Shown here piece by piece: positions 1 through 64,000 of a stretch of 64,000 nt of DNA (position 1 is its first letter; every line of letters starts with the position of its first letter). The translations under genes were made by a program, and so were the position numbers. Origin of the DNA: Lebetimonas sp. JH292. GTDB lineage: Bacteria; Campylobacterota; Campylobacteria; Campylobacterales; Nautiliaceae. The notes under the pieces are model-generated. The model did no database searches and was not told where the DNA came from. It saw only the letters and a list, made by a program, of their open reading frames with translations. The DNA is taken from positions 195,001 to 259,000 of the forward strand of contig NZ_ATHQ01000001.1 of the NCBI RefSeq assembly GCF_000523275.1. Direction: 5' to 3'.

Positions 1-1572
1 TTCCAAAGCAAAATCAAGAAGCGGTGTTGCAGGGAAAAATTCGGCTGCATATTTTTTAAGACCTTCCACTCTTTTATCAGGGTTTCTTACAGATTTAATT
101 CTATGCCCAATTCCTGGAATTGGAATACCCTGTTTTTTCATATAATTTACAAATTCTTTAGGATTCATTGAATTGTCATATGCATATTTGAAATATTTTG
201 CTGCTCCGTCAATTGCACCACCAAATCTTGGTCCAATTGTAAGAAGACCTGTTACAAGTGATTCAACAACGCTTTTTCCAGCCCTTGCTGTAACTTTGGC
301 ATTATGCGCACCACTTACGGCAGGACCGTGGTCTGCTACTGTTTTAATGACAGTTTCTATAAAATTAGTGGCCCATTTAGGATATCTTTTTTTGAACCAA
401 AGAAGTGAAATAACATCACCTATGCTGTAACCTGTATCAGGAGTAGCCACAGAACTAATAGGAATACCTGCATAAACAGCTTCTTCTCCCCTGTCGTCAC
501 TGATTGTACAAACAAAATTTCTTGGTTTTCTAATTTTTCCTGCAGCAAGAGCTTTTGAATAATCTTCAGGAACAGGCGGAACATCAGGTTCTTTAATTTC
601 TTCAATAACACCTTTTCCTTTTAATTCTTCATATACGCCTTTAATTACAAGAGGTAAATCGTTAAAGTTATCTGGAACGTGAATTCCGGCTTCTTTCATT
701 GCTCTGTTTTTAGCTTCAGCAGTTTCAGCCTGGGCATTTGCACTGGCTCCGGCATGTCCAAATTGTACCCCACTGCTGAAATATTTTGCAATAGTACCTA
801 TACACCATCCGATAACCGGTTTAGTAATTTTACCTTCTTTTATTGCTTCGATTACTTTATATTCTTCTCTTCCACCTACTTCACCAAGTAATATCATATA
901 TTTAACTTGAGGATTTTTTTCCATTCTAAGTAAATGGTCGATAAATACGCTTCCTACGAATCTGTCACCACCAATAGCAACACCTTCGGCAATTCCGTCT
1001 GCATTTAGAGCTATAATATTTGAAAGTTCGTTAAATAAACCGCCACTTCTTGTTACAAGTCCGGCACTTCCGGGTCTATGAAGTTTAGATTTTACAATAT
1101 TTTCAATGGTTCCGCCAATGTTTGCAACTTTAAATGCTCCAGGAACAATAGCACCTACAGTCGCAGGCCCTATTATAGTTACACCTTTTGCTCTTGCTTT
1201 TTTATTCATAAGCCTTGCAAGTCTTTCTGGAATTCCCTCAGCTGTTATCATAATTACCCTGAATTGATTCATATCAAGAGCTTCATTTGTTACATCATAA
1301 GCAGTTCTAAATGAACCAAAATTAAGCAAAACATCTGCATTTGAATGATTTTTCACAGCTTCAGCAGTATTTTTATAAACAGGAATCATTACTTCATCTG
1401 TTCCAAAAAAGAATTTCTCAAATTTATTAGAACTTGTTGGAGCTACAATAGCCGCAACAGACGGTTTTTCCCTTTTAATTACATAATCATAATCAAGCAT
1501 TCTTTGAATTGCTGATTTATTGTTATTCCAAAATATTGCCTGTGTATCCCTTGTAAATAGTGCATTACTCAT
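1..1572 (-). CDS. aclA: ATP-citrate lyase alpha subunit (3' end beyond window)
   Basis: Catalytic subunit of ATP-citrate lyase, which cleaves citrate with CoA and ATP to acetyl-CoA and oxaloacetate in the reductive TCA cycle. The frame is open from ATG at 1572 to the left edge (524 codons seen, no stop). The N-terminal half resembles succinyl-CoA synthetase alpha. The phospho-histidine motif GHAGASA lies around codon 260, and a citrate-synthase-like domain should follow. The start overlaps the aclB stop by one base (TAATG), so the two are translationally coupled. The identity is firm; the missing C-terminus cannot be assessed. Confidence 0.93.
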   Translation of the reverse strand, partial: MSNALFTRDTQAIFWNNNKSAIQRMLDYDYVIKREKPSVAAIVAPTSSNKFEKFFFGTDEVMIPVYKNTAEAVKNHSNADVLLNFGSFRTAYDVTNEALDMNQFRVIMITAEGIPERLARLMNKKARAKGVTIIGPATVGAIVPGAFKVANIGGTIENIVKSKLHRPGSAGLVTRSGGLFNELSNIIALNADGIAEGVAIGGDRFVGSVFIDHLLRMEKNPQVKYMILLGEVGGREEYKVIEAIKEGKITKPVIGWCIGTIAKYFSSGVQFGHAGASANAQAETAEAKNRAMKEAGIHVPDNFNDLPLVIKGVYEELKGKGVIEEIKEPDVPPVPEDYSKALAAGKIRKPRNFVCTISDDRGEEAVYAGIPISSVATPDTGYSIGDVISLLWFKKRYPKWATNFIETVIKTVADHGPAVSGAHNAKVTARAGKSVVESLVTGLLTIGPRFGGAIDGAAKYFKYAYDNSMNPKEFVNYMKKQGIPIPGIGHRIKSVRNPDKRVEGLKKYAAEFFPATPLLDFALE

Positions 1573-2906
1573 TATTCAGCTCCTTTTTTGTCATCTTCAA
1601 GTGCCATTCTAACAATATCTGTAATATGTGTTTCAGGTCCGAAAACTTTAATTGGAAGTCCAAGTTTTTCAGCCGCCGCTTTTATATCTTTAAGACCTTT
1701 TTCATAATTCGGTCCGCCTCTTCTTACATAAATTCTGACACCTACATCTTTCATTTTATCTGCATATTTGTTAAATGCCTGGATAATACCTGTAAATGTT
1801 TTGGCTACATCTGTAAAGTTTGCAATAGCTCCACCAATTATTAAAATTTTATCTCTACCCTGAGGATCTTTTTCTCTTGTCATTAAATCAAGAACAGTCT
1901 CAGTATAAAATCTTGTTTCATCAGTAGTAGGACCACCTGAATATTCACCGTAATTTGCTAATTCATTAACTCCACCGGCCAAATCTGCAATAGTATCCGC
2001 ATAAACCACTGAAGCTCCTCCGCCTGCAACAAGTGTCCAAATTCTTCCCATCGGATTTAAAATAGTAAGTTTTAATGAAGCACCGCTTTTTGCATCTGCT
2101 TCGGCTATTGCTTTTTCCTCAGGAGATTTTTCAGGCATACCAAATGGCGTAGGAAATTCAATATTCCCCCATTTATCTTTCATTAAAAATCCAGCTGTAT
2201 CGTCCAATCTTGCGACTAAATCTAAAATATAAATATTATTTCCTTGCAATACTAACGGATTTATTTCTAAATACGCAAAGTTTAAATCTCTAAAGAATTT
2301 ATAAAACTGCTCAGCAAAAGTTACAAATCTTTCTTTGTTTTCTTCCGGAATGTCAGCCGGAATATTTGCCCTTATTAAATGCTCTAAATTTGCTTCATCC
2401 ATATCTATCGGGATTTTAATTTCAGTAACTTTATCCCAGTTTTCTTCTACTTCCATTCCTCCGTGGGCACTTAAATACAACACATCATGGTAGGCATCTA
2501 ACGTGGTAGCAGCTATATAATATTCTTCATCTTCAGTGTGCGGTGTAAAAGGTTCAACTATAAAATGGGTAAGTCTTCCTTTTTGCCCACTAAGCAAAGT
2601 TACATCGTGAGAAGCTTTTTCATCTATCCATTTAGCCGCATCTTCAAGGGTAACATCTCCCGGTTTATTAACTTTAAATAAAACTAAATTGTTTTTGCCT
2701 CTCTTACCAAAAAGCATATCAGGTTTTGCAACTAAAGGTTTTTCATTTAACCATGAATATTCTTCTTTTTTGGCCAATTCTCTTAACTCGTCTCCACTGG
2801 TAACCAATACACTTTCAAACGGATAATATAATCCGCTGAAATACTTTTCCCAATTTTGTTTAAAAAGTTTTTTTCCGTCATATTCACGAATAGGTTTTTG
2901 AGCCAT
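1572..2906 (-). CDS. aclB: ATP-citrate lyase beta subunit (ATP-grasp)
   Basis: 444-residue small subunit of the two-gene ATP-citrate lyase found in autotrophic Campylobacterota. It contains an N-terminal ATP-grasp fold (metal/ATP residues around FAYLEINPLVL, residue ~215) and a CoA-ligase-like C-terminal half (GGGASVVYADTIADL, ~300; IGGAIANFTDVAKTF, ~355). ATG at 2906 has GGAGT upstream. It is the promoter-proximal gene of the aclB-aclA pair. With aclA it implies CO2 fixation by the reductive TCA cycle. Confidence 0.95.
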   Translation of the reverse strand: MAQKPIREYDGKKLFKQNWEKYFSGLYYPFESVLVTSGDELRELAKKEEYSWLNEKPLVAKPDMLFGKRGKNNLVLFKVNKPGDVTLEDAAKWIDEKASHDVTLLSGQKGRLTHFIVEPFTPHTEDEEYYIAATTLDAYHDVLYLSAHGGMEVEENWDKVTEIKIPIDMDEANLEHLIRANIPADIPEENKERFVTFAEQFYKFFRDLNFAYLEINPLVLQGNNIYILDLVARLDDTAGFLMKDKWGNIEFPTPFGMPEKSPEEKAIAEADAKSGASLKLTILNPMGRIWTLVAGGGASVVYADTIADLAGGVNELANYGEYSGGPTTDETRFYTETVLDLMTREKDPQGRDKILIIGGAIANFTDVAKTFTGIIQAFNKYADKMKDVGVRIYVRRGGPNYEKGLKDIKAAAEKLGLPIKVFGPETHITDIVRMALEDDKKGAE

Positions 2907-2990
2907 TAATACTCCTTGAATTTTATTTTAAAAATTGTATCATTTATAAAAAATATTTGTGTTTAAATAATATATATTGAAATATTTTTC

Positions 2991-4136
2991 TTAAATAGTG
3001 TTTAATTTTGAAACATTTATTTTTAAAATTATCTTATTTTTGTGAAAAATCGAAACGCTGTTTTTATTTTTACTGTAAATCAATTTATATTTATCACCTT
3101 TTTTAATACCGTAAAACTCCAAAATTTCAGATAATTTTTCATTATTGCAGCTCATACTATATATTTTTTCTTTTTTTAAAATTTCAGCCAGATTTTTGGG
3201 GAAATAAAAGCTGTAGCTTAATTTTTTTGCTGGCGTATATTTATTAAAAAACAAAGATATATCAAGCATTATTAAAGATGTAAATAAAACAACAAATAAT
3301 ATTTTATAAAATGTTCTGAATCGTGGAAGTCTGACTTTATAAGATTTTAAAAAAACATTTACCATATTGACAACAAATCCTAACGTATATGGTGCATAAT
3401 CGTCTATTTTTATTTTCTGTCTGAAAGATAAAATCAGAGAAACAAAAAAAGCCGTTGCGGAAATAAAATATATTAAATCTTTTTTATAAAAAATATTTTT
3501 ATATAACGCATACAAAAAATAGACAAATACAAACGGAGAAAAAATTAAAAAATATGTACCGAATAAATCTAAAAAATAACCTTTGGGTCTGCCGTGTATT
3601 TTATATTCAAAGTAATTTGCATTAAAAGCCAATAAAATTAGACTAAAAATAAGCAGTTTTGTATCTTTTTTATAAATAGAATAAAAAATGAGCGCCAGAT
3701 ATAATGAAATTAAACTTTTGTCAACAAAAACATACAAAATTAACAGGATATAAGAAAAATTTTTGAATTTTTCATAACTGTAAATGAATAACAGACTTAA
3801 AAAAATCAAATACACAGATTTATTGACTATCACAGAAGATATTATCATTCCCGGAATTAACATAAAAATATAAGTCGTGTAAATTATTTCTCTTTTTGTT
3901 TTCAGTTTTAATTTTGCTATATTATAAAAAATAACAACACTCAAAAATCCTGTAAATAATGAAGGAAAACGCAACGCATAATCGTTTTTCCCAAATAAAT
4001 CAAAAGAAAGATGTAAAATGTTTTTTAAAAAAGGAAAATGATTAATACTGTCTATTTCAACAAAAGAAAATGATAAAAATTCAACGCTGTATAAAAACAA
4101 AAAAAGATAAAAAATTATAATAGGCAGAAATTTCAT
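2991..4136 (-). CDS. ArnT/PMT-like membrane glycosyltransferase family protein
   Basis: 381-residue polytopic membrane protein with about ten hydrophobic segments and a shorter soluble C-terminus. The first loop after TM1 carries acidic residues (FVEIDSINHFPFLK) followed by NDYALRFPSLFTGFLSVVIFY. This resembles the first periplasmic loop of PMT_2/ArnT-type lipid-linked sugar transferases (D/E-x-x-H, then RFPS). Substrate unknown. Its start overlaps the stop of the upstream amidotransferase gene by 4 bp, so they are cotranscribed. Family assignment is by pattern only; a non-catalytic relative is possible. Confidence 0.55.
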   Translation of the reverse strand: MKFLPIIIFYLFLFLYSVEFLSFSFVEIDSINHFPFLKNILHLSFDLFGKNDYALRFPSLFTGFLSVVIFYNIAKLKLKTKREIIYTTYIFMLIPGMIISSVIVNKSVYLIFLSLLFIYSYEKFKNFSYILLILYVFVDKSLISLYLALIFYSIYKKDTKLLIFSLILLAFNANYFEYKIHGRPKGYFLDLFGTYFLIFSPFVFVYFLYALYKNIFYKKDLIYFISATAFFVSLILSFRQKIKIDDYAPYTLGFVVNMVNVFLKSYKVRLPRFRTFYKILFVVLFTSLIMLDISLFFNKYTPAKKLSYSFYFPKNLAEILKKEKIYSMSCNNEKLSEILEFYGIKKGDKYKLIYSKNKNSVSIFHKNKIILKINVSKLNTI

Positions 4137-4696
4137 AATTTAAGAAAATTGTTGATTATTTCTTTTCCGTGTTCGCTCATAATCGATTCCGGATGATACT
4201 GAACTCCGAAAATCGGTTTATTTTTTACCCTCAAAGACATTATTTCATTATCATCGAGAGAATAAGATGTGGGAATTATAAATTCCGGTAGAGTTTTTTC
4301 ATCCACCACAAGTGAATGGTATCTTGTAACCCTAAATTTTTCGGGAATATTTTCATATATATCATCATATACAGTTATTTCAATATCGCTTGTTTTTCCG
4401 TGCATTAGATTTTTAGCCCTTATTATTTTTGCTCCAAACGCATACGCAATTGACTGATGCCCGAGACATACACCAAGAATCGGTTTATCTATTTTCTTTA
4501 TAATTTCCACACTGACTCCGGCTTCTTTTGGAGTCGAAGGACCCGGGGAGATGATTATCTTTTCCGGATTTAATTTTTTAATTTCTTCTATATTCATTTC
4601 ATCGTTTCTGATTATCTTCAAATTGGCCCCTAATTCCAGACAATACTGAACTATATTGTAAGTAAAAGAATCATAATTATCAATCATTAATATCAT
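4133..4696 (-). CDS. pabA: Glutamine amidotransferase of anthranilate / aminodeoxychorismate synthase
   Basis: 187-residue class I glutamine amidotransferase. Nucleophile Cys lies in GVCLGHQ (~79) and the catalytic His/Glu in GVQYHPES (~167); the N-terminus MILMIDNYDSFTYN is typical of TrpG/PabA. It supplies ammonia to a chorismate-using partner for tryptophan or folate synthesis. No trpE or pabB is adjacent, so the choice between TrpG and PabA is open. ATG at 4696 lies inside the left arm of a 34-bp inverted repeat that gives it the same leader as metF. Confidence 0.85.
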   Translation of the reverse strand: MILMIDNYDSFTYNIVQYCLELGANLKIIRNDEMNIEEIKKLNPEKIIISPGPSTPKEAGVSVEIIKKIDKPILGVCLGHQSIAYAFGAKIIRAKNLMHGKTSDIEITVYDDIYENIPEKFRVTRYHSLVVDEKTLPEFIIPTSYSLDDNEIMSLRVKNKPIFGVQYHPESIMSEHGKEIINNFLKL

Positions 4697-4726
4697 TAAC
4701 AGCCTTTTTTAAGAAATTTTATCAAA
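4693..4726. repeat. Left arm of perfect 34-bp inverted repeat
   Basis: Exact reverse complement of 5087-5120. It covers the pabA start codon, its Shine-Dalgarno (AAAAAAGG) and a -10-like TTGATAAAATTT read on the minus strand, and it reaches into the stop codon of the modE-like gene (4722). The sequence differs from the other arm immediately outside the repeat on both sides. Confidence 0.95.
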
Positions 4727-5057
4727 ATTTATCGTTATATTTTTCATTTATCTTTTTTTTAAATTCATTAATGTCTTTTTGTAAATTTTCAAAATTTTTA
4801 ATAAGTTTTTTGCCGTAATCTGTCAAATATGTTCCTCCTCCGCCTTTTCCTCCGCTTTGTTTTTCCACTACTTCTTTTTTAGATAAAGAATTAATGATAT
4901 CTATTGCATCCCAAGCCGCCCTATAACTCATTTTCATCTCTTTTGCGGCTTTTGAAATAGAACCGTATTTATCAATTAATTTTAATAATCTTATCCTCCC
5001 TTTTCCCAAAAAACTTTTATTTTTTTTATCTATCCAGTAATTTATTTTTATTTCCAT
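4722..5057 (-). CDS. ModE-type winged-helix regulator, DNA-binding domain only
   Basis: 111-residue protein matching the N-terminal LysR-like winged helix of ModE: GRIRLLKLIDKYGSISKAAK (~20-40), MSYRAAWDAI (~44-53), then a glycine-rich wing GGKGGGGTYLT. The molybdate-binding TOBE domains of full ModE are absent, as in many single-domain relatives. It lies between the arms of a perfect inverted repeat and diverges from metF. Molybdate control is family knowledge; the targets here are unknown. A Mo-cofactor gene (mogA) lies 39 kb away. Confidence 0.8.
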   Translation of the reverse strand: MEIKINYWIDKKNKSFLGKGRIRLLKLIDKYGSISKAAKEMKMSYRAAWDAIDIINSLSKKEVVEKQSGGKGGGGTYLTDYGKKLIKNFENLQKDINEFKKKINEKYNDKF

Positions 5058-5120
5058 TTTTTTACTTTTTTAAAAATTATAACAAATTTGATAAAATTTC
5101 TTAAAAAAGGCTGTTAATGA
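5058..5120. promoter_or_regulatory. Divergent modE/metF promoter region with right arm of the inverted repeat (5087-5120)
   Basis: 59 bp separate the divergent genes. For metF, a -10-like TTGATAAAATTT is followed by AAAAAAGG and ATG at 5117. For modE, the minus strand shows TATAAT (from ATTATA at 5077-5082). Positions 5087-5120 are the right arm of the 34-bp inverted repeat, so metF and pabA have the same leader. Confidence 0.7.
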
Positions 5121-5995
5121 AAGAAAAATTATTTAGTGAGAGTTTTTTAACGCTTGAAACAACTCCGCCTAAATTACCGACAATTGATCCTATGATAGAA
5201 AAATTAAAACAAACTGAAGCTTATAAATATGTAGACGGATTTACCACAACAGACTGCCCTTTAAGCAGACTAAAATACAATTCAATTATAGCAGCTTTTA
5301 AAATTCAGCAAACTTTTAATAAAAAAGTTATTGCAACAATGAGCATGAGAGACAGAAACATTATAGCGCTTCAAAGCGATTTACTTGGGGCAAACGATTT
5401 AAATGTTACAAATATTTTGGCACTAACAGGCGACCCCGCTAAAATGTCGGATCAGCCTAATGCAAAAGCGGTTGTGGAAGGAAGCAGTATAAAACTTCTT
5501 GAAATAATAAGGGCATTTAACAGCGGAATGGATTATGCGGGTAAAGAATTTAAAATAAAACCAAAACCTGTAAACCCTTTTGCAGTAACCAATTCATATG
5601 CAAAAAATTTTATTTCAATAGAAAAAAAAATTTATAAAAAAGTTAAACATTATGCTTTGGGAATAATTACCCAACCCGTATATGATATGGAAATTGTTGA
5701 AAAAATGCTTGATATTAGGGATAAAATAAGAAATAAATTTAAAGATGAAAGAAAAAAATTTGATATCGTTTTCGGTTTTTTTCCTATAACAAAACTAAAA
5801 ACAGCCCAGTTTTTACATTCTCATGTTCCAGGCATTTATGTACCGGATAGCTGGATAGAAAAATTAATTAAAGCTCATAAAATAAATGAAGAAGAAGAAT
5901 ACAAAAGAAATTTATTTAACAATTTGCAAAAAAAACACCCTAAAATTCACATCATGACAGCCAATAGATTTGAAATAGTAAAAGAGCTTTTTTAA
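5117..5995 (+). CDS. metF: Methylenetetrahydrofolate reductase-like protein
   Basis: 292-residue TIM-barrel protein of the MetF/MTHFR family, which reduces 5,10-methylene-THF to 5-methyl-THF with FAD. Visible blocks: N-terminal FLTLETTPPK (E in strand 1), TTTDCPLSR, MSMRDRN (~76), NILALTGDP (~107), GIITQPVYD (~180), GFFPITKLKTAQFLHSHVPGIYVPD (~220-245). It is shorter and more divergent than enterobacterial MetF, and may accept another electron donor. Its stop lies in a palindrome shared with the convergent porin-like remnant. Confidence 0.8.
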   Translation: MKEKLFSESFLTLETTPPKLPTIDPMIEKLKQTEAYKYVDGFTTTDCPLSRLKYNSIIAAFKIQQTFNKKVIATMSMRDRNIIALQSDLLGANDLNVTNILALTGDPAKMSDQPNAKAVVEGSSIKLLEIIRAFNSGMDYAGKEFKIKPKPVNPFAVTNSYAKNFISIEKKIYKKVKHYALGIITQPVYDMEIVEKMLDIRDKIRNKFKDERKKFDIVFGFFPITKLKTAQFLHSHVPGIYVPDSWIEKLIKAHKINEEEEYKRNLFNNLQKKHPKIHIMTANRFEIVKELF

Positions 5996-6004
5996 AAAGC
6001 TCTT
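5982..6004. terminator. Palindrome shared by two convergent gene ends
   Basis: Perfect 11+1+11 inverted repeat (AAGAGCTTTTT, one T, AAAAAGCTCTT). It contains the metF stop on the plus strand and the last codons and stop of the beta-barrel remnant on the minus strand; the two reading frames overlap by 4 bp. It probably acts as a bidirectional terminator, although the T-tract is inside the stem. Confidence 0.55.
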
Positions 6005-6752
6005 AAATAAGACAATACGTAAATATTTGAATATGCATCGTTATTATCTTCTTCAAATTTATCTCTTTCAAATGAAACTTTAATATTATTTATTTTATCT
6101 AAATTATAATTAACACTCAGTCCATAACCGTATTTATATTCATCACCAGTGTTATACACAACAAAACCGTCATTTGCTACTTTATAAGCAAATTTTCCAA
6201 ATGTTGTTTTTAAAGTTGTAGTCCAAGGGCCTTTAAAATTTTGAAATTTCAAATCAAAATTATTATAAGTATCATCAGGTGCAATACCATCTTTTGAAAT
6301 ATGAATATTATTATATTTTCCTTCCACGTAAAAACTACCAATATTTGAATAGTAATTACCAAATTAAAACCTATTTTTGGAGAAATTTGATTAACATTAA
6401 AATTTTTATAATCTGAAAAATAATAATCTATTCCCATATTGTATTTTAAATATTTGTAATAATCAATTCCACCAAACAACACTTTATTATAATTTTATAA
6501 AAATAATCCAGCTTAAAAGTAAAATCTTTTTGTTTCCAATCAGAGATATTGTTTTTATAATCAATTTTTAAATATTCCCCATCCATTTCAACCTTAACAG
6601 GCCATTGGTAATAATTATAATAAACACCTCCTAATTTTGCTTTATCTTTAGATGAACCGCTATAATCAATATAGCTTCCATAAGGCATTACAACTAATGT
6701 ATTATATGCAAAACTTAAAACTGCAACATGATAAAAAAAGAATTTTTTTCAT
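5992..6752 (-). pseudogene. Outer-membrane beta-barrel (porin-like) gene, frameshifted
   Basis: ATG at 6752 (GGAGAAAAA upstream) starts a signal-peptide-like stretch (MKKILFLS...VAVLSFA) that is frameshifted within ~20 codons. The continuation lies in three pieces: 6446-6688, 6249-6482 and 5992-6327. The pieces hold alternating aromatic/polar strands (YYNYYQWPVKVEMDGEYLKI; FDLKFQNFKGPWTTTLKTTF) and the last residue is Phe (VLSYLRAF), the signature recognised by the BAM complex. Together about 250 residues. It is the last gene of the operon that begins at 11972. No specific porin family is recognised. Confidence 0.7.
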
Positions 6753-7208
6753 TTTTTCTCCTTTAAATTTATTTTATATCCTAAATTTTTTTTATTTATT
6801 ATATCAATTCCTTTTTTTCTAAGATTTGAAATTATAACTTTAATAGAATCAATGTTTTCAATATAGTCACAATTTTCTAAAATTTCAAATTTTGAAATCT
6901 GTTTCAGCTTTTGTTAACTCTATTAAAATGTTTTTATGATGTAAGTGTTTTGTTTTAAGATTTTAAATAAACTTCTTCATATTTTATTACCTCTTTTTTT
7001 AAAATTTTTTTTCTTAAATAATTCAATCTTAAAATAATTTTTTCATATTCAGAGTACAAATAACAGTAATCACCAATATACAAAGCTTTTTTTATATCCA
7101 TTATAAAAAAAAATCAACTAAAATTACATCATACTTTTTAAAATTATCATAAACTTGTTTAAAATTAAATTCATTTGTTTCAAAAAAAGAATAATTCAAT
7201 ATATTCAT
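6749..7208 (-). pseudogene. OmpR/PhoB-like regulator, multiply frameshifted
   Basis: ATG at 7208 overlaps the end of the TPR gene (ATGA), and the TGA at 6749-6751 overlaps the porin-like start. The N-terminal part, MNILNYSFFETNEFNFKQVY followed by a hydrophobic strand with ILVDF, resembles a short receiver domain with its Asp. The C-terminal part has IELTKAETDF and IKVIISNLRKKG...KKNLGYKI, the pattern of the OmpR-type winged helix (recognition helix then GY hairpin). At least four frame changes occur in 460 bp. Probably the operon's own regulator; not functional as read. Confidence 0.6.
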
Positions 7209-7705
7209 TTTAAATATTTTTTTGCAATTATATTATTGGGATCTAAAATAATGTGTTAACATTTTATTTGCAACAGACAAAGATGATTTAAAATCTTTCT
7301 TATAATATCAAATAATAATTGGCATAAAAATTGTAATAATCTTTTTTTATTATTTTTCCCATATATAAATAAACTCTTGCTAAACCTAAAAGCGGTTCAA
7401 TAGATTGCATTTTCATAATTCTTATTTAAAAAAAACAAATATCCAAGTCTTAAATTTACAGTATATCCTCTAGGATATTTTTCATACAATGGAATAAAAA
7501 CACTAATTGCATCTTTATAATCCCCCATTTTCTCATAATTATAAGATTTATAATAAATATCTTTAATATTTAATGCAAATTTTTCATAAATTCTCCTTAA
7601 TTCAAAATTTTTTCCTTTTATTTTTTCAAACCCTTTTTCATAAAATGAAAAATAAATTTCTCCATAATCTGATTTAATACTTAAATTTTCTTTTTTATAT
7701 GTATC
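7206..7705 (-). pseudogene. TPR-repeat protein remnant, in frame behind the M23 stop
   Basis: Starting right after the stop of the UT/M23 gene, the same frame continues without a usable start codon. It encodes TPR-like helices (YKSYNYEKMGDYKDAISVF, then PLYEKYPRGYTVNLRLGYLF). Frame changes follow near 7400 and 7310; the pieces MQSIEPLLGLARVYLYMGK and NNIIAKKYLK complete it, and the stop overlaps the regulator start. It could be a lost C-terminal part of the M23 protein or a separate gene whose start was lost. Confidence 0.5.
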
Positions 7706-9384
7706 TTATTCTAAAAAAGATTTAAAATTAAATGGTAACAAAAATTCAATTAAAATTAATTTAAATTTATTAAGCCTTATGTCCAGTGGCAACACATCCT
7801 CATAATATATATTTTTATTAATAAGAGGAATTTTTGGAACTAATTTAAAAATTTCCTTAAGATATGAATCTTTTCCATCATACACATAAAAATAAAACAG
7901 TTTACCCTGCATATAAAAAAACAGTTTGTTTTTACCATCAAACAGGTAAAATTCCCCTTTGTCATTCATTTTAACTATAAATTCAACTATTTCACTTTTT
8001 TCATTTTTATATTTGTAAATATCATCTAAAATAAAATTAAATCTAAGTTTCATTGATTTATCTAAAATTGTTGCTTCAATTTCTTCATCCTTTTTAGGCA
8101 AAGAGTAAAAATATAATTTATTCTCCTTTATATAATCATAAAATTTAAAAGGAACAGTTTCACTTCCCAAAATTCCGTACTTTTGAACCTGAATATGTAT
8201 GTGAGGTTCTGGGGAATAACCGCTGTTTCCACATTTTCCTATAATATCTCCAACTTTCACATAATCTCCGACATTAACTTTTGCAGAATACTGCATTAAA
8301 TGGGATATTTCTACAAAAAAACCTAAATCACTTTTTAAAATTATATAATTTCCCCAATTATTAACTCTATCAACTTCTCCAATTATATTATCTTTTAAGT
8401 CATCTCTTTTTGCAACAATATAACCATTTACAGGTGAAAGAACGTTTTCTCCAAAAGCATAATAATCTTCTAAAAAAAGACCTTCATTTTTATATGTTTT
8501 ACCATTTTTTTTAATCACAAAATCGTATGCATATTTCCATTTTCCTATATGTGTCCATTTTCCATCAAAAGCCTGGTATACCGTCCATTTACCAGAAAAA
8601 GGCAAATGAATTTTAATATCATTACCTCCAAACCTGAATGTAGAACTCAAAAAAGAAATTAAAGATTTTTCAGGTGTCCCTTTTATTGAATAATTAAAAT
8701 AAACATACCCTACACTATATAAAAATCACTAAAATTGTTATAAAATTAAAAGGCAATGTATAAACCGGCAAAGAATATAATTTAAATGTTGGAAGTAAAA
8801 ATACACCGCCCACTGCCATAGCAATAAGTATAAAATTAAAATTATATGGGGAATTTAAAGCATTATAATAATTTGTAAAAAAAGAGTGAAAGTAAACTCC
8901 TGCATAAAAACCTATCAAAGATAGAAAAAATAAAATTCTAGAGTAAATTAAACCAGCCGCTTCAAAAAGTAAAAAAAATATTACTCAACAAATTTGTATA
9001 TTTAAAACTTGCTAAATAAAAAAACATACTAACAATTGCAAAAGGAAATGATAAAATAGGTAAAAAATATTTTATAAAAACCTTATTTAAATAAACAGAC
9101 ATTAAAAAAGTTAAAATAGATAAAATAGTGGCAATACTTACATCAAAATAAAATCCAACACCCATTCCCACAAGAAGTGAATTATAAAGATAAAAACCAT
9201 ATTTTATATATTCTTCTCTAATTTTAATTAATTCTGCAAAAACGATAGTCGAAATAATAGCAACAACTCCTAAAATTCCAACACTAGGAAGTAAAAAAGA
9301 AAGAAAAAATAAAACAATTCCTGCCTTCACATCCCTTAAAAAAAGAATAGAAATATAAGGCTTAAATAATATTTTTAAATCCAT
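7706..9384 (-). pseudogene. Urea-transporter-like channel fused to M23 peptidase, frameshifted
   Basis: One ~560-residue frame can be rebuilt from ATG 9384. A polytopic domain (8962-9384, then 8715-8918) with FYLYNSLLVGMGVGFYFD and FILIAMAVGGVFLLPT resembles the UT (urea transporter) family. It runs on through YFNYSIKGTPEKS into a LytM/M23 domain (7706-8650) with SPVNGYIVAKRD, EISHLMQYS and PHIHIQVQ (the H and HxH zinc ligands); the first ligand motif reads YAYDF. Frameshifts sit at an A8 run near 8970 and at about 8715. M23 enzymes cut peptidoglycan cross-bridges; what the channel carries is unknown. Confidence 0.65.
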
Positions 9385-9391
9385 TTTTTTC

Positions 9392-10729
9392 CTATTTTAA
9401 ATAATTCGGAATAATTTCTTTTTCAATAACATAATCCAAATCATCAGCCTCTCTAATTAAATGAGAAGTTGAACTTTTATCAATAAAAGACAGACTTTTG
9501 GACGATATCTAATAAACTGCATTGATTGAGTATAATTATATGCACCAACAGGCCAAAGACTCAATACACTCCCCCGCTCAAGCGGAGGCAACATTATATT
9601 TTCTGCAATAACATCTATATTCATACAAAGTGGACCATTTATCATTGACGGTTCGTTTAATCCTTCATATCTTTTATCAAGTGCTATATCAAAATTATAC
9701 CAAAATGCTGTATATAACAAATTAACTCCTGCATCCACAATATAACCTTTTTTACCGTCTGGAAATCTTTTTGATGCAAATACAGATGTGAGTAAATAGC
9801 CAGCTTCATCAATTAATGCCCTACCAGTTTCTAAATAAAGTTTTGGTAATTTTTTATCATTAAATTCATAAATTGCATTTGTAACTGCTTCTGCATATTC
9901 ATCCGCGCTTGGCACTATAACCTCTGGAGGTTGATATACACCTTTTAATCTGTTTTTACTAGCAAATCCTCCACCAATGTCAATATATTCAATTTCATAT
10001 CCAAAATCTTCTTGCACTTTTTTTCTAAGATCCATTAATTTTCTAACTTCATTTGCGTAAGCATTTGCTACTAAACATAAAGGTTCCAATATGGGCATGA
10101 AGCCCTGTTAAATACAGTTTCTTACCTTTATAAATTCTTTTAATTGCTTCATAAGCTTCTCCATTATCTATATTAAATCCAAATCTGCTCCATTGAGGAT
10201 AAATACCTGTATCCATATTGCATCTAATTGCCACAGGAATATTAATTCCAAACTCATCCGCAATATCTTCTAAATCGTTAATTTCATAAAGATGGTCGAT
10301 ATGAATTTTAGCACCCTCTTTTACCGCAACTTTTAATGCTTCTTTTGGTTTATATGGACCATTAAAAATTATATCTTTTCCATCAATGCCGTTTCTTCTT
10401 GCTTTTTGATATTCAAATTCGCTTACAACTTCAGCTTTGCTCCCAAGTTTATGATAAATTTTACAAATAGCATCTAAATAATTAGTTTTATAACTCCACC
10501 AAAATTCAACCTCTGGATATCTGCTTGAAAAAGCTTCTTTAAATTCTAAATATTTATCTTCAATACTCCTTTGACTGAAAACAAATAGAGGTGAGCCGAA
10601 TTTTTCAACTAAATCCCTAACTTTTACTCCATCTATTTCACTTCTTATTTTTTGAGATTTAAGAGGTGAGCCGTATTTACTTGCAAGTGCAAAATCAACT
10701 CTATTTATTGTAGGTTTTTCATAATTCAT
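9392..10729 (-). pseudogene. PLP-dependent decarboxylase of the DAP/ornithine (fold III) family, two frameshifts
   Basis: About 445 residues across frames 10049-10729, 9457-10098 and a tail ending at 9392. PLP lysine lies in FWWSYKTNYLD (~83), with GLHAHIGTF (~210), YIDIGGGF (~250), LETGRALIDEAG (~310) and the catalytic Cys in GPLCMNIDVIAEN (~380). The first shift, near 10080, looks like one extra T; the second lies near 9490. It follows the ATP-grasp gene by 10 bp. The family acts on diaminopimelate, arginine, ornithine or carboxy-spermidine. This is not the housekeeping lysA by context; substrate unknown. Confidence 0.7.
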
Positions 10730-10738
10730 TTTTTCTCC

Positions 10739-11740
10739 TTAAAGTTCTTTTTTATTCATTAATGTTAAAAACTGTTTAAAATCAACACTTAATTCTTCCA
10801 CATACCTTACATACATTTTTTCAAGTGGATAATCTAAATTTTGTTTTACATTTTTACCATTTATTAATTCTATTAATATCTGAGGAAGATTAACTCCTAA
10901 ATCAGTAGCAAAATAAACCCATGCCGGAAATCTGGGATTTATCTCAATTAAATAAATTTCATTGTTATAAACCATTGCTTCAAGCTCAAACGCCCCTCTC
11001 CAATTTTTAGAAAATTCAACTGCTAAATTTAAAAGTTTTTCATTTTTAATACTTACCGCGCTCCAAACTTTTCCTAAATCCGTGGTTGTCAATTTTTTTA
11101 TACCAACACCGCCTTTTAATTCATAATTACTGATTCCTACATAATTAATTTCAATTCCGTTAATAACTTCCTGTACTAAAAGAGGAAAACCCCACTCATT
11201 TGAAATTTTGTAAAAATATTCAATTGCTTCATCTAAATTATAGGCTTTATAAGCTTTGTAATAATTTCCTTTAACCATTATCGGAAAACCCAGCTCTTTT
11301 GTGGCAGAGATTAAATCATCAAGAGATAAAATTTTAATAGTTTTAGGATGTTTAACACCAAGTTTTTTACAAAATTCGCTAAGTTTTGATTTATCTCTCA
11401 TTTCAAACTGTTTAAGGGTTGGTAAAAATGTTTTTAATCCCAATTCTTCAATGTTTTTCTGATATTTAATATATAAAGGTAGTTCAGCATCTAAGTTTGG
11501 TATTAAAACATTAATATCAGATTTTTCCTTAATATATCTGATTCTGTTTTCAAACTCTTCATAACCAAGAGTTGGATAAGGCATTAAATAAACTTTTTCA
11601 AATAAATCCTGATAAACTCCCGGCTCATTTGGGTCATAACTTAAGCCAATTAATTTATATTTATCTTTTAAACTTTTGGCAACTCCTATACCAGGAGCTG
11701 GATTGTCAGTGTTATTTAATCCACTAATTGCTATTTTCAT
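10739..11740 (-). CDS. ATP-grasp carboxylate-amine ligase
   Basis: 333-residue CarB-type ATP-grasp enzyme: N-terminal Rossmann-like preATP-grasp (MKIAISGLNN...GIGVAKSL), ATP-binding strand GFPIMVKGNYYKAYKAYN (~150-168), LVQEVINGIEINY (~190), and metal-binding YLIEINPRFPAW (~277). It should join a carboxylate to an amine or thiol through an acyl-phosphate. Its start overlaps the PqqD-like gene by 17 bp, and a PLP decarboxylase follows. The trio suggests modification of an amino acid or small peptide; the substrate is not identifiable. Confidence 0.8.
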   Translation of the reverse strand: MKIAISGLNNTDNPAPGIGVAKSLKDKYKLIGLSYDPNEPGVYQDLFEKVYLMPYPTLGYEEFENRIRYIKEKSDINVLIPNLDAELPLYIKYQKNIEELGLKTFLPTLKQFEMRDKSKLSEFCKKLGVKHPKTIKILSLDDLISATKELGFPIMVKGNYYKAYKAYNLDEAIEYFYKISNEWGFPLLVQEVINGIEINYVGISNYELKGGVGIKKLTTTDLGKVWSAVSIKNEKLLNLAVEFSKNWRGAFELEAMVYNNEIYLIEINPRFPAWVYFATDLGVNLPQILIELINGKNVKQNLDYPLEKMYVRYVEELSVDFKQFLTLMNKKEL

Positions 11741-11972
11741 TGATTAGCCCATAAATTTTTAATTTTTGAAAAAAATCATTAACATCAATATAAACTTCTC
11801 TCCAATCTTTATTAGTTTCAGATGAAATAATAGATATTATTTCATCTTTATTTTTACCTTCTTTAATTAGCTCAATAATTCTTTTTGCTGTATCATTTAA
11901 CTGAAAGGTAATACCAAGAGATGGAATAAATCCCATATTATTTTCATCAATAACCATTTCATTTATCAACAT
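11724..11972 (-). CDS. PqqD-like peptide-recognition protein
   Basis: 82-residue protein with the small winged-helix PqqD/RRE fold: N-terminal strands MVIDENNMGFIPSLGITFQLNDTAK-like in pattern, then helices IELIKEGKNKDEII and WREVYIDVNDFFQKLKIYGLI. PqqD proteins bind precursor peptides and hand them to modifying enzymes. First gene of the seven-gene minus operon, 70 bp downstream of guaB. AAGGAG lies 7 bases before the ATG. No precursor peptide gene was recognised nearby. Confidence 0.65.
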   Translation of the reverse strand: MLINEMVIDENNMGFIPSLGITFQLNDTAKRIIELIKEGKNKDEIISIISSETNKDWREVYIDVNDFFQKLKIYGLINENSN

Positions 11973-12042
11973 AACAACTCCTTAATTTTTTAAAATGATA
12001 AAAAAGAAAGGTAAATGGAAAGTTAATGAAGAAAAAAGAAAA

Positions 12043-14839
<2,797 letters not shown>

Positions 14840-14843
<4 letters not shown>

Positions 14844-14947
14844 TTATTCTCCTTTAAATTTTTAAGCCACAAATATATTAAATAACTCCCTACCGCCAAA
14901 AAAATTGCAGTTAAAGCAACAAGCCATGAAGGAACAGGTTTATCCAT
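14840..14947 (-). CDS. 35-residue single-pass membrane protein between ileS and gatA
   Basis: Short frame: start MDKPVPSWLVALTAI, one hydrophobic segment to about residue 28, then a basic tail ending LKENK. ATG at 14947 lies inside the last codons of ileS (overlap 8 bp) and its TGA overlaps the gatA ATG. Tight coupling on both sides, a clean transmembrane pattern and AAAGGAG before gatA inside its end argue that it is a real gene. Campylobacter jejuni has a similarly placed small membrane ORF (from memory). Function unknown. Confidence 0.75.
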
Positions 14948-17684
14948 TTATAACCTTATTGCATCTAACACAAAGCCCGCCTTCTTCTTTTGCTAAATAT
15001 CTCCAGCATCTTGGGCATTTATGCAGAGGAGATTTTTTAATTTTTATAACAAACTGCTCATCTTTTGTATGAAATTCGCCAAATTCCTCTCCTTCTATTT
15101 CATCACCAATCATACTAACAACAAAAAAATCAGCCATTTCTTCATTTATTAATTCCACATAATTCGTTTCAATGGCAAGTTCAAGAGTATCTTTTATAAC
15201 TTTTTCTTTTTTAAGTTTATCAACAAGTTCAAAAAATCTTCTTCTTATTTCGAGAATTTCATCACTTATAGGATTTTCCACATCTGCCAAAGGGGTATAT
15301 ACAAAATCAAATACATCCTTTGCGTCTTCTTTTATAACATTAGGTGCATGCTCAACCGCTTCATCCATTGTATATGTAAGAACAGGTGCCAAAATAGAAA
15401 CAAGACCTCTTGCTATTAAAGCCATAGCACTCTGGGAATTTCTTCTTTTAGGAGAATCTTTAGCCTCACAATAGAGTCTGTCTTTACAAACATCAAGATA
15501 TATTGCGCTAAGCTCGGTAACTATAAAATTATTTAAAATATTAAGAGCTTTCGAAAAATCATATTTGTTAAACAGATATATAACCTCATCAAACACATTT
15601 TTAGCCCTGTTTAATATCCATTTATCTATATTTGAGGGAGCACTTAGATTTATTTCTTCCAAATCATTAACATTGGCAAGTAAAAATCTTATTGTATTTC
15701 TCAGCTTTCTGTATTGTTCAGAAACCTGTTTTAATATATTTTCCCCAAGTTTTATATCTCCGCTGTAATCACTGCTCGCAACCCATAACCTCAGGATTTC
15801 GGTTCCGTATTTTTTGGCAACTTCACTAGGTGCAACAACATTCCCTTTTGATTTGCTCATTTTTTCACCGTTTTCATCAACAGTAAATCCGTGTGTTAAA
15901 ATTGATTTATACGGTGCTTTATTTTCAACTGCGGTTGAAACAAGCAATGAACTTTGGAACCAGCCCCTGTGCTGGTCGCTTCCTTCAAGATACATACTCG
16001 CCGGATAATTACCAGCATCGTATCTGCCTGATTTAAGCACTGCAAACCATGTAGAGCCGCTGTCAAACCAAACATCCAAAATATCATCTATTTTTTCAAG
16101 TTTAGGCGCCATTTCTTTTTTATTTTCAGGTAAAAGTTCCTCTATGCTCATTTCATACCAGGCATCGGCACCTTTTACTTTAAAAATACTATAAATATTT
16201 TCAATAATTTCATCGTCTATTATTAGCTCACCTGTTTCTTTATTTCTAAAAAACGCAATTGGCACTCCCCAGTCTCTTTGTCGTGAAATACACCAGTCAG
16301 GTCTGTTGCTGAGCATTGATGTTAATCTGTTTTTACCGGTTTTTGGGGTAAATTCAATATTTTCAATTTCTTTTAGGGCTTTGTTTCTTAGTGTATTACC
16401 TTCGTAAGTCTTATCCATTGCTATAAAAAACTGTTTTGTCGCCCTGAAAATAACAGGATTGTGACATCTCCAGCAATGAGGATAAGAGTGGGTAAATTTA
16501 GAGGATTTTATTAAATTCTCACCAAGCAGTTCCAAAATTTTTTCATTTGCCTCGAATATATGCATTCCTACAAATTCGCTTGATTTATCTCCCAAAAGTT
16601 TTTCAGTTTCTAAAGTTTTTGAATATTTACCTTCACTGTCAACCGGCTGTAATATATCCGAATATCCGTATTTTAACCATACTTTATAATCTTCTTCCCC
16701 GTGCCCCGGAGCCGTATGAACGCAGCCTGTTCCGCCGTCCATTGTCACATGTTCTCCGAGTAAAATCACAGAAGTTCTGTTGTTTAAGGGATTTATTGCT
16801 TTTAAACCTTCAAGTTCTTTCGAATCAAATTCTTTTACAATATCCCCTCTTACAACATCTTCACTTCTTAATGTCTCATAAAGAGGTTTGGCGACTATAA
16901 AATCATCGCTTGTCAAAACATATTTAACTTCAGGAGAAAGAGCTATTCCCATATTTGCCGGAAGTGTCCAAGGTGTTGTTGTCCAGATTATTATTTTGGC
17001 ATGTTTAGTTCCAAGAGTTTTGTTTGCCTCTTTGCTTAGAGGAAATGTAACATAAATGGAATAATCTTGCTTTTCTTCATATTCGACCTCAGCTTCAGCA
17101 AGTGCTGTTTCATCATGCATACACCAAAAAACAGGCTTGCTTCTTTCTACTAAAAGCCCTTTTTTTGCTATTTCGCTTAATGCTTTATAAATATCTGCTT
17201 CAAAAGCAAAATCCATCGTCTTATAAGGATTTTCCCAATCTCCTATAACACCGAGAGCCTTAAATTCTTCTTTTTGTATTTCTATAAATTTGGCGGCATG
17301 AGTCCGGCAAAGTTCCCTTATTTTTGTTTTAGGAAGATTTTCTTTTTTTGCCCTTCCGATTTTCTTTTCAACCTGCTGCTCAATAGGAAGGCCGTGACAG
17401 TCCCAACCGGGTACATATCTTATATCAAAACCCTGAAAATAATAAAATTTATTGATTATATCTTTTAGAATTTTATTTAAAGCATGCCCTATATGAATAT
17501 GACCGTTTGCATAAGGGGGACCGTCATGAAGATTAAATCTTTCATTGCCTTGTCTGTTTTGTTTCATTTTTTCATAAACATTTTCACTAAACCATTTTTT
17601 ATATCTTTTTGGTTCGTTTTGAGGTAAATTTCCGCGCATGGGAAATGTAGTCTTGGGCAAAAGAAGAGTTTCTTTATAATCCAT
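14940..17684 (-). CDS. ileS: Isoleucyl-tRNA synthetase
   Basis: 914-residue class I synthetase. HIGH motif in PYANGHIHIGHALNK (~55-70), KMSKS motif in GEKMSKSKGNVV (~610), CP1 editing domain between them (TTTPWTLPANMG, ~240), and a C-terminal zinc finger CPRCWRYLAKEEGGLCVRC (~890-908). Length is normal for a bacterial-type IleRS. Heads the operon ileS-small ORF-gatA-guaB. Confidence 0.98.
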   Translation of the reverse strand: MDYKETLLLPKTTFPMRGNLPQNEPKRYKKWFSENVYEKMKQNRQGNERFNLHDGPPYANGHIHIGHALNKILKDIINKFYYFQGFDIRYVPGWDCHGLPIEQQVEKKIGRAKKENLPKTKIRELCRTHAAKFIEIQKEEFKALGVIGDWENPYKTMDFAFEADIYKALSEIAKKGLLVERSKPVFWCMHDETALAEAEVEYEEKQDYSIYVTFPLSKEANKTLGTKHAKIIIWTTTPWTLPANMGIALSPEVKYVLTSDDFIVAKPLYETLRSEDVVRGDIVKEFDSKELEGLKAINPLNNRTSVILLGEHVTMDGGTGCVHTAPGHGEEDYKVWLKYGYSDILQPVDSEGKYSKTLETEKLLGDKSSEFVGMHIFEANEKILELLGENLIKSSKFTHSYPHCWRCHNPVIFRATKQFFIAMDKTYEGNTLRNKALKEIENIEFTPKTGKNRLTSMLSNRPDWCISRQRDWGVPIAFFRNKETGELIIDDEIIENIYSIFKVKGADAWYEMSIEELLPENKKEMAPKLEKIDDILDVWFDSGSTWFAVLKSGRYDAGNYPASMYLEGSDQHRGWFQSSLLVSTAVENKAPYKSILTHGFTVDENGEKMSKSKGNVVAPSEVAKKYGTEILRLWVASSDYSGDIKLGENILKQVSEQYRKLRNTIRFLLANVNDLEEINLSAPSNIDKWILNRAKNVFDEVIYLFNKYDFSKALNILNNFIVTELSAIYLDVCKDRLYCEAKDSPKRRNSQSAMALIARGLVSILAPVLTYTMDEAVEHAPNVIKEDAKDVFDFVYTPLADVENPISDEILEIRRRFFELVDKLKKEKVIKDTLELAIETNYVELINEEMADFFVVSMIGDEIEGEEFGEFHTKDEQFVIKIKKSPLHKCPRCWRYLAKEEGGLCVRCNKVING

Positions 17685-17717
17685 TAAAGTTTCCTTTTTT
17701 TGCGAAGTATTATACCA

Positions 17718-17800
17718 TAAATGTTAAGTGAAAAATGAAAAGTGCAAAATGAAAAATAAATTATCTACAATTTTTCACTTTTAATCTTTAACTTTCCATT
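17718..17800. repeat. Imperfect A-rich simple repeat (GAAAAATGAAAAGTG type)
   Basis: Degenerate 7-8 bp units (AAATGAAAA, AAAGTGCAAAATG), with reverse-complement-like units at 17765-17800. It fills the ppk2-ileS gap. The same family recurs at 29585-29665, 31350-31400, 33930-34042, 36600-36672, 38690-38745 and 49965-50005. Confidence 0.7.
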
Positions 17801-18598
17801 TTATTCAATATGCGAAACAAATTTCACAATAGTAGGATCAGGCAGAAAAAAATAATCTTTATCATCATAATCAAACTGGGAGATAATATCCCTTATTATA
17901 TTAATTCTTGCTCTTTTTTTATCATTTGCATCAACTATAACCCATGGTGCATAAGGAGTTGAGCTTGCGGCAAACATATCATCTTTTAATTTTTGATATT
18001 CATCATAATGCTCATAACTTTTCCAGTCAAGTGTTGAGAGTTTCCATTTTTTTAGCGGATCCGTTTCACGTGATTTTAATCTTTTATACATTTCCTCCTT
18101 GCTGATGTTTAAATAATATTTAAAAAATTTTATTCCATCATCTACTATAAGTTCTTCAAATCTCGGACACTGACGGATAAATCTTAAATATTCCTCATGA
18201 GTACAAAATCCGAAAATAACTTCAACCCCTGCCCTGTTGTACCAGCTTCTATTAAAAAATACCATTTCTCCACCGGCCGGAAAATGAGGTACATATCTCT
18301 GAAAATACCATTCACTCTTTTCTTTATTGCTTGGTTTATCAAGAGCCACGCTTCTGGCAAACCTTGGATTTAAATGTTCAAGTATTCTTTTTATTGTTCC
18401 GTCTTTTCCCGCGGTATCCATTCCTTCAAAAACTATTAGCATTCTTTTTTGATGTTTTTGAATCCATGTCTGAAGTTTTACAAGCTCTATTTGAAGATTT
18501 AAAAGTTCTTTTTCATAAAATTTATCCTTCAATTTTCCGTTTTTTTTAAACACTTTCTCTTTAGGCAAGGTATATTCAGGCAAATTGTTTTTTTTCAT
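17801..18598 (-). CDS. ppk2: Polyphosphate kinase 2
   Basis: 265-residue PPK2-family P-loop kinase transferring phosphate between polyphosphate and nucleotides. Walker A FEGMDTAGKDGTIKR (~58-72), Asp/Arg block FFNRSWYNRAGVE (~118-130), lid region FKYYLNISKEEMYKRLKSRE (~163-182). Single-domain (class I) length. It diverges from the cinA-like gene over a 50-bp palindromic promoter region. Whether it makes GTP, ATP or polyP cannot be told from sequence. Confidence 0.92.
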   Translation of the reverse strand: MKKNNLPEYTLPKEKVFKKNGKLKDKFYEKELLNLQIELVKLQTWIQKHQKRMLIVFEGMDTAGKDGTIKRILEHLNPRFARSVALDKPSNKEKSEWYFQRYVPHFPAGGEMVFFNRSWYNRAGVEVIFGFCTHEEYLRFIRQCPRFEELIVDDGIKFFKYYLNISKEEMYKRLKSRETDPLKKWKLSTLDWKSYEHYDEYQKLKDDMFAASSTPYAPWVIVDANDKKRARINIIRDIISQFDYDDKDYFFLPDPTIVKFVSHIE

Positions 18599-18648
18599 TT
18601 TTTTCTCCTTTTTGATACAATATCTTAATTATAACAAAAGGATAAACA
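18599..18648. promoter_or_regulatory. Compact divergent promoter (ppk2/cinA-like)
   Basis: Reads CTCCTTTTTGATACAATATC then TTAATTATAACAAAAGG. Shine-Dalgarno (AAAGG) and -10-like boxes (TTGATACAAT on plus, TATAAT on minus) face each other in an imperfect palindrome. The same design recurs at other divergent pairs in the window. Confidence 0.6.
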
Positions 18649-19656
18649 ATGGAAGTTTTTTTCGTGGGAAAAGCATGGAAATTTAAAAAAAATCTAAGAG
18701 ATGAACTTTTAAAAAAAATTGATTATGACAAACTTACGTTTTTAGATAAATTCGATATTAATTTTAAGCCCCAAAAAGAAACAATAATTGTCACAGATGA
18801 AAATTCTTATCCTCTTGTAGCCAAAATATTTGCAAACCTTACAAATCAAAATTTAGTGGTAAAAGATAATTTTTTGGTTCCTGAAATGGCAAAATATTCT
18901 AAAAATTCCTTCTTAATTGATTTTTATTATCAAATAAATATAATATTATTAAAAGACCAAATACCTGAAATTTTAATAATATCCCCGGAATATGAAGAAA
19001 TAAACATATTTAATCTGGATATAGAGAGTGCGAAACTGCTGTTGGAGCCTGTTTTTAACGCCTATAAAATAAACCCCGTTATTTTCGAAGAAGCGGGAAT
19101 AATAAAAATTTACACCGAACCTATTGATTTTAATATAAAAAAGGAAATTTTAAGCACTGTTCCGTATACTGTTTTCGGAAATATATTCGAGCATATTGTA
19201 AACAATCTGCCTCCTAAAAAAATAACATTCGCAGAAAGCTGTACAGGAGGGCTTATTGCAAGCACTCTAACAAAAATTTCAGGAAGCAGCAACTGTTTTG
19301 ACGGAAGCGTTGTGACTTATGCAAACAGAATAAAACACGAATGGCTTGGGGTTGAAGAGCTGACACTTGAAAAATACGGCGCTGTAAGCGAACAAACAGT
19401 AAAAGAAATGCTCCTCGGGGCACTTGAAATTTCTAAGGCGGATTATGCCCTGGCCGTTAGCGGAATAGCCGGACCTACAGGAGGGACGCCTCAAAAACCA
19501 GTGGGAACTGTATATATAGGCGTGGCAAACAAAAAAGAACTTAAAGTAGAACTTTTACACCTCAAAGGTGACAGAAATTATAATCAGTATCTGGCAATGA
19601 TGAATGCAATAAGACTTTTTATTACATTTAGCGGCCTTTATAGTAAAATTTCATAA
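18649..19656 (+). CDS. CinA-family protein (nicotinamide-nucleotide amidase-type C-terminus)
   Basis: 335 residues. The C-terminal ~155 residues are a CinA/PncC deamidase domain: TFAESCTGGLIASTLT (~190), FDGSVVTYANRIKHEWLGV, YGAVSEQTV, AVSGIAGPTGGTPQKPVGTVYIGV (~265-290). PncC recycles NMN to NaMN. The N-terminal ~170 residues replace the usual MoCF-like COG1058 domain with a very divergent version. First gene of an apparent operon with ribBA, hemH, dtd and a DUF2914 gene. Confidence 0.8.
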   Translation: MEVFFVGKAWKFKKNLRDELLKKIDYDKLTFLDKFDINFKPQKETIIVTDENSYPLVAKIFANLTNQNLVVKDNFLVPEMAKYSKNSFLIDFYYQINIILLKDQIPEILIISPEYEEINIFNLDIESAKLLLEPVFNAYKINPVIFEEAGIIKIYTEPIDFNIKKEILSTVPYTVFGNIFEHIVNNLPPKKITFAESCTGGLIASTLTKISGSSNCFDGSVVTYANRIKHEWLGVEELTLEKYGAVSEQTVKEMLLGALEISKADYALAVSGIAGPTGGTPQKPVGTVYIGVANKKELKVELLHLKGDRNYNQYLAMMNAIRLFITFSGLYSKIS

Positions 19657-19667
19657 AAAGGCAATTA

Positions 19668-20684
19668 ATGGATTCAATTGAAAGAGTAAAAAAAGCAATA
19701 GAAGAAATTCAAAAAGGCAATATCATTATAATGATTGATGATGAAGACAGGGAAAATGAAGGGGATTTGGTATATGCTGGAGTATTTTCAACTCCCCAAA
19801 AAGTAAATTTTCTGGCAAGCAAGGCCAAAGGTTTAATCTGTGTATCTTTAACAAAAGAAATAGCTGATAATCTTGATTTAACTCCTATGGTTCCGCAAAA
19901 TAAAGAGAATTTTTCAACAGCCTTTACAATAAGCGTGGATGCAAAAGAAACCAAAACTGGAATCAGTGCATATGAAAGAGATATGACTATAAAAAAATTA
20001 AGCTCACCTGTTTCAAAACCGGACGATTTTGTGCGACCGGGGCATATATTCCCGTTAATTGCAAAAGACGGAGGGGCACTAGTCAGAACCGGCCATACAG
20101 AAGGAAGTGTGGATATTTGCAAACTTGCTGGAGTCTATCCTGTAGCGGTAATTTGTGAGATAATGAAAGAAGACGGGACAATGGCCAGAAGAGGAGATTT
20201 GAAAGAATTTGCAAAACAAAATAATCTCTCTATTGTTTATATATCCGATATTGTAGAATACAGACTTCAGTATGAAAGCCTATTGAGCATTGAAAAAAAA
20301 GAAAAAATCAATTTAAAAGGAATTGATTTTGAAAAAATAACTTTTATTGACCATTTAGGCAATAAACACTATGTCTTAGCAAACAATCCTAAAGAAACTA
20401 CAAATGTAAAATTTTATCCTGTTATGAGCAATGTAGATTTTCTTTTAAATGAACAATTAATAAATGAATATAATAAAGTTTTGGAATATATAAAATATAA
20501 TTCCGGGGTTATTGTTTTTATAAATTCAAATTCAAAAGACAAAAACAAAGAATTCGGTATTGGGGCTCAAATACTCAAAAACCTTGGAATAAAAAATTTA
20601 AATCTGTTTTCACACAAAAAAAGCGAATTTAATTCTTTGAAAGGATTCGGCTTAGAAATAAACAAATATCTGGAAATAAAATGA
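19668..20684 (+). CDS. ribB: 3,4-dihydroxy-2-butanone-4-phosphate synthase with degenerate GTP cyclohydrolase II-like tail
   Basis: 338 residues. Residues 1-205 form a complete DHBP synthase for riboflavin synthesis: MIDDEDRENEGDL (~22-34), PGHIFPL (~125), GALVRTGHTEGSVDIC (~134-150), ICEIMKEDGTMARRGDL (~160-176). The C-terminal ~125 residues align only loosely with GTP cyclohydrolase II: the three zinc cysteines and the GRGIGL loop are missing, leaving KEFGIGAQILKNLGIKNLNL. The tail is probably non-catalytic, as reported for the RibBA of Helicobacter pylori. A separate ribA would be expected elsewhere. Confidence 0.88.
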   Translation: MDSIERVKKAIEEIQKGNIIIMIDDEDRENEGDLVYAGVFSTPQKVNFLASKAKGLICVSLTKEIADNLDLTPMVPQNKENFSTAFTISVDAKETKTGISAYERDMTIKKLSSPVSKPDDFVRPGHIFPLIAKDGGALVRTGHTEGSVDICKLAGVYPVAVICEIMKEDGTMARRGDLKEFAKQNNLSIVYISDIVEYRLQYESLLSIEKKEKINLKGIDFEKITFIDHLGNKHYVLANNPKETTNVKFYPVMSNVDFLLNEQLINEYNKVLEYIKYNSGVIVFINSNSKDKNKEFGIGAQILKNLGIKNLNLFSHKKSEFNSLKGFGLEINKYLEIK

Positions 20685-21574
20685 AAGCGGTAGTTTTGAT
20701 GAATATGGGAGGGGCAAGAAGTGAAAAAGAACTTAAAGAATTTTTATTTAATATGTTTATGGATAAAAGAATAATAAACTCGCCTTTGAGATATTTTCTT
20801 GCGCCCCTTATTTCAAATATAAGATATAAAAAAGTATGGAAAAATTATGAAAAAATCGGCGGCAGCAGAATTTATAAAATTACTGAACAAATATCTAAAA
20901 AACTTAAAAACAGCAGTTTTGATGTTTTGTATTCCATGCGATACACAAAACCAAATTTAAAAGATTTAGATTTACAAAAATATGAAGAAATTATCTTTTT
21001 ACCACTTTATCCACACTACTCTTTTACAACATACCAAAGTAGTGTTGATGAAATAAAAGAGCTTAATTTAAAAATTCCATATAAAATAATAAAACCTTTT
21101 TATAAAAATGAAAAATTTAATGAAATAATTAAAGCAAATATTTTAAATTCAATTGATAATCCTAAAAATTGGAATTTAATATTTTCAGCCCACGGACTTC
21201 CAAAAAGTATCATAAAAAAAGGTGATTCATACGAAAAAGAAGTAAATGAGCATGTAAATATTTTAAAAAAATTATTACCTGAATTTAAATCTATAAACTT
21301 AGCATATCAGTCAAGATTCGGACCGAGTGAATGGCTAAAACCTTATTTACACGAAAAGCTTAAAAAATATAAAAATGAAAATGTTTTAATTTATCCCATT
21401 TCATTTATGATAGACAATTCAGAAACAGATTTAGAACTTAAAATTGAGTATAAATACCTTGCAGAAGAAATTGGTATAAAAAATTATAAAGTGGTTGAAT
21501 GCCCAAATGATAATGAAAACACAATAAATTTTTTAAAGGAATTAATTAATGAAAGCAATAATTCAAAGAGTTAA
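20681..21574 (+). CDS. hemH: Ferrochelatase
   Basis: 297-residue enzyme inserting Fe2+ into protoporphyrin in the last step of haem synthesis. Visible: VLMNMGGARSEKELKEFL (N-terminus), IISPLRYFLAP-like block (~35), IFLPLYPHYSFTTY (~105), the metal-site His in NLIFSAHGLPKSIIKKGD (~170-186), AYQSRFGPSEWLKP (~210). Overlaps ribB by 4 bp and dtd by 26 bp. Confidence 0.93.
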   Translation: MKAVVLMNMGGARSEKELKEFLFNMFMDKRIINSPLRYFLAPLISNIRYKKVWKNYEKIGGSRIYKITEQISKKLKNSSFDVLYSMRYTKPNLKDLDLQKYEEIIFLPLYPHYSFTTYQSSVDEIKELNLKIPYKIIKPFYKNEKFNEIIKANILNSIDNPKNWNLIFSAHGLPKSIIKKGDSYEKEVNEHVNILKKLLPEFKSINLAYQSRFGPSEWLKPYLHEKLKKYKNENVLIYPISFMIDNSETDLELKIEYKYLAEEIGIKNYKVVECPNDNENTINFLKELINESNNSKS

Positions 21575-21971
21575 TTATTCTGCCGTTTTTGTTGAAAATA
21601 AATTAATTAGTGAAATAAATAAAGGACTAAATGTTTTAATCGGATTTGAATCAACCGATACAGAAGAAAATATTTATAAAATGGCAAAAAAAATTGCAAC
21701 CTTAAGAATATTTGAAAATTTTTCAAAAAGCATTTTAGATATTGACGGAGAAATACTTTTAATTCCAAACTTTACCATAGCCGGAGTTACCAAAAAAGGG
21801 ACAAAACCCAATTTTCAATATGCTATGAAAAAAGAATTGGCACAGCAATTTTATGATAAAATGTTAAATGAATTGAATAATTACTGCACCTGTAAAAGCG
21901 GTAAATTCGGAGCCGAAATGAATGTAATAATAAATAATGAAGGACCTGTAAGTTTAATATTGGAGATATAA
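21549..21971 (+). CDS. dtd: D-aminoacyl-tRNA deacylase
   Basis: 140-residue DTD homodimer subunit that frees tRNA from mischarged D-amino acids. MKAIIQRVNYSAVFVE at the N-terminus, LLIPNFTIAGVTKKGTKPNF (the SQFTL-type loop, ~75-95), KSGKFGAEMNV and the C-terminal GPVSLILEI (the Gly-cisPro motif). ATG lies inside the hemH end; AAAGGA 8 bases upstream supports this start. Confidence 0.9.
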   Translation: MKAIIQRVNYSAVFVENKLISEINKGLNVLIGFESTDTEENIYKMAKKIATLRIFENFSKSILDIDGEILLIPNFTIAGVTKKGTKPNFQYAMKKELAQQFYDKMLNELNNYCTCKSGKFGAEMNVIINNEGPVSLILEI

Positions 21972-21972
21972 A

Positions 21973-22383
21973 ATGAAAAAAATTGCTTTTATGTTTTTTG
22001 CTGTTTTTGCGTTTTCATATAATTTAAAACAGTTTACAACATGCAAGAATGTAAAAAATCTCACACCTGTTGAAATAACCGATGTATTTACCACAAAAGA
22101 TAAAAAAGTTTTTGCATTTGCAAAATTTACAAATATAGAGGAGAATAGACTGATAGATTTTGTATGGGAAAAAAATGTTAATGACATATGGAAGCTGTAT
22201 GCCGATATACAACTTCCTATATACAAAGGCCTAAGATGGAGAACATATTCAAACATAAAAATCAGACCTTTTTTTACAGGTAATTGGAGAGTAAGTATTT
22301 ATGACGGTAACAATATAATTGCCATTAAAGAATTTAAAATTGTTAATGAAGTTAATGAAACAAATTCCGCTCAACAACATTAA
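21973..22383 (+). CDS. Exported DUF2914 protein
   Basis: 136 residues. Signal peptide MKKIAFMFFAVFAFSYNLK with probable cleavage near residue 16, then a DUF2914-type beta-sandwich: VFAFAKFTNIEENRLIDFVWEK (~45-66), GLRWRTYSNIKI (~85), FFTGNWRVSIYDGNN (~100-114). One base after dtd, so cotranscribed. The domain's function is unknown; in other bacteria it is exported or attached to membrane anchors. Confidence 0.7.
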   Translation: MKKIAFMFFAVFAFSYNLKQFTTCKNVKNLTPVEITDVFTTKDKKVFAFAKFTNIEENRLIDFVWEKNVNDIWKLYADIQLPIYKGLRWRTYSNIKIRPFFTGNWRVSIYDGNNIIAIKEFKIVNEVNETNSAQQH

Positions 22384-22609
22384 TCCATAATGTAAAAATT
22401 AATGCATTAATTAAATATACGGGGGAAGAGAACAAATTTTTTACTACAAAAAAGCCAAAAGGCAAATAGCTACACAGCCTCCTGATTAAGGGTACTTTTT
22501 ATTTCATATTATTTAATCAGTTTTAAATTTAAAATTAGGCACTGAGTAAATTATGCTTTTTATATTAAATAATAAAAAATATATACTAATTACAGTGACA
22601 GACACTTAA
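22384..22609. other. 226-bp gap between convergent genes with a degenerate repeat-like stretch
   Basis: No gene seen. Positions ~22462-22490 (GCAAATAGCTACACAGCC) resemble the core of the ~135-bp element at 43551-43685 (GCAAACAGCTACGCAGCC), and GCACTGAGT at ~22538 resembles its end. Possibly an eroded third copy. The remainder is AT-rich and unassigned. Confidence 0.35.
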
Positions 22610-22655
22610 TTTTAAAATAAAAAAAGCAGAGGATTATTCAACCTCTGCATCTATT
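22610..22655 (-). terminator. Rho-independent terminator of dnaK
   Basis: Stem GCAGAGG (22626-22632) / CCTCTGC (22642-22648) with a 9-base loop that contains the dnaK stop codon, followed on the minus strand by TTTTTTTATTTT. The stem begins within the last dnaK codons. Confidence 0.9.
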
Positions 22656-24517
22656 ACGTCGTCGTCCCCGCCTTTATTTTGTTGTTGATTCTGTTGTGCT
22701 CCACCTTGAGCCTGTCCGCTTGCCGCCATATTCTGAGCCGCTTTTTGCAACTGGGCTTCAAGCTCAGCTTTTAAGCTGTCAATTTTTGCTTTGTCTTCGC
22801 TTTGTGCCTGAATAAGTTCTTTTGCTTCTTTGATTTTAGCTTCAAGTGCACTTATGTCACCAAGTTTATCTTTATTGTCTTTTATGAATTTTTCAGCCTG
22901 ATATGCAACAGCGTCAAGTTCATTTCTTGCTTTTATAGCTTCAATTCTTGCTTTTTCTTTTTTATTTGCTTCTTCAGCTTCTCTAATCATTCTTTGAATT
23001 TCTTCTTCATTTAAAGTTGAACTTCCTGTAATTGTAATTTTTTGTTCTTTTCCGCTTGTTTTGTCTTTTGCGCTAACATTCAATACACCGTTTGCGTCTA
23101 TATCAAATGTAACTTCTATTTGCGGCACACCTCTTGGTGCTGGCGGAATTCCTTCAAGATTGAATTGTCCAAGTGATTTATTGTCTTTTGCAAGTTCTGC
23201 CTCACCTTGCAATACATGAATAGTAACCGCTGTCTGGTTATCTTCAGCTGTGCTGAAAATTTGTGATTTTCTAACAGGTATTGTTGTACCTTTTTCAATA
23301 ATTTTTGTCATTACCCCACCGAGTGTTTCAATACCAAGACTTAACGGTGTAACGTCAAGTAACAATACATCTTTTACTTCGCCTTTAAGAACTCCTCCCT
23401 GAATTGCCGCACCAAGTGCAACCACTTCATCAGGGTTTACAGATTTATTAAGTTTTTTACCGTTAAAATATTCGCTTACCAGTTGTTGGACTTTTGGAAT
23501 TCTTGTACTTCCTCCAACCATTACAATTTCATTGATTTCGTTTTTGCTGAGTCCTGCATCGTTTAACGCAGTATCAATATGTTTTAATGTTTCAGCCAAC
23601 AAATCGTCAATCATCGCTTCAAATTTTGCTCTTGTCAGTTTTTTAACCAAATGTTTTGGCCCTGTCTGATCTGCTGTAATAAACGGTAAATTTATTTCAG
23701 TTTCTTCTTTACTTGATAATTCTTTTTTAGCATTTTCCGCTGCATCTTTTAACCTTTGAAGAGCCATTTTATCATTGCTTAAATCAATTCCGCTCTCTGC
23801 TTTAAATTCGCTAATCAACCATTCCATAATTCTTTGGTCAAAATCATCACCACCCAAAAATGCGTTACCGTCTGTTGAAAGTACCTGGAATGTGCCATCG
23901 CCGATTTCAAGCACTGTTACGTCAAATGTACCCCCTCCAAGGTCATATACAAGAATTTTTTCTTCACCTTTTTTGTCAAGTCCATAGGCAAGCGCCGCAG
24001 CTGTAGGTTCGTTGATAATTCTCAACACATTAAGTCCTGCAATTTTTCCAGCTTCTTGAGTCGCTTTTCTTTGTGAGTCATTAAAGTATGCAGGTACTGT
24101 AATTACAGCTTCTGTTACTTCTTCTCCAAAGAATTCTTCTGCGTCTTTTTTAAGTTTCATTAAAATTTTTGCACTAATTTCTTGCGGAGTATATACTTTT
24201 CCGTCCACTTCCACCGCACAAGCTCCGTTTTTATCCACAATTTTATATTGAACGTGTTTTTTAGCTTCCTGGGCTTTTGGCTCATTACACATCATACCCA
24301 TAATTCTTTTTACTGAATAAATGGTTCTTTCCGGATTTGTAATTGCCTGTCTTTTGGCAGGTTCACCCACCAACACTTCGCCTTTGTCTGTAAAAGCCAC
24401 TACTGATGGGGTTGTGTTTCTACCTTCTTTATTTGGTATAATTTTTGCATCTTTTCCGTCATAGTATGCCATTGCTGAGTTTGTTGTACCTAAATCTATT
24501 CCTATTACTTTTGCCAT
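22634..24517 (-). CDS. dnaK: Chaperone DnaK (Hsp70)
   Basis: 627-residue Hsp70. ATPase domain with [17 protein letters not shown] (~4-20), [15 protein letters not shown] (~140), [12 protein letters not shown] (~193), [12 protein letters not shown] (~335); interdomain linker [19 protein letters not shown] (~385); substrate domain; Gln/Ala-rich lid ending [12 protein letters not shown]. Lies 10 bp after grpE in hrcA-grpE-dnaK, an order typical of Campylobacterota. GGAGGGAAAA precedes the ATG. Confidence 0.98.
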
Positions 24518-24527
24518 TTTTCCCTCC

Positions 24528-25073
24528 TTAAGATTTTTTATTTATTGTAACCATTGATGGTCTTATAAGTCTGTCTTTTAATTTATAACCTTTTTGATAA
24601 ATATCCACTATTGCACCGTCTTCATGCTCTTCACTTTGAACATGCTGAATCGCCTGATGAATTTCAGGATTAAATTCATCATGCTCAACAGGCTCTATTC
24701 CGTGGTTTTTAAATGTATCAAGCATTTTTTTAAGTGTTAGCTCCACGCCTTCGACAAGTTTATCGAAAGCTTCTTCTTTATTTTCTATATCACCGGCATG
24801 AACAATTGCAAGCTCGAGCGAATCAACTACCGGCAGTAAATCTTTTGCAAATTTTTCATATGCATATTCTATCAGTGCATCTGTTTCTTTTTTAATGATT
24901 TTTTTATCGTTTTCACATTTTGCATAAGCCCTGAGTGCTTCATCGAGCTTTTGCTTTAATTCTTCATTTTCTTTTCTCAAAGCTTCCACATCAATTTGCT
25001 GCTTTTCATTTTGTTCTTGGTTTTTTTGATTATTTTTTTCATTTTCCATTTTTAACTTTTCATTTTTGTTCAT
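24528..25073 (-). CDS. grpE: Nucleotide exchange factor GrpE
   Basis: 181 residues from ATG at 25073, chosen because GGAGGGG lies just upstream; a longer frame to 25088 is less likely. The charged N-terminal coiled coil ([19 protein letters not shown]) is followed by the GrpE dimer and beta-wing core with [20 protein letters not shown] (~125-145) and the C-terminal [17 protein letters not shown]. The first ~20 codons ([16 protein letters not shown]) are built of the AAAATGAAAA simple repeat seen in several gaps here. Overlaps hrcA by 14 bp. Confidence 0.95.
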
Positions 25074-25812
25074 CAGCCCCTCCTTCACTGAACAGGTTCA
25101 AAAAATTTGAATATATATCGCCTATCAATATATATTCATACCATTTGTCTTCAACTTTTTTCAAATCTTTATATATAAGTATGCTGTTCATAAAATTTAA
25201 ACCTTTTCGAATTTTTTCAAATTCGAAATTTATAAAAGGTTTAATATCAATTATTTGAGAAAATTCAAATAATCTTTTTTGATTATAACATAAATATTCA
25301 TATACAGAATCAATTTTTTTAATTAATTCAGTTAAATTTAAATGATACAAATATGATTCAATCTGAGTGATATATACACCCTCAAGTGATTTTAAAAAAT
25401 TAAAGATATTTTCATCATATTTAAATATCAGTTCGTTTTTTTCAAATTCAAGAATTATAAATTTATGATATTTATAAACCTTTTTTAGCAACTCATTTTC
25501 AAAGATCTTAGCCGTAAAATAAAGATTATTAAACTCTATTTTTTCTTCCAGCTTGTTAAAATCCGGATCAAATTCCTCAAAATATTCTCTCCAAAAAGCT
25601 TTTAAGGCTTTTTGGGAAGGTTTGGAACCGCTTGCCAAATGCTCTTTTTCTATCAATCCTGATTCTTTTAATTTCTGCAAATAGCTTCTTATACTAGAAG
25701 CTGAAAAAGGCAAATTTGCTTTTTCTTTCAGTTTAGTTGAGCTTATTGGAGATTCCTCTTTTAAATAATTTTTTATTAACTCCTCTAAAACTAACTCAAC
25801 CTTATTTTTCAT
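25060..25812 (-). CDS. hrcA: HrcA-type heat-shock repressor
   Basis: 250 residues. N-terminal winged helix: LVLEELIKNYLKEESPISST (~7-26), FSASSIRSYLQKLKESGLIEKEH (~36-58), then GSKPSQKALKAFW, equivalent to the G-R-x-PT-x-x-GY-R-x-Y segment of HrcA. The C-terminus is divergent and shorter than in Bacillus, as usual for Campylobacterota. First gene of hrcA-grpE-dnaK. No canonical CIRCE was found at its promoter. Confidence 0.85.
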   Translation of the reverse strand: MKNKVELVLEELIKNYLKEESPISSTKLKEKANLPFSASSIRSYLQKLKESGLIEKEHLASGSKPSQKALKAFWREYFEEFDPDFNKLEEKIEFNNLYFTAKIFENELLKKVYKYHKFIILEFEKNELIFKYDENIFNFLKSLEGVYITQIESYLYHLNLTELIKKIDSVYEYLCYNQKRLFEFSQIIDIKPFINFEFEKIRKGLNFMNSILIYKDLKKVEDKWYEYILIGDIYSNFLNLFSEGGADEQK

Positions 25813-25833
25813 TTTGTCACTCTTTATGTTTAA

Positions 25834-25873
25834 TTGACAGTATTATTATACAAAATAAATTTTATATTGTCAA
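25834..25873 (-). promoter_or_regulatory. Sigma-70 promoter of hrcA-grpE-dnaK inside an inverted repeat
   Basis: On the minus strand -35 TTGACA (25873-25868), a 17-bp spacer and -10 TATAAT (25850-25845): a consensus promoter. The region is bounded by TTGACAATAT and its near inverse ATACTGTCAA (outer ends 25873 and 25834), which could be an operator. It does not match CIRCE (TTAGCACTC-N9-GAGTGCTAA). Confidence 0.75.
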
Positions 25874-25911
25874 GTTTTTTATATAAAATATTTAGGAAAA
25901 TTTAGTCTATT

Positions 25912-26937
25912 TTACTCAATTTTCTCATAAAATCTAATTATTGACAAAAACATCGCGGTTACGGCAGGTCCTATTATGATGCCCCAAAGCCCGAAAGATG
26001 AAAGCCCGGCAAGAATAGAAAAGAATATAAGGAGTGAATTTACTTCAAATTCCCCTTTAAACAATTTTTTTACATTATCTATAATTATCGGTTTTATAAA
26101 TGTATCCGCTATAACGGAAATCATAGCCACAGAATATATTGCAACTATTAACGCTCCCTCACTGTTTCCCTGAGCATATAAATATAAACTTACAGGCCCC
26201 CACATCAAAATACCGCCTACAACAGGAATAAGTGATGCAAAAGCATACATAACTGTAAAAAATATAAAGTTAAGCCCGTATATACTTACAATAAATCCGA
26301 ACAATACACCCTCTAATAATGCCGTTAAAACAGTGGAATAAAAAACTATACTCATAACTTCGCTTGTTCCGAAAAATATTTTTTCAAGCTTTTCATTTTC
26401 AAGAGGTATTATCTTTTGTAAAAACAAAAGTGTTTCTTTTCCGTATAAAACGGCAAAAAAGAAAAATATAACTATCAAAAACGCATCTTTTAAAAACACG
26501 GCGCTTTTTGCTGTAATTGTTCCTACAAAAGGCATAATGGTATTATAAATTTGAGTAATATGCTCCGGATTAATATAAGTTTTTACTTCATCTTGCATAA
26601 ATGATGGAAGATAATGAATAAGATTCTGAGCTTTAGTCAAAATATCTTTTATTTCATTTATATCTATTTGGGTTATAACACTTCCCGCTTTGAAAATAAA
26701 ATATAAAATAGGCCCGAAAATCAAAAAAGCAAAAATAAATGTAACTATTGTACTTACTAAATATTTATTTTTAATTTTTAATGAAATAAAATATATAACT
26801 TTTCCAAAAGCCACAGCCATAAGAGAAGCTATTGCAATATCAAGTAAATACGGTTTATATGTGAGATATACAAAATAACCTATAATTAATGTAAGAATTC
26901 CCAAAATTTTCATTTTTCCCCCTAAAATAGACTGCAA
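25912..26937 (-). CDS. AI-2E/PerM-family membrane transporter
   Basis: 341-residue polytopic protein with about eight TM segments: two short N-terminal pairs, a long loop (~70-130), then [40 protein letters not shown] and a C-terminal [29 protein letters not shown], the conserved gating region of UPF0118/AI-2E exporters. Substrate uncertain; the family includes AI-2 and Na+(Li+)/H+ transporters. Overlaps ruvB by 16 bp. Confidence 0.85.
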
Positions 26938-27914
26938 GGCGTAAAATTTAAAATTTCATATGTTTTTCTTGTTGCAATTCTGCCTTTTGGCGTTTTTTCT
27001 ATAAATCCGTTTGCAATTAAAAAAGGTTCAATTACCTCTTCTATTGTATCCGCATCTTCACTTAAAGCCGCAGAGATAGTTGAAAGTCCCAGAGGTTTTT
27101 TAGCCTCGGCCAGCAAACTTAAAAATCTGATATCAAGTTCGTCAAATCCGTATTCGTTAATTCCCAAAGCGTCAAGTGCAAAATCGGCAATATTTTTATC
27201 TATTGTTTTTTTATTTTCCACTTCGGCAAAATCTCTTACCCTTTTAAGCAGCCTTAAGGCAATTCTCGGGGTTCCCCGCGAACGTTTGGCTATTTCAACT
27301 GCGGCATCGTTATTTATACCGATATTCAGTTTTTTACTTGCAAGTTTAACAATAAGGCTTAATTCTTCAACATTGTAAAAATTAAGTCTGAAGCTCATTC
27401 CAAACCTGTCCCTTAAAGGATTACTCAGCATTCCGGCTCTTGTAGTGGCCCCGATAAGAGTAAATTTTGCGACATCAATTTTAATGCTTTGAGCCGCAGG
27501 TCCGCTTCCTATTACAATATCAAGCCTGAAATCTTCCATGGCTGAATATAAAACTTCTTCGATTGTAGATTTTAATCTGTGAATTTCATCTATAAACAGA
27601 ATGTCACCGTCTTCAAGATTAGTTAAAATTGCCGCCAAATCTCCACTTTTTTCAAGCATTGGAGCGGCTATTGTTTTAATACTCGAATTCATTTCGTTTG
27701 CAATAATATTGGCCAAAGTTGTTTTACCAAGTCCGGGAGGGCCGAAAAAAAGAATATGATCAACCGTTTCGCTTCTTTTTTTAGCCGCTTCAATAAAAAC
27801 TTTTAAATTTTTTTTAATCTGTTCCTGACCTATATATTCATCAAAATTTTTAGGTCTTAATGATTTTTCGTATGTTTCTTCAAAACTTACTTTTTCTATT
27901 TCGACTATTCTCAT
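26922..27914 (-). CDS. ruvB: Holliday junction branch-migration ATPase RuvB
   Basis: 330-residue AAA+ motor of Ruv[21 protein letters not shown] (~18-35), Walker [14 protein letters not shown] (~55), Walker [12 protein letters not shown] (~105), sensor 1 [20 protein letters not shown] (~152), arginine finger and sensor 2 [17 protein letters not shown] (~212), C-terminal winged helix. Abuts panB with a one-base stop/start overlap. Confidence 0.97.
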
Positions 27915-28690
27915 TAATAAATCTCTTCAACGCCCGGAAATCTGGAATTTTTAACATCATCTACATATTTTTTGACAGCAACTCTAACCATCTCAGCCCC
28001 GTTTAAATAACGTCTTACAAATTTAGGTTTAAAGCTTTCAAAAAATCCAAGCATATCAGACCAGACTAAAACCTGGCCGGTCGTATATCTCCCTGCGCCT
28101 ATTCCAATTGTAGGAATTTTTATTATCTCAGTTATTTCTTTTGCGACTTCTTCTTTTACTCCTTCGATTACAAGCATAACCGCACCAGCCTCTTCTATTG
28201 CTTTGGCATCTTCAAGCAGCTTTTGGCGGGAAATTTCGTCTTTTCCCTTTACTTTATACCCACCTTCACTTCTGCTAAACTGAGGCATTAAACCTATATG
28301 CCCCACCACAGCTATGGCGTTATTTGTCAATAATTTAACGGTATCCGCTTTTTCAGCTCCACCTTCAAGTTTAACGGCATCCGCTTTTGTCTCTTTATAA
28401 ACCCTTATTGCGTTTTCAAGCGCTTTATTGGGTGTAGAATAACTTCCAAATGGCATATCGCATACAATAAAAGCTTTTTTTGCCCCGTTGCACACGGCTT
28501 TGGTATGATATATCATCTGCTCCATTGTAGCTGTCAATGTATCGTTTTCTCCCATAAAAGACATATTTAAACTGTCTCCCACCAAAATAATATCTGCAAT
28601 ATCATCAAAAATTTTTGCAAAAAGAGCATCATAAGCGGTAATCATAGTAAGTTTTTCTTTTTTTTGTAATTTTGAAATAGTATTTTTCAT
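27914..28690 (-). CDS. panB: 3-methyl-2-oxobutanoate hydroxymethyltransferase
   Basis: 258-residue PanB, which makes ketopantoate from alpha-ketoisovalerate in pantothenate/CoA synthesis. Metal-binding [11 protein letters not shown] (~38), [11 protein letters not shown] (~75), KLEGG (~108), GHIGLMPQ (~128), and catalytic Glu in AVMLVIEGV (~178). Normal length. Diverges from trpA over a 49-bp palindromic promoter. Confidence 0.95.
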
Positions 28691-28739
28691 TACCTGCCTT
28701 TTGATATAATTTCATATAATTATATCACAAAGGAAAAGA
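28691..28739. promoter_or_regulatory. Compact divergent promoter (panB/trpA)
   Basis: Contains TGATATAATT, six bases, then AATTATATCA: a perfect 10-bp inverted repeat giving a TATAAT-type -10 box on each strand, flanked by CCTTTT and AAAGG (the two Shine-Dalgarno sites). Confidence 0.65.
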
Positions 28740-29465
28740 ATGAAAAAACTCATAGCATATATAACCTGCGCTTATCCGGATAAAAATTTCACCATTGATT
28801 TAATAAACTCTTTAAAAGAAAACGGGGTGAATGGAATTGAACTCGGCATTCCCTTTTCAGACCCCGTAGCTGACGGTCCAATAATTCAGGAAGCTGATAA
28901 AAGGGCATTGGAAAACGGTTTTAAAATGGACGATTTGTTTGAAGTAGGTGAAAAAACAGGAAATAAAATAGATACCTATTGGATGGGATATTTTAATAAT
29001 TTTTATCATAAAGGTTATGATTTTATGGTAAAAAAAGCAAAAGAGGCAAATATCAAAGGTTTTATCATTCCGGACCTGCCGTTCGAAGAAGCACAATATT
29101 ATGAGAGTAAATTCCCTTTAATTTCCTTTGTGGCACCAACCGATTCTAAAGAAAGAATCAAAAAAATTCTTAAAAACCCAAAAGAATTTATATATCTCGT
29201 GGCATATGCCGGAATTACAGGTGCCGCAAAACAGGAAGATTTAAAAGAAATTATTGAATACATAAAAAACATCACTTCAACCCCTTTATTTATAGGGTTC
29301 GGTGTTAATGAAAAAACAGCCAAAGAAAAAGCAAAAGGCGTTGACGGGGTAATTGTAGGAAGCGCTTTTATAAAAATTCTTTTAGACGATTCGCTTAAAA
29401 ACAGTGAAAAAATAAAAAACATTTCAAAAACGGCAAAAAATATAAAAGAAATAATTAATTCCTGA
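28740..29465 (+). CDS. trpA: Tryptophan synthase alpha chain
   Basis: 241-residue TIM barrel cleaving indole-3-glycerol phosphate. LIAYITCAYPD (~4), catalytic Glu and Asp region GIELGIPFSDPVADGPIIQ (~34-52), IPDLPFEEAQYY (~108), YAGITGAA (~158), IGFGVNEKTAK (~194), VIVGSAFIKIL (~213). Slightly shorter than E. coli TrpA. No other trp gene is adjacent. Confidence 0.93.
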   Translation: MKKLIAYITCAYPDKNFTIDLINSLKENGVNGIELGIPFSDPVADGPIIQEADKRALENGFKMDDLFEVGEKTGNKIDTYWMGYFNNFYHKGYDFMVKKAKEANIKGFIIPDLPFEEAQYYESKFPLISFVAPTDSKERIKKILKNPKEFIYLVAYAGITGAAKQEDLKEIIEYIKNITSTPLFIGFGVNEKTAKEKAKGVDGVIVGSAFIKILLDDSLKNSEKIKNISKTAKNIKEIINS

Positions 29466-29675
29466 GCGTTTGTCTTACTTTTTAGTTATAATACTTTTAT
29501 TAAATTAAAACTTAAACTTTTCTTAAAAAGGACTTGATTTTTTAAGGAAAAATTGATATAATTTTACTGTCAGCCGCAGTAAATGTAAGTTGAAAATGAA
29601 AAATTAAAGTGCAAAATGAAATGTTTTATAATATATTTTTAACTTTACACTTTTAACTTATAACTTATTTTTACT
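29466..29675. promoter_or_regulatory. 210-bp gap upstream of tmRNA: promoter-like boxes and simple repeat
   Basis: Holds TTGATATAATTTT (~29552), a strong -10-like box, and TATAATATATTT (~29628). Between and after them runs the A-rich simple repeat (GAAAATGAAAAATTAAAGTG). No ORF seen. One or both boxes probably drive ssrA. Confidence 0.45.
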
Positions 29676-30050
29676 GGGGCTGACACGGATTTCGACGTGG
29701 GTAGAAAGCCCTAAGCTGCACGCGTGCCTGAGTAAGCACTAAAACGGCTCATTAAAAATAAACGCAGTAAATAACACAAATTATAGCCCAGCAGTAGCAA
29801 GAGCTGCTGCCTAATCATTAATTCGGGCGCCTTCGTCCAGTGAGGTTTGCCACAGCCTCGGACGAAGAGTAAAGTGTGGATAGAAATAAAAGCTTCGGAT
29901 GCGGCCTTTATTTCGAAACTTTAGCATCCCTCTTTCCAAAAAGGCTTTGTTTGTTGGGCCTTGGAAAGAAGTAAAACCAATAAACTAAGCGTGTAGACGC
30001 TTGGGGTACTCTACTGGCGGACTGGGGTTCGATTCCCCACAGCTCCACCA
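29676..30050 (+). ncRNA. ssrA: Transfer-messenger RNA (tmRNA)
   Basis: 375-nt one-piece tmRNA that rescues stalled ribosomes. The 5' end GGGGCTGACACGGATTTCGA pairs with the 3' end ...CACAGCTCCACCA, forming the tRNA-like acceptor; the T-loop GGTTCGATTCC is at ~30026 and CCA is encoded. The tag frame starts with the resume codon GCA at 29764 and ends at TAA 29812-29814: AVNNTNYSPAVARAAA. It is followed 26 nt later by RNase P RNA. Confidence 0.97.
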
Positions 30051-30076
30051 AAAGTTCAAGTTCTTGGATTTTTGAT

Positions 30077-30408
30077 GGAGCTGGCATACCGGGAGGCTGC
30101 CCAAAAGGAGGAAAGTCCGGGCTGCGGCAAGGCAGGAGTCAGCCTAACAGGCTGCCGCCGAAAGGCGAGGGAAAGTGCCACAGAAATCAAACCGCCGATG
30201 GGGTTAAACCCACAGGCAAGGGTGAAAAGGTGAGGTAAGAGCTCACCGGGAATGTAGCAATACATTCCGCCGGTAAACCCACTCCGCAGCAAGAAGGGAT
30301 GGTAAAGCCTTGCATATTTACCCTTCGCTCAAGCGGCACTGCAAAGTGTGCGCAAAGATAAATAGCCTCCAAAACAGAACCCGGCTTACAGGTATGCCTA
30401 AAGCTCTA
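30077..30408 (+). ncRNA. rnpB: RNase P RNA (type A)
   Basis: About 332 nt. P1 pairs GAGCTGGCATACC (30078-30090) with GGTATGCC...AGCTC (30391-30406). Hallmarks: GGAGGAAAGTCCGGGCT (~30106), GAGGGAAAGTGCCACAGAAA (~30168), AAGGTGAGGTAAGAGCTCACC (P8/P9 region, shown only as position ~30225), and ACAGAACCCGGCTTACAGG (~30374) near the 3' end. It lies in tandem with ssrA. Ends are approximate (plus or minus 5 nt). The 3' end overlaps the convergent LapB-like gene by about 10 bp. Confidence 0.96.
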
Positions 30409-31339
30409 TATTTTTAAGATTTCTTTGTTCGGTTAAATTAAATATAACCTCTTCACTGAAAAGTTCATTACAATTGGGGCATCTTTTGGAATAAAGAGGG
30501 AAAGTTTTTTTACAGTTTTTACAAACATACTCAAATTCCAAAGTGGCAAAATCTTTTGGAAGATAATTTAAAACTTTAATTTCAAAAGGTGTAAATTCAG
30601 TAATTTTCCATTTACCGTTTTCTTTAAATCTTTTTGGTATATCACTCCTGTAAAAAATTAAATCAAGAAAATTATAAATATCTTTATCATCAATTAATTC
30701 ATAGGCTTTTTCAGGATTTTTTTGTAATAAATATGAGATATATTCCCTTTTAATAAAAGGATATTTTTTATAAACATCATCTATACTTTTAAATTCTTTG
30801 CAAAATTCTTTACAACTTTCAAGTTTAAGATAATTCAAAATGGCGTTTGCTTTTTCTTTTTCCAGATTGACACCAAGTTCTTCAAATATTTCTATAATAT
30901 CTATCATTTCTTTATAATTGCCAAGTTTTTCGTCTATTATTAAAAGAGTTTTAAGCGTTTCTTTATCTCTTGGCCTGATTTGAAGAATCTGATATGCAAC
31001 GGTTTTTGCTTTTTCCAAAAAACCGGCTTTTACATAAAGAGCTGTTATTTCTTTTAATATTTCAACACTTTTTACATTTTTATTTATCCATAGATAAATT
31101 TTTAACGCTTTTTCATAATCCCCCTCTTTTTTATAAGCACGGGCAAGCAAAACAAGCGCTTCAACAGAAGAAGAATCAAGCTTAACATTTTCAATTTCCA
31201 AATATTCAAAATCTTTTAAAAAATTATGAAGTTTTTGTTCTTTTAAATATTCCCTAAACCTTCCAATAGCTATAGTTATTAGAGAGCTTAAAAGTATAAT
31301 TATTATAAATAAAATAATCTGAAACAGAGGGTCACGCAT
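30398..31339 (-). CDS. LapB/YciM-like TPR protein with C-terminal zinc ribbon
   Basis: 313 residues: one N-terminal TM segment (FQIILFIIIILLSSLITIAI), TPR helices (~55-200; EALVLLARAYKKEGDYEKALKIY), and a C-terminal rubredoxin-like zinc ribbon with CKNC and CPNC (~283-302). This is the LapB/YciM architecture, where the protein controls LPS synthesis through FtsH/LpxC. TPR sequences diverge fast, so the functional link is inference. Its 3' end overlaps the rnpB 3' end on the opposite strand. Confidence 0.65.
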   Translation of the reverse strand: MRDPLFQIILFIIIILLSSLITIAIGRFREYLKEQKLHNFLKDFEYLEIENVKLDSSSVEALVLLARAYKKEGDYEKALKIYLWINKNVKSVEILKEITALYVKAGFLEKAKTVAYQILQIRPRDKETLKTLLIIDEKLGNYKEMIDIIEIFEELGVNLEKEKANAILNYLKLESCKEFCKEFKSIDDVYKKYPFIKREYISYLLQKNPEKAYELIDDKDIYNFLDLIFYRSDIPKRFKENGKWKITEFTPFEIKVLNYLPKDFATLEFEYVCKNCKKTFPLYSKRCPNCNELFSEEVIFNLTEQRNLKNIEL

Positions 31340-31423
31340 ATTTAATCCTTAAATGAATGAAAAATTAAAAATGTAAAGTTAAAAATTATTTTCAATTATA
31401 CATTATTTTATTATAATTCCATT

Positions 31424-33043
31424 ATGATAAAAAACGAATCGATAGAAAATTTAAAAAGTATCATAGATATTGTAGATGTTATAGGAAATTATATCCAATT
31501 AAAAAAAGAAGGAAGCAACTATAAAGCCCTTTGTCCTTTTCATTCGGAAAAAACCCCTTCATTCGTAGTAAGTCCTGCAAAACAGATATACCACTGTTTC
31601 GGATGCGGTGCAAGCGGCGATGCCATAAAATTCGTAATGGATATGGAAAAACTTTCTTATCCAGAGGCTATAGAAAAACTTGCAAGTATGTACAATTTTA
31701 AACTTGATTACACATCATCAAAATCGTTTATAAAAATTGACATTTTAGAATCAGTTAATAATTATTACATTTCAAATTTATATAAAAACAAAACAGCTCT
31801 TGAATATCTAAAAGAAAGAGGCTTAAAAGATTCAACCATAGAAAAATTTTCCCTCGGATTCGCACCCGATTCAACAACACAGATAAAATATTTTAAAAAC
31901 GCCAAATTAGATTTTAAGGCTTTAAATGAACTTGGCGTTCTTGTAAACAACGAGTATCCGCGTCTGATTGAGAGAATAACATTTCCCATTTTTTCCTCAA
32001 GCAATAAAATAATAGCTTTCGGGGGAAGAACCATAACAAATCATCCCGCAAAATATATAAACTTTACAAACACAAAAATTTTTAACAAATCAAAAACACT
32101 TTACGGGCTTAATTTTGCAAGGGAACATATTTTAAGAAAAAAAGAAATAATAATAGTGGAAGGGTATATGGATGTGATAATGCTGCATCAGGCGGGATAT
32201 GAAAATGCAGTTGCAACGCTTGGAACGGCACTTACCTTGGAACATCTTCCGATTTTAAAAAAATTAAATGTAAAAACAAATATTTTATATGACAGCGACA
32301 GTGCAGGAATTAATGCTGCTTTGAAAGCGGCCAAAATGCTTTATAGAGAATTTTTCGAGGGAAAGGTTATTTTGCTTGAAGGGGGCAAAGATCCTGCCGA
32401 TATTGTTAAAAACGGCGAAAATTTGGAAAATTATATAAATAAAAGTATAAATTTTAAAGATTTTATAATCGAAAAAACTATACAAAAATATGATATAAAA
32501 AATGCCGTTCAAAAACAAAAATGTCTTAATGAATTAAAAGAATATATAATAAAATTACCGGAAATTTTAAAAGAAGATTTTATCTTAACTACATCCCAGC
32601 TGTTACAAATAAACCAGAGACTTTTTTATACAAAAACAAACAAAACATTTGAAAATCAAAATAAAAAACTGGATATAGCAGAAGCCAGCATTATAAAAAC
32701 ACTCTATGAAAACCCCGGTATAATGGACGAAATTGTTGAATATTTAAGCATAGATGTTTTTAAAACCCACAAAAATGAATTGCAGCTTGTATATGCCGAA
32801 GATTTCAAAAATCCAGATTTGCTCGATATAGTTTTAAGAGATGAAGTTAAAATTCTTTCTTTCGAAGCGTTAAAAAACCAAATCAGAAAACTTTTAATTC
32901 CTTATTATCAGGAAAAAGTTCTAAAAATAAAATCAGATAAAAATTTAACCCCAAATGAAAAAATGCATAAATTAAAAATTTTTAATTTAAAACTTCAGCA
33001 ACTTAAGAAAGGAGAGCTTGTTGAAAGCGATAGCACTCTTTAG
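31424..33043 (+). CDS. dnaG: DNA primase
   Basis: 539-residue primase. CHC2 zinc finger CPFHSEKTPSF...YHCFGCGASGD (~37-65), catalytic core with FPIFSSSNKIIAFGGRT (~190) and TOPRIM residues IIVEGYMDVIMLHQAG (~245), YDSDSAG (~290). C-terminal helicase-binding part is short, as in other Campylobacterota. Its 3' end overlaps the next gene by 26 bp. Confidence 0.96.
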   Translation: MIKNESIENLKSIIDIVDVIGNYIQLKKEGSNYKALCPFHSEKTPSFVVSPAKQIYHCFGCGASGDAIKFVMDMEKLSYPEAIEKLASMYNFKLDYTSSKSFIKIDILESVNNYYISNLYKNKTALEYLKERGLKDSTIEKFSLGFAPDSTTQIKYFKNAKLDFKALNELGVLVNNEYPRLIERITFPIFSSSNKIIAFGGRTITNHPAKYINFTNTKIFNKSKTLYGLNFAREHILRKKEIIIVEGYMDVIMLHQAGYENAVATLGTALTLEHLPILKKLNVKTNILYDSDSAGINAALKAAKMLYREFFEGKVILLEGGKDPADIVKNGENLENYINKSINFKDFIIEKTIQKYDIKNAVQKQKCLNELKEYIIKLPEILKEDFILTTSQLLQINQRLFYTKTNKTFENQNKKLDIAEASIIKTLYENPGIMDEIVEYLSIDVFKTHKNELQLVYAEDFKNPDLLDIVLRDEVKILSFEALKNQIRKLLIPYYQEKVLKIKSDKNLTPNEKMHKLKIFNLKLQQLKKGELVESDSTL

Positions 33044-33929
33044 CGGAGGGCTTGATTCAGCCCTTGCTATAAAACTTATTCAAGAACAAAACATTACGGT
33101 AGAAGCACTTTATATTGATATAGGATTTGAAACAAACAAAGAAAAAATTGAATTTTTAAAAAGAGCTTCTGAAAAATTAAATGTAAAATTACATATTGCG
33201 GATATAAAAGATGAATATATCAAAAATATACTTTTTTCCCCTAAATACGGATATGGCAAAAATCTTAACCCATGTATCGACTGTCATGCGAATATGATTA
33301 AAGTTGCTAAAAATATTATGGAAAAAATAGATGCAAAATTTATAATAAATGGTGAAGTGGTTGGGCAAAGGCCTATGAGCCAGAGACTTCCTGCAATGAA
33401 CGCAGTTACAAACCTTTCAGGTGCAAAAGGGCTTATTTTAAGACCGCTCAGTGCAAAATTACTGCCTCCTACCATTGCTGAAATAAAAGGATGGGTTGAG
33501 AGAGAAAAACTTTTGGGTATAAGTGGCAGGGAAAGGAGAATGCAGCTTGAACTTGCTAAAAAATACAATATCGAGGATTTTATAGAATCTCCTGCCGGCG
33601 GATGCCTGCTTACCGATGCAAATTTTTCAAAAAGAGTTATTGACTTAAAAAACAGTCTTGGATTTAGCTCAAAAGAAATCGATATTTTAAAAGTGGGAAG
33701 ACATTTTAACATAAACGGATATAAAATAATTATATCAAGAAACAAAGACGAAAATCCTGTACTTAAAAACTACAAAGGAGACTTATTCGAAATTATGACA
33801 TGCAATGATTTCCCTGGCCCTGTCGGTCTTATTCAAAAAGATACACCCAAAGATATAAAACAGCTTGCAGGTAATATGATGGTAAGTTACACAAAAAAAG
33901 AAAAAGGAGAAATTATAATAGGGAAATGA
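33018..33929 (+). CDS. PP-loop ATP pyrophosphatase (ThiI/MnmA-like)
   Basis: 303 residues beginning at a TTG (33018 or 33021) with GGAGAG upstream. P-loop ALFSGGLDSALAIKL (~6-20), Cys motif NPCIDCHANM (~90), INGEVVGQRPMSQRL (~112-126), ESPAGGCLLTD (~190). This fits adenylating sulfur-transfer enzymes that modify tRNA. It lacks the THUMP domain of ThiI. The family is usually annotated as a ThiI- or argininosuccinate-synthase-like protein; substrate unproven. Confidence 0.7.
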   Translation: MLKAIALFSGGLDSALAIKLIQEQNITVEALYIDIGFETNKEKIEFLKRASEKLNVKLHIADIKDEYIKNILFSPKYGYGKNLNPCIDCHANMIKVAKNIMEKIDAKFIINGEVVGQRPMSQRLPAMNAVTNLSGAKGLILRPLSAKLLPPTIAEIKGWVEREKLLGISGRERRMQLELAKKYNIEDFIESPAGGCLLTDANFSKRVIDLKNSLGFSSKEIDILKVGRHFNINGYKIIISRNKDENPVLKNYKGDLFEIMTCNDFPGPVGLIQKDTPKDIKQLAGNMMVSYTKKEKGEIIIGK

Positions 33930-34042
33930 AATATTTTCAGGTGAAAAAAAGGATAAAAAAGAGTTTGCAAAATATCTTCTTTAATTTTTATTAATTTATC
34001 ATTTTTCATTTTCACTACTCACTACTCACCACTCACCACTCA
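33930..34042. repeat. Simple-repeat gap (CACTCAC units)
   Basis: Between the PP-loop gene and the convergent mrdA. It contains CATTTTTCATTTTCACTACTC-type units changing into ACTCACCACTCACCACTCAC at ~34013-34040. No ORF or hairpin seen. A second CACTCAC cluster lies at 38700-38745. Confidence 0.7.
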
Positions 34043-35818
34043 CTATTTTATATATCCTTTTTTATAAAGCCAGGTATAAATTTTACTTACAATATCTCCC
34101 GCAGCTGAACCTCCGTGCCCCCCGTGTTCTATTAAAACGGTTACCACAAGCTGAGGCTTTCTGTAAGGTCCGTAAGTGCTAAGCCAAGCATGGGAACGTT
34201 TAAAATAGGCAAGCTCGTCCTCTCTTTTTCTTTTTTTAACTGCCTGGGGGATTGAATAAACCTGTGCCGTACCTGTTTTCCCAGCTATTGGAAACGGGGT
34301 ATGAATATGTCTTGTGGCTGTTCCCCCCGGGGAATTACAAACTTCCCACATTCCTTTTCTTATTATCCATAAACTTCTTTTTTCTTTTTTACTTAAAACA
34401 TCTTTTAAAACCGGCTTTTTAATATTATTGTCTATTTTTTCAACCAAAAAAGGTTTTGGCAATTTTCCACTTGCAATCAAAGCGGTATTTACAGCAACTT
34501 GCAAAGGAGTGGCCAAAAAATATCCCTGCCCTATAACAGCATTTAATGTTTCCCCTATAAACCACGGTTGGTGATATTTATTTACCTTCCATTTTTTATC
34601 TGGAACAATGCCTGTTTTTTCATTAGGCAAATCTATTCCCGTTTTTTTGCCAAATCCCATTTTTTTAAGATTTTTGGACAAATAATTAATTCCTATTTTT
34701 AAACCGAGCTGATAATAATATGTATCAACACTTCTTTTTATCGCTTTTATCAAATCGGTTTTTCCATGACCTGAGGGCTTCCAGTCTCTGAATTTTCTCC
34801 CCCCTATTTCAATATACCCGGGACATTCTATTTTTTTCCACGGATTCCATTTCCCGCTTGCGGCAGCAATTAACCCTTCAGCGGGTTTGACAGTGGATCC
34901 CGGAGGATAAAGACCGCTGACAGGTTTATTTAAAAGGGGATTATATATGTCAAATAAAAGTTTATTCCACTTATCTACGCTTATTCCTTTTACAAAAAGA
35001 TTATCATCATACGAAGGATATGAAACAAGTGCCAAAATTTCTCCGTTTGTTTTCATTACCACAACCGCACCGCGTTTATTTTCTTTTTTTAATAAATTAT
35101 AAATAAATGTTTGCAGATTTGTATCTATACTTAAAGTAATATTATGAGTAATAGGTTTTTTGACATTAAGTGTTTTTAATATTATGTTTCTTGCATTAAC
35201 TATAACTTTTTTTTCTCCCGCCTCTCCTTGCAAAATATTGTCATAATATTTTTCCACTCCTCTTTTACCGCTGATTTGGGTAAGTGATATCACACTGTTA
35301 TTTTTTAAATCGTTAATATTTGCACGGGAAACATATCCCAAAACATTAGCCAAAACTTCCTTATACGGATATTCCCTTAAGTAACTTGGCAAAATATAAA
35401 AATCCTCGTCTATTGACAAAAAAGGCTCTATTTTATAAATAGTGTTTTCATCCATATATTGAAGAATAGTTACAGGTTTATGATTATATAAAGAATCATA
35501 CATTTTATATGTTTTAATAAGCTTTGTTTCATTAATATCCGGAACAAGCTGTTTTAAAAAATCAATTTTTTCTTTTAGTATATTTTTTTTTAAATGCGGT
35601 TTTAAAGCAATATCGAATCTTAATTTATTAAAGGCAACCGGCTTATTGAATCTGTCAAAAATAATTCCCCTTATAGGCGGCAGCAATACAGTTTTTTCTT
35701 TGTTTTCTCTTGCAAGTTTATTATATTTGCAATAAGAAAGAATGCTTAAATCATAAATCCTGTATATAAGAATTAAAAAAAACAGAAAAATAAATGTTAT
35801 AACGATTTTGCTTCGCAC
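34043..35818 (-). CDS. mrdA: Penicillin-binding protein 2
   Basis: 591-residue class B transpeptidase of the elongasome. One N-terminal TM segment (IVITFIFLFFLILIYRIYDL), the PBP dimerisation domain with LLPPIRGIIFDRF (~47), and transpeptidase motifs SxxK in PPGSTVKPAEG (~300), SVD (~355) and KTGTAQ (~515). Overlaps the small membrane gene upstream by 22 bp. Presumably partners RodA/MreC elsewhere. Confidence 0.95.
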   Translation of the reverse strand: MRSKIVITFIFLFFLILIYRIYDLSILSYCKYNKLARENKEKTVLLPPIRGIIFDRFNKPVAFNKLRFDIALKPHLKKNILKEKIDFLKQLVPDINETKLIKTYKMYDSLYNHKPVTILQYMDENTIYKIEPFLSIDEDFYILPSYLREYPYKEVLANVLGYVSRANINDLKNNSVISLTQISGKRGVEKYYDNILQGEAGEKKVIVNARNIILKTLNVKKPITHNITLSIDTNLQTFIYNLLKKENKRGAVVVMKTNGEILALVSYPSYDDNLFVKGISVDKWNKLLFDIYNPLLNKPVSGLYPPGSTVKPAEGLIAAASGKWNPWKKIECPGYIEIGGRKFRDWKPSGHGKTDLIKAIKRSVDTYYYQLGLKIGINYLSKNLKKMGFGKKTGIDLPNEKTGIVPDKKWKVNKYHQPWFIGETLNAVIGQGYFLATPLQVAVNTALIASGKLPKPFLVEKIDNNIKKPVLKDVLSKKEKRSLWIIRKGMWEVCNSPGGTATRHIHTPFPIAGKTGTAQVYSIPQAVKKRKREDELAYFKRSHAWLSTYGPYRKPQLVVTVLIEHGGHGGSAAGDIVSKIYTWLYKKGYIK

Positions 35819-36135
35819 TTAAAAACCTTGATTAATAAAATATCAAATGAATAATTGAACAGCATATACATTAACAAAACATATATATTTACAGACTGAA
35901 CAAAATAGATAAATAAAAAAATATAAACAATTAAGACGAACACAACATCCTGATATTCAGGATTAATATAATCCATAATTTTATTTACCAAAAAAAACTT
36001 CAAAAAAAGATAAATAAACAGTAAATAAAAAATATTTACATTATGAATAATTGAAAAAAAACCTATATAAACTACTCCTAAAATCCATTCGTCACAAAAT
36101 AAAAAAAATCCTATCAATATAGGAAAAAAAGGCAA
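35797..36135 (-). CDS. Small polytopic membrane protein upstream of mrdA (MreD-like position)
   Basis: 112+ residues, almost entirely hydrophobic with four or more TM segments (FLFCDEWILGVVYIGFFSII, FVLIVYIFLFIYFVQSVNIY). The listed start is a TTG; the frame is open further up to about 36210 (TILIFFINSFSALL), so the real start may lie nearer 36180. Size, hydrophobicity and position before mrdA recall MreD. C. jejuni has a membrane protein of unknown function at this place. Role uncertain. Confidence 0.6.
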   Translation of the reverse strand: MPFFPILIGFFLFCDEWILGVVYIGFFSIIHNVNIFYLLFIYLFLKFFLVNKIMDYINPEYQDVVFVLIVYIFLFIYFVQSVNIYVLLMYMLFNYSFDILLIKVFKCEAKSL

Positions 36136-36187
36136 AAGAGCACTAAAAGAATTTATAAAAAATATTAAAATTGTTTCTCTAATTGTT

Positions 36188-36655
36188 TTAAAAGTGCTTT
36201 TCGTTGCAATTCGGAAAAAATTTGCATTTTATACAATCCGCCCATATTTTTTTATCCGGTATAGATTCTTTCGGTATTTCAACAAAACCGAGTTTTTCAA
36301 AAAATTCTTTTTTGTAAGTGAGGACCAAAACTTCTTTTAATCCTAAGCTTTTAGCTTCTTTTAATAAAGTGTTTACTATTTCTTTACCGATTCCTTTTCC
36401 CTGATAATTCTTTTTTACCCCAAGTGAGCGAATTTCCCCCAAAAAAGGGGAAAAAATATGAAGTGCGCCTACACCTACGGGTTTTTTCCCATCGTAAGCG
36501 ACAACATAAGAGCGGATATTTGTAGCAACTTCGTCATCATCTCTTTTTAAGATTATACCCTCGTTTACATATTCTTTTACGACTTCCTGAATATCTTTTA
36601 TATTTTTTAACTTCGGTTTTATTAATTTAACATCTTTTAATTTTTCATTTTTCAT
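36188..36655 (-). CDS. GNAT acetyltransferase, probable short N-acetylglutamate synthase
   Basis: 155-residue single GNAT domain: acetyl-CoA loop VKKNYQGKGIGKEIVNTLL (~78-96), VVAYDGKKPVGVGALHIF (~51-68), EFFEKLGFVEIPKESIPDKK (~118-137), and a C-terminal Cys cluster (DCIKCKFFPNC). This matches the short ArgA-like enzymes of Campylobacterota that start arginine synthesis. The first codons (MKNEKLKDVK) lie in an ATGAAAAATGAAAAAT repeat, so the start is uncertain by a few units. Confidence 0.75.
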   Translation of the reverse strand: MKNEKLKDVKLIKPKLKNIKDIQEVVKEYVNEGIILKRDDDEVATNIRSYVVAYDGKKPVGVGALHIFSPFLGEIRSLGVKKNYQGKGIGKEIVNTLLKEAKSLGLKEVLVLTYKKEFFEKLGFVEIPKESIPDKKIWADCIKCKFFPNCNEKHF

Positions 36656-36672
36656 TTTTCATTTTTAATTTT

Positions 36673-37242
36673 TTAACTTTTCCATAAAATCTGATTAATT
36701 TTTTCTTTTACTTTGTCAAACCCTCTTTTTTTTATATTGGACACCAAAAGAGCATTTGGATAATCTTTTTTAAGTTTTGAAATTTCACTTTGTTTTAGTT
36801 TGTCTATTTTTGTAAAAACAGTAATTATCTGCTGGTCTGGTCTTATAAATGAGTTTAAATAATTATCTACATTTTCATCTATTTCAAGATTCGGATGTCT
36901 TGCGTCCCTTAAATGGATAAAAAGTTTTATATTAAATCTATTTTTTAAAAATTGATCCAAATTTTTACCCCACTCTTTTTTTAGCGATTTGGAAACTTTT
37001 GCATAACCGAATCCGGGTAAATCAATTAAAATAAATTTTTTATCTTCATCTTCAATTTCAAAAAAATTAATAAGCTGAGTTTTTCCGGGTGTTGAAGATA
37101 TTTTTGCTATTTTTTGGTTTAAAAAAGCATTTAAAAAACTGCTTTTGCCCACATTGCTCCTCCCAAGAAGCGCTATTTCAAGCATACTCGGCTCAATTGC
37201 CTCTTTTATACTCGGAGCCGATTTTAAAAATTTCACTTTCAT
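36673..37242 (-). CDS. engB: Ribosome-biogenesis GTPase EngB/YsxC
   Basis: 189 residues. G1 LLGRSNVGKSSFLNAF (~27-42), G2 STPGKTQLINFF (~53), G3 LIDLPGFGYAK (~72), G4 VFTKIDKL (~140), G5 VSNIKKRG (~166). Needed for 50S assembly. Overlaps lptA by 4 bp. Confidence 0.96.
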   Translation of the reverse strand: MKVKFLKSAPSIKEAIEPSMLEIALLGRSNVGKSSFLNAFLNQKIAKISSTPGKTQLINFFEIEDEDKKFILIDLPGFGYAKVSKSLKKEWGKNLDQFLKNRFNIKLFIHLRDARHPNLEIDENVDNYLNSFIRPDQQIITVFTKIDKLKQSEISKLKKDYPNALLVSNIKKRGFDKVKEKINQILWKS

Positions 37243-37688
37243 TTTTTAACCTTTATAATAATCACCGCAGGTTTGTTTACACCTTTTACAACCGCTTTTT
37301 TTGAAAATTTATTTAATTTTATATATCCGCCTTTTACGCTTTCATTTGTCTGAAGTTTCTTTACAAAAGCATTACCTTTTAAAATAATATCCCCGGAATT
37401 TACTTTATAATCCAAATAATCGCTATAACCTTTATAAGTGGTATTTTTATCCAGATTCAAAATAAATTTAACTTTCCCCAAAGCAACTAATTCTTTTAAA
37501 GATTTGTCTTTATTTAAATAAACCTTTATTTCATCGGCCAAAATATTGTCAATACCTGTTGTGGCGTTTACATCCCCTTTAAAATCCGAATAAAATTTAT
37601 CAGGATAATAATTAAATGTTTTGCTTACAATTTTCAAATCATCCGCATGTAAAAAAACCAGCATTAAAAAAATTATTAATTTTTTCAT
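37239..37688 (-). CDS. lptA: LPS transport protein LptA
   Basis: 149-residue periplasmic OstA/LptA-domain protein bridging inner and outer membrane for LPS export. Signal peptide MKKLIIFLMLVFLHA; beta-jellyroll with FNYYPDKFYSDFKGDVNATT (~25-44), VALGKVKFIL (~70), GDIILKGNAFVKKLQTNE (~95). Between lptC and engB with 4-bp overlaps on both sides. Confidence 0.85.
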   Translation of the reverse strand: MKKLIIFLMLVFLHADDLKIVSKTFNYYPDKFYSDFKGDVNATTGIDNILADEIKVYLNKDKSLKELVALGKVKFILNLDKNTTYKGYSDYLDYKVNSGDIILKGNAFVKKLQTNESVKGGYIKLNKFSKKAVVKGVNKPAVIIIKVKK

Positions 37689-38182
37689 TTTTCAACCTTT
37701 ATATAATATATTATATTTTTAGCATAAATATTTTTATTTCTGTCTATTTTAAAATATTTTCCTTTTCCTTTTGCTTTATCGGACGTGAAATTAAAATCAT
37801 TTCCCTTTAATATTTTTTTTGTTTCATAATAAATTACATTTTTGGAATGCAGGATATAATCACTGTTTTTATAAGTCGCATTTTTAGCTTTAATAACATT
37901 ATTGTTTTTTAAAGCCCATTTTGCAAAATATTTTTCTTGTTTTACTATATCATTGGCATAAAGATTATTGAATTCATAATAATTTTTAAAAATATTCAAT
38001 TTTTTAAAAGTTCCGTTGATTTCCACAACAAAATTATATTTTTTAAATGTTCCGTTAACAACCTCGATTAAAGGCAATATATTATTGTTTTTATGTTTAA
38101 CACTTTTATATGTTTTCGTAGACATAAAAACAGGAAACAACATTATAAATAATATAAGAAAAAAAAATATTATTTTTGCCAT
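37685..38182 (-). CDS. lptC: LPS export protein LptC-like
   Basis: 165 residues with one N-terminal TM anchor (IIFFFLILFIMLFPVFM) and a periplasmic beta-rich domain (NATYKNSDYILHSKNVIYYE; GNDFNFTSDKAKGKGKYF, ~130-148). The sequence is divergent; identity rests on architecture plus its place between kdsC and lptA. Overlaps both neighbours. Confidence 0.75.
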   Translation of the reverse strand: MAKIIFFFLILFIMLFPVFMSTKTYKSVKHKNNNILPLIEVVNGTFKKYNFVVEINGTFKKLNIFKNYYEFNNLYANDIVKQEKYFAKWALKNNNVIKAKNATYKNSDYILHSKNVIYYETKKILKGNDFNFTSDKAKGKGKYFKIDRNKNIYAKNIIYYIKVEK

Positions 38183-38667
38183 AATTTTAAAAATTTATTA
38201 TATAAATTTTCTTCTTTTAACAAAATTTCAATCATTTCAGCAACGGCTCCTTCTCCGCCTTTTTTATTTAAAGGATAATTTACATATTCATAAATAAAAG
38301 ATGAAGCGTCATAAGGAGCAAATGTTCTTTTTACAAGCTTTAACATAGAAAAATCATTCATATCATCTCCTATAACAGCAACCTCATCCAATGTTATTCC
38401 AAAATGATTTGTTATTCTTTTAAGCTCACTCGCTTTATCCCTTATTCCCTGCCTTACGGTTGTAATATCAAGCTCTTTTGCCCTTCTTTCAACAATTTTA
38501 GAAACCCTGCCGGTGATAATCGCACTTTTTTTACCCAAAGCGTTCCACGATTTTATCATCAACCCGTCTTTGGTATTAAATGACTTTATTTCATCCCCGC
38601 TTTCACTGTAATATATTTTCCCGTCCGTCAAAGTCCCGTCAACATCAAACACTATCAATTCAGTCAT
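38170..38667 (-). CDS. kdsC: KDO-8-phosphate phosphatase
   Basis: 165-residue C0-type HAD phosphatase releasing KDO for LPS core. Motif I VFDVDGTLTDGKIYYSESGD (~6-25), motif II IITGR (~50), motif III/IV VAVIGDDMNDFSMLK (~98-112). Normal length. Overlaps lptC by 13 bp. Confidence 0.93.
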   Translation of the reverse strand: MTELIVFDVDGTLTDGKIYYSESGDEIKSFNTKDGLMIKSWNALGKKSAIITGRVSKIVERRAKELDITTVRQGIRDKASELKRITNHFGITLDEVAVIGDDMNDFSMLKLVKRTFAPYDASSFIYEYVNYPLNKKGGEGAVAEMIEILLKEENLYNKFLKLWQK

Positions 38668-38745
38668 ATATTTACCTTTAATTTTTCACTTGGAACTTAG
38701 CCTCTTGGCAACTCACAATTCGCCACTCACCCACTCACAACTCAC
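38668..38745. repeat. Simple-repeat gap before kdsC
   Basis: 78 bp between hisB and kdsC, including CACTCACCCACTCACAACTC at ~38725. Same family as 34013-34040. No ORF. Confidence 0.6.
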
Positions 38746-39315
38746 TTATATAACCCCTTTTGTAGAAGGCACTCCGCTTTCTCTAAACTCAAGTGCCCTT
38801 CTAAGAGCAATTGCAAACGCTTTAAAAGCCGATTCTACAATATGGTGTTTGTTTGTTCCTCTTTTATAAATTATATGTGCGCTTATTTTAAAATTAAATA
38901 CCAAAGATTTAAAAAATTCTTCCACAAGTTCTAAATCAAAATCTTTTATTGCCCCGTCTATTGGCATTTCATAAACCAAATAAGGTCTGCCTGAAACATC
39001 CATATCAACTTCGACGGCGGCTTCGTCAAGAATAGCAACTGCATTTGAAAATCTTTCAATATTACTGATTGGAAAAACTTCTTTATTTAAAGCCTGTCCC
39101 AAAACAATTCCGACATCTTCGACACTGTGGTGATAATCCACAAAAATATCCCCTTCGCAGAAAATATTCATATCTATTCCGCTGTGTTTGGAAAGAGCCT
39201 CAAGCATATGGTCAAAAAAACCTATACCGGTGGAAATTTCAGATTTACCGCTCCCGTTTATATTGACACTGATTTGTATATTTGTTTCTTTTGTTTTTCT
39301 TTTTATCTCTGTCAT
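38746..39315 (-). CDS. hisB: Imidazoleglycerol-phosphate dehydratase
   Basis: 189-residue monofunctional IGPD of histidine synthesis. Mn-binding motifs GIGFFDHMLEALSKHSG (~31-47), DYHHSVEDVGIVLG (~64-77), NKHHIVESAFKAFAIAL (~152-168). It lies one base after rlpA within an envelope gene block, separate from other his genes. Confidence 0.96.
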   Translation of the reverse strand: MTEIKRKTKETNIQISVNINGSGKSEISTGIGFFDHMLEALSKHSGIDMNIFCEGDIFVDYHHSVEDVGIVLGQALNKEVFPISNIERFSNAVAILDEAAVEVDMDVSGRPYLVYEMPIDGAIKDFDLELVEEFFKSLVFNFKISAHIIYKRGTNKHHIVESAFKAFAIALRRALEFRESGVPSTKGVI

Positions 39316-40002
39316 TTATTCTCCTACAATAAATCCGTTGATATTATTTTGAAGCTTAAATTTTTTAGCTTCGTTGTAACTTTCAAATCCGGTAATAAAA
39401 ACTTTGTTTAAACCGTTTATACTTTTAATAAACGTATTATAACCTAAATTTTTATATTTTTTAGCTGTAATTTCAGCCCCCTCATACCTTTGAAAAGCAC
39501 CTACTTGAATCATATATCCGTTTACATAATCTTTTCCTTTAAAACCGATAACTTTCACTCTCACTGGTGCTGTGCCTGTAGCATCTATTCCGATTTTTTT
39601 AGCTGCCGCATAACTTAAATCTATAATTCTTCCTTTTACGAAAGGACCTCTGTCGTTTATCCTTACAATTACACTTTTGCCGTTGTTTAAATTTGTAACT
39701 TTTACCATTGTATTCATAGGAAGTGTTTTATGGGCTGCGCTATATTCATACATATTGTAAATTTCACCGTCGCTTGTATATTTTCCGTGAAAATCAGGTC
39801 CGTACCAGCTGGCGATTCCTGTTTGTGTCCATCCGATTGGAACATGCCTTTTTGGAATATAAACATTACCGTTTACGGCATAAGCGTTTTGAGTCGTTTT
39901 TTTAGCCCCGGGTGTCGGATAAACCACTGTTTCATACTCTCTTTCGCTGCAACCCGTAAAAATAAGCAAAATTATTCCTATAAAAAACACTGTTTTTTTC
40001 AT
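39316..40002 (-). CDS. rlpA: RlpA-type septal lytic transglycosylase, lipoprotein
   Basis: 228 residues. Lipoprotein signal with lipobox IFTGC (~18), double-psi barrel domain GIASWYGPDFHGKYTSDGE (~63-81), AAHKTLPMNT (~90), VRINDRGPFVKGRIIDLS (~113-130), and a C-terminal SPOR-like domain (GYMIQVGAFQRYEGAE, ~160) that binds denuded septal glycan. The catalytic Asp in NDRGPF is present. Overlaps mltD by 4 bp. Confidence 0.93.
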   Translation of the reverse strand: MKKTVFFIGIILLIFTGCSEREYETVVYPTPGAKKTTQNAYAVNGNVYIPKRHVPIGWTQTGIASWYGPDFHGKYTSDGEIYNMYEYSAAHKTLPMNTMVKVTNLNNGKSVIVRINDRGPFVKGRIIDLSYAAAKKIGIDATGTAPVRVKVIGFKGKDYVNGYMIQVGAFQRYEGAEITAKKYKNLGYNTFIKSINGLNKVFITGFESYNEAKKFKLQNNINGFIVGE

Positions 40003-41333
40003 TTAAACTCCTGAGGAATTTTTAATACTTCTCCTATTCTTATTAAAGAAGATTTTAAATTGTTAATTTTTTTAATTTTATTAAAACTTACTCCGTATTT
40101 TCTAGCAATTTTTCTTAAAGAATCGCCTTTTTTAACCTTATAACTGACAAACACGGAATTTAATGGAATTACAAGTCTCTGACCTATATGCAAAAATTTT
40201 CCTATTTTATTAAAATCCCTGATAAGTCTTATTTTAGTATCAAATCTTTTTGCTATTTTATTTAATGTATCCCCTTTTTTTATTTTATATACAAAAAAAT
40301 GTTTTTTGGGATTAAAATGCAGCTTAAAATATGCGAGCTTTTCATAAGGAATATAAATATAATATTTATAAGGAGGTGTAAAAATATAATTCAGATGATA
40401 ATTATGTTCCCTTAAATTTTTTAAAGAAACGTGTAAAAGTCTGCTTACATATATAAGGCTTGTTCCGGGAGGCACTTCAACCTTTTCCCACGAAGCCGTT
40501 ACCCCGCTGTTTAAAAGATAAGAATTCGAATATTTAATAAATTCATCACTGTTAAATAAAAAAGACATTGCCAGGATTTTTAAAATATATTTTCTTGTTT
40601 CTTTAGGGAGATACTGCCTTTTTAAACCTCTTTGATACTTTAACACTTCGCCAAGACTTAAAGGCTCTTTTTTTAATTTCAAATAAAGTTTATGAAGAGG
40701 GGTATAAGCATACCTGCCGTGTCTTTGATAATTTTTAATTATTTTTCTGTATTTTTTAATTGTTTTATCTCTTTTACATTTTTTCCCCAGTTTTTTACAC
40801 AATTTATCCACTTTTGCCCTTACCACGGCCTCTACAATTCTGGCTTCTCCAGCATTATAAGCCATAATGGCAAGATACCATTTGCCAAAAAATTTGTGCA
40901 AATTTTTCAAATATTCAATTGCCGCTTTTGTGGATTTTACGGCATCTTTTCTTTCATCCACATATTCGTTTATTTTGAGTCCGAATCTTCTCGCTGTAAC
41001 GGGCATAAACTGCCAAAGTCCTATGGCCCTTTTATTTGATTTTGCGTCTATATTCAAGTAACTTTCTGCAAATGCTACAGAAATAAGCTCTTTTGGAATT
41101 TTGGAGGATGTTATCTGATTCCTTATAAGAGGCAGATAATCATATCCGTTTTCCAAAAGATTTAAAAAGTAGTTTTTTTTCCTTTTTGAATAAATTTTAT
41201 ATAAATAATTTAATTTTTTATTGTTTATAAAACTGTTTTCAATATCCAGACTGTTTAATATTTGAATATTTTTATTAGTATATAAATCTCCATATAAAAA
41301 AACGGCTATTATAATAATTAAAAATTTTTTCAT
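39999..41333 (-). CDS. mltD: Lytic transglycosylase MltD with LysM repeats
   Basis: 444 residues. N-terminal signal (FLIIIIAVFLYGDLY), SLT domain with catalytic Glu in ELISVAFAESYLNIDAKS (~87-104) and AIGLWQFMP (~108), YNAGEARI (~160), and two clear C-terminal LysM motifs, YKIKKGDTLNKIAKRFD (~340) and YKVKKGDSLRKIARKYG (~395). Cleaves glycan strands. Coupled to tatD by a 4-bp overlap. Confidence 0.93.
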   Translation of the reverse strand: MKKFLIIIIAVFLYGDLYTNKNIQILNSLDIENSFINNKKLNYLYKIYSKRKKNYFLNLLENGYDYLPLIRNQITSSKIPKELISVAFAESYLNIDAKSNKRAIGLWQFMPVTARRFGLKINEYVDERKDAVKSTKAAIEYLKNLHKFFGKWYLAIMAYNAGEARIVEAVVRAKVDKLCKKLGKKCKRDKTIKKYRKIIKNYQRHGRYAYTPLHKLYLKLKKEPLSLGEVLKYQRGLKRQYLPKETRKYILKILAMSFLFNSDEFIKYSNSYLLNSGVTASWEKVEVPPGTSLIYVSRLLHVSLKNLREHNYHLNYIFTPPYKYYIYIPYEKLAYFKLHFNPKKHFFVYKIKKGDTLNKIAKRFDTKIRLIRDFNKIGKFLHIGQRLVIPLNSVFVSYKVKKGDSLRKIARKYGVSFNKIKKINNLKSSLIRIGEVLKIPQEFK

Positions 41334-42079
41334 AACTTAAAAAGCCTTTTAGCGTTATTGGTTGTAATTTTTTCAACCTCTTCAGGACTGAGATTCCAAA
41401 GTTCACTGATTTTATCCCTTACATAAACAGTATACATAGGTTCGTTTCTTTTACCTCTAAACGGATGAGGTGTGAGATATGGGGCATCTGTTTCTATAAC
41501 CACTTTTTCTTTTGGAATTTTTGGAAACACATTTACAAGTTTTTTAGCATTTTTAAATGTGATAACTCCGCCTATTCCGTAATAAAATCTATCAGAAAAT
41601 CTTAAAAGCTGCTCAGCCGCGTTAAAACAGTGAAAAACCCCTTTTATATCAGGGTTGTTTTCAATAATCTCTTGGGTATCACCTGTTGCATCTCTTACAT
41701 GAACAATTATAGGTTTGTCATATTCCTTTGCAATATCAATTTGTGCCTGAAACATTTCTCTTTGTTTTAGACGCTGCTGTTCATCTTTTACCCAATAATA
41801 ATCAAGTCCTATTTCCCCCACCGCAACACATTTTGGATGATTTATATGTTTAAACAGCAGTTTTTCTTCATATTTATCTATATCAACAGGATGTACCCCG
41901 ACGGCAAAATATATTTCATCATATTTTTCAGAAAGTTTTATTGCCTTTGGTAAATCTTTAGGATCTGCCGCCGGAATTATAAATTTTTTAACCCCGTTTT
42001 TTTCTGCTCTTTTTATTACTTCATCAATATCATTTATAAATTTTTCATTATCCAAATGTGTATGTGTATCTATTATCAT
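41330..42079 (-). CDS. tatD: TatD-family metal-dependent DNase/hydrolase
   Basis: 249-residue TIM-barrel hydrolase. Metal ligands in IDTHTHLDNEKF (~3-14), GEIGLDYYW (~90), IIVHVRDATGD (~125), VFHCFNA (~150), VIETDAPYLTPHPFRGKRNE (~195-214). First gene of the minus block down to mrdA. Confidence 0.95.
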   Translation of the reverse strand: MIIDTHTHLDNEKFINDIDEVIKRAEKNGVKKFIIPAADPKDLPKAIKLSEKYDEIYFAVGVHPVDIDKYEEKLLFKHINHPKCVAVGEIGLDYYWVKDEQQRLKQREMFQAQIDIAKEYDKPIIVHVRDATGDTQEIIENNPDIKGVFHCFNAAEQLLRFSDRFYYGIGGVITFKNAKKLVNVFPKIPKEKVVIETDAPYLTPHPFRGKRNEPMYTVYVRDKISELWNLSPEEVEKITTNNAKRLFKL

Positions 42080-42174
42080 ACTGCTTCCTTTTGTAACATT
42101 ATCTTATAAAAAAGTATATATAGTTGTAAAGAATAGTAACTTTTAACTATAATTGTACAAAAAAAGGAGATTAA
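42080..42174. promoter_or_regulatory. Divergent tatD/maeB promoter region
   Basis: 95 bp. TATAATTGTAC (~42149) precedes AAAAAAAGGAG and the maeB ATG; on the minus strand a TATAAGATAATG-like box lies ~20 bp before tatD, with AAAAGGAAG as its Shine-Dalgarno. Confidence 0.5.
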
Positions 42175-43491
42175 ATGGCAAATAGACCAACTTTTACAAG
42201 AGAGGAAGCCTTAGAATACCACGCAAAACCGGTCCCTGGTAAAATTGCAATAGAAGTTACAAAACCTGTTAAAGATTCAAAAGACCTTTCAATCGCATAT
42301 ACCCCGGGAGTTGCAATTCCTTGTCTTGAAATAGATAAAGATGAAAACCTGGCATACGAATATACCAATAAAGCAAACCTTGTAGCGGTAATTTCTGATT
42401 CCACTGCGGTTTTAGGACTTGGAACATTAAAACCGGTTGCGGGCAAACCTGTAATGGAAGGGAAATCAGTATTATTTAAAAAATTTGCTTTTGTTGACGC
42501 ATTCGATATAGAACTTCAGGTTCACGACATTGACGAAATTGTAAATGTTAGCTGGGCAATGGCGCCGACATTCGGAGGAATAAATCTTGAAGACATTAAA
42601 GCGCCGAAATGTTTTGATATAGAAAAAAAACTTCAGGAAAAATGCGATATTCCAATCTTTCACGATGACCAACACGGAACAGCAATCATTTCAGGTGCGG
42701 CTATAATTAACGGAGCAAAACTTACAGGCAAAAAATTAGAAGAGCTCAGAGTAGTAATTATAGGTGCAGGTGCCGCCGGACTTGCCGCTGCTGAAATGTA
42801 TACAGCTCTCGGAATTAAAAATATAGTTCTTGTTGATTCAAGAGGGGCAATTACCACAAGAAGAAACGATTTAAATAAATATAAAGAGCCTTGGGCGGTT
42901 GACGAAGATATAGTTACACTTGCAGACGCTCTTAAAGGTGCGGATGTAGTGGTTGGAAACTCTGCTGCAAACTGTATTTCTCAGGACATGGTAAAAACCC
43001 TAAATCCAAACGCTATGCTTTTTGTAATGGCGAATCCAGACCCTGAAATCAAACCTGAACTTGCACTGGAAGTAAGAGACGATTTAATCATAGGAACAGG
43101 AAGAAGCGATTATCCAAACCAGATAAACAATGTTTTGGGATTCCCTTACATATTCAGGGGTGCGCTTGACACACACGCAAAAGCGGTAAATATGGAAATG
43201 AAAATTGCAGCTTGTCATGCATTGGCCAATCTAGCTCAAAAACCGGTTCCTCAATATGTAAAAGATGCATATAACGGAGCTGATTTGAAATTTGGCAAAA
43301 GTTATATCCTGCCTAAACCGTTTGACAGAAGGGTATTTGTTGACGAATCTGTAGCAGTTGCAAGAGCGGCACTCGAAACCGGCGTTGCAAGAATAAAAGT
43401 TGAGAATATAGACAAATGGGTAGAAGGATATAAAAACCACCTAATTAATATGCTAAAAGAAAAAGAAGGAATCGATTACTACGCTGAATAA
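42175..43491 (+). CDS. maeB: Malic enzyme (decarboxylating malate dehydrogenase)
   Basis: 438-residue short-type malic enzyme interconverting malate and pyruvate plus CO2. TPGVAIPCLEI (~43), SDSTAVLGLGTLKPVAGKPV (~73-92), KFAFVDAFDIE (~103), HDDQHGTAII (~162), Rossmann GAGAAGLAAAEMYTALG (~198). It lacks the phosphotransacetylase-like extension of E. coli MaeB. In an rTCA organism it could work anaplerotically. Cofactor choice is not predicted. Confidence 0.94.
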   Translation: MANRPTFTREEALEYHAKPVPGKIAIEVTKPVKDSKDLSIAYTPGVAIPCLEIDKDENLAYEYTNKANLVAVISDSTAVLGLGTLKPVAGKPVMEGKSVLFKKFAFVDAFDIELQVHDIDEIVNVSWAMAPTFGGINLEDIKAPKCFDIEKKLQEKCDIPIFHDDQHGTAIISGAAIINGAKLTGKKLEELRVVIIGAGAAGLAAAEMYTALGIKNIVLVDSRGAITTRRNDLNKYKEPWAVDEDIVTLADALKGADVVVGNSAANCISQDMVKTLNPNAMLFVMANPDPEIKPELALEVRDDLIIGTGRSDYPNQINNVLGFPYIFRGALDTHAKAVNMEMKIAACHALANLAQKPVPQYVKDAYNGADLKFGKSYILPKPFDRRVFVDESVAVARAALETGVARIKVENIDKWVEGYKNHLINMLKEKEGIDYYAE

Positions 43492-43550
43492 TTTTCCCTC
43501 CTTCTTTTAAAACCTATAAAGATAAATTAAAAATAACTTCAAAGAAAAAA

Positions 43551-43685
43551 ATAACAGCTCAATGCTTCATTTTGCTACAGCACCACTCAAATTTTGCTAA
43601 AAATTGCAAACAGCTACGCAGCCCTGACGGGTTGAATGCAATTTTTTTAACGCAAAATTTTCGTTAAATTACACAACGCTGTCAT
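43551..43685. repeat. ~135-bp palindrome-rich element, copy 1
   Basis: Ends ATAACAGC (43551-43558) and GCTGTCAT (43678-43685) form a near-perfect 8-bp terminal inverted repeat. Inside, AAAATTGCA (~43602) and TGCAATTTTT (~43637) can pair around GCTACGCAGCCCTGACGGG. It is the inverse of 48426-48557 at roughly 88% identity by eye, and similarity extends a few bases outward through AAGAAAAA / TTTTTCGTT. No protein is encoded. Confidence 0.8.
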
Positions 43686-43748
43686 TTTTTTCTTTTTCGT
43701 TAAATAATTTAATCTTCTTTTGATATAATTTAGCAAAAAGGTTTTTTT

Positions 43749-44264
43749 ATGCTAAAAGTTGGAATTGTTACAATGAGCGACAGGGCAAGTGCTGGAATAT
43801 ATGAAGACAAAAGCGGAAAAGAAATAGAAAAATTTTTAAATGAAAATATACAAAATAAATTTGAAATTATTTACAGACTGATTCCCGACGAGTTTAATGA
43901 AATTGTTAACACTTTAAAAGAATTAATTTCACTTAAATGCTCTTTAATTTTAACAACAGGAGGCACGGGGCCCGCACCAAGAGACGTAACACCAGAAGCA
44001 ACAAAAGAAGTAATAGAAAAAGAACTACCGGGATTTGGAGAACTTATGAGAATGCATTCATTAAAATATGTACCGACTTCAATTTTGGCCAGGGGAACTG
44101 CGGGGGTTGTCAAAAACACATTTATTTTAAATCTTCCGGGAAGTCCAAAAGCGATAAAAGAAAATTTAGAAGCGGTATGGGCGGCAATTCCGTATGCCGT
44201 TGATTTAATCGGAGGTGATTATATTGAAAGTAAAAGTGCTTTCAGACCCAAAAAAAAATCATAA
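43749..44264 (+). CDS. mogA: Molybdopterin adenylyltransferase
   Basis: 171-residue MogA/MoaB-type protein activating molybdopterin for Mo insertion. MSDRASAGIYEDKSG (~8-22), LILTTGGTGPAPRDVTPEAT (~67-86), VKNTFILNLPGSPKAIKEN (~121-139). A TTGATATAATTT box and AAAAAGG precede the ATG. Convergent with a small coiled-coil gene, overlapping by 6 bp. Confidence 0.93.
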   Translation: MLKVGIVTMSDRASAGIYEDKSGKEIEKFLNENIQNKFEIIYRLIPDEFNEIVNTLKELISLKCSLILTTGGTGPAPRDVTPEATKEVIEKELPGFGELMRMHSLKYVPTSILARGTAGVVKNTFILNLPGSPKAIKENLEAVWAAIPYAVDLIGGDYIESKSAFRPKKKS

Positions 44265-44591
44265 AAGTGCTTCAATTTTATTTTCAAGGTCTTTAATCTT
44301 TTTCTTAAGCTGCTCGTTTTCTATTCTGTATTGAGAATTTCTGTTTTTTACAGCTTTTAAATCACTTTTTAACTTATTAATTTCATCTTCAAGCAAAGAC
44401 AGATTTCCAAGGGCCCTTTGAAGCTGAATCTGATATTTTTTTATCAGTAATTCCGCTTCTGAAAGATTTTCTTCCAATAATTTTTCGTTTTCATTAGTTT
44501 TTTCCCACAAATGTTTATAATAAAACATTTTAAATATTAAAAATAAAATAACTAAAATTGTAATTGATAAAAAAATCCAGTTAAATATCAA
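44259..44591 (-). CDS. Small membrane-anchored coiled-coil protein
   Basis: 110 residues: N-terminal TM segment (IFLSITILVILFLIFKMFYY), then a continuous charged coiled coil (ENLSEAELLIKKYQIQLQRA to KKIKDLENKIEALL). Its start overlaps the rpiB end by 11 bp, so they are cotranscribed. FtsB/FtsL-like in size and layout but with no family motif. Function unknown. Confidence 0.7.
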   Translation of the reverse strand: MIFNWIFLSITILVILFLIFKMFYYKHLWEKTNENEKLLEENLSEAELLIKKYQIQLQRALGNLSLLEDEINKLKSDLKAVKNRNSQYRIENEQLKKKIKDLENKIEALL

Positions 44592-45009
44592 TTTTTTTTA
44601 CCCTTCTTTCGTGTCTTCCGCCTTCAAATTCATGGGTCAGCCAAGCTTCGAGAATAGATTCCACTACACCCAAACCTACAATCCTGGCACCGAAACATAG
44701 AATATTGGCATCATTATGGCGTCTTGCCATTTCAGCCGTATAATAATCATGACAAAGAGCGGCTCTAATACCTTTATGTTTATTTGCAGCCAGACTCATT
44801 CCAATTCCGCTGCCACAGATAAGTATCCCTTTTGTTCCGGGATTAGCCAAAACCGCTTCGGCTACTTTATGCGCATAATCAGGATAATCCACGCTTTCGC
44901 TGCTAAAACACCCCAAATCCTCTACATCTATTCCTTTTTTTTGCAGATACTCTATTACAAAAGGTTTTATCTCAAATCCCGCATGATCTGTTCCGATAAA
45001 ATACTTCAT
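44581..45009 (-). CDS. rpiB: Ribose-5-phosphate isomerase B
   Basis: 142 residues from ATG at 45009 (MKYFIGTDHAGFEIKPF), preceded by AAAAAGGAAG; an upstream extension to 45123 runs into the divergent pdxJ gene and is not used. DHAG (~9-12), catalytic Cys in GILICGSGIGMSLAANK (~61-77), CHDYYTAEMARRHNDANIL (~86-104). Works in the pentose phosphate pathway. Confidence 0.95.
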   Translation of the reverse strand: MKYFIGTDHAGFEIKPFVIEYLQKKGIDVEDLGCFSSESVDYPDYAHKVAEAVLANPGTKGILICGSGIGMSLAANKHKGIRAALCHDYYTAEMARRHNDANILCFGARIVGLGVVESILEAWLTHEFEGGRHERRVKKIDI

Positions 45010-45050
45010 ATACTTCCTTTTTGATAAAATTATAACAAAAAAGGAATAAA
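45010..45050. promoter_or_regulatory. Compact divergent promoter (rpiB/pdxJ)
   Basis: 41 bp reading CCTTTTTGATAAAATTATAA then CAAAAAAGG: two facing Shine-Dalgarno sites and two overlapping -10 boxes (TTGATAAAATT and, on minus, TTATAATTTT) in an imperfect palindrome. Confidence 0.65.
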
Positions 45051-45827
45051 ATGAAACTCGGAGTAAATATAGATCATATTGCAACATTGAGGGAAGCAAG
45101 AAAAATAAACGAACCGGACCCACTAATGGCTCTTGAAATTTTAAAAGAGGCGGGGGCCGACCAGGTTACAACCCATTTAAGGGAAGACAGACGCCATATC
45201 AACGATTTTGACGCTAAAAGAATAATTGAAAGCAGTTTTTTACCGGTAAATATGGAATGCAGCATTAATGAAGAAATTATAGATATAATATGCTCTTTAA
45301 AACCCCACAGAGCCACAATAGTGCCTGAAAAAAGGGAAGAGGTTACAACGGAAGGAGGACTTGATCTGTTTAAAAATGAAAAAAGAATATTAAATGCTGT
45401 CGATAAATTACACGAAAATGAAATAGAAGTTTCATTTTTTATAGACCCGGATTTTGAACAGATTAAAAAAGCAAAAAATTTAAATGCCCAAATGATAGAA
45501 TTTCACACGGGAAGATATGCAAATTTACATTTGGCGCTTTTTAGCAACTTCAATCATACACCTAATAAAGTTTTTGAACAAATGGATAGAATTACACTAA
45601 AAAAAGAATTAGACCTTGAGCTTGATTTAATAAAAGACGCTTCAAAATTAGCAAAAGATCTGGATTTGGAAGTTGCCGCAGGGCACGGACTTAATTATCA
45701 GAATGTAAAAGAAATTGCAAACATTCCCGAAATAACAGAATTAAACATAGGTCACAGTATTATTGCCAATTCCATTTTTATGGGACTAAAAGAAGCCATT
45801 ATTAAAATGAAAGAAATTATTTCATAA
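45051..45827 (+). CDS. pdxJ: Pyridoxine 5'-phosphate synthase
   Basis: 258-residue TIM barrel making PNP from deoxyxylulose 5-phosphate and 3-amino-2-oxopropyl phosphate. KLGVNIDHIATLREARK (~2-18), THLREDRRHI (~40), NMECSINEEI (~66), VPEKREEVTTEGG (~86), HTGRYAN (~145), AAGHGLNYQNV (~205), LNIGHSIIANSIF (~225). pdxA is not visible here. Confidence 0.96.
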   Translation: MKLGVNIDHIATLREARKINEPDPLMALEILKEAGADQVTTHLREDRRHINDFDAKRIIESSFLPVNMECSINEEIIDIICSLKPHRATIVPEKREEVTTEGGLDLFKNEKRILNAVDKLHENEIEVSFFIDPDFEQIKKAKNLNAQMIEFHTGRYANLHLALFSNFNHTPNKVFEQMDRITLKKELDLELDLIKDASKLAKDLDLEVAAGHGLNYQNVKEIANIPEITELNIGHSIIANSIFMGLKEAIIKMKEIIS

Positions 45828-47561
45828 AAACTCTTTTTCATACCATCTGCTGAAAAGATATAAACTCCATAAATGCTGTTTATATCTCTTATGACCTGTT
45901 TTTATAATTTCTTTTAAATATTCTTCGTTAAAAATTTTACTTTTTCTATTTATATCAACTATTCTTTTTAATTCGTTTTCTTCTTTTAACCACTCCAAAA
46001 AAGGAAAAGCAAACCCCTTTTTTCTTCTGTTAACAATTTTTCCCGGCAGATATTTTTGGGCTATTTCTTTTACAATCCATTTTTCACTTCCTCTTACATT
46101 TTCTTCTAAAGAAAACACAAAATTCACCAAGTCCCTGTCTAAAAAAGGGCTTCTTGCCTCTATAGTATTACTCATAAACATTTTATCAAGTTTATTGAGT
46201 AATACTTCTCCAATCCATACTTTCAAATCAAAATAGGTAAAATCAAAACTGCCCCAACCTTTCAAAAATCTTTTATAATCCACCTCTTTTGCTTTTATTT
46301 TTAAAACCTTGTTTATCTGTCTTTGAAAAAATGTTTCATTTATTCCTCTAAAAACATCAACACCAGCAAAAAACCTTCTAAATACTTCCCACTCTTTTAT
46401 ATCTTCATAATGCCTCTCAAGATATTTTTTAAGCCATTTTTTATTGGGCAGATATGCGTTTAAAAAACCTTCATATTCTTTATATCTTCTGTATCCCAAA
46501 AACAGCTCGTCACTCCCCTCACCGCTTAAAACAACTTTTAGCGGGATATGTTTTGCAAGAAACCTTGCGGCAAAAAAACTACTGTCAGCAATCGGCTCGT
46601 CCATATAAAAAAGAGTTTTTTCAAAATTTTCAAAAAAATTATTTTTAGTAAAATTCACTTCAAAATGCTCTGAATTAATATGCTTTGCCGCAATTTTTGC
46701 ATATTTTCTTTCATCATAATTATCATATCCATCATAACCGACGGAAAAAGTTTTAAGCTTTTGGAATTTAGAAGTAATTGCCCCGATAAGACTGCTGTCC
46801 ACCCCTCCGCTGAGAAGCGAACCAATTTCAACATCCCCCTGAAGCCTTTTTTTTATGCTTTTAATAAGCAATTTTTCAACTTCTGTACAAACATTTTCCT
46901 TTTTCCATTTTCCATCGTGGCCGCTTTTCAAGCAGCCAGATGAGCAAGGCTCATTTTCCACTCTTTCAAAGTCGTGCCATATTTTTATTTTTCCTTCATA
47001 ATTACAACCCGCCGGAAGTTTATAAATTTCCTGATATATTGTATTGGGAGCGATGGAAGAATTGTATGCAAGATACTCAGCCAATGCATTAAAATTTAAT
47101 TTCTTCCCTGTAAAAGGCAATATTGCTTTAATTTCACTTGCAAAAATACCTGTTTTTGTAAAATAAAGAGGCTTTTTACCAAATTCGTCTCTAAATAAAA
47201 AAAGCTTTTTGTCATAAACTGCAATTGCAAACATACCCTCAATTTTTTTCACAAAATCCACTCCAAATTTTTCCCAAAGCTTTGCAATTACTTCTATTTC
47301 AGTTTTTACATTTAAATTATATTTTTTTATTAAATTTTTATAATTATAAATTTCGCCGTTAAATACAAAAATCCTGTTTTCTACTTTTAAAGGCTGCATA
47401 TTGATATTTACATTTTCAATTGCCAGACGGTTAAATCCGAAAACACCTCTTCTGAATTCAACAATATTTTGAAAATCCCTGCCTCTGTGAATCATCAAAT
47501 CAAGGGCTTTTTTTACTTTTTTTAAATCATAACTGCTTATTATCCCAAATATTGCACACAA
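45822..47561 (-). CDS. asnB: Asparagine synthase (glutamine-hydrolysing)
   Basis: 579 residues from a TTG at 47561, chosen because the next codon is the conserved N-terminal nucleophile Cys (M-CAIFGIIS) and AAAGGA lies upstream. Ntn glutaminase domain (VFNGEIYNYKNL, ~70; RDEFGKKPLYF, ~130) and synthetase PP-loop SLLSGGVDSSLIGAI (~255). C-terminal YLPGKIVNRRKKGFAFPF. An unusual insert with two cysteines (NEPCSSGCLKSGHD) lies at ~205. Length is normal. Confidence 0.92.
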   Translation of the reverse strand: MCAIFGIISSYDLKKVKKALDLMIHRGRDFQNIVEFRRGVFGFNRLAIENVNINMQPLKVENRIFVFNGEIYNYKNLIKKYNLNVKTEIEVIAKLWEKFGVDFVKKIEGMFAIAVYDKKLFLFRDEFGKKPLYFTKTGIFASEIKAILPFTGKKLNFNALAEYLAYNSSIAPNTIYQEIYKLPAGCNYEGKIKIWHDFERVENEPCSSGCLKSGHDGKWKKENVCTEVEKLLIKSIKKRLQGDVEIGSLLSGGVDSSLIGAITSKFQKLKTFSVGYDGYDNYDERKYAKIAAKHINSEHFEVNFTKNNFFENFEKTLFYMDEPIADSSFFAARFLAKHIPLKVVLSGEGSDELFLGYRRYKEYEGFLNAYLPNKKWLKKYLERHYEDIKEWEVFRRFFAGVDVFRGINETFFQRQINKVLKIKAKEVDYKRFLKGWGSFDFTYFDLKVWIGEVLLNKLDKMFMSNTIEARSPFLDRDLVNFVFSLEENVRGSEKWIVKEIAQKYLPGKIVNRRKKGFAFPFLEWLKEENELKRIVDINRKSKIFNEEYLKEIIKTGHKRYKQHLWSLYLFSRWYEKEFL

Positions 47562-47602
47562 AACATTCCTTTTTTGATAGAATTCTAACAAAAAGGAAAG
47601 AA
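47562..47602. promoter_or_regulatory. Compact divergent promoter (asnB / membrane protein)
   Basis: 41 bp with CCTTTTTTGATAGAATTCTA followed by ACAAAAAGG. The centre TAGAATTCTA is a perfect palindrome flanked by the two Shine-Dalgarno sites. Same plan as the rpiB/pdxJ gap. Confidence 0.6.
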
Positions 47603-48397
47603 ATGAAAGAAGTTTTCAAATATACCTTTATAACATTTGCGCAGTGGCAAAAATTATTATTGGTTATTTTGATTATATCAATTTTTACGCTCATTGAAGC
47701 ATATCCCGTAATCAGTATTATCGGATTTATTTTAGAAAAAATGATATATTTAAGCATAGGCGGTTTTTTAATTTATCTTGTAAACAACACAAAAAATACA
47801 GACGAATATTTTCATAATTTAAAAATTCAGCCGATAAGCAGTTTTTTATTCCATTTTATCCCTACCGCAATCGGAATTTTAACAGGTAATTTTATCATTA
47901 TTTCTTTTTGGGCTTTTTTATTTGTAATAATTTTACAATTCAGCGGGAGCATGTATCTAATGGCAGATCCGCATTCATTTTTAATAAATCTTGAAAACGC
48001 TTCTTTCATTGCTCAGATTATGCTTGGAATTTATTTAATTTATTTACTTTTTTTCAGTTATATTTTTCTCGGTAAAATAGGGGAAGCATTAAATAAAAGT
48101 GATTTTAAAGGCTCTTTTATTTCCATAATAAGTTCTTTAGTAGATTTTAGATTTTGGATAAGAACATTCAATTTCAGATATTTTATAATTTATCTTATCT
48201 GGTCTGTAAGTATTTTAATAATTTATTCAATTCTTTCATTTGCTTATTTATTTTATATTTTTCCTACAATTGCATTAAATCCAAATATAAGTTTATTAGT
48301 AATTCCTGTTTTTGTAGGAATCACCACATTTATTAGCTATTTTACGTTTTTCTGTGCCCATTTCAGTTTTGTTACTACAAAGATTAATTGGCATTAA
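47603..48397 (+). CDS. Polytopic membrane protein, family unknown
   Basis: 264 residues from ATG 47603 (AAAGGAAAG upstream; a longer frame from 47552 runs into asnB). About six TM segments: LLLVILIISIFTLIEAYPVI, SIIGFILEKMIYLSIGGFL, FIIISFWAFLFVIILQFSG, IMLGIYLIYLLFFSYIF, YFIIYLIWSVSILIIYSILS, and a final hydrophobic pair. No family motif recognised. The 135-bp element copy 2 begins 29 bp downstream. Confidence 0.75.
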   Translation: MKEVFKYTFITFAQWQKLLLVILIISIFTLIEAYPVISIIGFILEKMIYLSIGGFLIYLVNNTKNTDEYFHNLKIQPISSFLFHFIPTAIGILTGNFIIISFWAFLFVIILQFSGSMYLMADPHSFLINLENASFIAQIMLGIYLIYLLFFSYIFLGKIGEALNKSDFKGSFISIISSLVDFRFWIRTFNFRYFIIYLIWSVSILIIYSILSFAYLFYIFPTIALNPNISLLVIPVFVGITTFISYFTFFCAHFSFVTTKINWH

Positions 48398-48425
48398 CTA
48401 AAAAAATATAACGAAAAAGAAAAAA

Positions 48426-48557
48426 ATGACAGCGTTGCGGAATTTAGCAAAAATTTTGCGTTAAAAAAATTGCATTCAACCCGTAAGGGCGCTTGCGTTT
48501 GCAATTTTTAGCAAAATTTAAGTGGTGCTTTAGCAAAATGAAGCACTGAGCTGTCAT
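48426..48557. repeat. ~135-bp palindrome-rich element, copy 2 (inverted)
   Basis: Ends ATGACAGC (48426-48433) and GCTGTCAT (48550-48557) are a perfect 8-bp terminal inverted repeat. Interior matches the reverse complement of 43551-43685 with scattered changes and a 4-base gap near CGCTTGCG (~48490). It lies between convergent genes. The two copies bound a 4.7-kb block from mogA to the membrane protein gene. Confidence 0.8.
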
Positions 48558-48572
48558 ATTTTTATCTTTAGA

Positions 48573-49061
48573 TTAATTATTAAATTTTTTTTTATAAAAA
48601 ATCAGGTAAACAAATGTTACCGCAGGCACGATACTTAAGCCAAAAAGAAAACTTAACGCATCAAATCTGTTTGATTTGCTTAAGTATAAAAAACCGGCCA
48701 CCAAAAAAACATATCCTAAAATTCTGATAATATTCATTCCGCCTTTGAAATTCAATAAAACCGCTTCATACCATTTTAATCTGTTTTTTTTATATTTTTT
48801 AACTTCAATCTCTTCTTCATCGTCCATATTATGCGGGTCTTCATATTTTTTTAAAATATCCTCTCCTACATTGCCGTTTTGAAGATTATGCTTAACCATT
48901 CCGGCATAACCGAGAAAACTTCCTAAAATTATAAGCGAAGTCGAAAAAAAAGCTATTTGTGTATTATACAGCCACAATAGATTATTTTCCAAAAAACAAA
49001 AAACAATTATTCCTATATCAACGGCAATTAAAATTTTAAAAACATTAAAAAATTCTTTCAT
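48573..49061 (-). CDS. Membrane protein, family unknown
   Basis: 162 residues with four TM segments in two pairs: N-terminal ILIAVDIGIIVFCFLENNLL and FFSTSLIILGSFLGYAGMV, then an acidic loop (KYEDPHNMDDEEEIEVKKYK, ~88-107), then IIRILGYVFLVAGFLYL and a C-terminal segment. Overlaps the radical SAM gene by 4 bp. No family motif recognised. Confidence 0.7.
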   Translation of the reverse strand: MKEFFNVFKILIAVDIGIIVFCFLENNLLWLYNTQIAFFSTSLIILGSFLGYAGMVKHNLQNGNVGEDILKKYEDPHNMDDEEEIEVKKYKKNRLKWYEAVLLNFKGGMNIIRILGYVFLVAGFLYLSKSNRFDALSFLFGLSIVPAVTFVYLIFYKKKFNN

Positions 49062-49960
49062 ACATACGCCTTATAAAATTTTACTCCGCCAACCCAAATT
49101 TCTTCAAGCATATTTTCTTTAATCAAATCATTAAAAATTTTTAAAGTATGCTCATCCAAAATATTTTTTACATCACTTTCACTAAAAGGTCTTTTTTTAA
49201 GTGTTTCAATAAGTTCTTCTTTTGTTAAATTTTCTATTTTATAATTAATTTTATCTCTTGTTGGAATAAAAATATTTTGATTTTTAATATTTTCTGCAAG
49301 TTCAAAAAGTTTTTCTATACTTACACCCTCAACATTATAAGCAGGAGGTCTGTCTATTGTGGATATATCTACCCTATCCGGCTTAATATCCGCCAAAACT
49401 TTGTTTAATTTTTTAAATTCCTCATCTTTGTCATTTATACCTTTTACCACCAAAATTTCTATAATCAATTCACCTTTGTAAATTTTCCTAAATTCAATCA
49501 TTCCTTTTATAATTTTTTCTATATCAATTCCTTTGGCGGGTCTGTCTATTTTTTTAAAAATATTTGGGCTTACGGCATCAAGGGAAAGTTTTACAATATC
49601 AAGTTTTTTTAAGGAATTTTGAATTTCTTTTTTCATAATGGTGGAAGAATTACTTAAAATTAAAAGTTTTTTATTTAATGTTTTTAATTTACCGATAAGT
49701 TCATCTAAATAAGGATAAAGAGTGGGTTCACCGTTACTTGTAACAGTCAATACATCAAACTGGTATTTTTGTACTGCATCTTTTACTTCATTAAAAATAT
49801 CATCTACTTTTGGAGGATTGTCATAATTATTAACCGGTTTAGCCGGAGATAATTCACAGTATATGCAGTCAAAATTACATCTTTTTTTATCAGGGCTTAA
49901 ATCAATTCCAAGACTCATACCAAAGCGGCGTGAAGCCACAGGGCCGAATATATATTTCAT
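49058..49960 (-). CDS. Radical SAM protein
   Basis: 300 residues. [4Fe-4S] motif CNFDCIYC (~28-35) preceded by GPVASRRFGMSLGIDLSP, typical of the COG0731-type radical SAM family; TVTSNGEPTLYPYLDELIG (~72-90), ILVVKGINDKDEEF (~165). The C-terminal ~70 residues form a small helical domain (KRPFSESDVKNILDEH). Overlaps the next membrane gene. The reaction is unknown; tRNA or cofactor modification is typical of relatives. Confidence 0.85.
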   Translation of the reverse strand: MKYIFGPVASRRFGMSLGIDLSPDKKRCNFDCIYCELSPAKPVNNYDNPPKVDDIFNEVKDAVQKYQFDVLTVTSNGEPTLYPYLDELIGKLKTLNKKLLILSNSSTIMKKEIQNSLKKLDIVKLSLDAVSPNIFKKIDRPAKGIDIEKIIKGMIEFRKIYKGELIIEILVVKGINDKDEEFKKLNKVLADIKPDRVDISTIDRPPAYNVEGVSIEKLFELAENIKNQNIFIPTRDKINYKIENLTKEELIETLKKRPFSESDVKNILDEHTLKIFNDLIKENMLEEIWVGGVKFYKAYV

Positions 49961-50005
49961 ATTTCACTTCCATTTTTCATTTTACATTTTTCATTATACA
50001 TTTTT

Positions 50006-50530
50006 TTAATGCGCTCCTTTATGCATATAATAAAGTGCAAGGGCTAGCGCCAAAATACTGCCGGCAAGATAAAGCATTTCAAGGGGGGTTGAAAAATTCA
50101 TATGAATTACTTTTTTAAAAAAACTTACAATTAAAACCATTACGACAACTTTTCCAAGTTTGTCTTTAAGCTCATCTAAACTGTGAATTGCAAGAATTTT
50201 ACTTCCCGTCTCACTTCCTTCCGCATCATCAATTTTGGAAATAAAAAGTTCATATAGCCCAAATGAGAATAAAAGCATCACCACCGCAATCAAATACAAA
50301 TCAACCGCGCCTATAAGCCCTCCTATAAGCATTGAATGGAAATTTTGGGGATGGTAATGTGCAAAAAAGAATTTATATGTTACAACCACCATATTCCAGA
50401 CATCGTAACTTGCAACCGCAAATAAAGCTATTGCACCGAACATTCCGAAAATTACCGCCAGTATTACTATTATCCGACTGTTCCAGAGGGTACTTTCAAA
50501 AACTGCTTCAATTAAATTTCTTTTTTCCAT
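50006..50530 (-). CDS. yqhA: YqhA / UPF0114 membrane protein
   Basis: 174 residues from ATG 50530 (MEKRNLIEAVFESTLWNSR; GGAGAAA upstream), shorter than the maximal frame to 50551. Four TM segments with the conserved N-terminal E-x-x-L-W-x-S-R block and FSFGLYELFISKIDDAE (~98-114). UPF0114 proteins are of unknown function. The start overlaps the asd stop (TAATG). Confidence 0.88.
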   Translation of the reverse strand: MEKRNLIEAVFESTLWNSRIIVILAVIFGMFGAIALFAVASYDVWNMVVVTYKFFFAHYHPQNFHSMLIGGLIGAVDLYLIAVVMLLFSFGLYELFISKIDDAEGSETGSKILAIHSLDELKDKLGKVVVMVLIVSFFKKVIHMNFSTPLEMLYLAGSILALALALYYMHKGAH

Positions 50531-51555
50531 TATTTCTCCATTTCTATCCATTTTTTTGCAATTCTCACAGCATTTGTAGCAGCACCAACCCTTAACTGAT
50601 CTGCAACATTGAAAAAGTGAAGAATATTATCATCATATAAATCTTTTCTAATTCTTCCCACATACACATAATCGGTATCGGTGGCAATTACAGGCATAGG
50701 ATACTCATTTTTTTCGGGATTGTCTATTACCTTTACATCTTCAAAATTTTCCAAAACTTCCCTTGCCTTTTCAACAGACACTTCTTTTTCACAATAAATA
50801 CTAATGGATTCACTATGGCTTCTAAGAACCGGAACCCTCACGCAGGTTGCAGCCACTTTAATATCAGAATGTAATATTTTATTGGTTTCATTTACCATTT
50901 TCATCTCTTCTCTCGTAAAACCGTTATCCATAAATTTATCTATATGGGGAATTACATTAAGTGCAATCTGATATTGAAAAACTTCCCTTTCTTTCACTTT
51001 TTTATCCAATTTGAAATTAAAAACCGCCCTCATCTGCTCCAACAGCTCTTCCATACCTTTTTTACCGGCACCGCTTACAGCCTGATAAGTGGCCACATCC
51101 ACCCTGTTTATATTAAATTCTTTATGCAACGGTGCAAGAGAAATCACCATTTGAATAGTCGAACAGTTGGGATTGGCGATAATTCCTGTTTTTTTCCATA
51201 ATGCAATATCACCGGGATTCACCTCAGGTACAACCAAAGGAACATCCGGATTCATCCTGAAATAACTGGTATTGTCTATTACAACAGCTCCCGCTTCGGC
51301 TGCACACGGTGCAAATTTAGCACTTACACTGCCTCCTGCAGAAAAAAAAGCAATGTCAATTTCTTCTTCTTTGAATACATCACAGGTTAATTCTTTTACT
51401 TTTAATACATCACCTTTAAATTCAACTTCTTTCCCAACACTTCTTGCACTTGCAAGGGGAACAAGCTTTTTTACAGGTATTTCATATTCTTCTATAACCC
51501 TTAAAAGCTCTTCTCCTACCGCTCCTGTCGCTCCTACTACTGCCACATTAAACAT
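50530..51555 (-). CDS. asd: Aspartate-semialdehyde dehydrogenase
   Basis: 341 residues; NADP enzyme of Lys/Met/Thr/DAP synthesis. Rossmann VAVVGATGAVGEELLRV (~4-20), catalytic Cys in IIANPNCSTIQMVISL (~125-140), TYQAVSGAGKKGMEEL (~155), active-site His region VPVLRSHSESISIYCE (~235-250). Normal length. Confidence 0.97.
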   Translation of the reverse strand: MFNVAVVGATGAVGEELLRVIEEYEIPVKKLVPLASARSVGKEVEFKGDVLKVKELTCDVFKEEEIDIAFFSAGGSVSAKFAPCAAEAGAVVIDNTSYFRMNPDVPLVVPEVNPGDIALWKKTGIIANPNCSTIQMVISLAPLHKEFNINRVDVATYQAVSGAGKKGMEELLEQMRAVFNFKLDKKVKEREVFQYQIALNVIPHIDKFMDNGFTREEMKMVNETNKILHSDIKVAATCVRVPVLRSHSESISIYCEKEVSVEKAREVLENFEDVKVIDNPEKNEYPMPVIATDTDYVYVGRIRKDLYDDNILHFFNVADQLRVGAATNAVRIAKKWIEMEK

Positions 51556-51564
51556 TGATTCTCC

Positions 51565-52680
51565 TTATAGTAAAAATAAATTTTCTTTTTTTATAACTTT
51601 TTCGCTTAAAATTGCTGCTCTTTCTATTATATTTATCAGTTCTCTTATGTTTCCTCTGAATTCATAATTTAAAAGAGCCTCTTTTGCCTCATCGCTCAAA
51701 TTTTTTTTTTCTAAATTATATTCTTTAATCGTTTTTTCTAAAATATCTTCTGCAATTGGAATTATATCTTTTTTTCTCTCTCTAAGAGGCGGAATTTTAA
51801 TAGGAATTGTAGCAAGTCTGTAATATAAATCTTCCCTGAATTTATTGTTTTTTATCATTTCATCAATATTTTGATTTGTAGCACTTATTATTCTTACATC
51901 AATTTTAGTCGGTTTTGTGCTTCCAAGCCTGTTTATTTCTTTTTCCTGAAGCACCCTAAGGAGTTTTGCCTGAAGATTAAAAGGCATTTCAGCTATTTCA
52001 TCTAAAAAAAGTGTCCCGCCCTGGGCCAGTTCAAAAAGTCCCGGTTTTGAAACAGTTGCATCCGTAAAAGCCCCTTTTTCGTATCCGAAAAGCTCACTTT
52101 CTATTAAATTTTCAGGAATTGCACTCATATTTATAGCTATAAATTTACCACTCCTGCCGCTGTTTTCGTGAATAAATTTAGCAAATTCCTCTTTTCCGAC
52201 CCCGCTTTCGCCAAGAAGCATTACACTGGCCATTGTAGGCGCCACTTTTTTAGATATATTTAAAACTTCTTTTGTTTTTTCATCTTCGGCAATAAAAGAA
52301 GGTTTAACCGCAGCTTTTTTACCTTTTGTTTTGGTTACCACTTTTTGATTTCTCTCAATTGCCGCAATTAAATCCTCGATTTCAAAAGGCTTTGTCAAAA
52401 AATCCTTAACCCCGAGCCTCAATGCCTCAATCGCCCTGTTTAACGTGGCGTTTCCCGTAATTAAAATTACTTCATATTTTCCATTTAATTCTTTTACAAA
52501 ATCAATTCCGTCCATTTTAGGCATTGTAATATCAGAAATAATCAAATCTATTGAATCGTCTAATTTTTTAAGTGCGTCAATAGCATTTCTAAATTCAACG
52601 ACTTCATATCCTTCGGATTTAAGTGCAAGTGAGAGAGATTTTCTCATATTTATATCATCTTCAACAACAGCTATTTTCAA
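51565..52680 (-). CDS. flgR: Sigma-54 activator FlgR (NtrC-type) lacking a DNA-binding domain
   Basis: 371 residues: receiver domain with acidic pocket VEDDINM (~5) and phospho-Asp in LIISDITMPKMDG (~53), then the AAA+ domain with Walker A LLGESGVGKEEF (~155), loop GYEKGAFTDATVS (~195; D where GAFTGA has G), Walker B GTLFLDEIAEM (~220) and R-finger region. The protein ends at INIIERAAILSEKVIKKENL, so there is no C-terminal Fis-type HTH, as in H. pylori FlgR. It should activate sigma-54 flagellar genes from solution. Confidence 0.88.
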   Translation of the reverse strand: MKIAVVEDDINMRKSLSLALKSEGYEVVEFRNAIDALKKLDDSIDLIISDITMPKMDGIDFVKELNGKYEVILITGNATLNRAIEALRLGVKDFLTKPFEIEDLIAAIERNQKVVTKTKGKKAAVKPSFIAEDEKTKEVLNISKKVAPTMASVMLLGESGVGKEEFAKFIHENSGRSGKFIAINMSAIPENLIESELFGYEKGAFTDATVSKPGLFELAQGGTLFLDEIAEMPFNLQAKLLRVLQEKEINRLGSTKPTKIDVRIISATNQNIDEMIKNNKFREDLYYRLATIPIKIPPLRERKKDIIPIAEDILEKTIKEYNLEKKNLSDEAKEALLNYEFRGNIRELINIIERAAILSEKVIKKENLFLL

Positions 52681-52788
52681 TTATCAGCCTTTTTTTATTT
52701 TTATAAATTATAAAGAAAATTTAAAAAGTAGTCAAATGAAATTAAATAAACAGGATAAGAAAAGTTTAACTGTTAACCAAACCTCTTC

Positions 52789-53690
52789 TTAATCTGTCTC
52801 CACGGCAGCATGTCCAAGATTATACGGAATTTGTGCCCGATAGTGATTTGGTGACATATTAAACCATTTTTTGAATGCCCTTGAAAAAACACTAATCTCC
52901 GTATAACCCAGGTACAGAGCGATTGTGGCAATATCAAGACTAAAATGGTAATGCAAAGCAAGTTTTTTGCGCACCGATTCAAGAAGTTTTGTATAAGAGT
53001 ACCCTTCTTTTTTAAGATTATTTTGCAGAGTTCTAACAGACTGATAACTTTTTAGCTATAAACTCTATACTTATCCCATTATTTCCAATATGTATCAGAA
53101 TCTGTTTTTCAGTCCGTGTATGCCAAGAGTTATCGTAAAGGGGAGTTTGCAGCTCAACACAAAGCTTCTCTTTTGAAAACACAAGGGCATTTTCATAGGC
53201 ATTAAATATTAACTTTTTTCCAAAAAGCCGATGATACTCTTCCGGTTCTTCTATCTCATTATGTTGAAAATAGGCATATTCCGGTTCAATATTCACTGCC
53301 GAAAGTTGTCTTATAAGGCTAATTACGGCAGCAAGATGAATTTCACTTTGATACCGGTTTAAAGCAACTAAAGGACTATTATAAAGATTTTTAGTTTCTG
53401 TAAGAATAAACTCAAGGTTTTTACCTACTAAATGTGAATAATAACAAAGTTTTTCAAGCATTTCACTTACGGTTGCGGTATTGCTGAGCATATATCCAAG
53501 CAGTCCTAAAGATTGTGGGGAAGAAGCTTCTCCAAGATGAAGCGCTAAAAAAGGGTCATCACAAAGTTGTGAAGCCTTTTGAAAAAGAAAACGCAATTTA
53601 GAGCTTTTTATATATGAATGTTCCTTTGTAAAAATCTTCCGATCAATTTTTATAATGTTTTTCTAACATTAATAAAACATATTGCAGAGT
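52789..53690 (-). pseudogene. AraC-family regulator, frameshifted
   Basis: The N-terminal arabinose-binding-like domain (53033-53596; ASQLCDDPFLALHLGEASSP, LGLLGYMLSNTATVSEML) continues after a frame change near 53040 into a complete AraC HTH: SVRTLQNNLKKEGYSYTKLL then LALHYHFSLDIATIALYLGY and FSRAFKKWFNMSPNHYR. A second shift is needed near 53630 to reach an ATG. Base composition and codon use are richer in GC than the neighbours. Probably acquired and broken. Confidence 0.7.
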
Positions 53691-53799
53691 AATTACTGAA
53701 ACATGTTCCAATTTTATCCTTTTTTTTCGCAATTTATCAAAAATATTTCTTTTTTTGTATATATAATTATACTGAATTTATTGGATAATAAGTGTAAAA

Positions 53800-54263
53800 A
53801 AGGCAATGTTATCGGACACATGTTAAGAATCACAAAACAGCCGAATATGATGTGCATACTGGGAAAAATATATTCCGCAAATTCCGGAAGCATATTTTAA
53901 ACCGTTTGAAGATGCCGAAGATGAAGCTGCACTTGCTGCATTAAGTGTTTGCGAATTAGAATGTTGTTAATACAACACCAGGGGATCAGGATTTTACTTT
54001 TTCTTGATTTGAAATTTCAAGGGCTTAACGCAAGTTTATCTAATTTTGCTTTAAGACTTAACGACCTTGAAAACAGAGCTTTTGATATAGTTTGCAAGTA
54101 TTTAGAAATAAATAACGATATAACAATAACATACCCTAAAACTTTCAGCATTTATTTTAAGCTTAAAGCAATGCAAATTATAAGCAACGATTTAAACACT
54201 ATTGACCCGGCAGATTTTGCGATTATTGCAAGTGAAGTGGAAGACAGTTTTAAGGAAACTTAA
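53800..54263 (+). pseudogene. Phage structural (portal-like) gene remnant carrying the CRISPR-matched site
   Basis: Two frames join: YIPQIPEAYFKPFEDAEDEA to ELECCNTTPGDQDF (to ~53990), then LNASLSNFALRLNDLENRAF, CKYLEINNDITITYPKTFS and ADFAIIASEVEDSFKET (to 54263). The helical stretch followed by a Y-P-K-x-F-S strand recalls the C-terminus of phage portal proteins (DUF4055-type), a low-confidence match. Two CRISPR spacers match 54154-54187, which supports a phage origin. No start codon is intact. Confidence 0.5.
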
Positions 54264-54662
54264 GCGGTTTCTGCTATTCTTTTGTTAAGATTATTTAAAA
54301 TAATTTCTTTCAATTTCTTTAAAAATAGTTTATCACTCCCTTGACTTTTATCTTTTTCTATAATCTTTAATGCTTTTTTATAAAGTTCTATAACTTCTTT
54401 TTTGTTTTCAAAAGGAATTAATGCCTCTCTATCAGCTAAAAATAGAGGTCTTTCTCCAAAATTTTTCTTTTTCTAATTTCTCAACCTCTTCTTTATGTAA
54501 TTCTTCAAAACTTTTCTCATCAGGCTTAATTTTATAACCTGTCATCTAACGTTTTCAAAATATAATCTTCTTCATTTGTAATATGTCCTAAATTTTTTCT
54601 TTTTACTATATGATTTTTAAATTTCTCTTTACTCATCCATATTTTAAAATTTCATTCTCAAT
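54264..54662 (-). pseudogene. Remnants of one or two phage-associated genes
   Basis: On the minus strand three frame pieces can be read: WMSKEKFKNHIVKRKNLGHI then TNEEDYILKTLDD (~54540-54640), KIKPDEKSFEELHKEEVEKL (~54480-54540) and FGERPLFLADREALIPFENK continuing to NNLNKRIAETA (ending ~54264). The first resembles the small nuclease-like tail often joined to phage minor head proteins. No intact ORF and no firm family. Confidence 0.35.
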
Positions 54663-55016
54663 TTACATTTCATTATATTTCCTATTGCTAAATAAATCCG
54701 CATACTTTCTTATCGGATATTTAGGTCTAATTGAATTAAAAATCTTTTCAATGTCCTCTCCCTGCTTAAACCTGTTCAGCATCTCGTAAGTGCCGAGTAT
54801 TTCTCTCTGCTCTCTTTCGTCAAACTCATTCATTGTATCCTGCACGGTTTGTTTCCAGCTTTTCCTTTTGCCTGTAACTTTGCCGTAATACGGGGCATAA
54901 ATACATCTGCAGTGAGGATGCAACGGTGTAGTCCTCATTTCCGCTTTTGGAACTATCCCACGACCAAATCCCATATTTAAATTTGCATAAAAATCACATA
55001 TATCCGTTTTTGGATA
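54663..55016 (-). pseudogene. Phage minor head (SPP1 gp7 / Mu F-like) protein, C-terminal fragment
   Basis: The open frame from 55016 reads YPKTDICDFYANLNMGFG, then VPKAEMRTTPLHPHCRCIY. D-x-C-D-x-Y-A...P-x-H-P-x-C-R-C is the metal-like motif of phage head morphogenesis proteins. It continues for ~70 residues to KYNEM. The N-terminal part is missing: the frame hits a TAG at 55017 and the CRISPR array begins 13 bp later, so the array boundary coincides with the truncation. Confidence 0.7.
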
Positions 55017-55029
55017 CTAAATGTTCACT

Positions 55030-56967
55030 ATTTCAATACTCCAGCTGTATCGGTTTAATCTGATTTTAAGCTTAAAGCAATGCAAATTATAATAGAATTT
55101 CAATACTCCAGCTGTATCGGTTTAATAATGCCTCTTTATAACTTCTTGTGTATATTTCAATACTCCAGCTGTATCGGTTTAATGCTATTAGACTTTTTAA
55201 CTTTAATTCTGGTATGGCGATTTCAATACTCCAATTGTATCGGTTTAATAAGAAAAATTATAAAAAATAAAAACTAAAAAAACATTTCAATACTCCAGCT
55301 GTATCGGTTTAATGTTTTGCGGTAATTGAATATCTTAGTTTTGAATTATATTTCAATACTCCAGCTGTATCGGTTTAATGTTTTGCGGTAATTGAATATC
55401 TTAGTTTTGAATTATATTTCAATACTCCAGCTGTATCGGTTTAATTTCTCATTTATTGAACTATATTTCAATACTCCAGCTGTATCGGTTTAATAATTTG
55501 GCTCAAACTCAAATGTTCCTGATAGTTCTTAATTTCAATACTCCAATTGTATCGGTTTAATCGTTTCGATACACAATAAACTTCGCTTTTGTTAAATTAT
55601 TTCAATACTCCAGCTGTATCGGTTTAATAAATATGAGCTTGGAAGATTTGCGATAAATGGCAGAAATATTTCAATACTCCAGCTGTATCGGTTTAATTTT
55701 GTTAAGCTTAAAGCAATGCAAATTATAAGCAAATTTCAATACTCCAATTGTATCGGTTTAATAGGTATTGAAAAGCAAAATAGATGTTATTGACGGATTT
55801 CAATACTCCAATTGTATCGGTTTAATTATAACTGCTCCATTGATTGTTTTAAAAATTAAAAAATTTCAATACTCCAATTGTATCGGTTTAATTATAATTT
55901 ATAAAACTTTTTACGATATTATACATCTATTTCAATACTCCAGCTGTATCGGTTTAATATTGTTACAATAAAATCTTTATTTGTTTTTTCAAATTTCAAT
56001 ACTCCAGCTGTATCGGTTTAATAAAGAAAGATTATAACAAACTAAAAACGCAAAATAATATTTCAATACTCCAGCTGTATCGGTTTAATTCTGATTTTAG
56101 ATGGAGAATTCTTATTTCAATACTCCAATTGTATCGGTTTAATCTTCGATTTTTGCATCAAGTAAAGATGCAATTTCTTCTTAATTTCAATACTCCAATT
56201 GTATCGGTTTAATTAAGAAAGATTATAACAAACTAAAAACGCAAAATATATTTCAATACTCCAGCTGTATCGGTTTAATAAAAAGTTAATAAAGGGCAAA
56301 AAATCAAAAAAATAATCTATTTCAATACTCCAATTGTATCGGTTTAATTGGATTTGTAAGGAGCATGTGTTGTATCACCCAGCAGTTTTATTTCAATACT
56401 CCAATTGTATCGGTTTAATAACATAAAAAAGGGGCAAAAAATGAAAACTAAGAAAAATTTCAATACTCCAGCTGTATCGGTTTAATACTTTATAAAGTCC
56501 AACCAACCTCACCCGAAAATATTTCAATACTCCAGCTGTATCGGTTTAATGAGGCATATTGCTAAGAAATACAGAAAATCTCTTTTTGTATTTCAATACT
56601 CCAGCTGTATCGGTTTAATATTTAAAAAAGGGGCAAAAAATGAAAACTAAAAAAAATTTCAATACTCCAGCTGTATCGGTTTAATAAGAAATTTATGAGG
56701 GTGATATTGTTAGATTACATATTTCAATACTCCAATTGTATCGGTTTAATAGATTTAATAAATTCTAATGTTCCTGATCTCTTTTTGGATTTCAATACTC
56801 CAATTGTATCGGTTTAATATATCTTGGCTCAAACTCAATCTCATCGCTTAATCCGTATTTCAATACTCCAGCTGTATCGGTTTAATCGTATTTTCTTATT
56901 TCAATACTCCAGCTGTATCGGTTTAATATTTAAATAGATTTCAATACTCCAGCTGTATCGGTTTAAT
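55030..56967 (-). CRISPR. Type I-B CRISPR array, 31 repeats / 30 spacers
   Basis: 30-bp repeats, plus strand ATTTCAATACTCC + core + TGTATCGGTTTAAT. The core is AGC in 20 copies or AAT in 11 (copies 4, 9, 12, 13, 14, 18, 19, 21, 22, 27, 28). Read on the minus strand the repeat ends ATTGAAAT, a typical 8-nt crRNA handle, so transcription runs leftward from the cas side. Spacers are mostly 34-41 bp, but S2 (27), S7 (19), S17 (24), S29 (11) and S30 (10) are short. S5 and S6 are identical. Confidence 0.98.
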
Positions 56968-57119
56968 ACATCAAATTTCGGGCTTTTTAAAAACCCGCCA
57001 CTCCAAAATATGGGCTTTTTCCAACCAAATTCAAAAAAAACAATAAATTTTCAAAAATCTTTTTACAATTACGATTTTAGCGATATCTTAAAAGATTGTC
57101 AAGAAAAAGAGGTTGGAAA
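56968..57119 (-). promoter_or_regulatory. CRISPR leader
   Basis: 152 bp between cas2 and the leader-proximal repeat. Contains a hairpin CGGGCTTTTT/AAAAACCCG (~56979-56998) and a longer-range pair TTTCCAACC (~57020) / GGTTGGAAA (~57111). AT-rich otherwise. Its identity rests on repeat orientation and cas2 position. Confidence 0.65.
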
Positions 57120-57419
57120 TCAGATAAAAAGACCATTCCCTTTTTTACCGATTGTGTCTTCTAAAAAGCTCTCTTTATTTTTAAGTTTTATTACAGTTAT
57201 AAAATCAAGATTTTCATCAATTGCATTTTTGAGTTCTTTTTGAAGTTTAATTAAATTACTTGGAGTTATTTCACCTCTAAAAACAGATTTTTGATGATGA
57301 TTTAGATATTTTTTGCAAATTTTAAAAACTTTATTCACCCTTCTTTTTCCAGCCTCACTCTCCTCATCTGCAATATCATACATTAAAAAGGCATAATTAA
57401 TTTTATAATCTTTTTTCAT
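57120..57419 (-). CDS. cas2: CRISPR-associated endoribonuclease Cas2
   Basis: 99 residues with the ferredoxin-like Cas2 fold: YAFLMYDIADEESEAGKRRV (~9-28, catalytic-site Asp in YDI), KICKKYLNHHQKSVFRGEIT (~32-51), then NLDFITVIKL. Structural partner of Cas1 in spacer integration. The ATG overlaps the cas1 stop by 4 bp. Intact. Confidence 0.93.
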   Translation of the reverse strand: MKKDYKINYAFLMYDIADEESEAGKRRVNKVFKICKKYLNHHQKSVFRGEITPSNLIKLQKELKNAIDENLDFITVIKLKNKESFLEDTIGKKGNGLFI

Positions 57420-58411
57420 CTCTTTTCCTTCAAACTAAAAGGCTTAAATTCTTCTTTTTGTATCAAATATTTTATAAGTTTATATCCATCAAGCTTTATA
57501 GCAGTATGAAAACTGACCATTCTTTTTAAAGTTTTATGTTTAAATTTTTCATTGAGTCTTTCTTCAAAAGCACTTATAAAAATTTTCTTGCCCTCTTCAT
57601 TTAAAAGAGCATAATTAAATTTCTTTTCAAAATGTCTCTCAACTTTGAGTTTTTTTCTATTTACCAAATCAAAAATACTTCTAAATACAATTACAGGCTT
57701 AAATACTTCGCTTAAATCAAGACTCAAGCTAAATCTGCTTTCACTTGGTGAATGTAAAAAACTTATTGACTGGTCTAAGTGTGTCTGATAAATTGCGCTT
57801 ATTGTTTTAGTATAAAGCAAAGTATTTCCAAATGAAATTAAAGCATTTAAAGGATTATCAGGAGGTCTTTTCACTCTTTTATTAAACAAAAATTCCTCCG
57901 GTAAAAAATATTTAAAACTATCATAAAATCCAGCCCATATATTGCCCTCAATAAATAAAAGTTTATTTATATTATCTGTTTTTTCAATAAACCTTGGAAT
58001 ATCTTCCCTTAAATATCTTAAAAATTCCTGAAGTTCACTTTTACCGTGTCTAAAATAGTGATATAAAACTTCATAAATATTCTCACTAATACCTAAAACT
58101 ATCGCTTTTGCTATTGATAATCTCTCATTTTGAAATGTAATTGCCTGTTTTATTGTTAAATTTCCACTTATATATTTTTCTTTTGGATAAAAACTACCAC
58201 TATAATTTCCAAAATAATTAAAAAAATGTAAAATTATTCCAGCCCTTGCACAAAAATCTAAAAATTTAGAATTAATACTGACTTCATTCATAAAATATAT
58301 CTCTCTTACCGCCTCAATCGGTATATATTTCCACCCTTTTTCGTTTCTAAAAGCAATAGAATTATCTTTTCTTTTAATTTCACCCATTGAAAAAATATAT
58401 TTAGTTTTCAT
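57416..58411 (-). CDS. cas1: CRISPR-associated endonuclease Cas1
   Basis: 331-residue type I-B Cas1 integrase. N-terminal beta domain (YIFSMGEIKRKDNSIAFRNE), LFIEGNIWAGFYDSFKYFLP (~145-164, catalytic Glu region), PDNPLNALISFGNTLLYT (~185-202), HLDQSISFLHSPSESRFSLS (~215-234, catalytic His) and DLSEVFKPVIVFRSIF (~236-251, catalytic Asp/Glu). Full length and intact. Confidence 0.96.
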   Translation of the reverse strand: MKTKYIFSMGEIKRKDNSIAFRNEKGWKYIPIEAVREIYFMNEVSINSKFLDFCARAGIILHFFNYFGNYSGSFYPKEKYISGNLTIKQAITFQNERLSIAKAIVLGISENIYEVLYHYFRHGKSELQEFLRYLREDIPRFIEKTDNINKLLFIEGNIWAGFYDSFKYFLPEEFLFNKRVKRPPDNPLNALISFGNTLLYTKTISAIYQTHLDQSISFLHSPSESRFSLSLDLSEVFKPVIVFRSIFDLVNRKKLKVERHFEKKFNYALLNEEGKKIFISAFEERLNEKFKHKTLKRMVSFHTAIKLDGYKLIKYLIQKEEFKPFSLKEKR

Positions 58412-58417
58412 CTATCC

Positions 58418-59092
58418 TTACAAAAAACAAAATTCATAATAAGCACATTTTTTGCATTTACTATCAAAAACAGGCTCAGGCATAGGAGAATTAAAAAGTT
58501 TTTCAATATCACTTATTATTTCTAAAAGTTTCGTTTCATTTTCTTCATTAAGTCCTATTTCAATTCTTTTTTTATTTTGTTTTCTTTTTTCAAATACTTC
58601 TAATCTTCCTTTTCTTATAATTCCTTTTTGTTTAAGCCTCCACAAATAAAAAAGTAATTGCCATTTTACCGCTTCTATATCAGAATCACTCTTTTTTACT
58701 TCAATTACATAATCTTTTGTTATTTTATCCACTTTTATATTTTCGAAACTAACTTCATTTACTTTTGTTTCATCTATTTCGTGCAACACTTTACCAATTC
58801 TAACATCTTCGCTGTTATCTTCAAGATTAATTTTATGATAAAAAAGCCAAAGTTTAGTTTTGCAGATAAAGTAGTATGAGACTTCAACCCTATCTTTAAC
58901 AAACTCAACTATTTTTAAACTACCAGTATCTTTGTCAAAAAATTCATTTGTGGATAGATAAATACCAAGTGCGTTTTCAAAATTTTCTTTTATCGTTGAA
59001 ATAACTATATCTTTATCACTATCTTTCCAATAGTAAAAATTTTGATTGACCGTATATAAACTTACATTTTTCTTAATTTTTTTTTCTTTCAA
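58418..59092 (-). CDS. cas4: Cas4 nuclease, frame fused to the Cas3 C-terminus
   Basis: Residues ~70-224 are a complete Cas4: first Cys in YYFICKTKLWLFYHKINL, GKVLHEIDET, VDKITKDYVIEVKKSDSDIE (RecB-type D and E-x-K), VKWQLLFYLWRLKQKGI, and the Fe-S cysteines CKKCAYYEFC. Cas4 trims prespacers and selects the PAM. The first ~68 residues (VSLYTVNQNFYYWKDSDKD, ALGIYLSTNEFFDKDTGSL) look like the end of Cas3, joined with no stop and no canonical start before the Cas4 part. Confidence 0.85.
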   Translation of the reverse strand: MKEKKIKKNVSLYTVNQNFYYWKDSDKDIVISTIKENFENALGIYLSTNEFFDKDTGSLKIVEFVKDRVEVSYYFICKTKLWLFYHKINLEDNSEDVRIGKVLHEIDETKVNEVSFENIKVDKITKDYVIEVKKSDSDIEAVKWQLLFYLWRLKQKGIIRKGRLEVFEKRKQNKKRIEIGLNEENETKLLEIISDIEKLFNSPMPEPVFDSKCKKCAYYEFCFL

Positions 59093-60442
59093 TCTCTTTC
59101 ATGTGTTTTTTTTTATTTCTCTTTTTCGTTTATCTAATTCCACTAATTTTTCCCATAAGTTTTTAGCTTTATCAGCTAAAGGTATGAAAAAACTAAAACT
59201 AAATTTAAAATTTTCATCAATATTATTAAAAATATTAATATCATTTCTATTATTTTATTATTTTTTATAACCTTCAAACTCTTTATTATTAAAAAATCTT
59301 GCAATTTTGATTATATCAGCTTTTCCAATCTCTTGTTTCTCTCCACTTCTATTTCTTCTTCCCATTGATTGAATAATCAAATCAAGTGGTGCTAATTCTT
59401 CAAAGCCATCTTCTAAAGATATATCAACACCTGCTTGAATTAATTTATTTCTTTAATAATAGGTTTTTGCAATATTTACAGTATTTACCCTAAAAAGTAA
59501 CTCTTTATTTGTTTTAAGTTTTTGATCTATTTTTTCATATAAGCTATCTTGTGAATATGTTTTTGAAATATCTATATTTTTTGCTTCAACTATCTCTTTT
59601 ATTTCTTTGAAATATATCGCTATCTTTTAAAATCTCTTTTTTAATATTGAATAACACTATTGATAAATTGGTGAAATCTTTTTAAGAGAGCATTTTTTCT
59701 TTTAAAAATTCCATAAAATAGCTGGTGAAAAGATGAGATAGAAGCATTCTGCTCTATCAATGTGATAAATGGGAGTAAATAAAAAAATCTTTTACTTTTA
59801 TCTTTTTCTTGTATCATCATAGCAAGCTTATAAAGCAAAAGTGTTTTTCCTGCTCCTGTTGGAAGTTTTATAAAAAATATTTTATTAGAGTTTATTTTCA
59901 AACTTTTTTATGTTTTTTTGTATCTTTGAAATAATTGTTTTTAAATTTTTCAACTTTATTAGAATCTATTCTCAATTCATCAAAAGTTTTTAAAATGTTA
60001 TCTCTAAAAATTGCATCTTCTTTGTCTGCATAAATGAGTATCTTTATAATCCTTAAACCTAAAAAAATATGGGTCTATATAATCAATATCTTCCATAAAA
60101 ACTCTATTTTTATATTCATTTAGAAATTTTTCAAACTTCTTTATACCTTTAAAAATTTCTAAAATTTTTTCTAATTTATCAACTTTTTGCATCTCTTCTG
60201 AATTATCTAAATTAAGATGATGATACCTAATAGCCATAAATACAAATGAAGCTAATCTTTCATGCTATTTTTAACAATTGTTTAAACTCATCTTTTGAAA
60301 TATTTAATAGTTTAAAATTAATATCAAGTTCAGCAAATTCTTTTTTAGCTTTTTTATAAACTTCTAAGTGAACTATCAATTTTCTATCTGGTTCAGTATG
60401 AGAAATCAAACTAAAAGAATTGATAGAGTCTATCTTTTTCAT
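58890..60442 (-). pseudogene. cas3: Cas3 HD nuclease-helicase, fragmented and internally shortened
   Basis: ATG 60442 starts an HD-domain N-terminus (SFSLISHTEPDRKLIVHLE) that breaks near 60260. Later pieces: 60004-60237 (MAIRYHHLNLDN), helicase motif I KLPTGAGKTLLLYKL and FFYLLPFITLIEQN (59641-59901), motif VI LIIQSMGRRNRSGEKQEIG (~59350), and the C-terminus read into cas4. At about 1.55 kb it is well below the usual 2.1-2.4 kb. The DEAD/DEAH segment between motifs I and VI was not found, so a deletion is likely besides frameshifts. Confidence 0.75.
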
Positions 60443-60960
60443 CTTTATACAATTTTCCTTTTAATTTATCTTTATTTGTAATTTCTATTGCATAATCACC
60501 AACAAAACTTATTATCTCTTTTGTTCCTTCTATCTTGGTTAAAATAATCAGCAATAAATTCATTATAAAATGTTACCGGTTTGTTAATTTTAAACTTGAT
60601 AAAATCCTTTTCAAATGAAGTATATAATCACCATCAAAATTTGATGTGGTTTATAAACAATATATTCATTTTTTAACCTATCAATTAATTCCTTTTTTAT
60701 TTTATCATCATCAATAATTAAAAATATTTTCCATTCCATAAAAATTCAAATCTTGTTGGACTCCTCTGTCCTCTTTGGGGAGGATTTCTTAATGGATTTT
60801 CATTAAAAGTAAATTTTGCACTTTTCCCTTGCATTAAATTAATTCCAATCAGATCGTCAATAATTTTACTGAATACAAAAATTTTTCAAATGGTAATTTT
60901 TCTATATATTCATTTTTACCCCACCCCATTATAGGCTGAGAGTTTGCAAAAGGCTTTTTA
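60443..60960 (-). pseudogene. Unassigned Cascade-gene remnants (cas5 position)
   Basis: Pieces on the minus strand: PFANSQPIMGWGKNEYIEKL then PFEKF (~60900-60960), KSAKFTFNENPLRNPPQRGQ and SPTRFEFLWNGK (~60740-60830), IFLIIDDDKIKKELIDRLKN, SNFDGDYILHLKRILSSLKL, and KEIISFVGDYAIEITNKDKL ending next to cas3. cas5 is expected here in a type I-B operon. No confident cas5 motif was recognised, and the space (~0.5 kb) is short for it. Confidence 0.4.
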
Positions 60961-61560
60961 AAAAGTGCATAATTTTGATAAGTTCATCAAGATTTAAAGC
61001 ATCTTTCATATCGTCAAATTCTCTATATTTAAATTTTTTTTCATTTTTTAACTTTATAGAATACTCAATATCAGATTTTCATCTTTTTCAAATCTTCTTC
61101 TTTGACTTTATTTTCTATACCAGTAGTTGGGTTAAAATAGCCTACACAAGAAAAAAGCCCATAAGGAAGATAACTATATGTTGCTATTGCTCCTTGTGCA
61201 TTTCCTTCACTACTTACCATTATTGATGTGTTTTGAGTTATTGGCAGGTAAACTTTATTTAGAGTTCTGTTAAACATTTTAAATTCATTATTTTTTTCAG
61301 CAAACACCAAACAATCTTACATCTATACATTTTTCTTTTAGTTGTTCTAAATTTTTTACGATATCAAATTCTTCTGTTTTTTTACTTTTCTTTACAACTT
61401 CCATTTTTTCAGATGATAATCGAATATATCTTTTTAACCTTACATCAGATACTGTTCACCTGTAAATGGATCTCCATTTGGAATACAATCTAAAAACAAA
61501 AATTCTCTTTTATTTGATTTTACATTATTATATAACTCATTTCCTAAAAATAGCCCAAAT
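60961..61560 (-). pseudogene. cas7: Cas7 (Csh2-type) remnant with internal deletion
   Basis: SNKREFLFLDCIPNGDPFTG (the N-P-N-G-D-P block of Cas7) is followed at once, in another frame, by VSDVRLKRYIRLSSEKMEVV; in Csh2 proteins a dozen or more residues separate these blocks, so bases are missing. It then reads CIDVRLFG, a frame change, and NAQGAIATYSYLPYGLFSCV followed by GYFNPTTG and VKEEDLKKM. Backbone subunit of Cascade; not functional as read. Confidence 0.75.
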
Positions 61561-62811
61561 ATAAATTCATCTTTATTAAAAGTTACATTAGTTAAATGAA
61601 TCATTTGCATCCAACTAAGTATTTGTAAACTTAGCCCAACACAAACTCCAAGTTTCATAGATGGTGAATCCTTTATTTATTTCATTAATCCAGTTCAAAA
61701 ACAACAAATGTTTAATTACTGTGCCATAATAGTATTTGTCTTTACTGTCCTCAGATTTGCTAATGCTATATTGCATATTTTCATTCATAACAATCATTAA
61801 TCTATTTATATCGAATCTTTTAATTTTTCAAATAATTTTTCTTTTAAAAATTCTCTTAGTTTCCTTACCACCCCCAGTTTTTGCAGGTTCCCAGAAATAA
61901 AAATTCAATAAAATATCAAAACGATTTGGATTTGAAATATTTTTATCTATTAAATTTATTAATCCATCTAAATTTGATTTAGACTCTTTTATATCATTTT
62001 GAAAACTTTTTAATACATTATCATTTAAACTAGTAGCAGTAATATAACTATATAACCCCATAAAATAAAAGTTGTTATGTGTTTCTAAAAAAGTTCTTCA
62101 TATAAGCTTCTTTTGACAACAAAAAGAGATTTTCGTCATCTTTAAGATTGTATTTCACATTATTTTTATCAGTAGAAAATGGATAATAAAACCCCCCACT
62201 TGGATAAGCCTTTGCTTTTATATTTGTATATATGTTGCAATTTGAAGAATTTTTCTTTTTTATTAAGTTTTGCAGAATTGTTAAATTCAATATTTTCAAA
62301 AACTTTAAATAAAAGGCTATGTTTATAATAGGAATTTTTTTACATAGCTCGTTTATTGCCTTTTAATTCTGATTTTATTTTTGATTTCGCTAAATTGGCT
62401 AATTCATCTATTTTATCAATATTAGACAAAATAGCCTTAAAATATTTTGTTATTCTTGGATAATCAATTAACATTTTTATAATTTCTGGATAAATTTTAC
62501 TCTCATCATCTTTATTAAAAACTTTTTTCCCTTTAAAGTAATTTTTTTTGATTTCTTCATATACTTTGTTCTAATGTTTTTTCCTTATTCTCGTATATAA
62601 ACGAGCTTGGAAAAATATATAAAATATTGCTTTTTTTACCTCTATGAACACCATATTTTCAATGTAAATCATTTCCCAATTTATCATAATCTTTATCTTC
62701 AGATAAATGTCTAATTTTGCTTTTTTCATCATTATATTTAAAATCTTTACCATTCCATACTGAGCCTAGTCTATTAGATACTCTTCCAATATCTATTATT
62801 TCTTTAATCAT
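61546..62811 (-). pseudogene. cas8b: Cas8b-like large subunit remnant
   Basis: ATG 62811 (GTAAAGGTG upstream) begins IKEIIDIGRVSNRLGSVWNG then KDFKYNDEKSKIRHL, breaks near 62670, and continues in at least five pieces: SSNCNIYTNIKAKAYPSGGF with YYPFSTDKNN (~62200), SKSNLDGLINLIDKNISNPN (~61950), RFDILLNFYFWEPAKTGGGK (~61880), YYYGTVIKHLLFLNWINEIN (~61720), LGVCVGLSLQILSW (~61640). About 1.27 kb against the usual 1.6-1.8 kb. Assigned by position between cas6 and cas7. Confidence 0.6.
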
Positions 62812-63536
62812 AATACACCTTTACAAAATAACTTTAAAAGTTTATCATAAACTTTTATCCCCATTTCATAAAACCTCCTCCGACTGCACTGTTTATGCCC
62901 AAGTCCTGTCCCAAGAGCCGTGAAAGCCAATTTTTGAGAGACTTCATCGTTTCTTGGGGCTATATAAAATTTCCAGCCGAAAAATTTAATGCCTTTATAA
63001 TAATAAGTCTGGGGTTTATTGTTTTTTATCTGAATCAGTTCCATAAAATTATTTTCGGGTTTTAATTTTTCATTAAAAAACATTTCGTATTTTCTTATTA
63101 AATTGTCCTGAAGGGCGCTCATCAAATTTATTAAATCCCCGTTTTTTTGAAAAGTCCAAAAGTCTCCGTTTTTCATAACAACAAAAACAGGATTAAGTGA
63201 GAGCATATAATTTATTTTTTTATATTTTATTTTTTTAAAATCCACACCTTTAACTTTAAAAATATTGTCTTCATATAAAAACAGCGAATTTAAAACCTTT
63301 TTAGCCAAGTTTTCATCGAAAGAGCGGAAATAAATATTTCCTTTTTCAAAAAATCCTTTAGCGTCAGCTTTTCCGAGATTTGAAAAAACATAATTTTTAG
63401 GCTCATTATTTTTATGTCTTTCAAAACCTGAACTAATCAAAGAAGTGGCAATAAGTTTTGAAACAGCCTCGGGTGATTTTTGAAAGTGTATGGGAATTTT
63501 TAAATCTACATTTATTTTTAACTCAAAAAATTTCAT
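62808..63536 (-). CDS. cas6: CRISPR RNA endonuclease Cas6, probably frameshifted at the C-terminus
   Basis: 242 residues. Ferredoxin-like Cas6: MKFFELKINVDLKIPIHFQK, ALGTGLGHK at ~205. As read, the hallmark glycine-rich loop becomes QCSRRRFYEMG. Deleting one A from the AAA run just before it (~62893) gives NSAVGGGFMKWG and a stop, the expected Cas6 ending. The present frame instead runs on 17 more residues to overlap the cas8 start. Processes pre-crRNA at the repeat hairpin. It starts right at the stop of the upstream gene (TAATG). Confidence 0.8.
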   Translation of the reverse strand: MKFFELKINVDLKIPIHFQKSPEAVSKLIATSLISSGFERHKNNEPKNYVFSNLGKADAKGFFEKGNIYFRSFDENLAKKVLNSLFLYEDNIFKVKGVDFKKIKYKKINYMLSLNPVFVVMKNGDFWTFQKNGDLINLMSALQDNLIRKYEMFFNEKLKPENNFMELIQIKNNKPQTYYYKGIKFFGWKFYIAPRNDEVSQKLAFTALGTGLGHKQCSRRRFYEMGIKVYDKLLKLFCKGVL

Positions 63537-63871
63537 TATTCTTCTTTCAAATAAAAATAGGCAATTCCGTTATTTATAATAATATCAAATCTTTTAGGGG
63601 GAAAAGTCAGTTTTAGATAATTATTTTTTGAATATATATAACTTAGATTTAAAATTATTTTATCTTTTTCTTTTTTACATAATTTTAAAACATCTGTTTT
63701 ATCTGATTTAATGGAAAAAATCAGTTTTTTGGGCGAATTTGAAAAAGTTAAAGCTTTTGAACAGTTAAGAGTATACTTTTTTACAGTTGCATTATTTGAA
63801 ACTAACTGGAAAGAAAGATAATAATCGGCAAAAAGAAAAAGGGGGAAACTAATTATTATTAATAAATTTAT
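63536..63871 (-). CDS. Exported protein, start unclear
   Basis: About 110 residues. A hydrophobic signal (NLLIIISFPLFLFADYYL) then SFQLVSNNATVKKYTLNCSK, LIFSIKSDKTDVLKLCKKEK, FPPKRFDIIINNGIAYFYLK and a terminal EE. No ATG, GTG or TTG lies between the frame's preceding stop (63881-63883) and the signal, so translation may start at ATA/ATT, or a base is missing. It overlaps the 3' end of the next gene. Family unknown. Confidence 0.5.
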   Translation of the reverse strand: MNLLIIISFPLFLFADYYLSFQLVSNNATVKKYTLNCSKALTFSNSPKKLIFSIKSDKTDVLKLCKKEKDKIILNLSYIYSKNNYLKLTFPPKRFDIIINNGIAYFYLKEE

Positions 63872-64000
63872 TCCACATCCTTACATCAAGTTTCAGATTC
63901 ATTGTGACATAATAAATCCCGTCTTCAAATTTTTCCGCCTGAATATCGGCTCCTCTAATTACACCTTCAACGTAAGTATTGACATCTGAATTTTTAAGCA
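63849..64000 (-). CDS. C-terminal part of an LPP20/FlgP-like secreted protein (5' end beyond window)
   Basis: Only ~49 codons are visible: SDVNTYVEGVIRGADIQAEK, then FEDGIYYVTMNLKLDVRMWNKF. The V-x-G-x-x-I...Y-V-x-x-x-L/M pattern resembles the C-terminus of LPP20/FlgP-type lipoproteins of Campylobacterota. A tentative assignment from a short piece. Confidence 0.35.
   Translation of the reverse strand, partial: LKNSDVNTYVEGVIRGADIQAEKFEDGIYYVTMNLKLDVRMWNKFINNN

Follow-up and report, generated by a model that had tools for sequence, protein, structure and literature searches.

A widespread, apparently undescribed operon with a probable role in making a small amide and moving it through the cell envelope, and its decaying copy in Lebetimonas sp. 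JH292

Seven genes stand in close order on the minus strand at positions 5992-11972 of the window, that is, of the whole 64,000-nucleotide stretch of Lebetimonas sp. JH292 DNA analysed here. Do they form one functional unit, and what might such a unit do? A sequence-only reading had put them forward as a candidate seven-gene operon that might make or tailor a small amino-acid or peptide product and have a part in envelope passage or sensing.

The gene train and its damage

The tight spacing given in that reading was seen again. The genes for the PqqD-like protein (11724-11972; 82 aa, a discrete RRE) and for the ATP-grasp ligase (10739-11740; 333 aa), both on the minus strand, overlap by 17 bp. 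The gene for a PLP-dependent decarboxylase of alanine-racemase fold (DeC; 9392-10729, minus) starts at 10729, about 9-10 bp from the ligase gene. The gene for a fusion of a UT-type channel, an M23 peptidase and a C-terminal β-rich domain (7580-9384, minus) starts at 9384 after a gap of 7 bp. A periplasmic TPR protein (7208-7587), an orphan OmpR-type regulator (6749-7208) and an outer-membrane β-barrel (5992-6752) follow on the same strand, the barrel start overlapping the regulator stop in an ATGA coupling. The domain calls of the earlier reading also stand: PqqD (PF05402), ATP-grasp of the CarB/PRK12767 type, Orn/DAP/Arg decarboxylase, UT (PF03253) with M23, and TPR, with the regulator identified in the sister species and the barrel from a modelled homologue.

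Damage to five of the seven genes had gone unnoticed; it was called against the sister genome G001. Only the PqqD and ATP-grasp genes are intact, and the other five carry frameshifts or deletions of 11-92 bp. DeC is broken by two frameshifting insertions (+1 at about 10069, +2 at about 9494). The UT/M23 gene (several lesions) and the TPR, regulator and barrel genes, the last three now broken remnants, carry frameshifting deletions, many of them of 11-92 bp. All seven genes are intact and in identical order in the sister species, where the five proteins measure 444 (DeC), 667 (UT/M23), 195 (TPR), 196 (regulator) and 274 aa (barrel). The flanking IleS, GatA, GuaB, MTHFR and TrpG genes are unbroken, and no second UT copy was found in the genome.

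On sequence evidence the local copy is a decaying operon made up mostly of pseudogenes. Its decay is read as recent because the remaining codons still show low dN/dS values (0.07-0.17). Only very recent decay fits such values, and an assembly fault is therefore still a possible, if less likely, cause of the broken genes. About fifteen sequencing errors are an unlikely cause: many of the deletions span 11-92 bp, and the damage is confined to the operon, with clean neighbours. The loss of the envelope genes and the persistence of ligase and PqqD show only that the operon is dispensable in this genome.

Conservation of the unit across bacteria

From the matches listed, a wider set of 80 loci was assembled whose bacterial names span about ten phyla; beyond that list the scan found over 400 more ATP-grasp relatives. 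Among the listed loci that could be tested, the ATP-grasp gene has as neighbours PqqD in 73 of 74, the decarboxylase in 68 of 69, the UT/M23 fusion in 57 of 59, the barrel in 42 of 47 and the TPR protein in 39 of 47; the regulator is present in just 15 of 43. Intergenic gaps in these loci are mostly ≤30 bp. The genes thus adjoin one another in many unrelated genomes and in differing genomic contexts, and the operon claim holds in so far as the genes are real and their order recurs across phyla, beyond what chance would give. Among 397 genomes of Campylobacterota, the presence set of ATP-grasp (18) is the same as that of UT, one lone UT excepted. Divergence is mirrored among the operon proteins (r 0.73-0.94), correlations that are inflated by shared ancestry; the co-occurrence counts are likewise inflated.

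Additional core genes were sought and rejected: apart from an OmpR regulator/kinase pair nothing recurs widely, the families found in at least seven loci being regulators and kinases and the remaining neighbour families shown occurring in at most four loci each. Five Nautiliales genomes have a TAXI-type TRAP transporter ahead of PqqD; across the wider listed loci, TRAP genes are not a recurring neighbour.

That the six or seven genes form one functional unit is virtually certain. The gene set must be useful, because it turns up whole in loci named for about ten phyla, in near-fixed order and with its catalytic residues kept. Its proteins all stay below the cut-offs of specific functional models. 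PADLOC models match none of the seven, by which a known anti-phage defence system was rejected. No description of the operon was found in the open literature covered (the amidoligase survey published by Iyer et al. in 2009, in which such a neighbourhood may be listed, lay outside this scope), and the operon, widespread as it is, appears to be undescribed.

The PqqD-like protein and the two enzymes

The PqqD-like protein matches Pfam PqqD at 1.7e-9 and, as its best NCBIfam match, the lasso PqqD chaperone NF033530 (1.7e-6); its closest solved relatives by PDB profile search are the lasso RREs TbiB1 (2.2e-7) and TfuB1 (1.1e-4). What does it bind? A PqqD-like protein that lies close to modifying enzymes and transporters usually indicates a RiPP cluster (PMC7470986). 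The RRE might accordingly recruit a ribosomal peptide, encoded elsewhere or supplied by the N-terminal segment of DeC, for modification by the ATP-grasp enzyme and DeC, a reading favoured both by the lasso relatives and by a leader-like motif on DeC. Motif comparison places a near-invariant YxKPxI tag at the start of the decarboxylase (YEKPTI; 10706-10723, minus strand), and Y..P.[IM] is present in all DeC sequences with a complete N-terminus. The tag occurs in 69 of 77 DeC ORFs and in 8 of 804 other ORFs; it is absent from the genome's LysA, SpeA-like and NspC-like paralogues. Lasso leaders carry YxxPxL (PMC10368454), and several RRE groups bind W/Y/LxxP/L/I in the β3/α3 cleft (PMC12710340).

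A RiPP-like pathway is nevertheless unlikely. Short conserved ORFs near the PqqD gene, which the sequence-only reading had proposed to look for, were not found: in the 800 bp upstream of PqqD in the listed loci no short ORF is conserved beyond close relatives, by which a precursor peptide at this site was rejected, and the core genes are packed too tightly to hide one. No further operon protein carries the motif above the background rate, and neither the lasso cyclase (PF00733) nor the leader protease (B2) family recurs among the neighbours of the listed loci. Because no conserved short ORF was found, the partner of the peptide-binding fold is probably the DeC tag, which the sequence-only reading had missed, and not a separate short peptide. 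Docking of PqqD onto this tag is likely, though the tag might instead serve DeC structurally, as an N-terminal strand. A carrier-protein role for PqqD was rejected, since the protein has neither a strictly invariant Ser nor any other evident site of attachment.

The ATP-grasp protein matches NCBIfam PRK12767 (6.8e-21) and, in the PDB, the CPSase large chain (8.8e-15). K157, E255/E257, E269 and N271 (L053 numbering) are invariant in 71 sequences and correspond to K157, E252/E254, E266 and N268 of the locus protein; we take them to be ATP/Mg-binding residues. The family is too broad for the substrate to be named from it.

For DeC the best PDB match in a profile search is the N-citrylornithine decarboxylase 7kh2 (7.8e-70), and K80 (PLP lysine), the Gly loop G251-G253 and the catalytic C367 are invariant in 65 sequences. 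Neither enzyme is a housekeeping one; together with the recurring neighbourhood, this means that the sequence-only reading withstood both of its refutation tests. LysA was rejected as the identity of DeC: an intact homologue scores 229.5 against the LysA cut-off of 297.9, the C-E-S motif of DAP decarboxylases is absent (CMNID in 65/65), and a separate, true LysA (543 bits) lies elsewhere in the genome. A rhizoferrin enzyme was likewise rejected; the intact homologue scores 212.9 against the FslC cut-off of 500, and the citrate-binding H357 and R387 of FslC/FigC (PMC7857480) are replaced by Ile and Gln in 65/65 DeC sequences. The clade to which DeC belongs, nearest FslC/FigC, acts largely on conjugated amino acids (PMC7857480).

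Envelope proteins, proposed pathway and known systems

In the sister species the fusion protein is recognised as UT (2.9e-60) and M23 (7.9e-13). The UT domain scores 204.3 bits against a Pfam cut-off of 25, and it keeps the LP-box-like repeats and the N69/P115/P272 positions expected of a pore. True urea transport was rejected: the positions aligned to Q24 and E187 of dvUT, which we take to be conserved polar filter residues of the urea transporter, are mostly S/A/E and T/A/S. The score (96.9) lies below the Yut cut-off of 274.6. The UT part does not fix the direction of transport, because UT channels are passive.

UT proteins are known chiefly as channels for uptake. This usual role, together with the TRAP transporter of the five Nautiliales genomes, would suit a scavenging route in which barrel and UT bring in a small nitrogen compound that the wall releases or binds, for assimilation by ATP-grasp and DeC. 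ATP-dependent ligation followed by decarboxylation is, however, a biosynthetic and not a catabolic pattern in known relatives (PMC7857480), and the TRAP genes are not a general companion of the loci; such scavenging is quite improbable.

The model of the M23 part closely resembles LytM, DipM and lysostaphin domains, and its metal/catalytic H341, D350, H424, H457 and H459 are invariant in 61 sequences, on which ground an inactive peptidase was rejected. With a regulator or kinase often adjoining, these features would also fit remodelling or sensing of the cell wall, the enzymes tailoring a peptidoglycan precursor or signal and UT/M23 serving not as a product channel but as a ligand-gated transmembrane endopeptidase. 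The pore-like UT positions, an OmpG-like barrel that suggests small-solute passage and the missing DAP-decarboxylase motif of DeC count against this, and we regard it as unlikely. In the sister species the TPR protein has a signal-like N-terminus and the regulator matches Trans_reg_C (6.3e-5). A homologue of the last gene product was modelled with 14 strands (pLDDT 92), OmpG being its best PDB fold match.

Gene linkage, catalytic residues, tag and barrel model are established at the level of sequence, and the operon's probable role is to produce a small amide and carry it through the cell envelope. The earlier proposal to this effect fits all the parts; its product and transport direction are what we infer. 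The PqqD-like RRE would bind the YxxPxI tag of DeC, holding the decarboxylase beside the ligase. The ligase would use ATP to couple an amino acid with a partner, either a carboxylate or an amine, and DeC would then take the α-carboxylate off the conjugate, a reaction that its nearest characterised relatives carry out on conjugated amino acids; for amide synthesis followed by decarboxylation, in this order, the chances are about even. The UT-type channel would let the small neutral amide through the inner membrane and the OmpG-like 14-strand barrel through the outer one, outward passage being a tentative assignment. Peptidoglycan or the cargo would be the periplasmic target of the fused M23 peptidase and of the TPR protein, and the OmpR-type regulator, sometimes with a histidine kinase, would control expression. 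As a whole, a decaying copy of this two-half, cytoplasmic and envelope operon is our best explanation, held with slightly less than even confidence. It is possible, though we would not yet call it probable, that the operon represents an undescribed, multi-phylum trans-envelope metabolite system, in which a RiPP-derived RRE binds a leader-like tag fused to an enzyme instead of a precursor, ligase and decarboxylase form one assembly, and the product crosses the envelope by way of a channel-peptidase fusion and a barrel of its own. If tag docking is true, the role of RREs extends past ribosomal peptides, and rules of genome mining under which PqqD-like genes are RiPP markers need revision.

The closest known systems resemble the operon in some features and differ from it in others. 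Like the channels OmpG and CymA, the barrel is predicted to have 14 strands (TM-score about 0.6-0.7), but it shows no detectable sequence relation to them (10-14 % identity) and has no Pfam family. The M23/LytM endopeptidases (DipM, lysostaphin, Csd) share the fold and the invariant His/Asp set, whereas the peptidase here has a wider first-motif spacing (H x8 D), a channel fused to it and, after it, a domain of unknown fold. With the bacterial urea transporters dvUT and Yut the channel shares the UT fold, full-length PF03253 and LP-box-like repeats; it differs in the changed filter positions, the score under the Yut cut-off and the M23 fusion, and a urea-channel fold joined to a wall peptidase would newly couple solute passage with the cell wall. 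FslC/FigC of the rhizoferrin pathway, nearest to DeC by PDB profile search, have the Cys-Met active loop in common with it, but in DeC H357/R387 are replaced and the score is far under the FslC cut-off, and the operon has an ATP-grasp enzyme in place of an NIS synthetase. In butirosin BtrI/BtrJ/BtrK, where BtrJ is the ATP-grasp ligase, a small protein, an ATP-grasp enzyme and an alanine-racemase-fold decarboxylase act on a bound amino acid, as they would here; the small protein of the operon is, however, an RRE and not an acyl carrier, and lacks a strictly invariant Ser for the phosphopantetheine arm. Lasso RREs and their leaders (TbiB1, TfuB1, FusE; discrete B1 proteins) share the PqqD-like fold and the YxxPx(I/L) motif with the operon; there neither cyclase nor leader protease recurs nearby, and the motif stands not on a short precursor but on a 444-aa decarboxylase.

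Linkage and distribution of the gene set

The seven-gene minus-strand train proposed in the sequence-only reading (PqqD-like protein, ATP-grasp enzyme, decarboxylase DeC, channel-peptidase fusion UT/M23, TPR protein, OmpR-type regulator and barrel) was found at 5992-11972, and constitutes a real, widespread and apparently undescribed unit. In the most likely working model, the PqqD-like recognition element (RRE) would organise synthesis of a small decarboxylated amide, which would then pass across the envelope.

Scanned against 84,980 species genomes, the ATP-grasp alignment picked up 528 relatives, the best 80 of which were retrieved. By title, these 80 represented Campylobacterota, Aquificota, Thermotogota, Thermodesulfobacteriota-type lineages, Verrucomicrobia, Bdellovibrionota, Gamma- and Alphaproteobacteria (including Francisella sp. 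SYW-9 and Thiomargarita), Melioribacter, Firestonebacteria, Eremiobacterota and Gracilibacteria; many loci were metagenome bins, and the names Klebsiella, Akkermansia and Gracilibacteria are probably mislabelled or misbinned. Neighbours were counted among these 80 in loci whose contig permitted the test. The expectation that the genes are neighbours elsewhere was borne out: ATP-grasp was adjoined by PqqD in 73/74 loci (58 as called ORFs, 15 in overlapping frames) and accompanied by DeC in 68/69, UT/M23 in 57/59, the barrel in 42/47 and the TPR protein in 39/47; the regulator was near it in 15/43. Intergenic gaps were mostly ≤30 bp, and pairwise divergences of the operon proteins were correlated (r = 0.73-0.94). 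Among 397 Campylobacterota genomes, ATP-grasp occurred in 18, and UT exceeded the cut-off in the identical 18 and one extra genome. On account of these counts, gaps, correlations and matching genome sets, the operon is inherited, and was probably transferred, as a unit.

The sole stand-alone UT among the 397 genomes (274 aa; genome G378, contig C34, 14943-15743) is probably a genuine urea channel. The Francisella sp. SYW-9 ATP-grasp is 58% identical to that of the window and the Thiotrichaceae and Thiomargarita copies 45-46%, which suggests that the operon was transferred horizontally.

Intact and decaying forms

In the sister species genome (G001), the seven genes encode proteins of 82, 333, 444, 667, 195, 196 and 274 aa, and are co-directional with small overlaps or gaps. 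This order is kept in most relatives of the family and order; flanking genes vary. In five Nautiliales genomes (L035, 4517-7644; also L037, L040, L041 and L043), PqqD is directly preceded upstream by a TRAP transporter of the TAXI type (NMT1_3 binding protein and DctM permease), which lies between PqqD and GuaB where the contig extends far enough. The transporter may point to a substrate that is taken up; an uptake route is a rival to the amide model. Locus L052 (genome G049, 440-3003, operon orientation) keeps PqqD, ATP-grasp and DeC but no UT/M23 or other operon gene, which suggests an enzyme trio able to do without the rest.

Loci related to the window's fall in Nautiliaceae/Campylobacterota. 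Gene state in the window's own genome (1.64 Mb) was judged by reading all frames and by comparison with the sister species. Only the overlapping PqqD (11724-11972, minus strand) and ATP-grasp (10739-11740, minus strand) genes are intact. DeC carries two insertions (1 bp and 2 bp); in UT/M23, TPR, regulator and barrel the reading frame is disrupted by deletions, many of them 11-92 bp long. A local assembly fault is a possible but less likely cause; the surrounding genes (IleS, GatA, GuaB, MTHFR, TrpG and others) are free of breaks. In a second genome of the order (G092; L051, 8468-11912), DeC is split and UT/M23 is broken into three pieces; the window's genome is thus not alone in loss or frameshift of the operon. 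In the window's genome the operon is being lost, and recently, since dN/dS of leftover codons is low (0.07-0.17 versus 0.03-0.12 for neighbour genes). No second UT copy was found in the whole genome.

Envelope proteins and control

The 667-aa protein comprises a complete UT domain (2.9e-60) fused to an M23 domain (7.9e-13). The M23 domain is probably an active metallopeptidase, as H341, D350, H424, H457 and H459 are invariant in 61 sequences; its first motif covers nine positions, compared with the usual four in the family. The modelled M23 region (pLDDT 93.8 with the C-terminal part) matches LytM-type structures. The beta-rich C-terminal ~170 residues (about residues 490-660 in L033, 10135-12135), confidently modelled in a homologue, had no Pfam family and no match among the structure hits listed. 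Urea is a doubtful cargo, because the operon UT mostly has S/A/E and T/A/S where the bacterial transporter dvUT lines its urea filter with two polar residues (Q24 and E187).

The barrel, modelled with 14 strands (pLDDT 92), lacked a Pfam family in the domain search; OmpG and CymA are its nearest known folds. Signal-like segments open the TPR and barrel proteins. The Nautiliales regulator is an atypical OmpR-type protein, and in some loci a regulator and histidine kinase lie directly upstream of PqqD; a wall-sensing device is another rival to amide synthesis and passage.

Enzymes and recognition element

ATP-grasp falls in the CarB/PRK12767 group, with invariant residues that we presume to be the expected binding residues. 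The PqqD-like protein is nearest to lasso-peptide RREs (NCBIfam NF033530; PDB TbiB1, TfuB1). Ahead of the shared fold, DeC is extended at its N-terminus by ~25-30 residues, opening Y-x-K-P-x-I; Y..P.[IM] occurs in every DeC with a complete N-terminus. Counted per ORF over the first 25 residues, this tag motif was present in 69/77 DeC versus 8/804 unrelated ORFs, and absent from 59 PqqD and 79 ATP-grasp ORFs and from LysA, SpeA-like and NspC-like proteins of the same genome. Lasso leaders bear YxxPxL (PMC10368454), and several RRE groups bind W/Y/LxxP/L/I in the beta3-alpha3 cleft (PMC12710340). A RiPP-like route is also a rival; scanning upstream of PqqD across loci gave no conserved short ORF beside it, and the simplest reading is therefore that PqqD would bind the DeC tag and so couple DeC to ATP-grasp, the product of the gene overlapping PqqD.

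DeC has the alanine-racemase fold and is nearest to the N-citrylornithine decarboxylase FslC/FigC (7.8e-70) and to DAP decarboxylase. The FigC citrate contacts H357 and R387 are replaced by Ile and Gln in 65/65 DeC, the loop reads CMNID in 65/65, and true LysA is encoded elsewhere in the genome. Judged from these residues and this kinship, DeC forms a separate and uniform group in specificity, and its substrate is probably a conjugate other than a citryl one. FigC itself has been grouped with SbnH, AcsE, MccE and BtrK, enzymes whose substrates are conjugated amino acids, and with DAPDC and D-ODC (PMC7857480).
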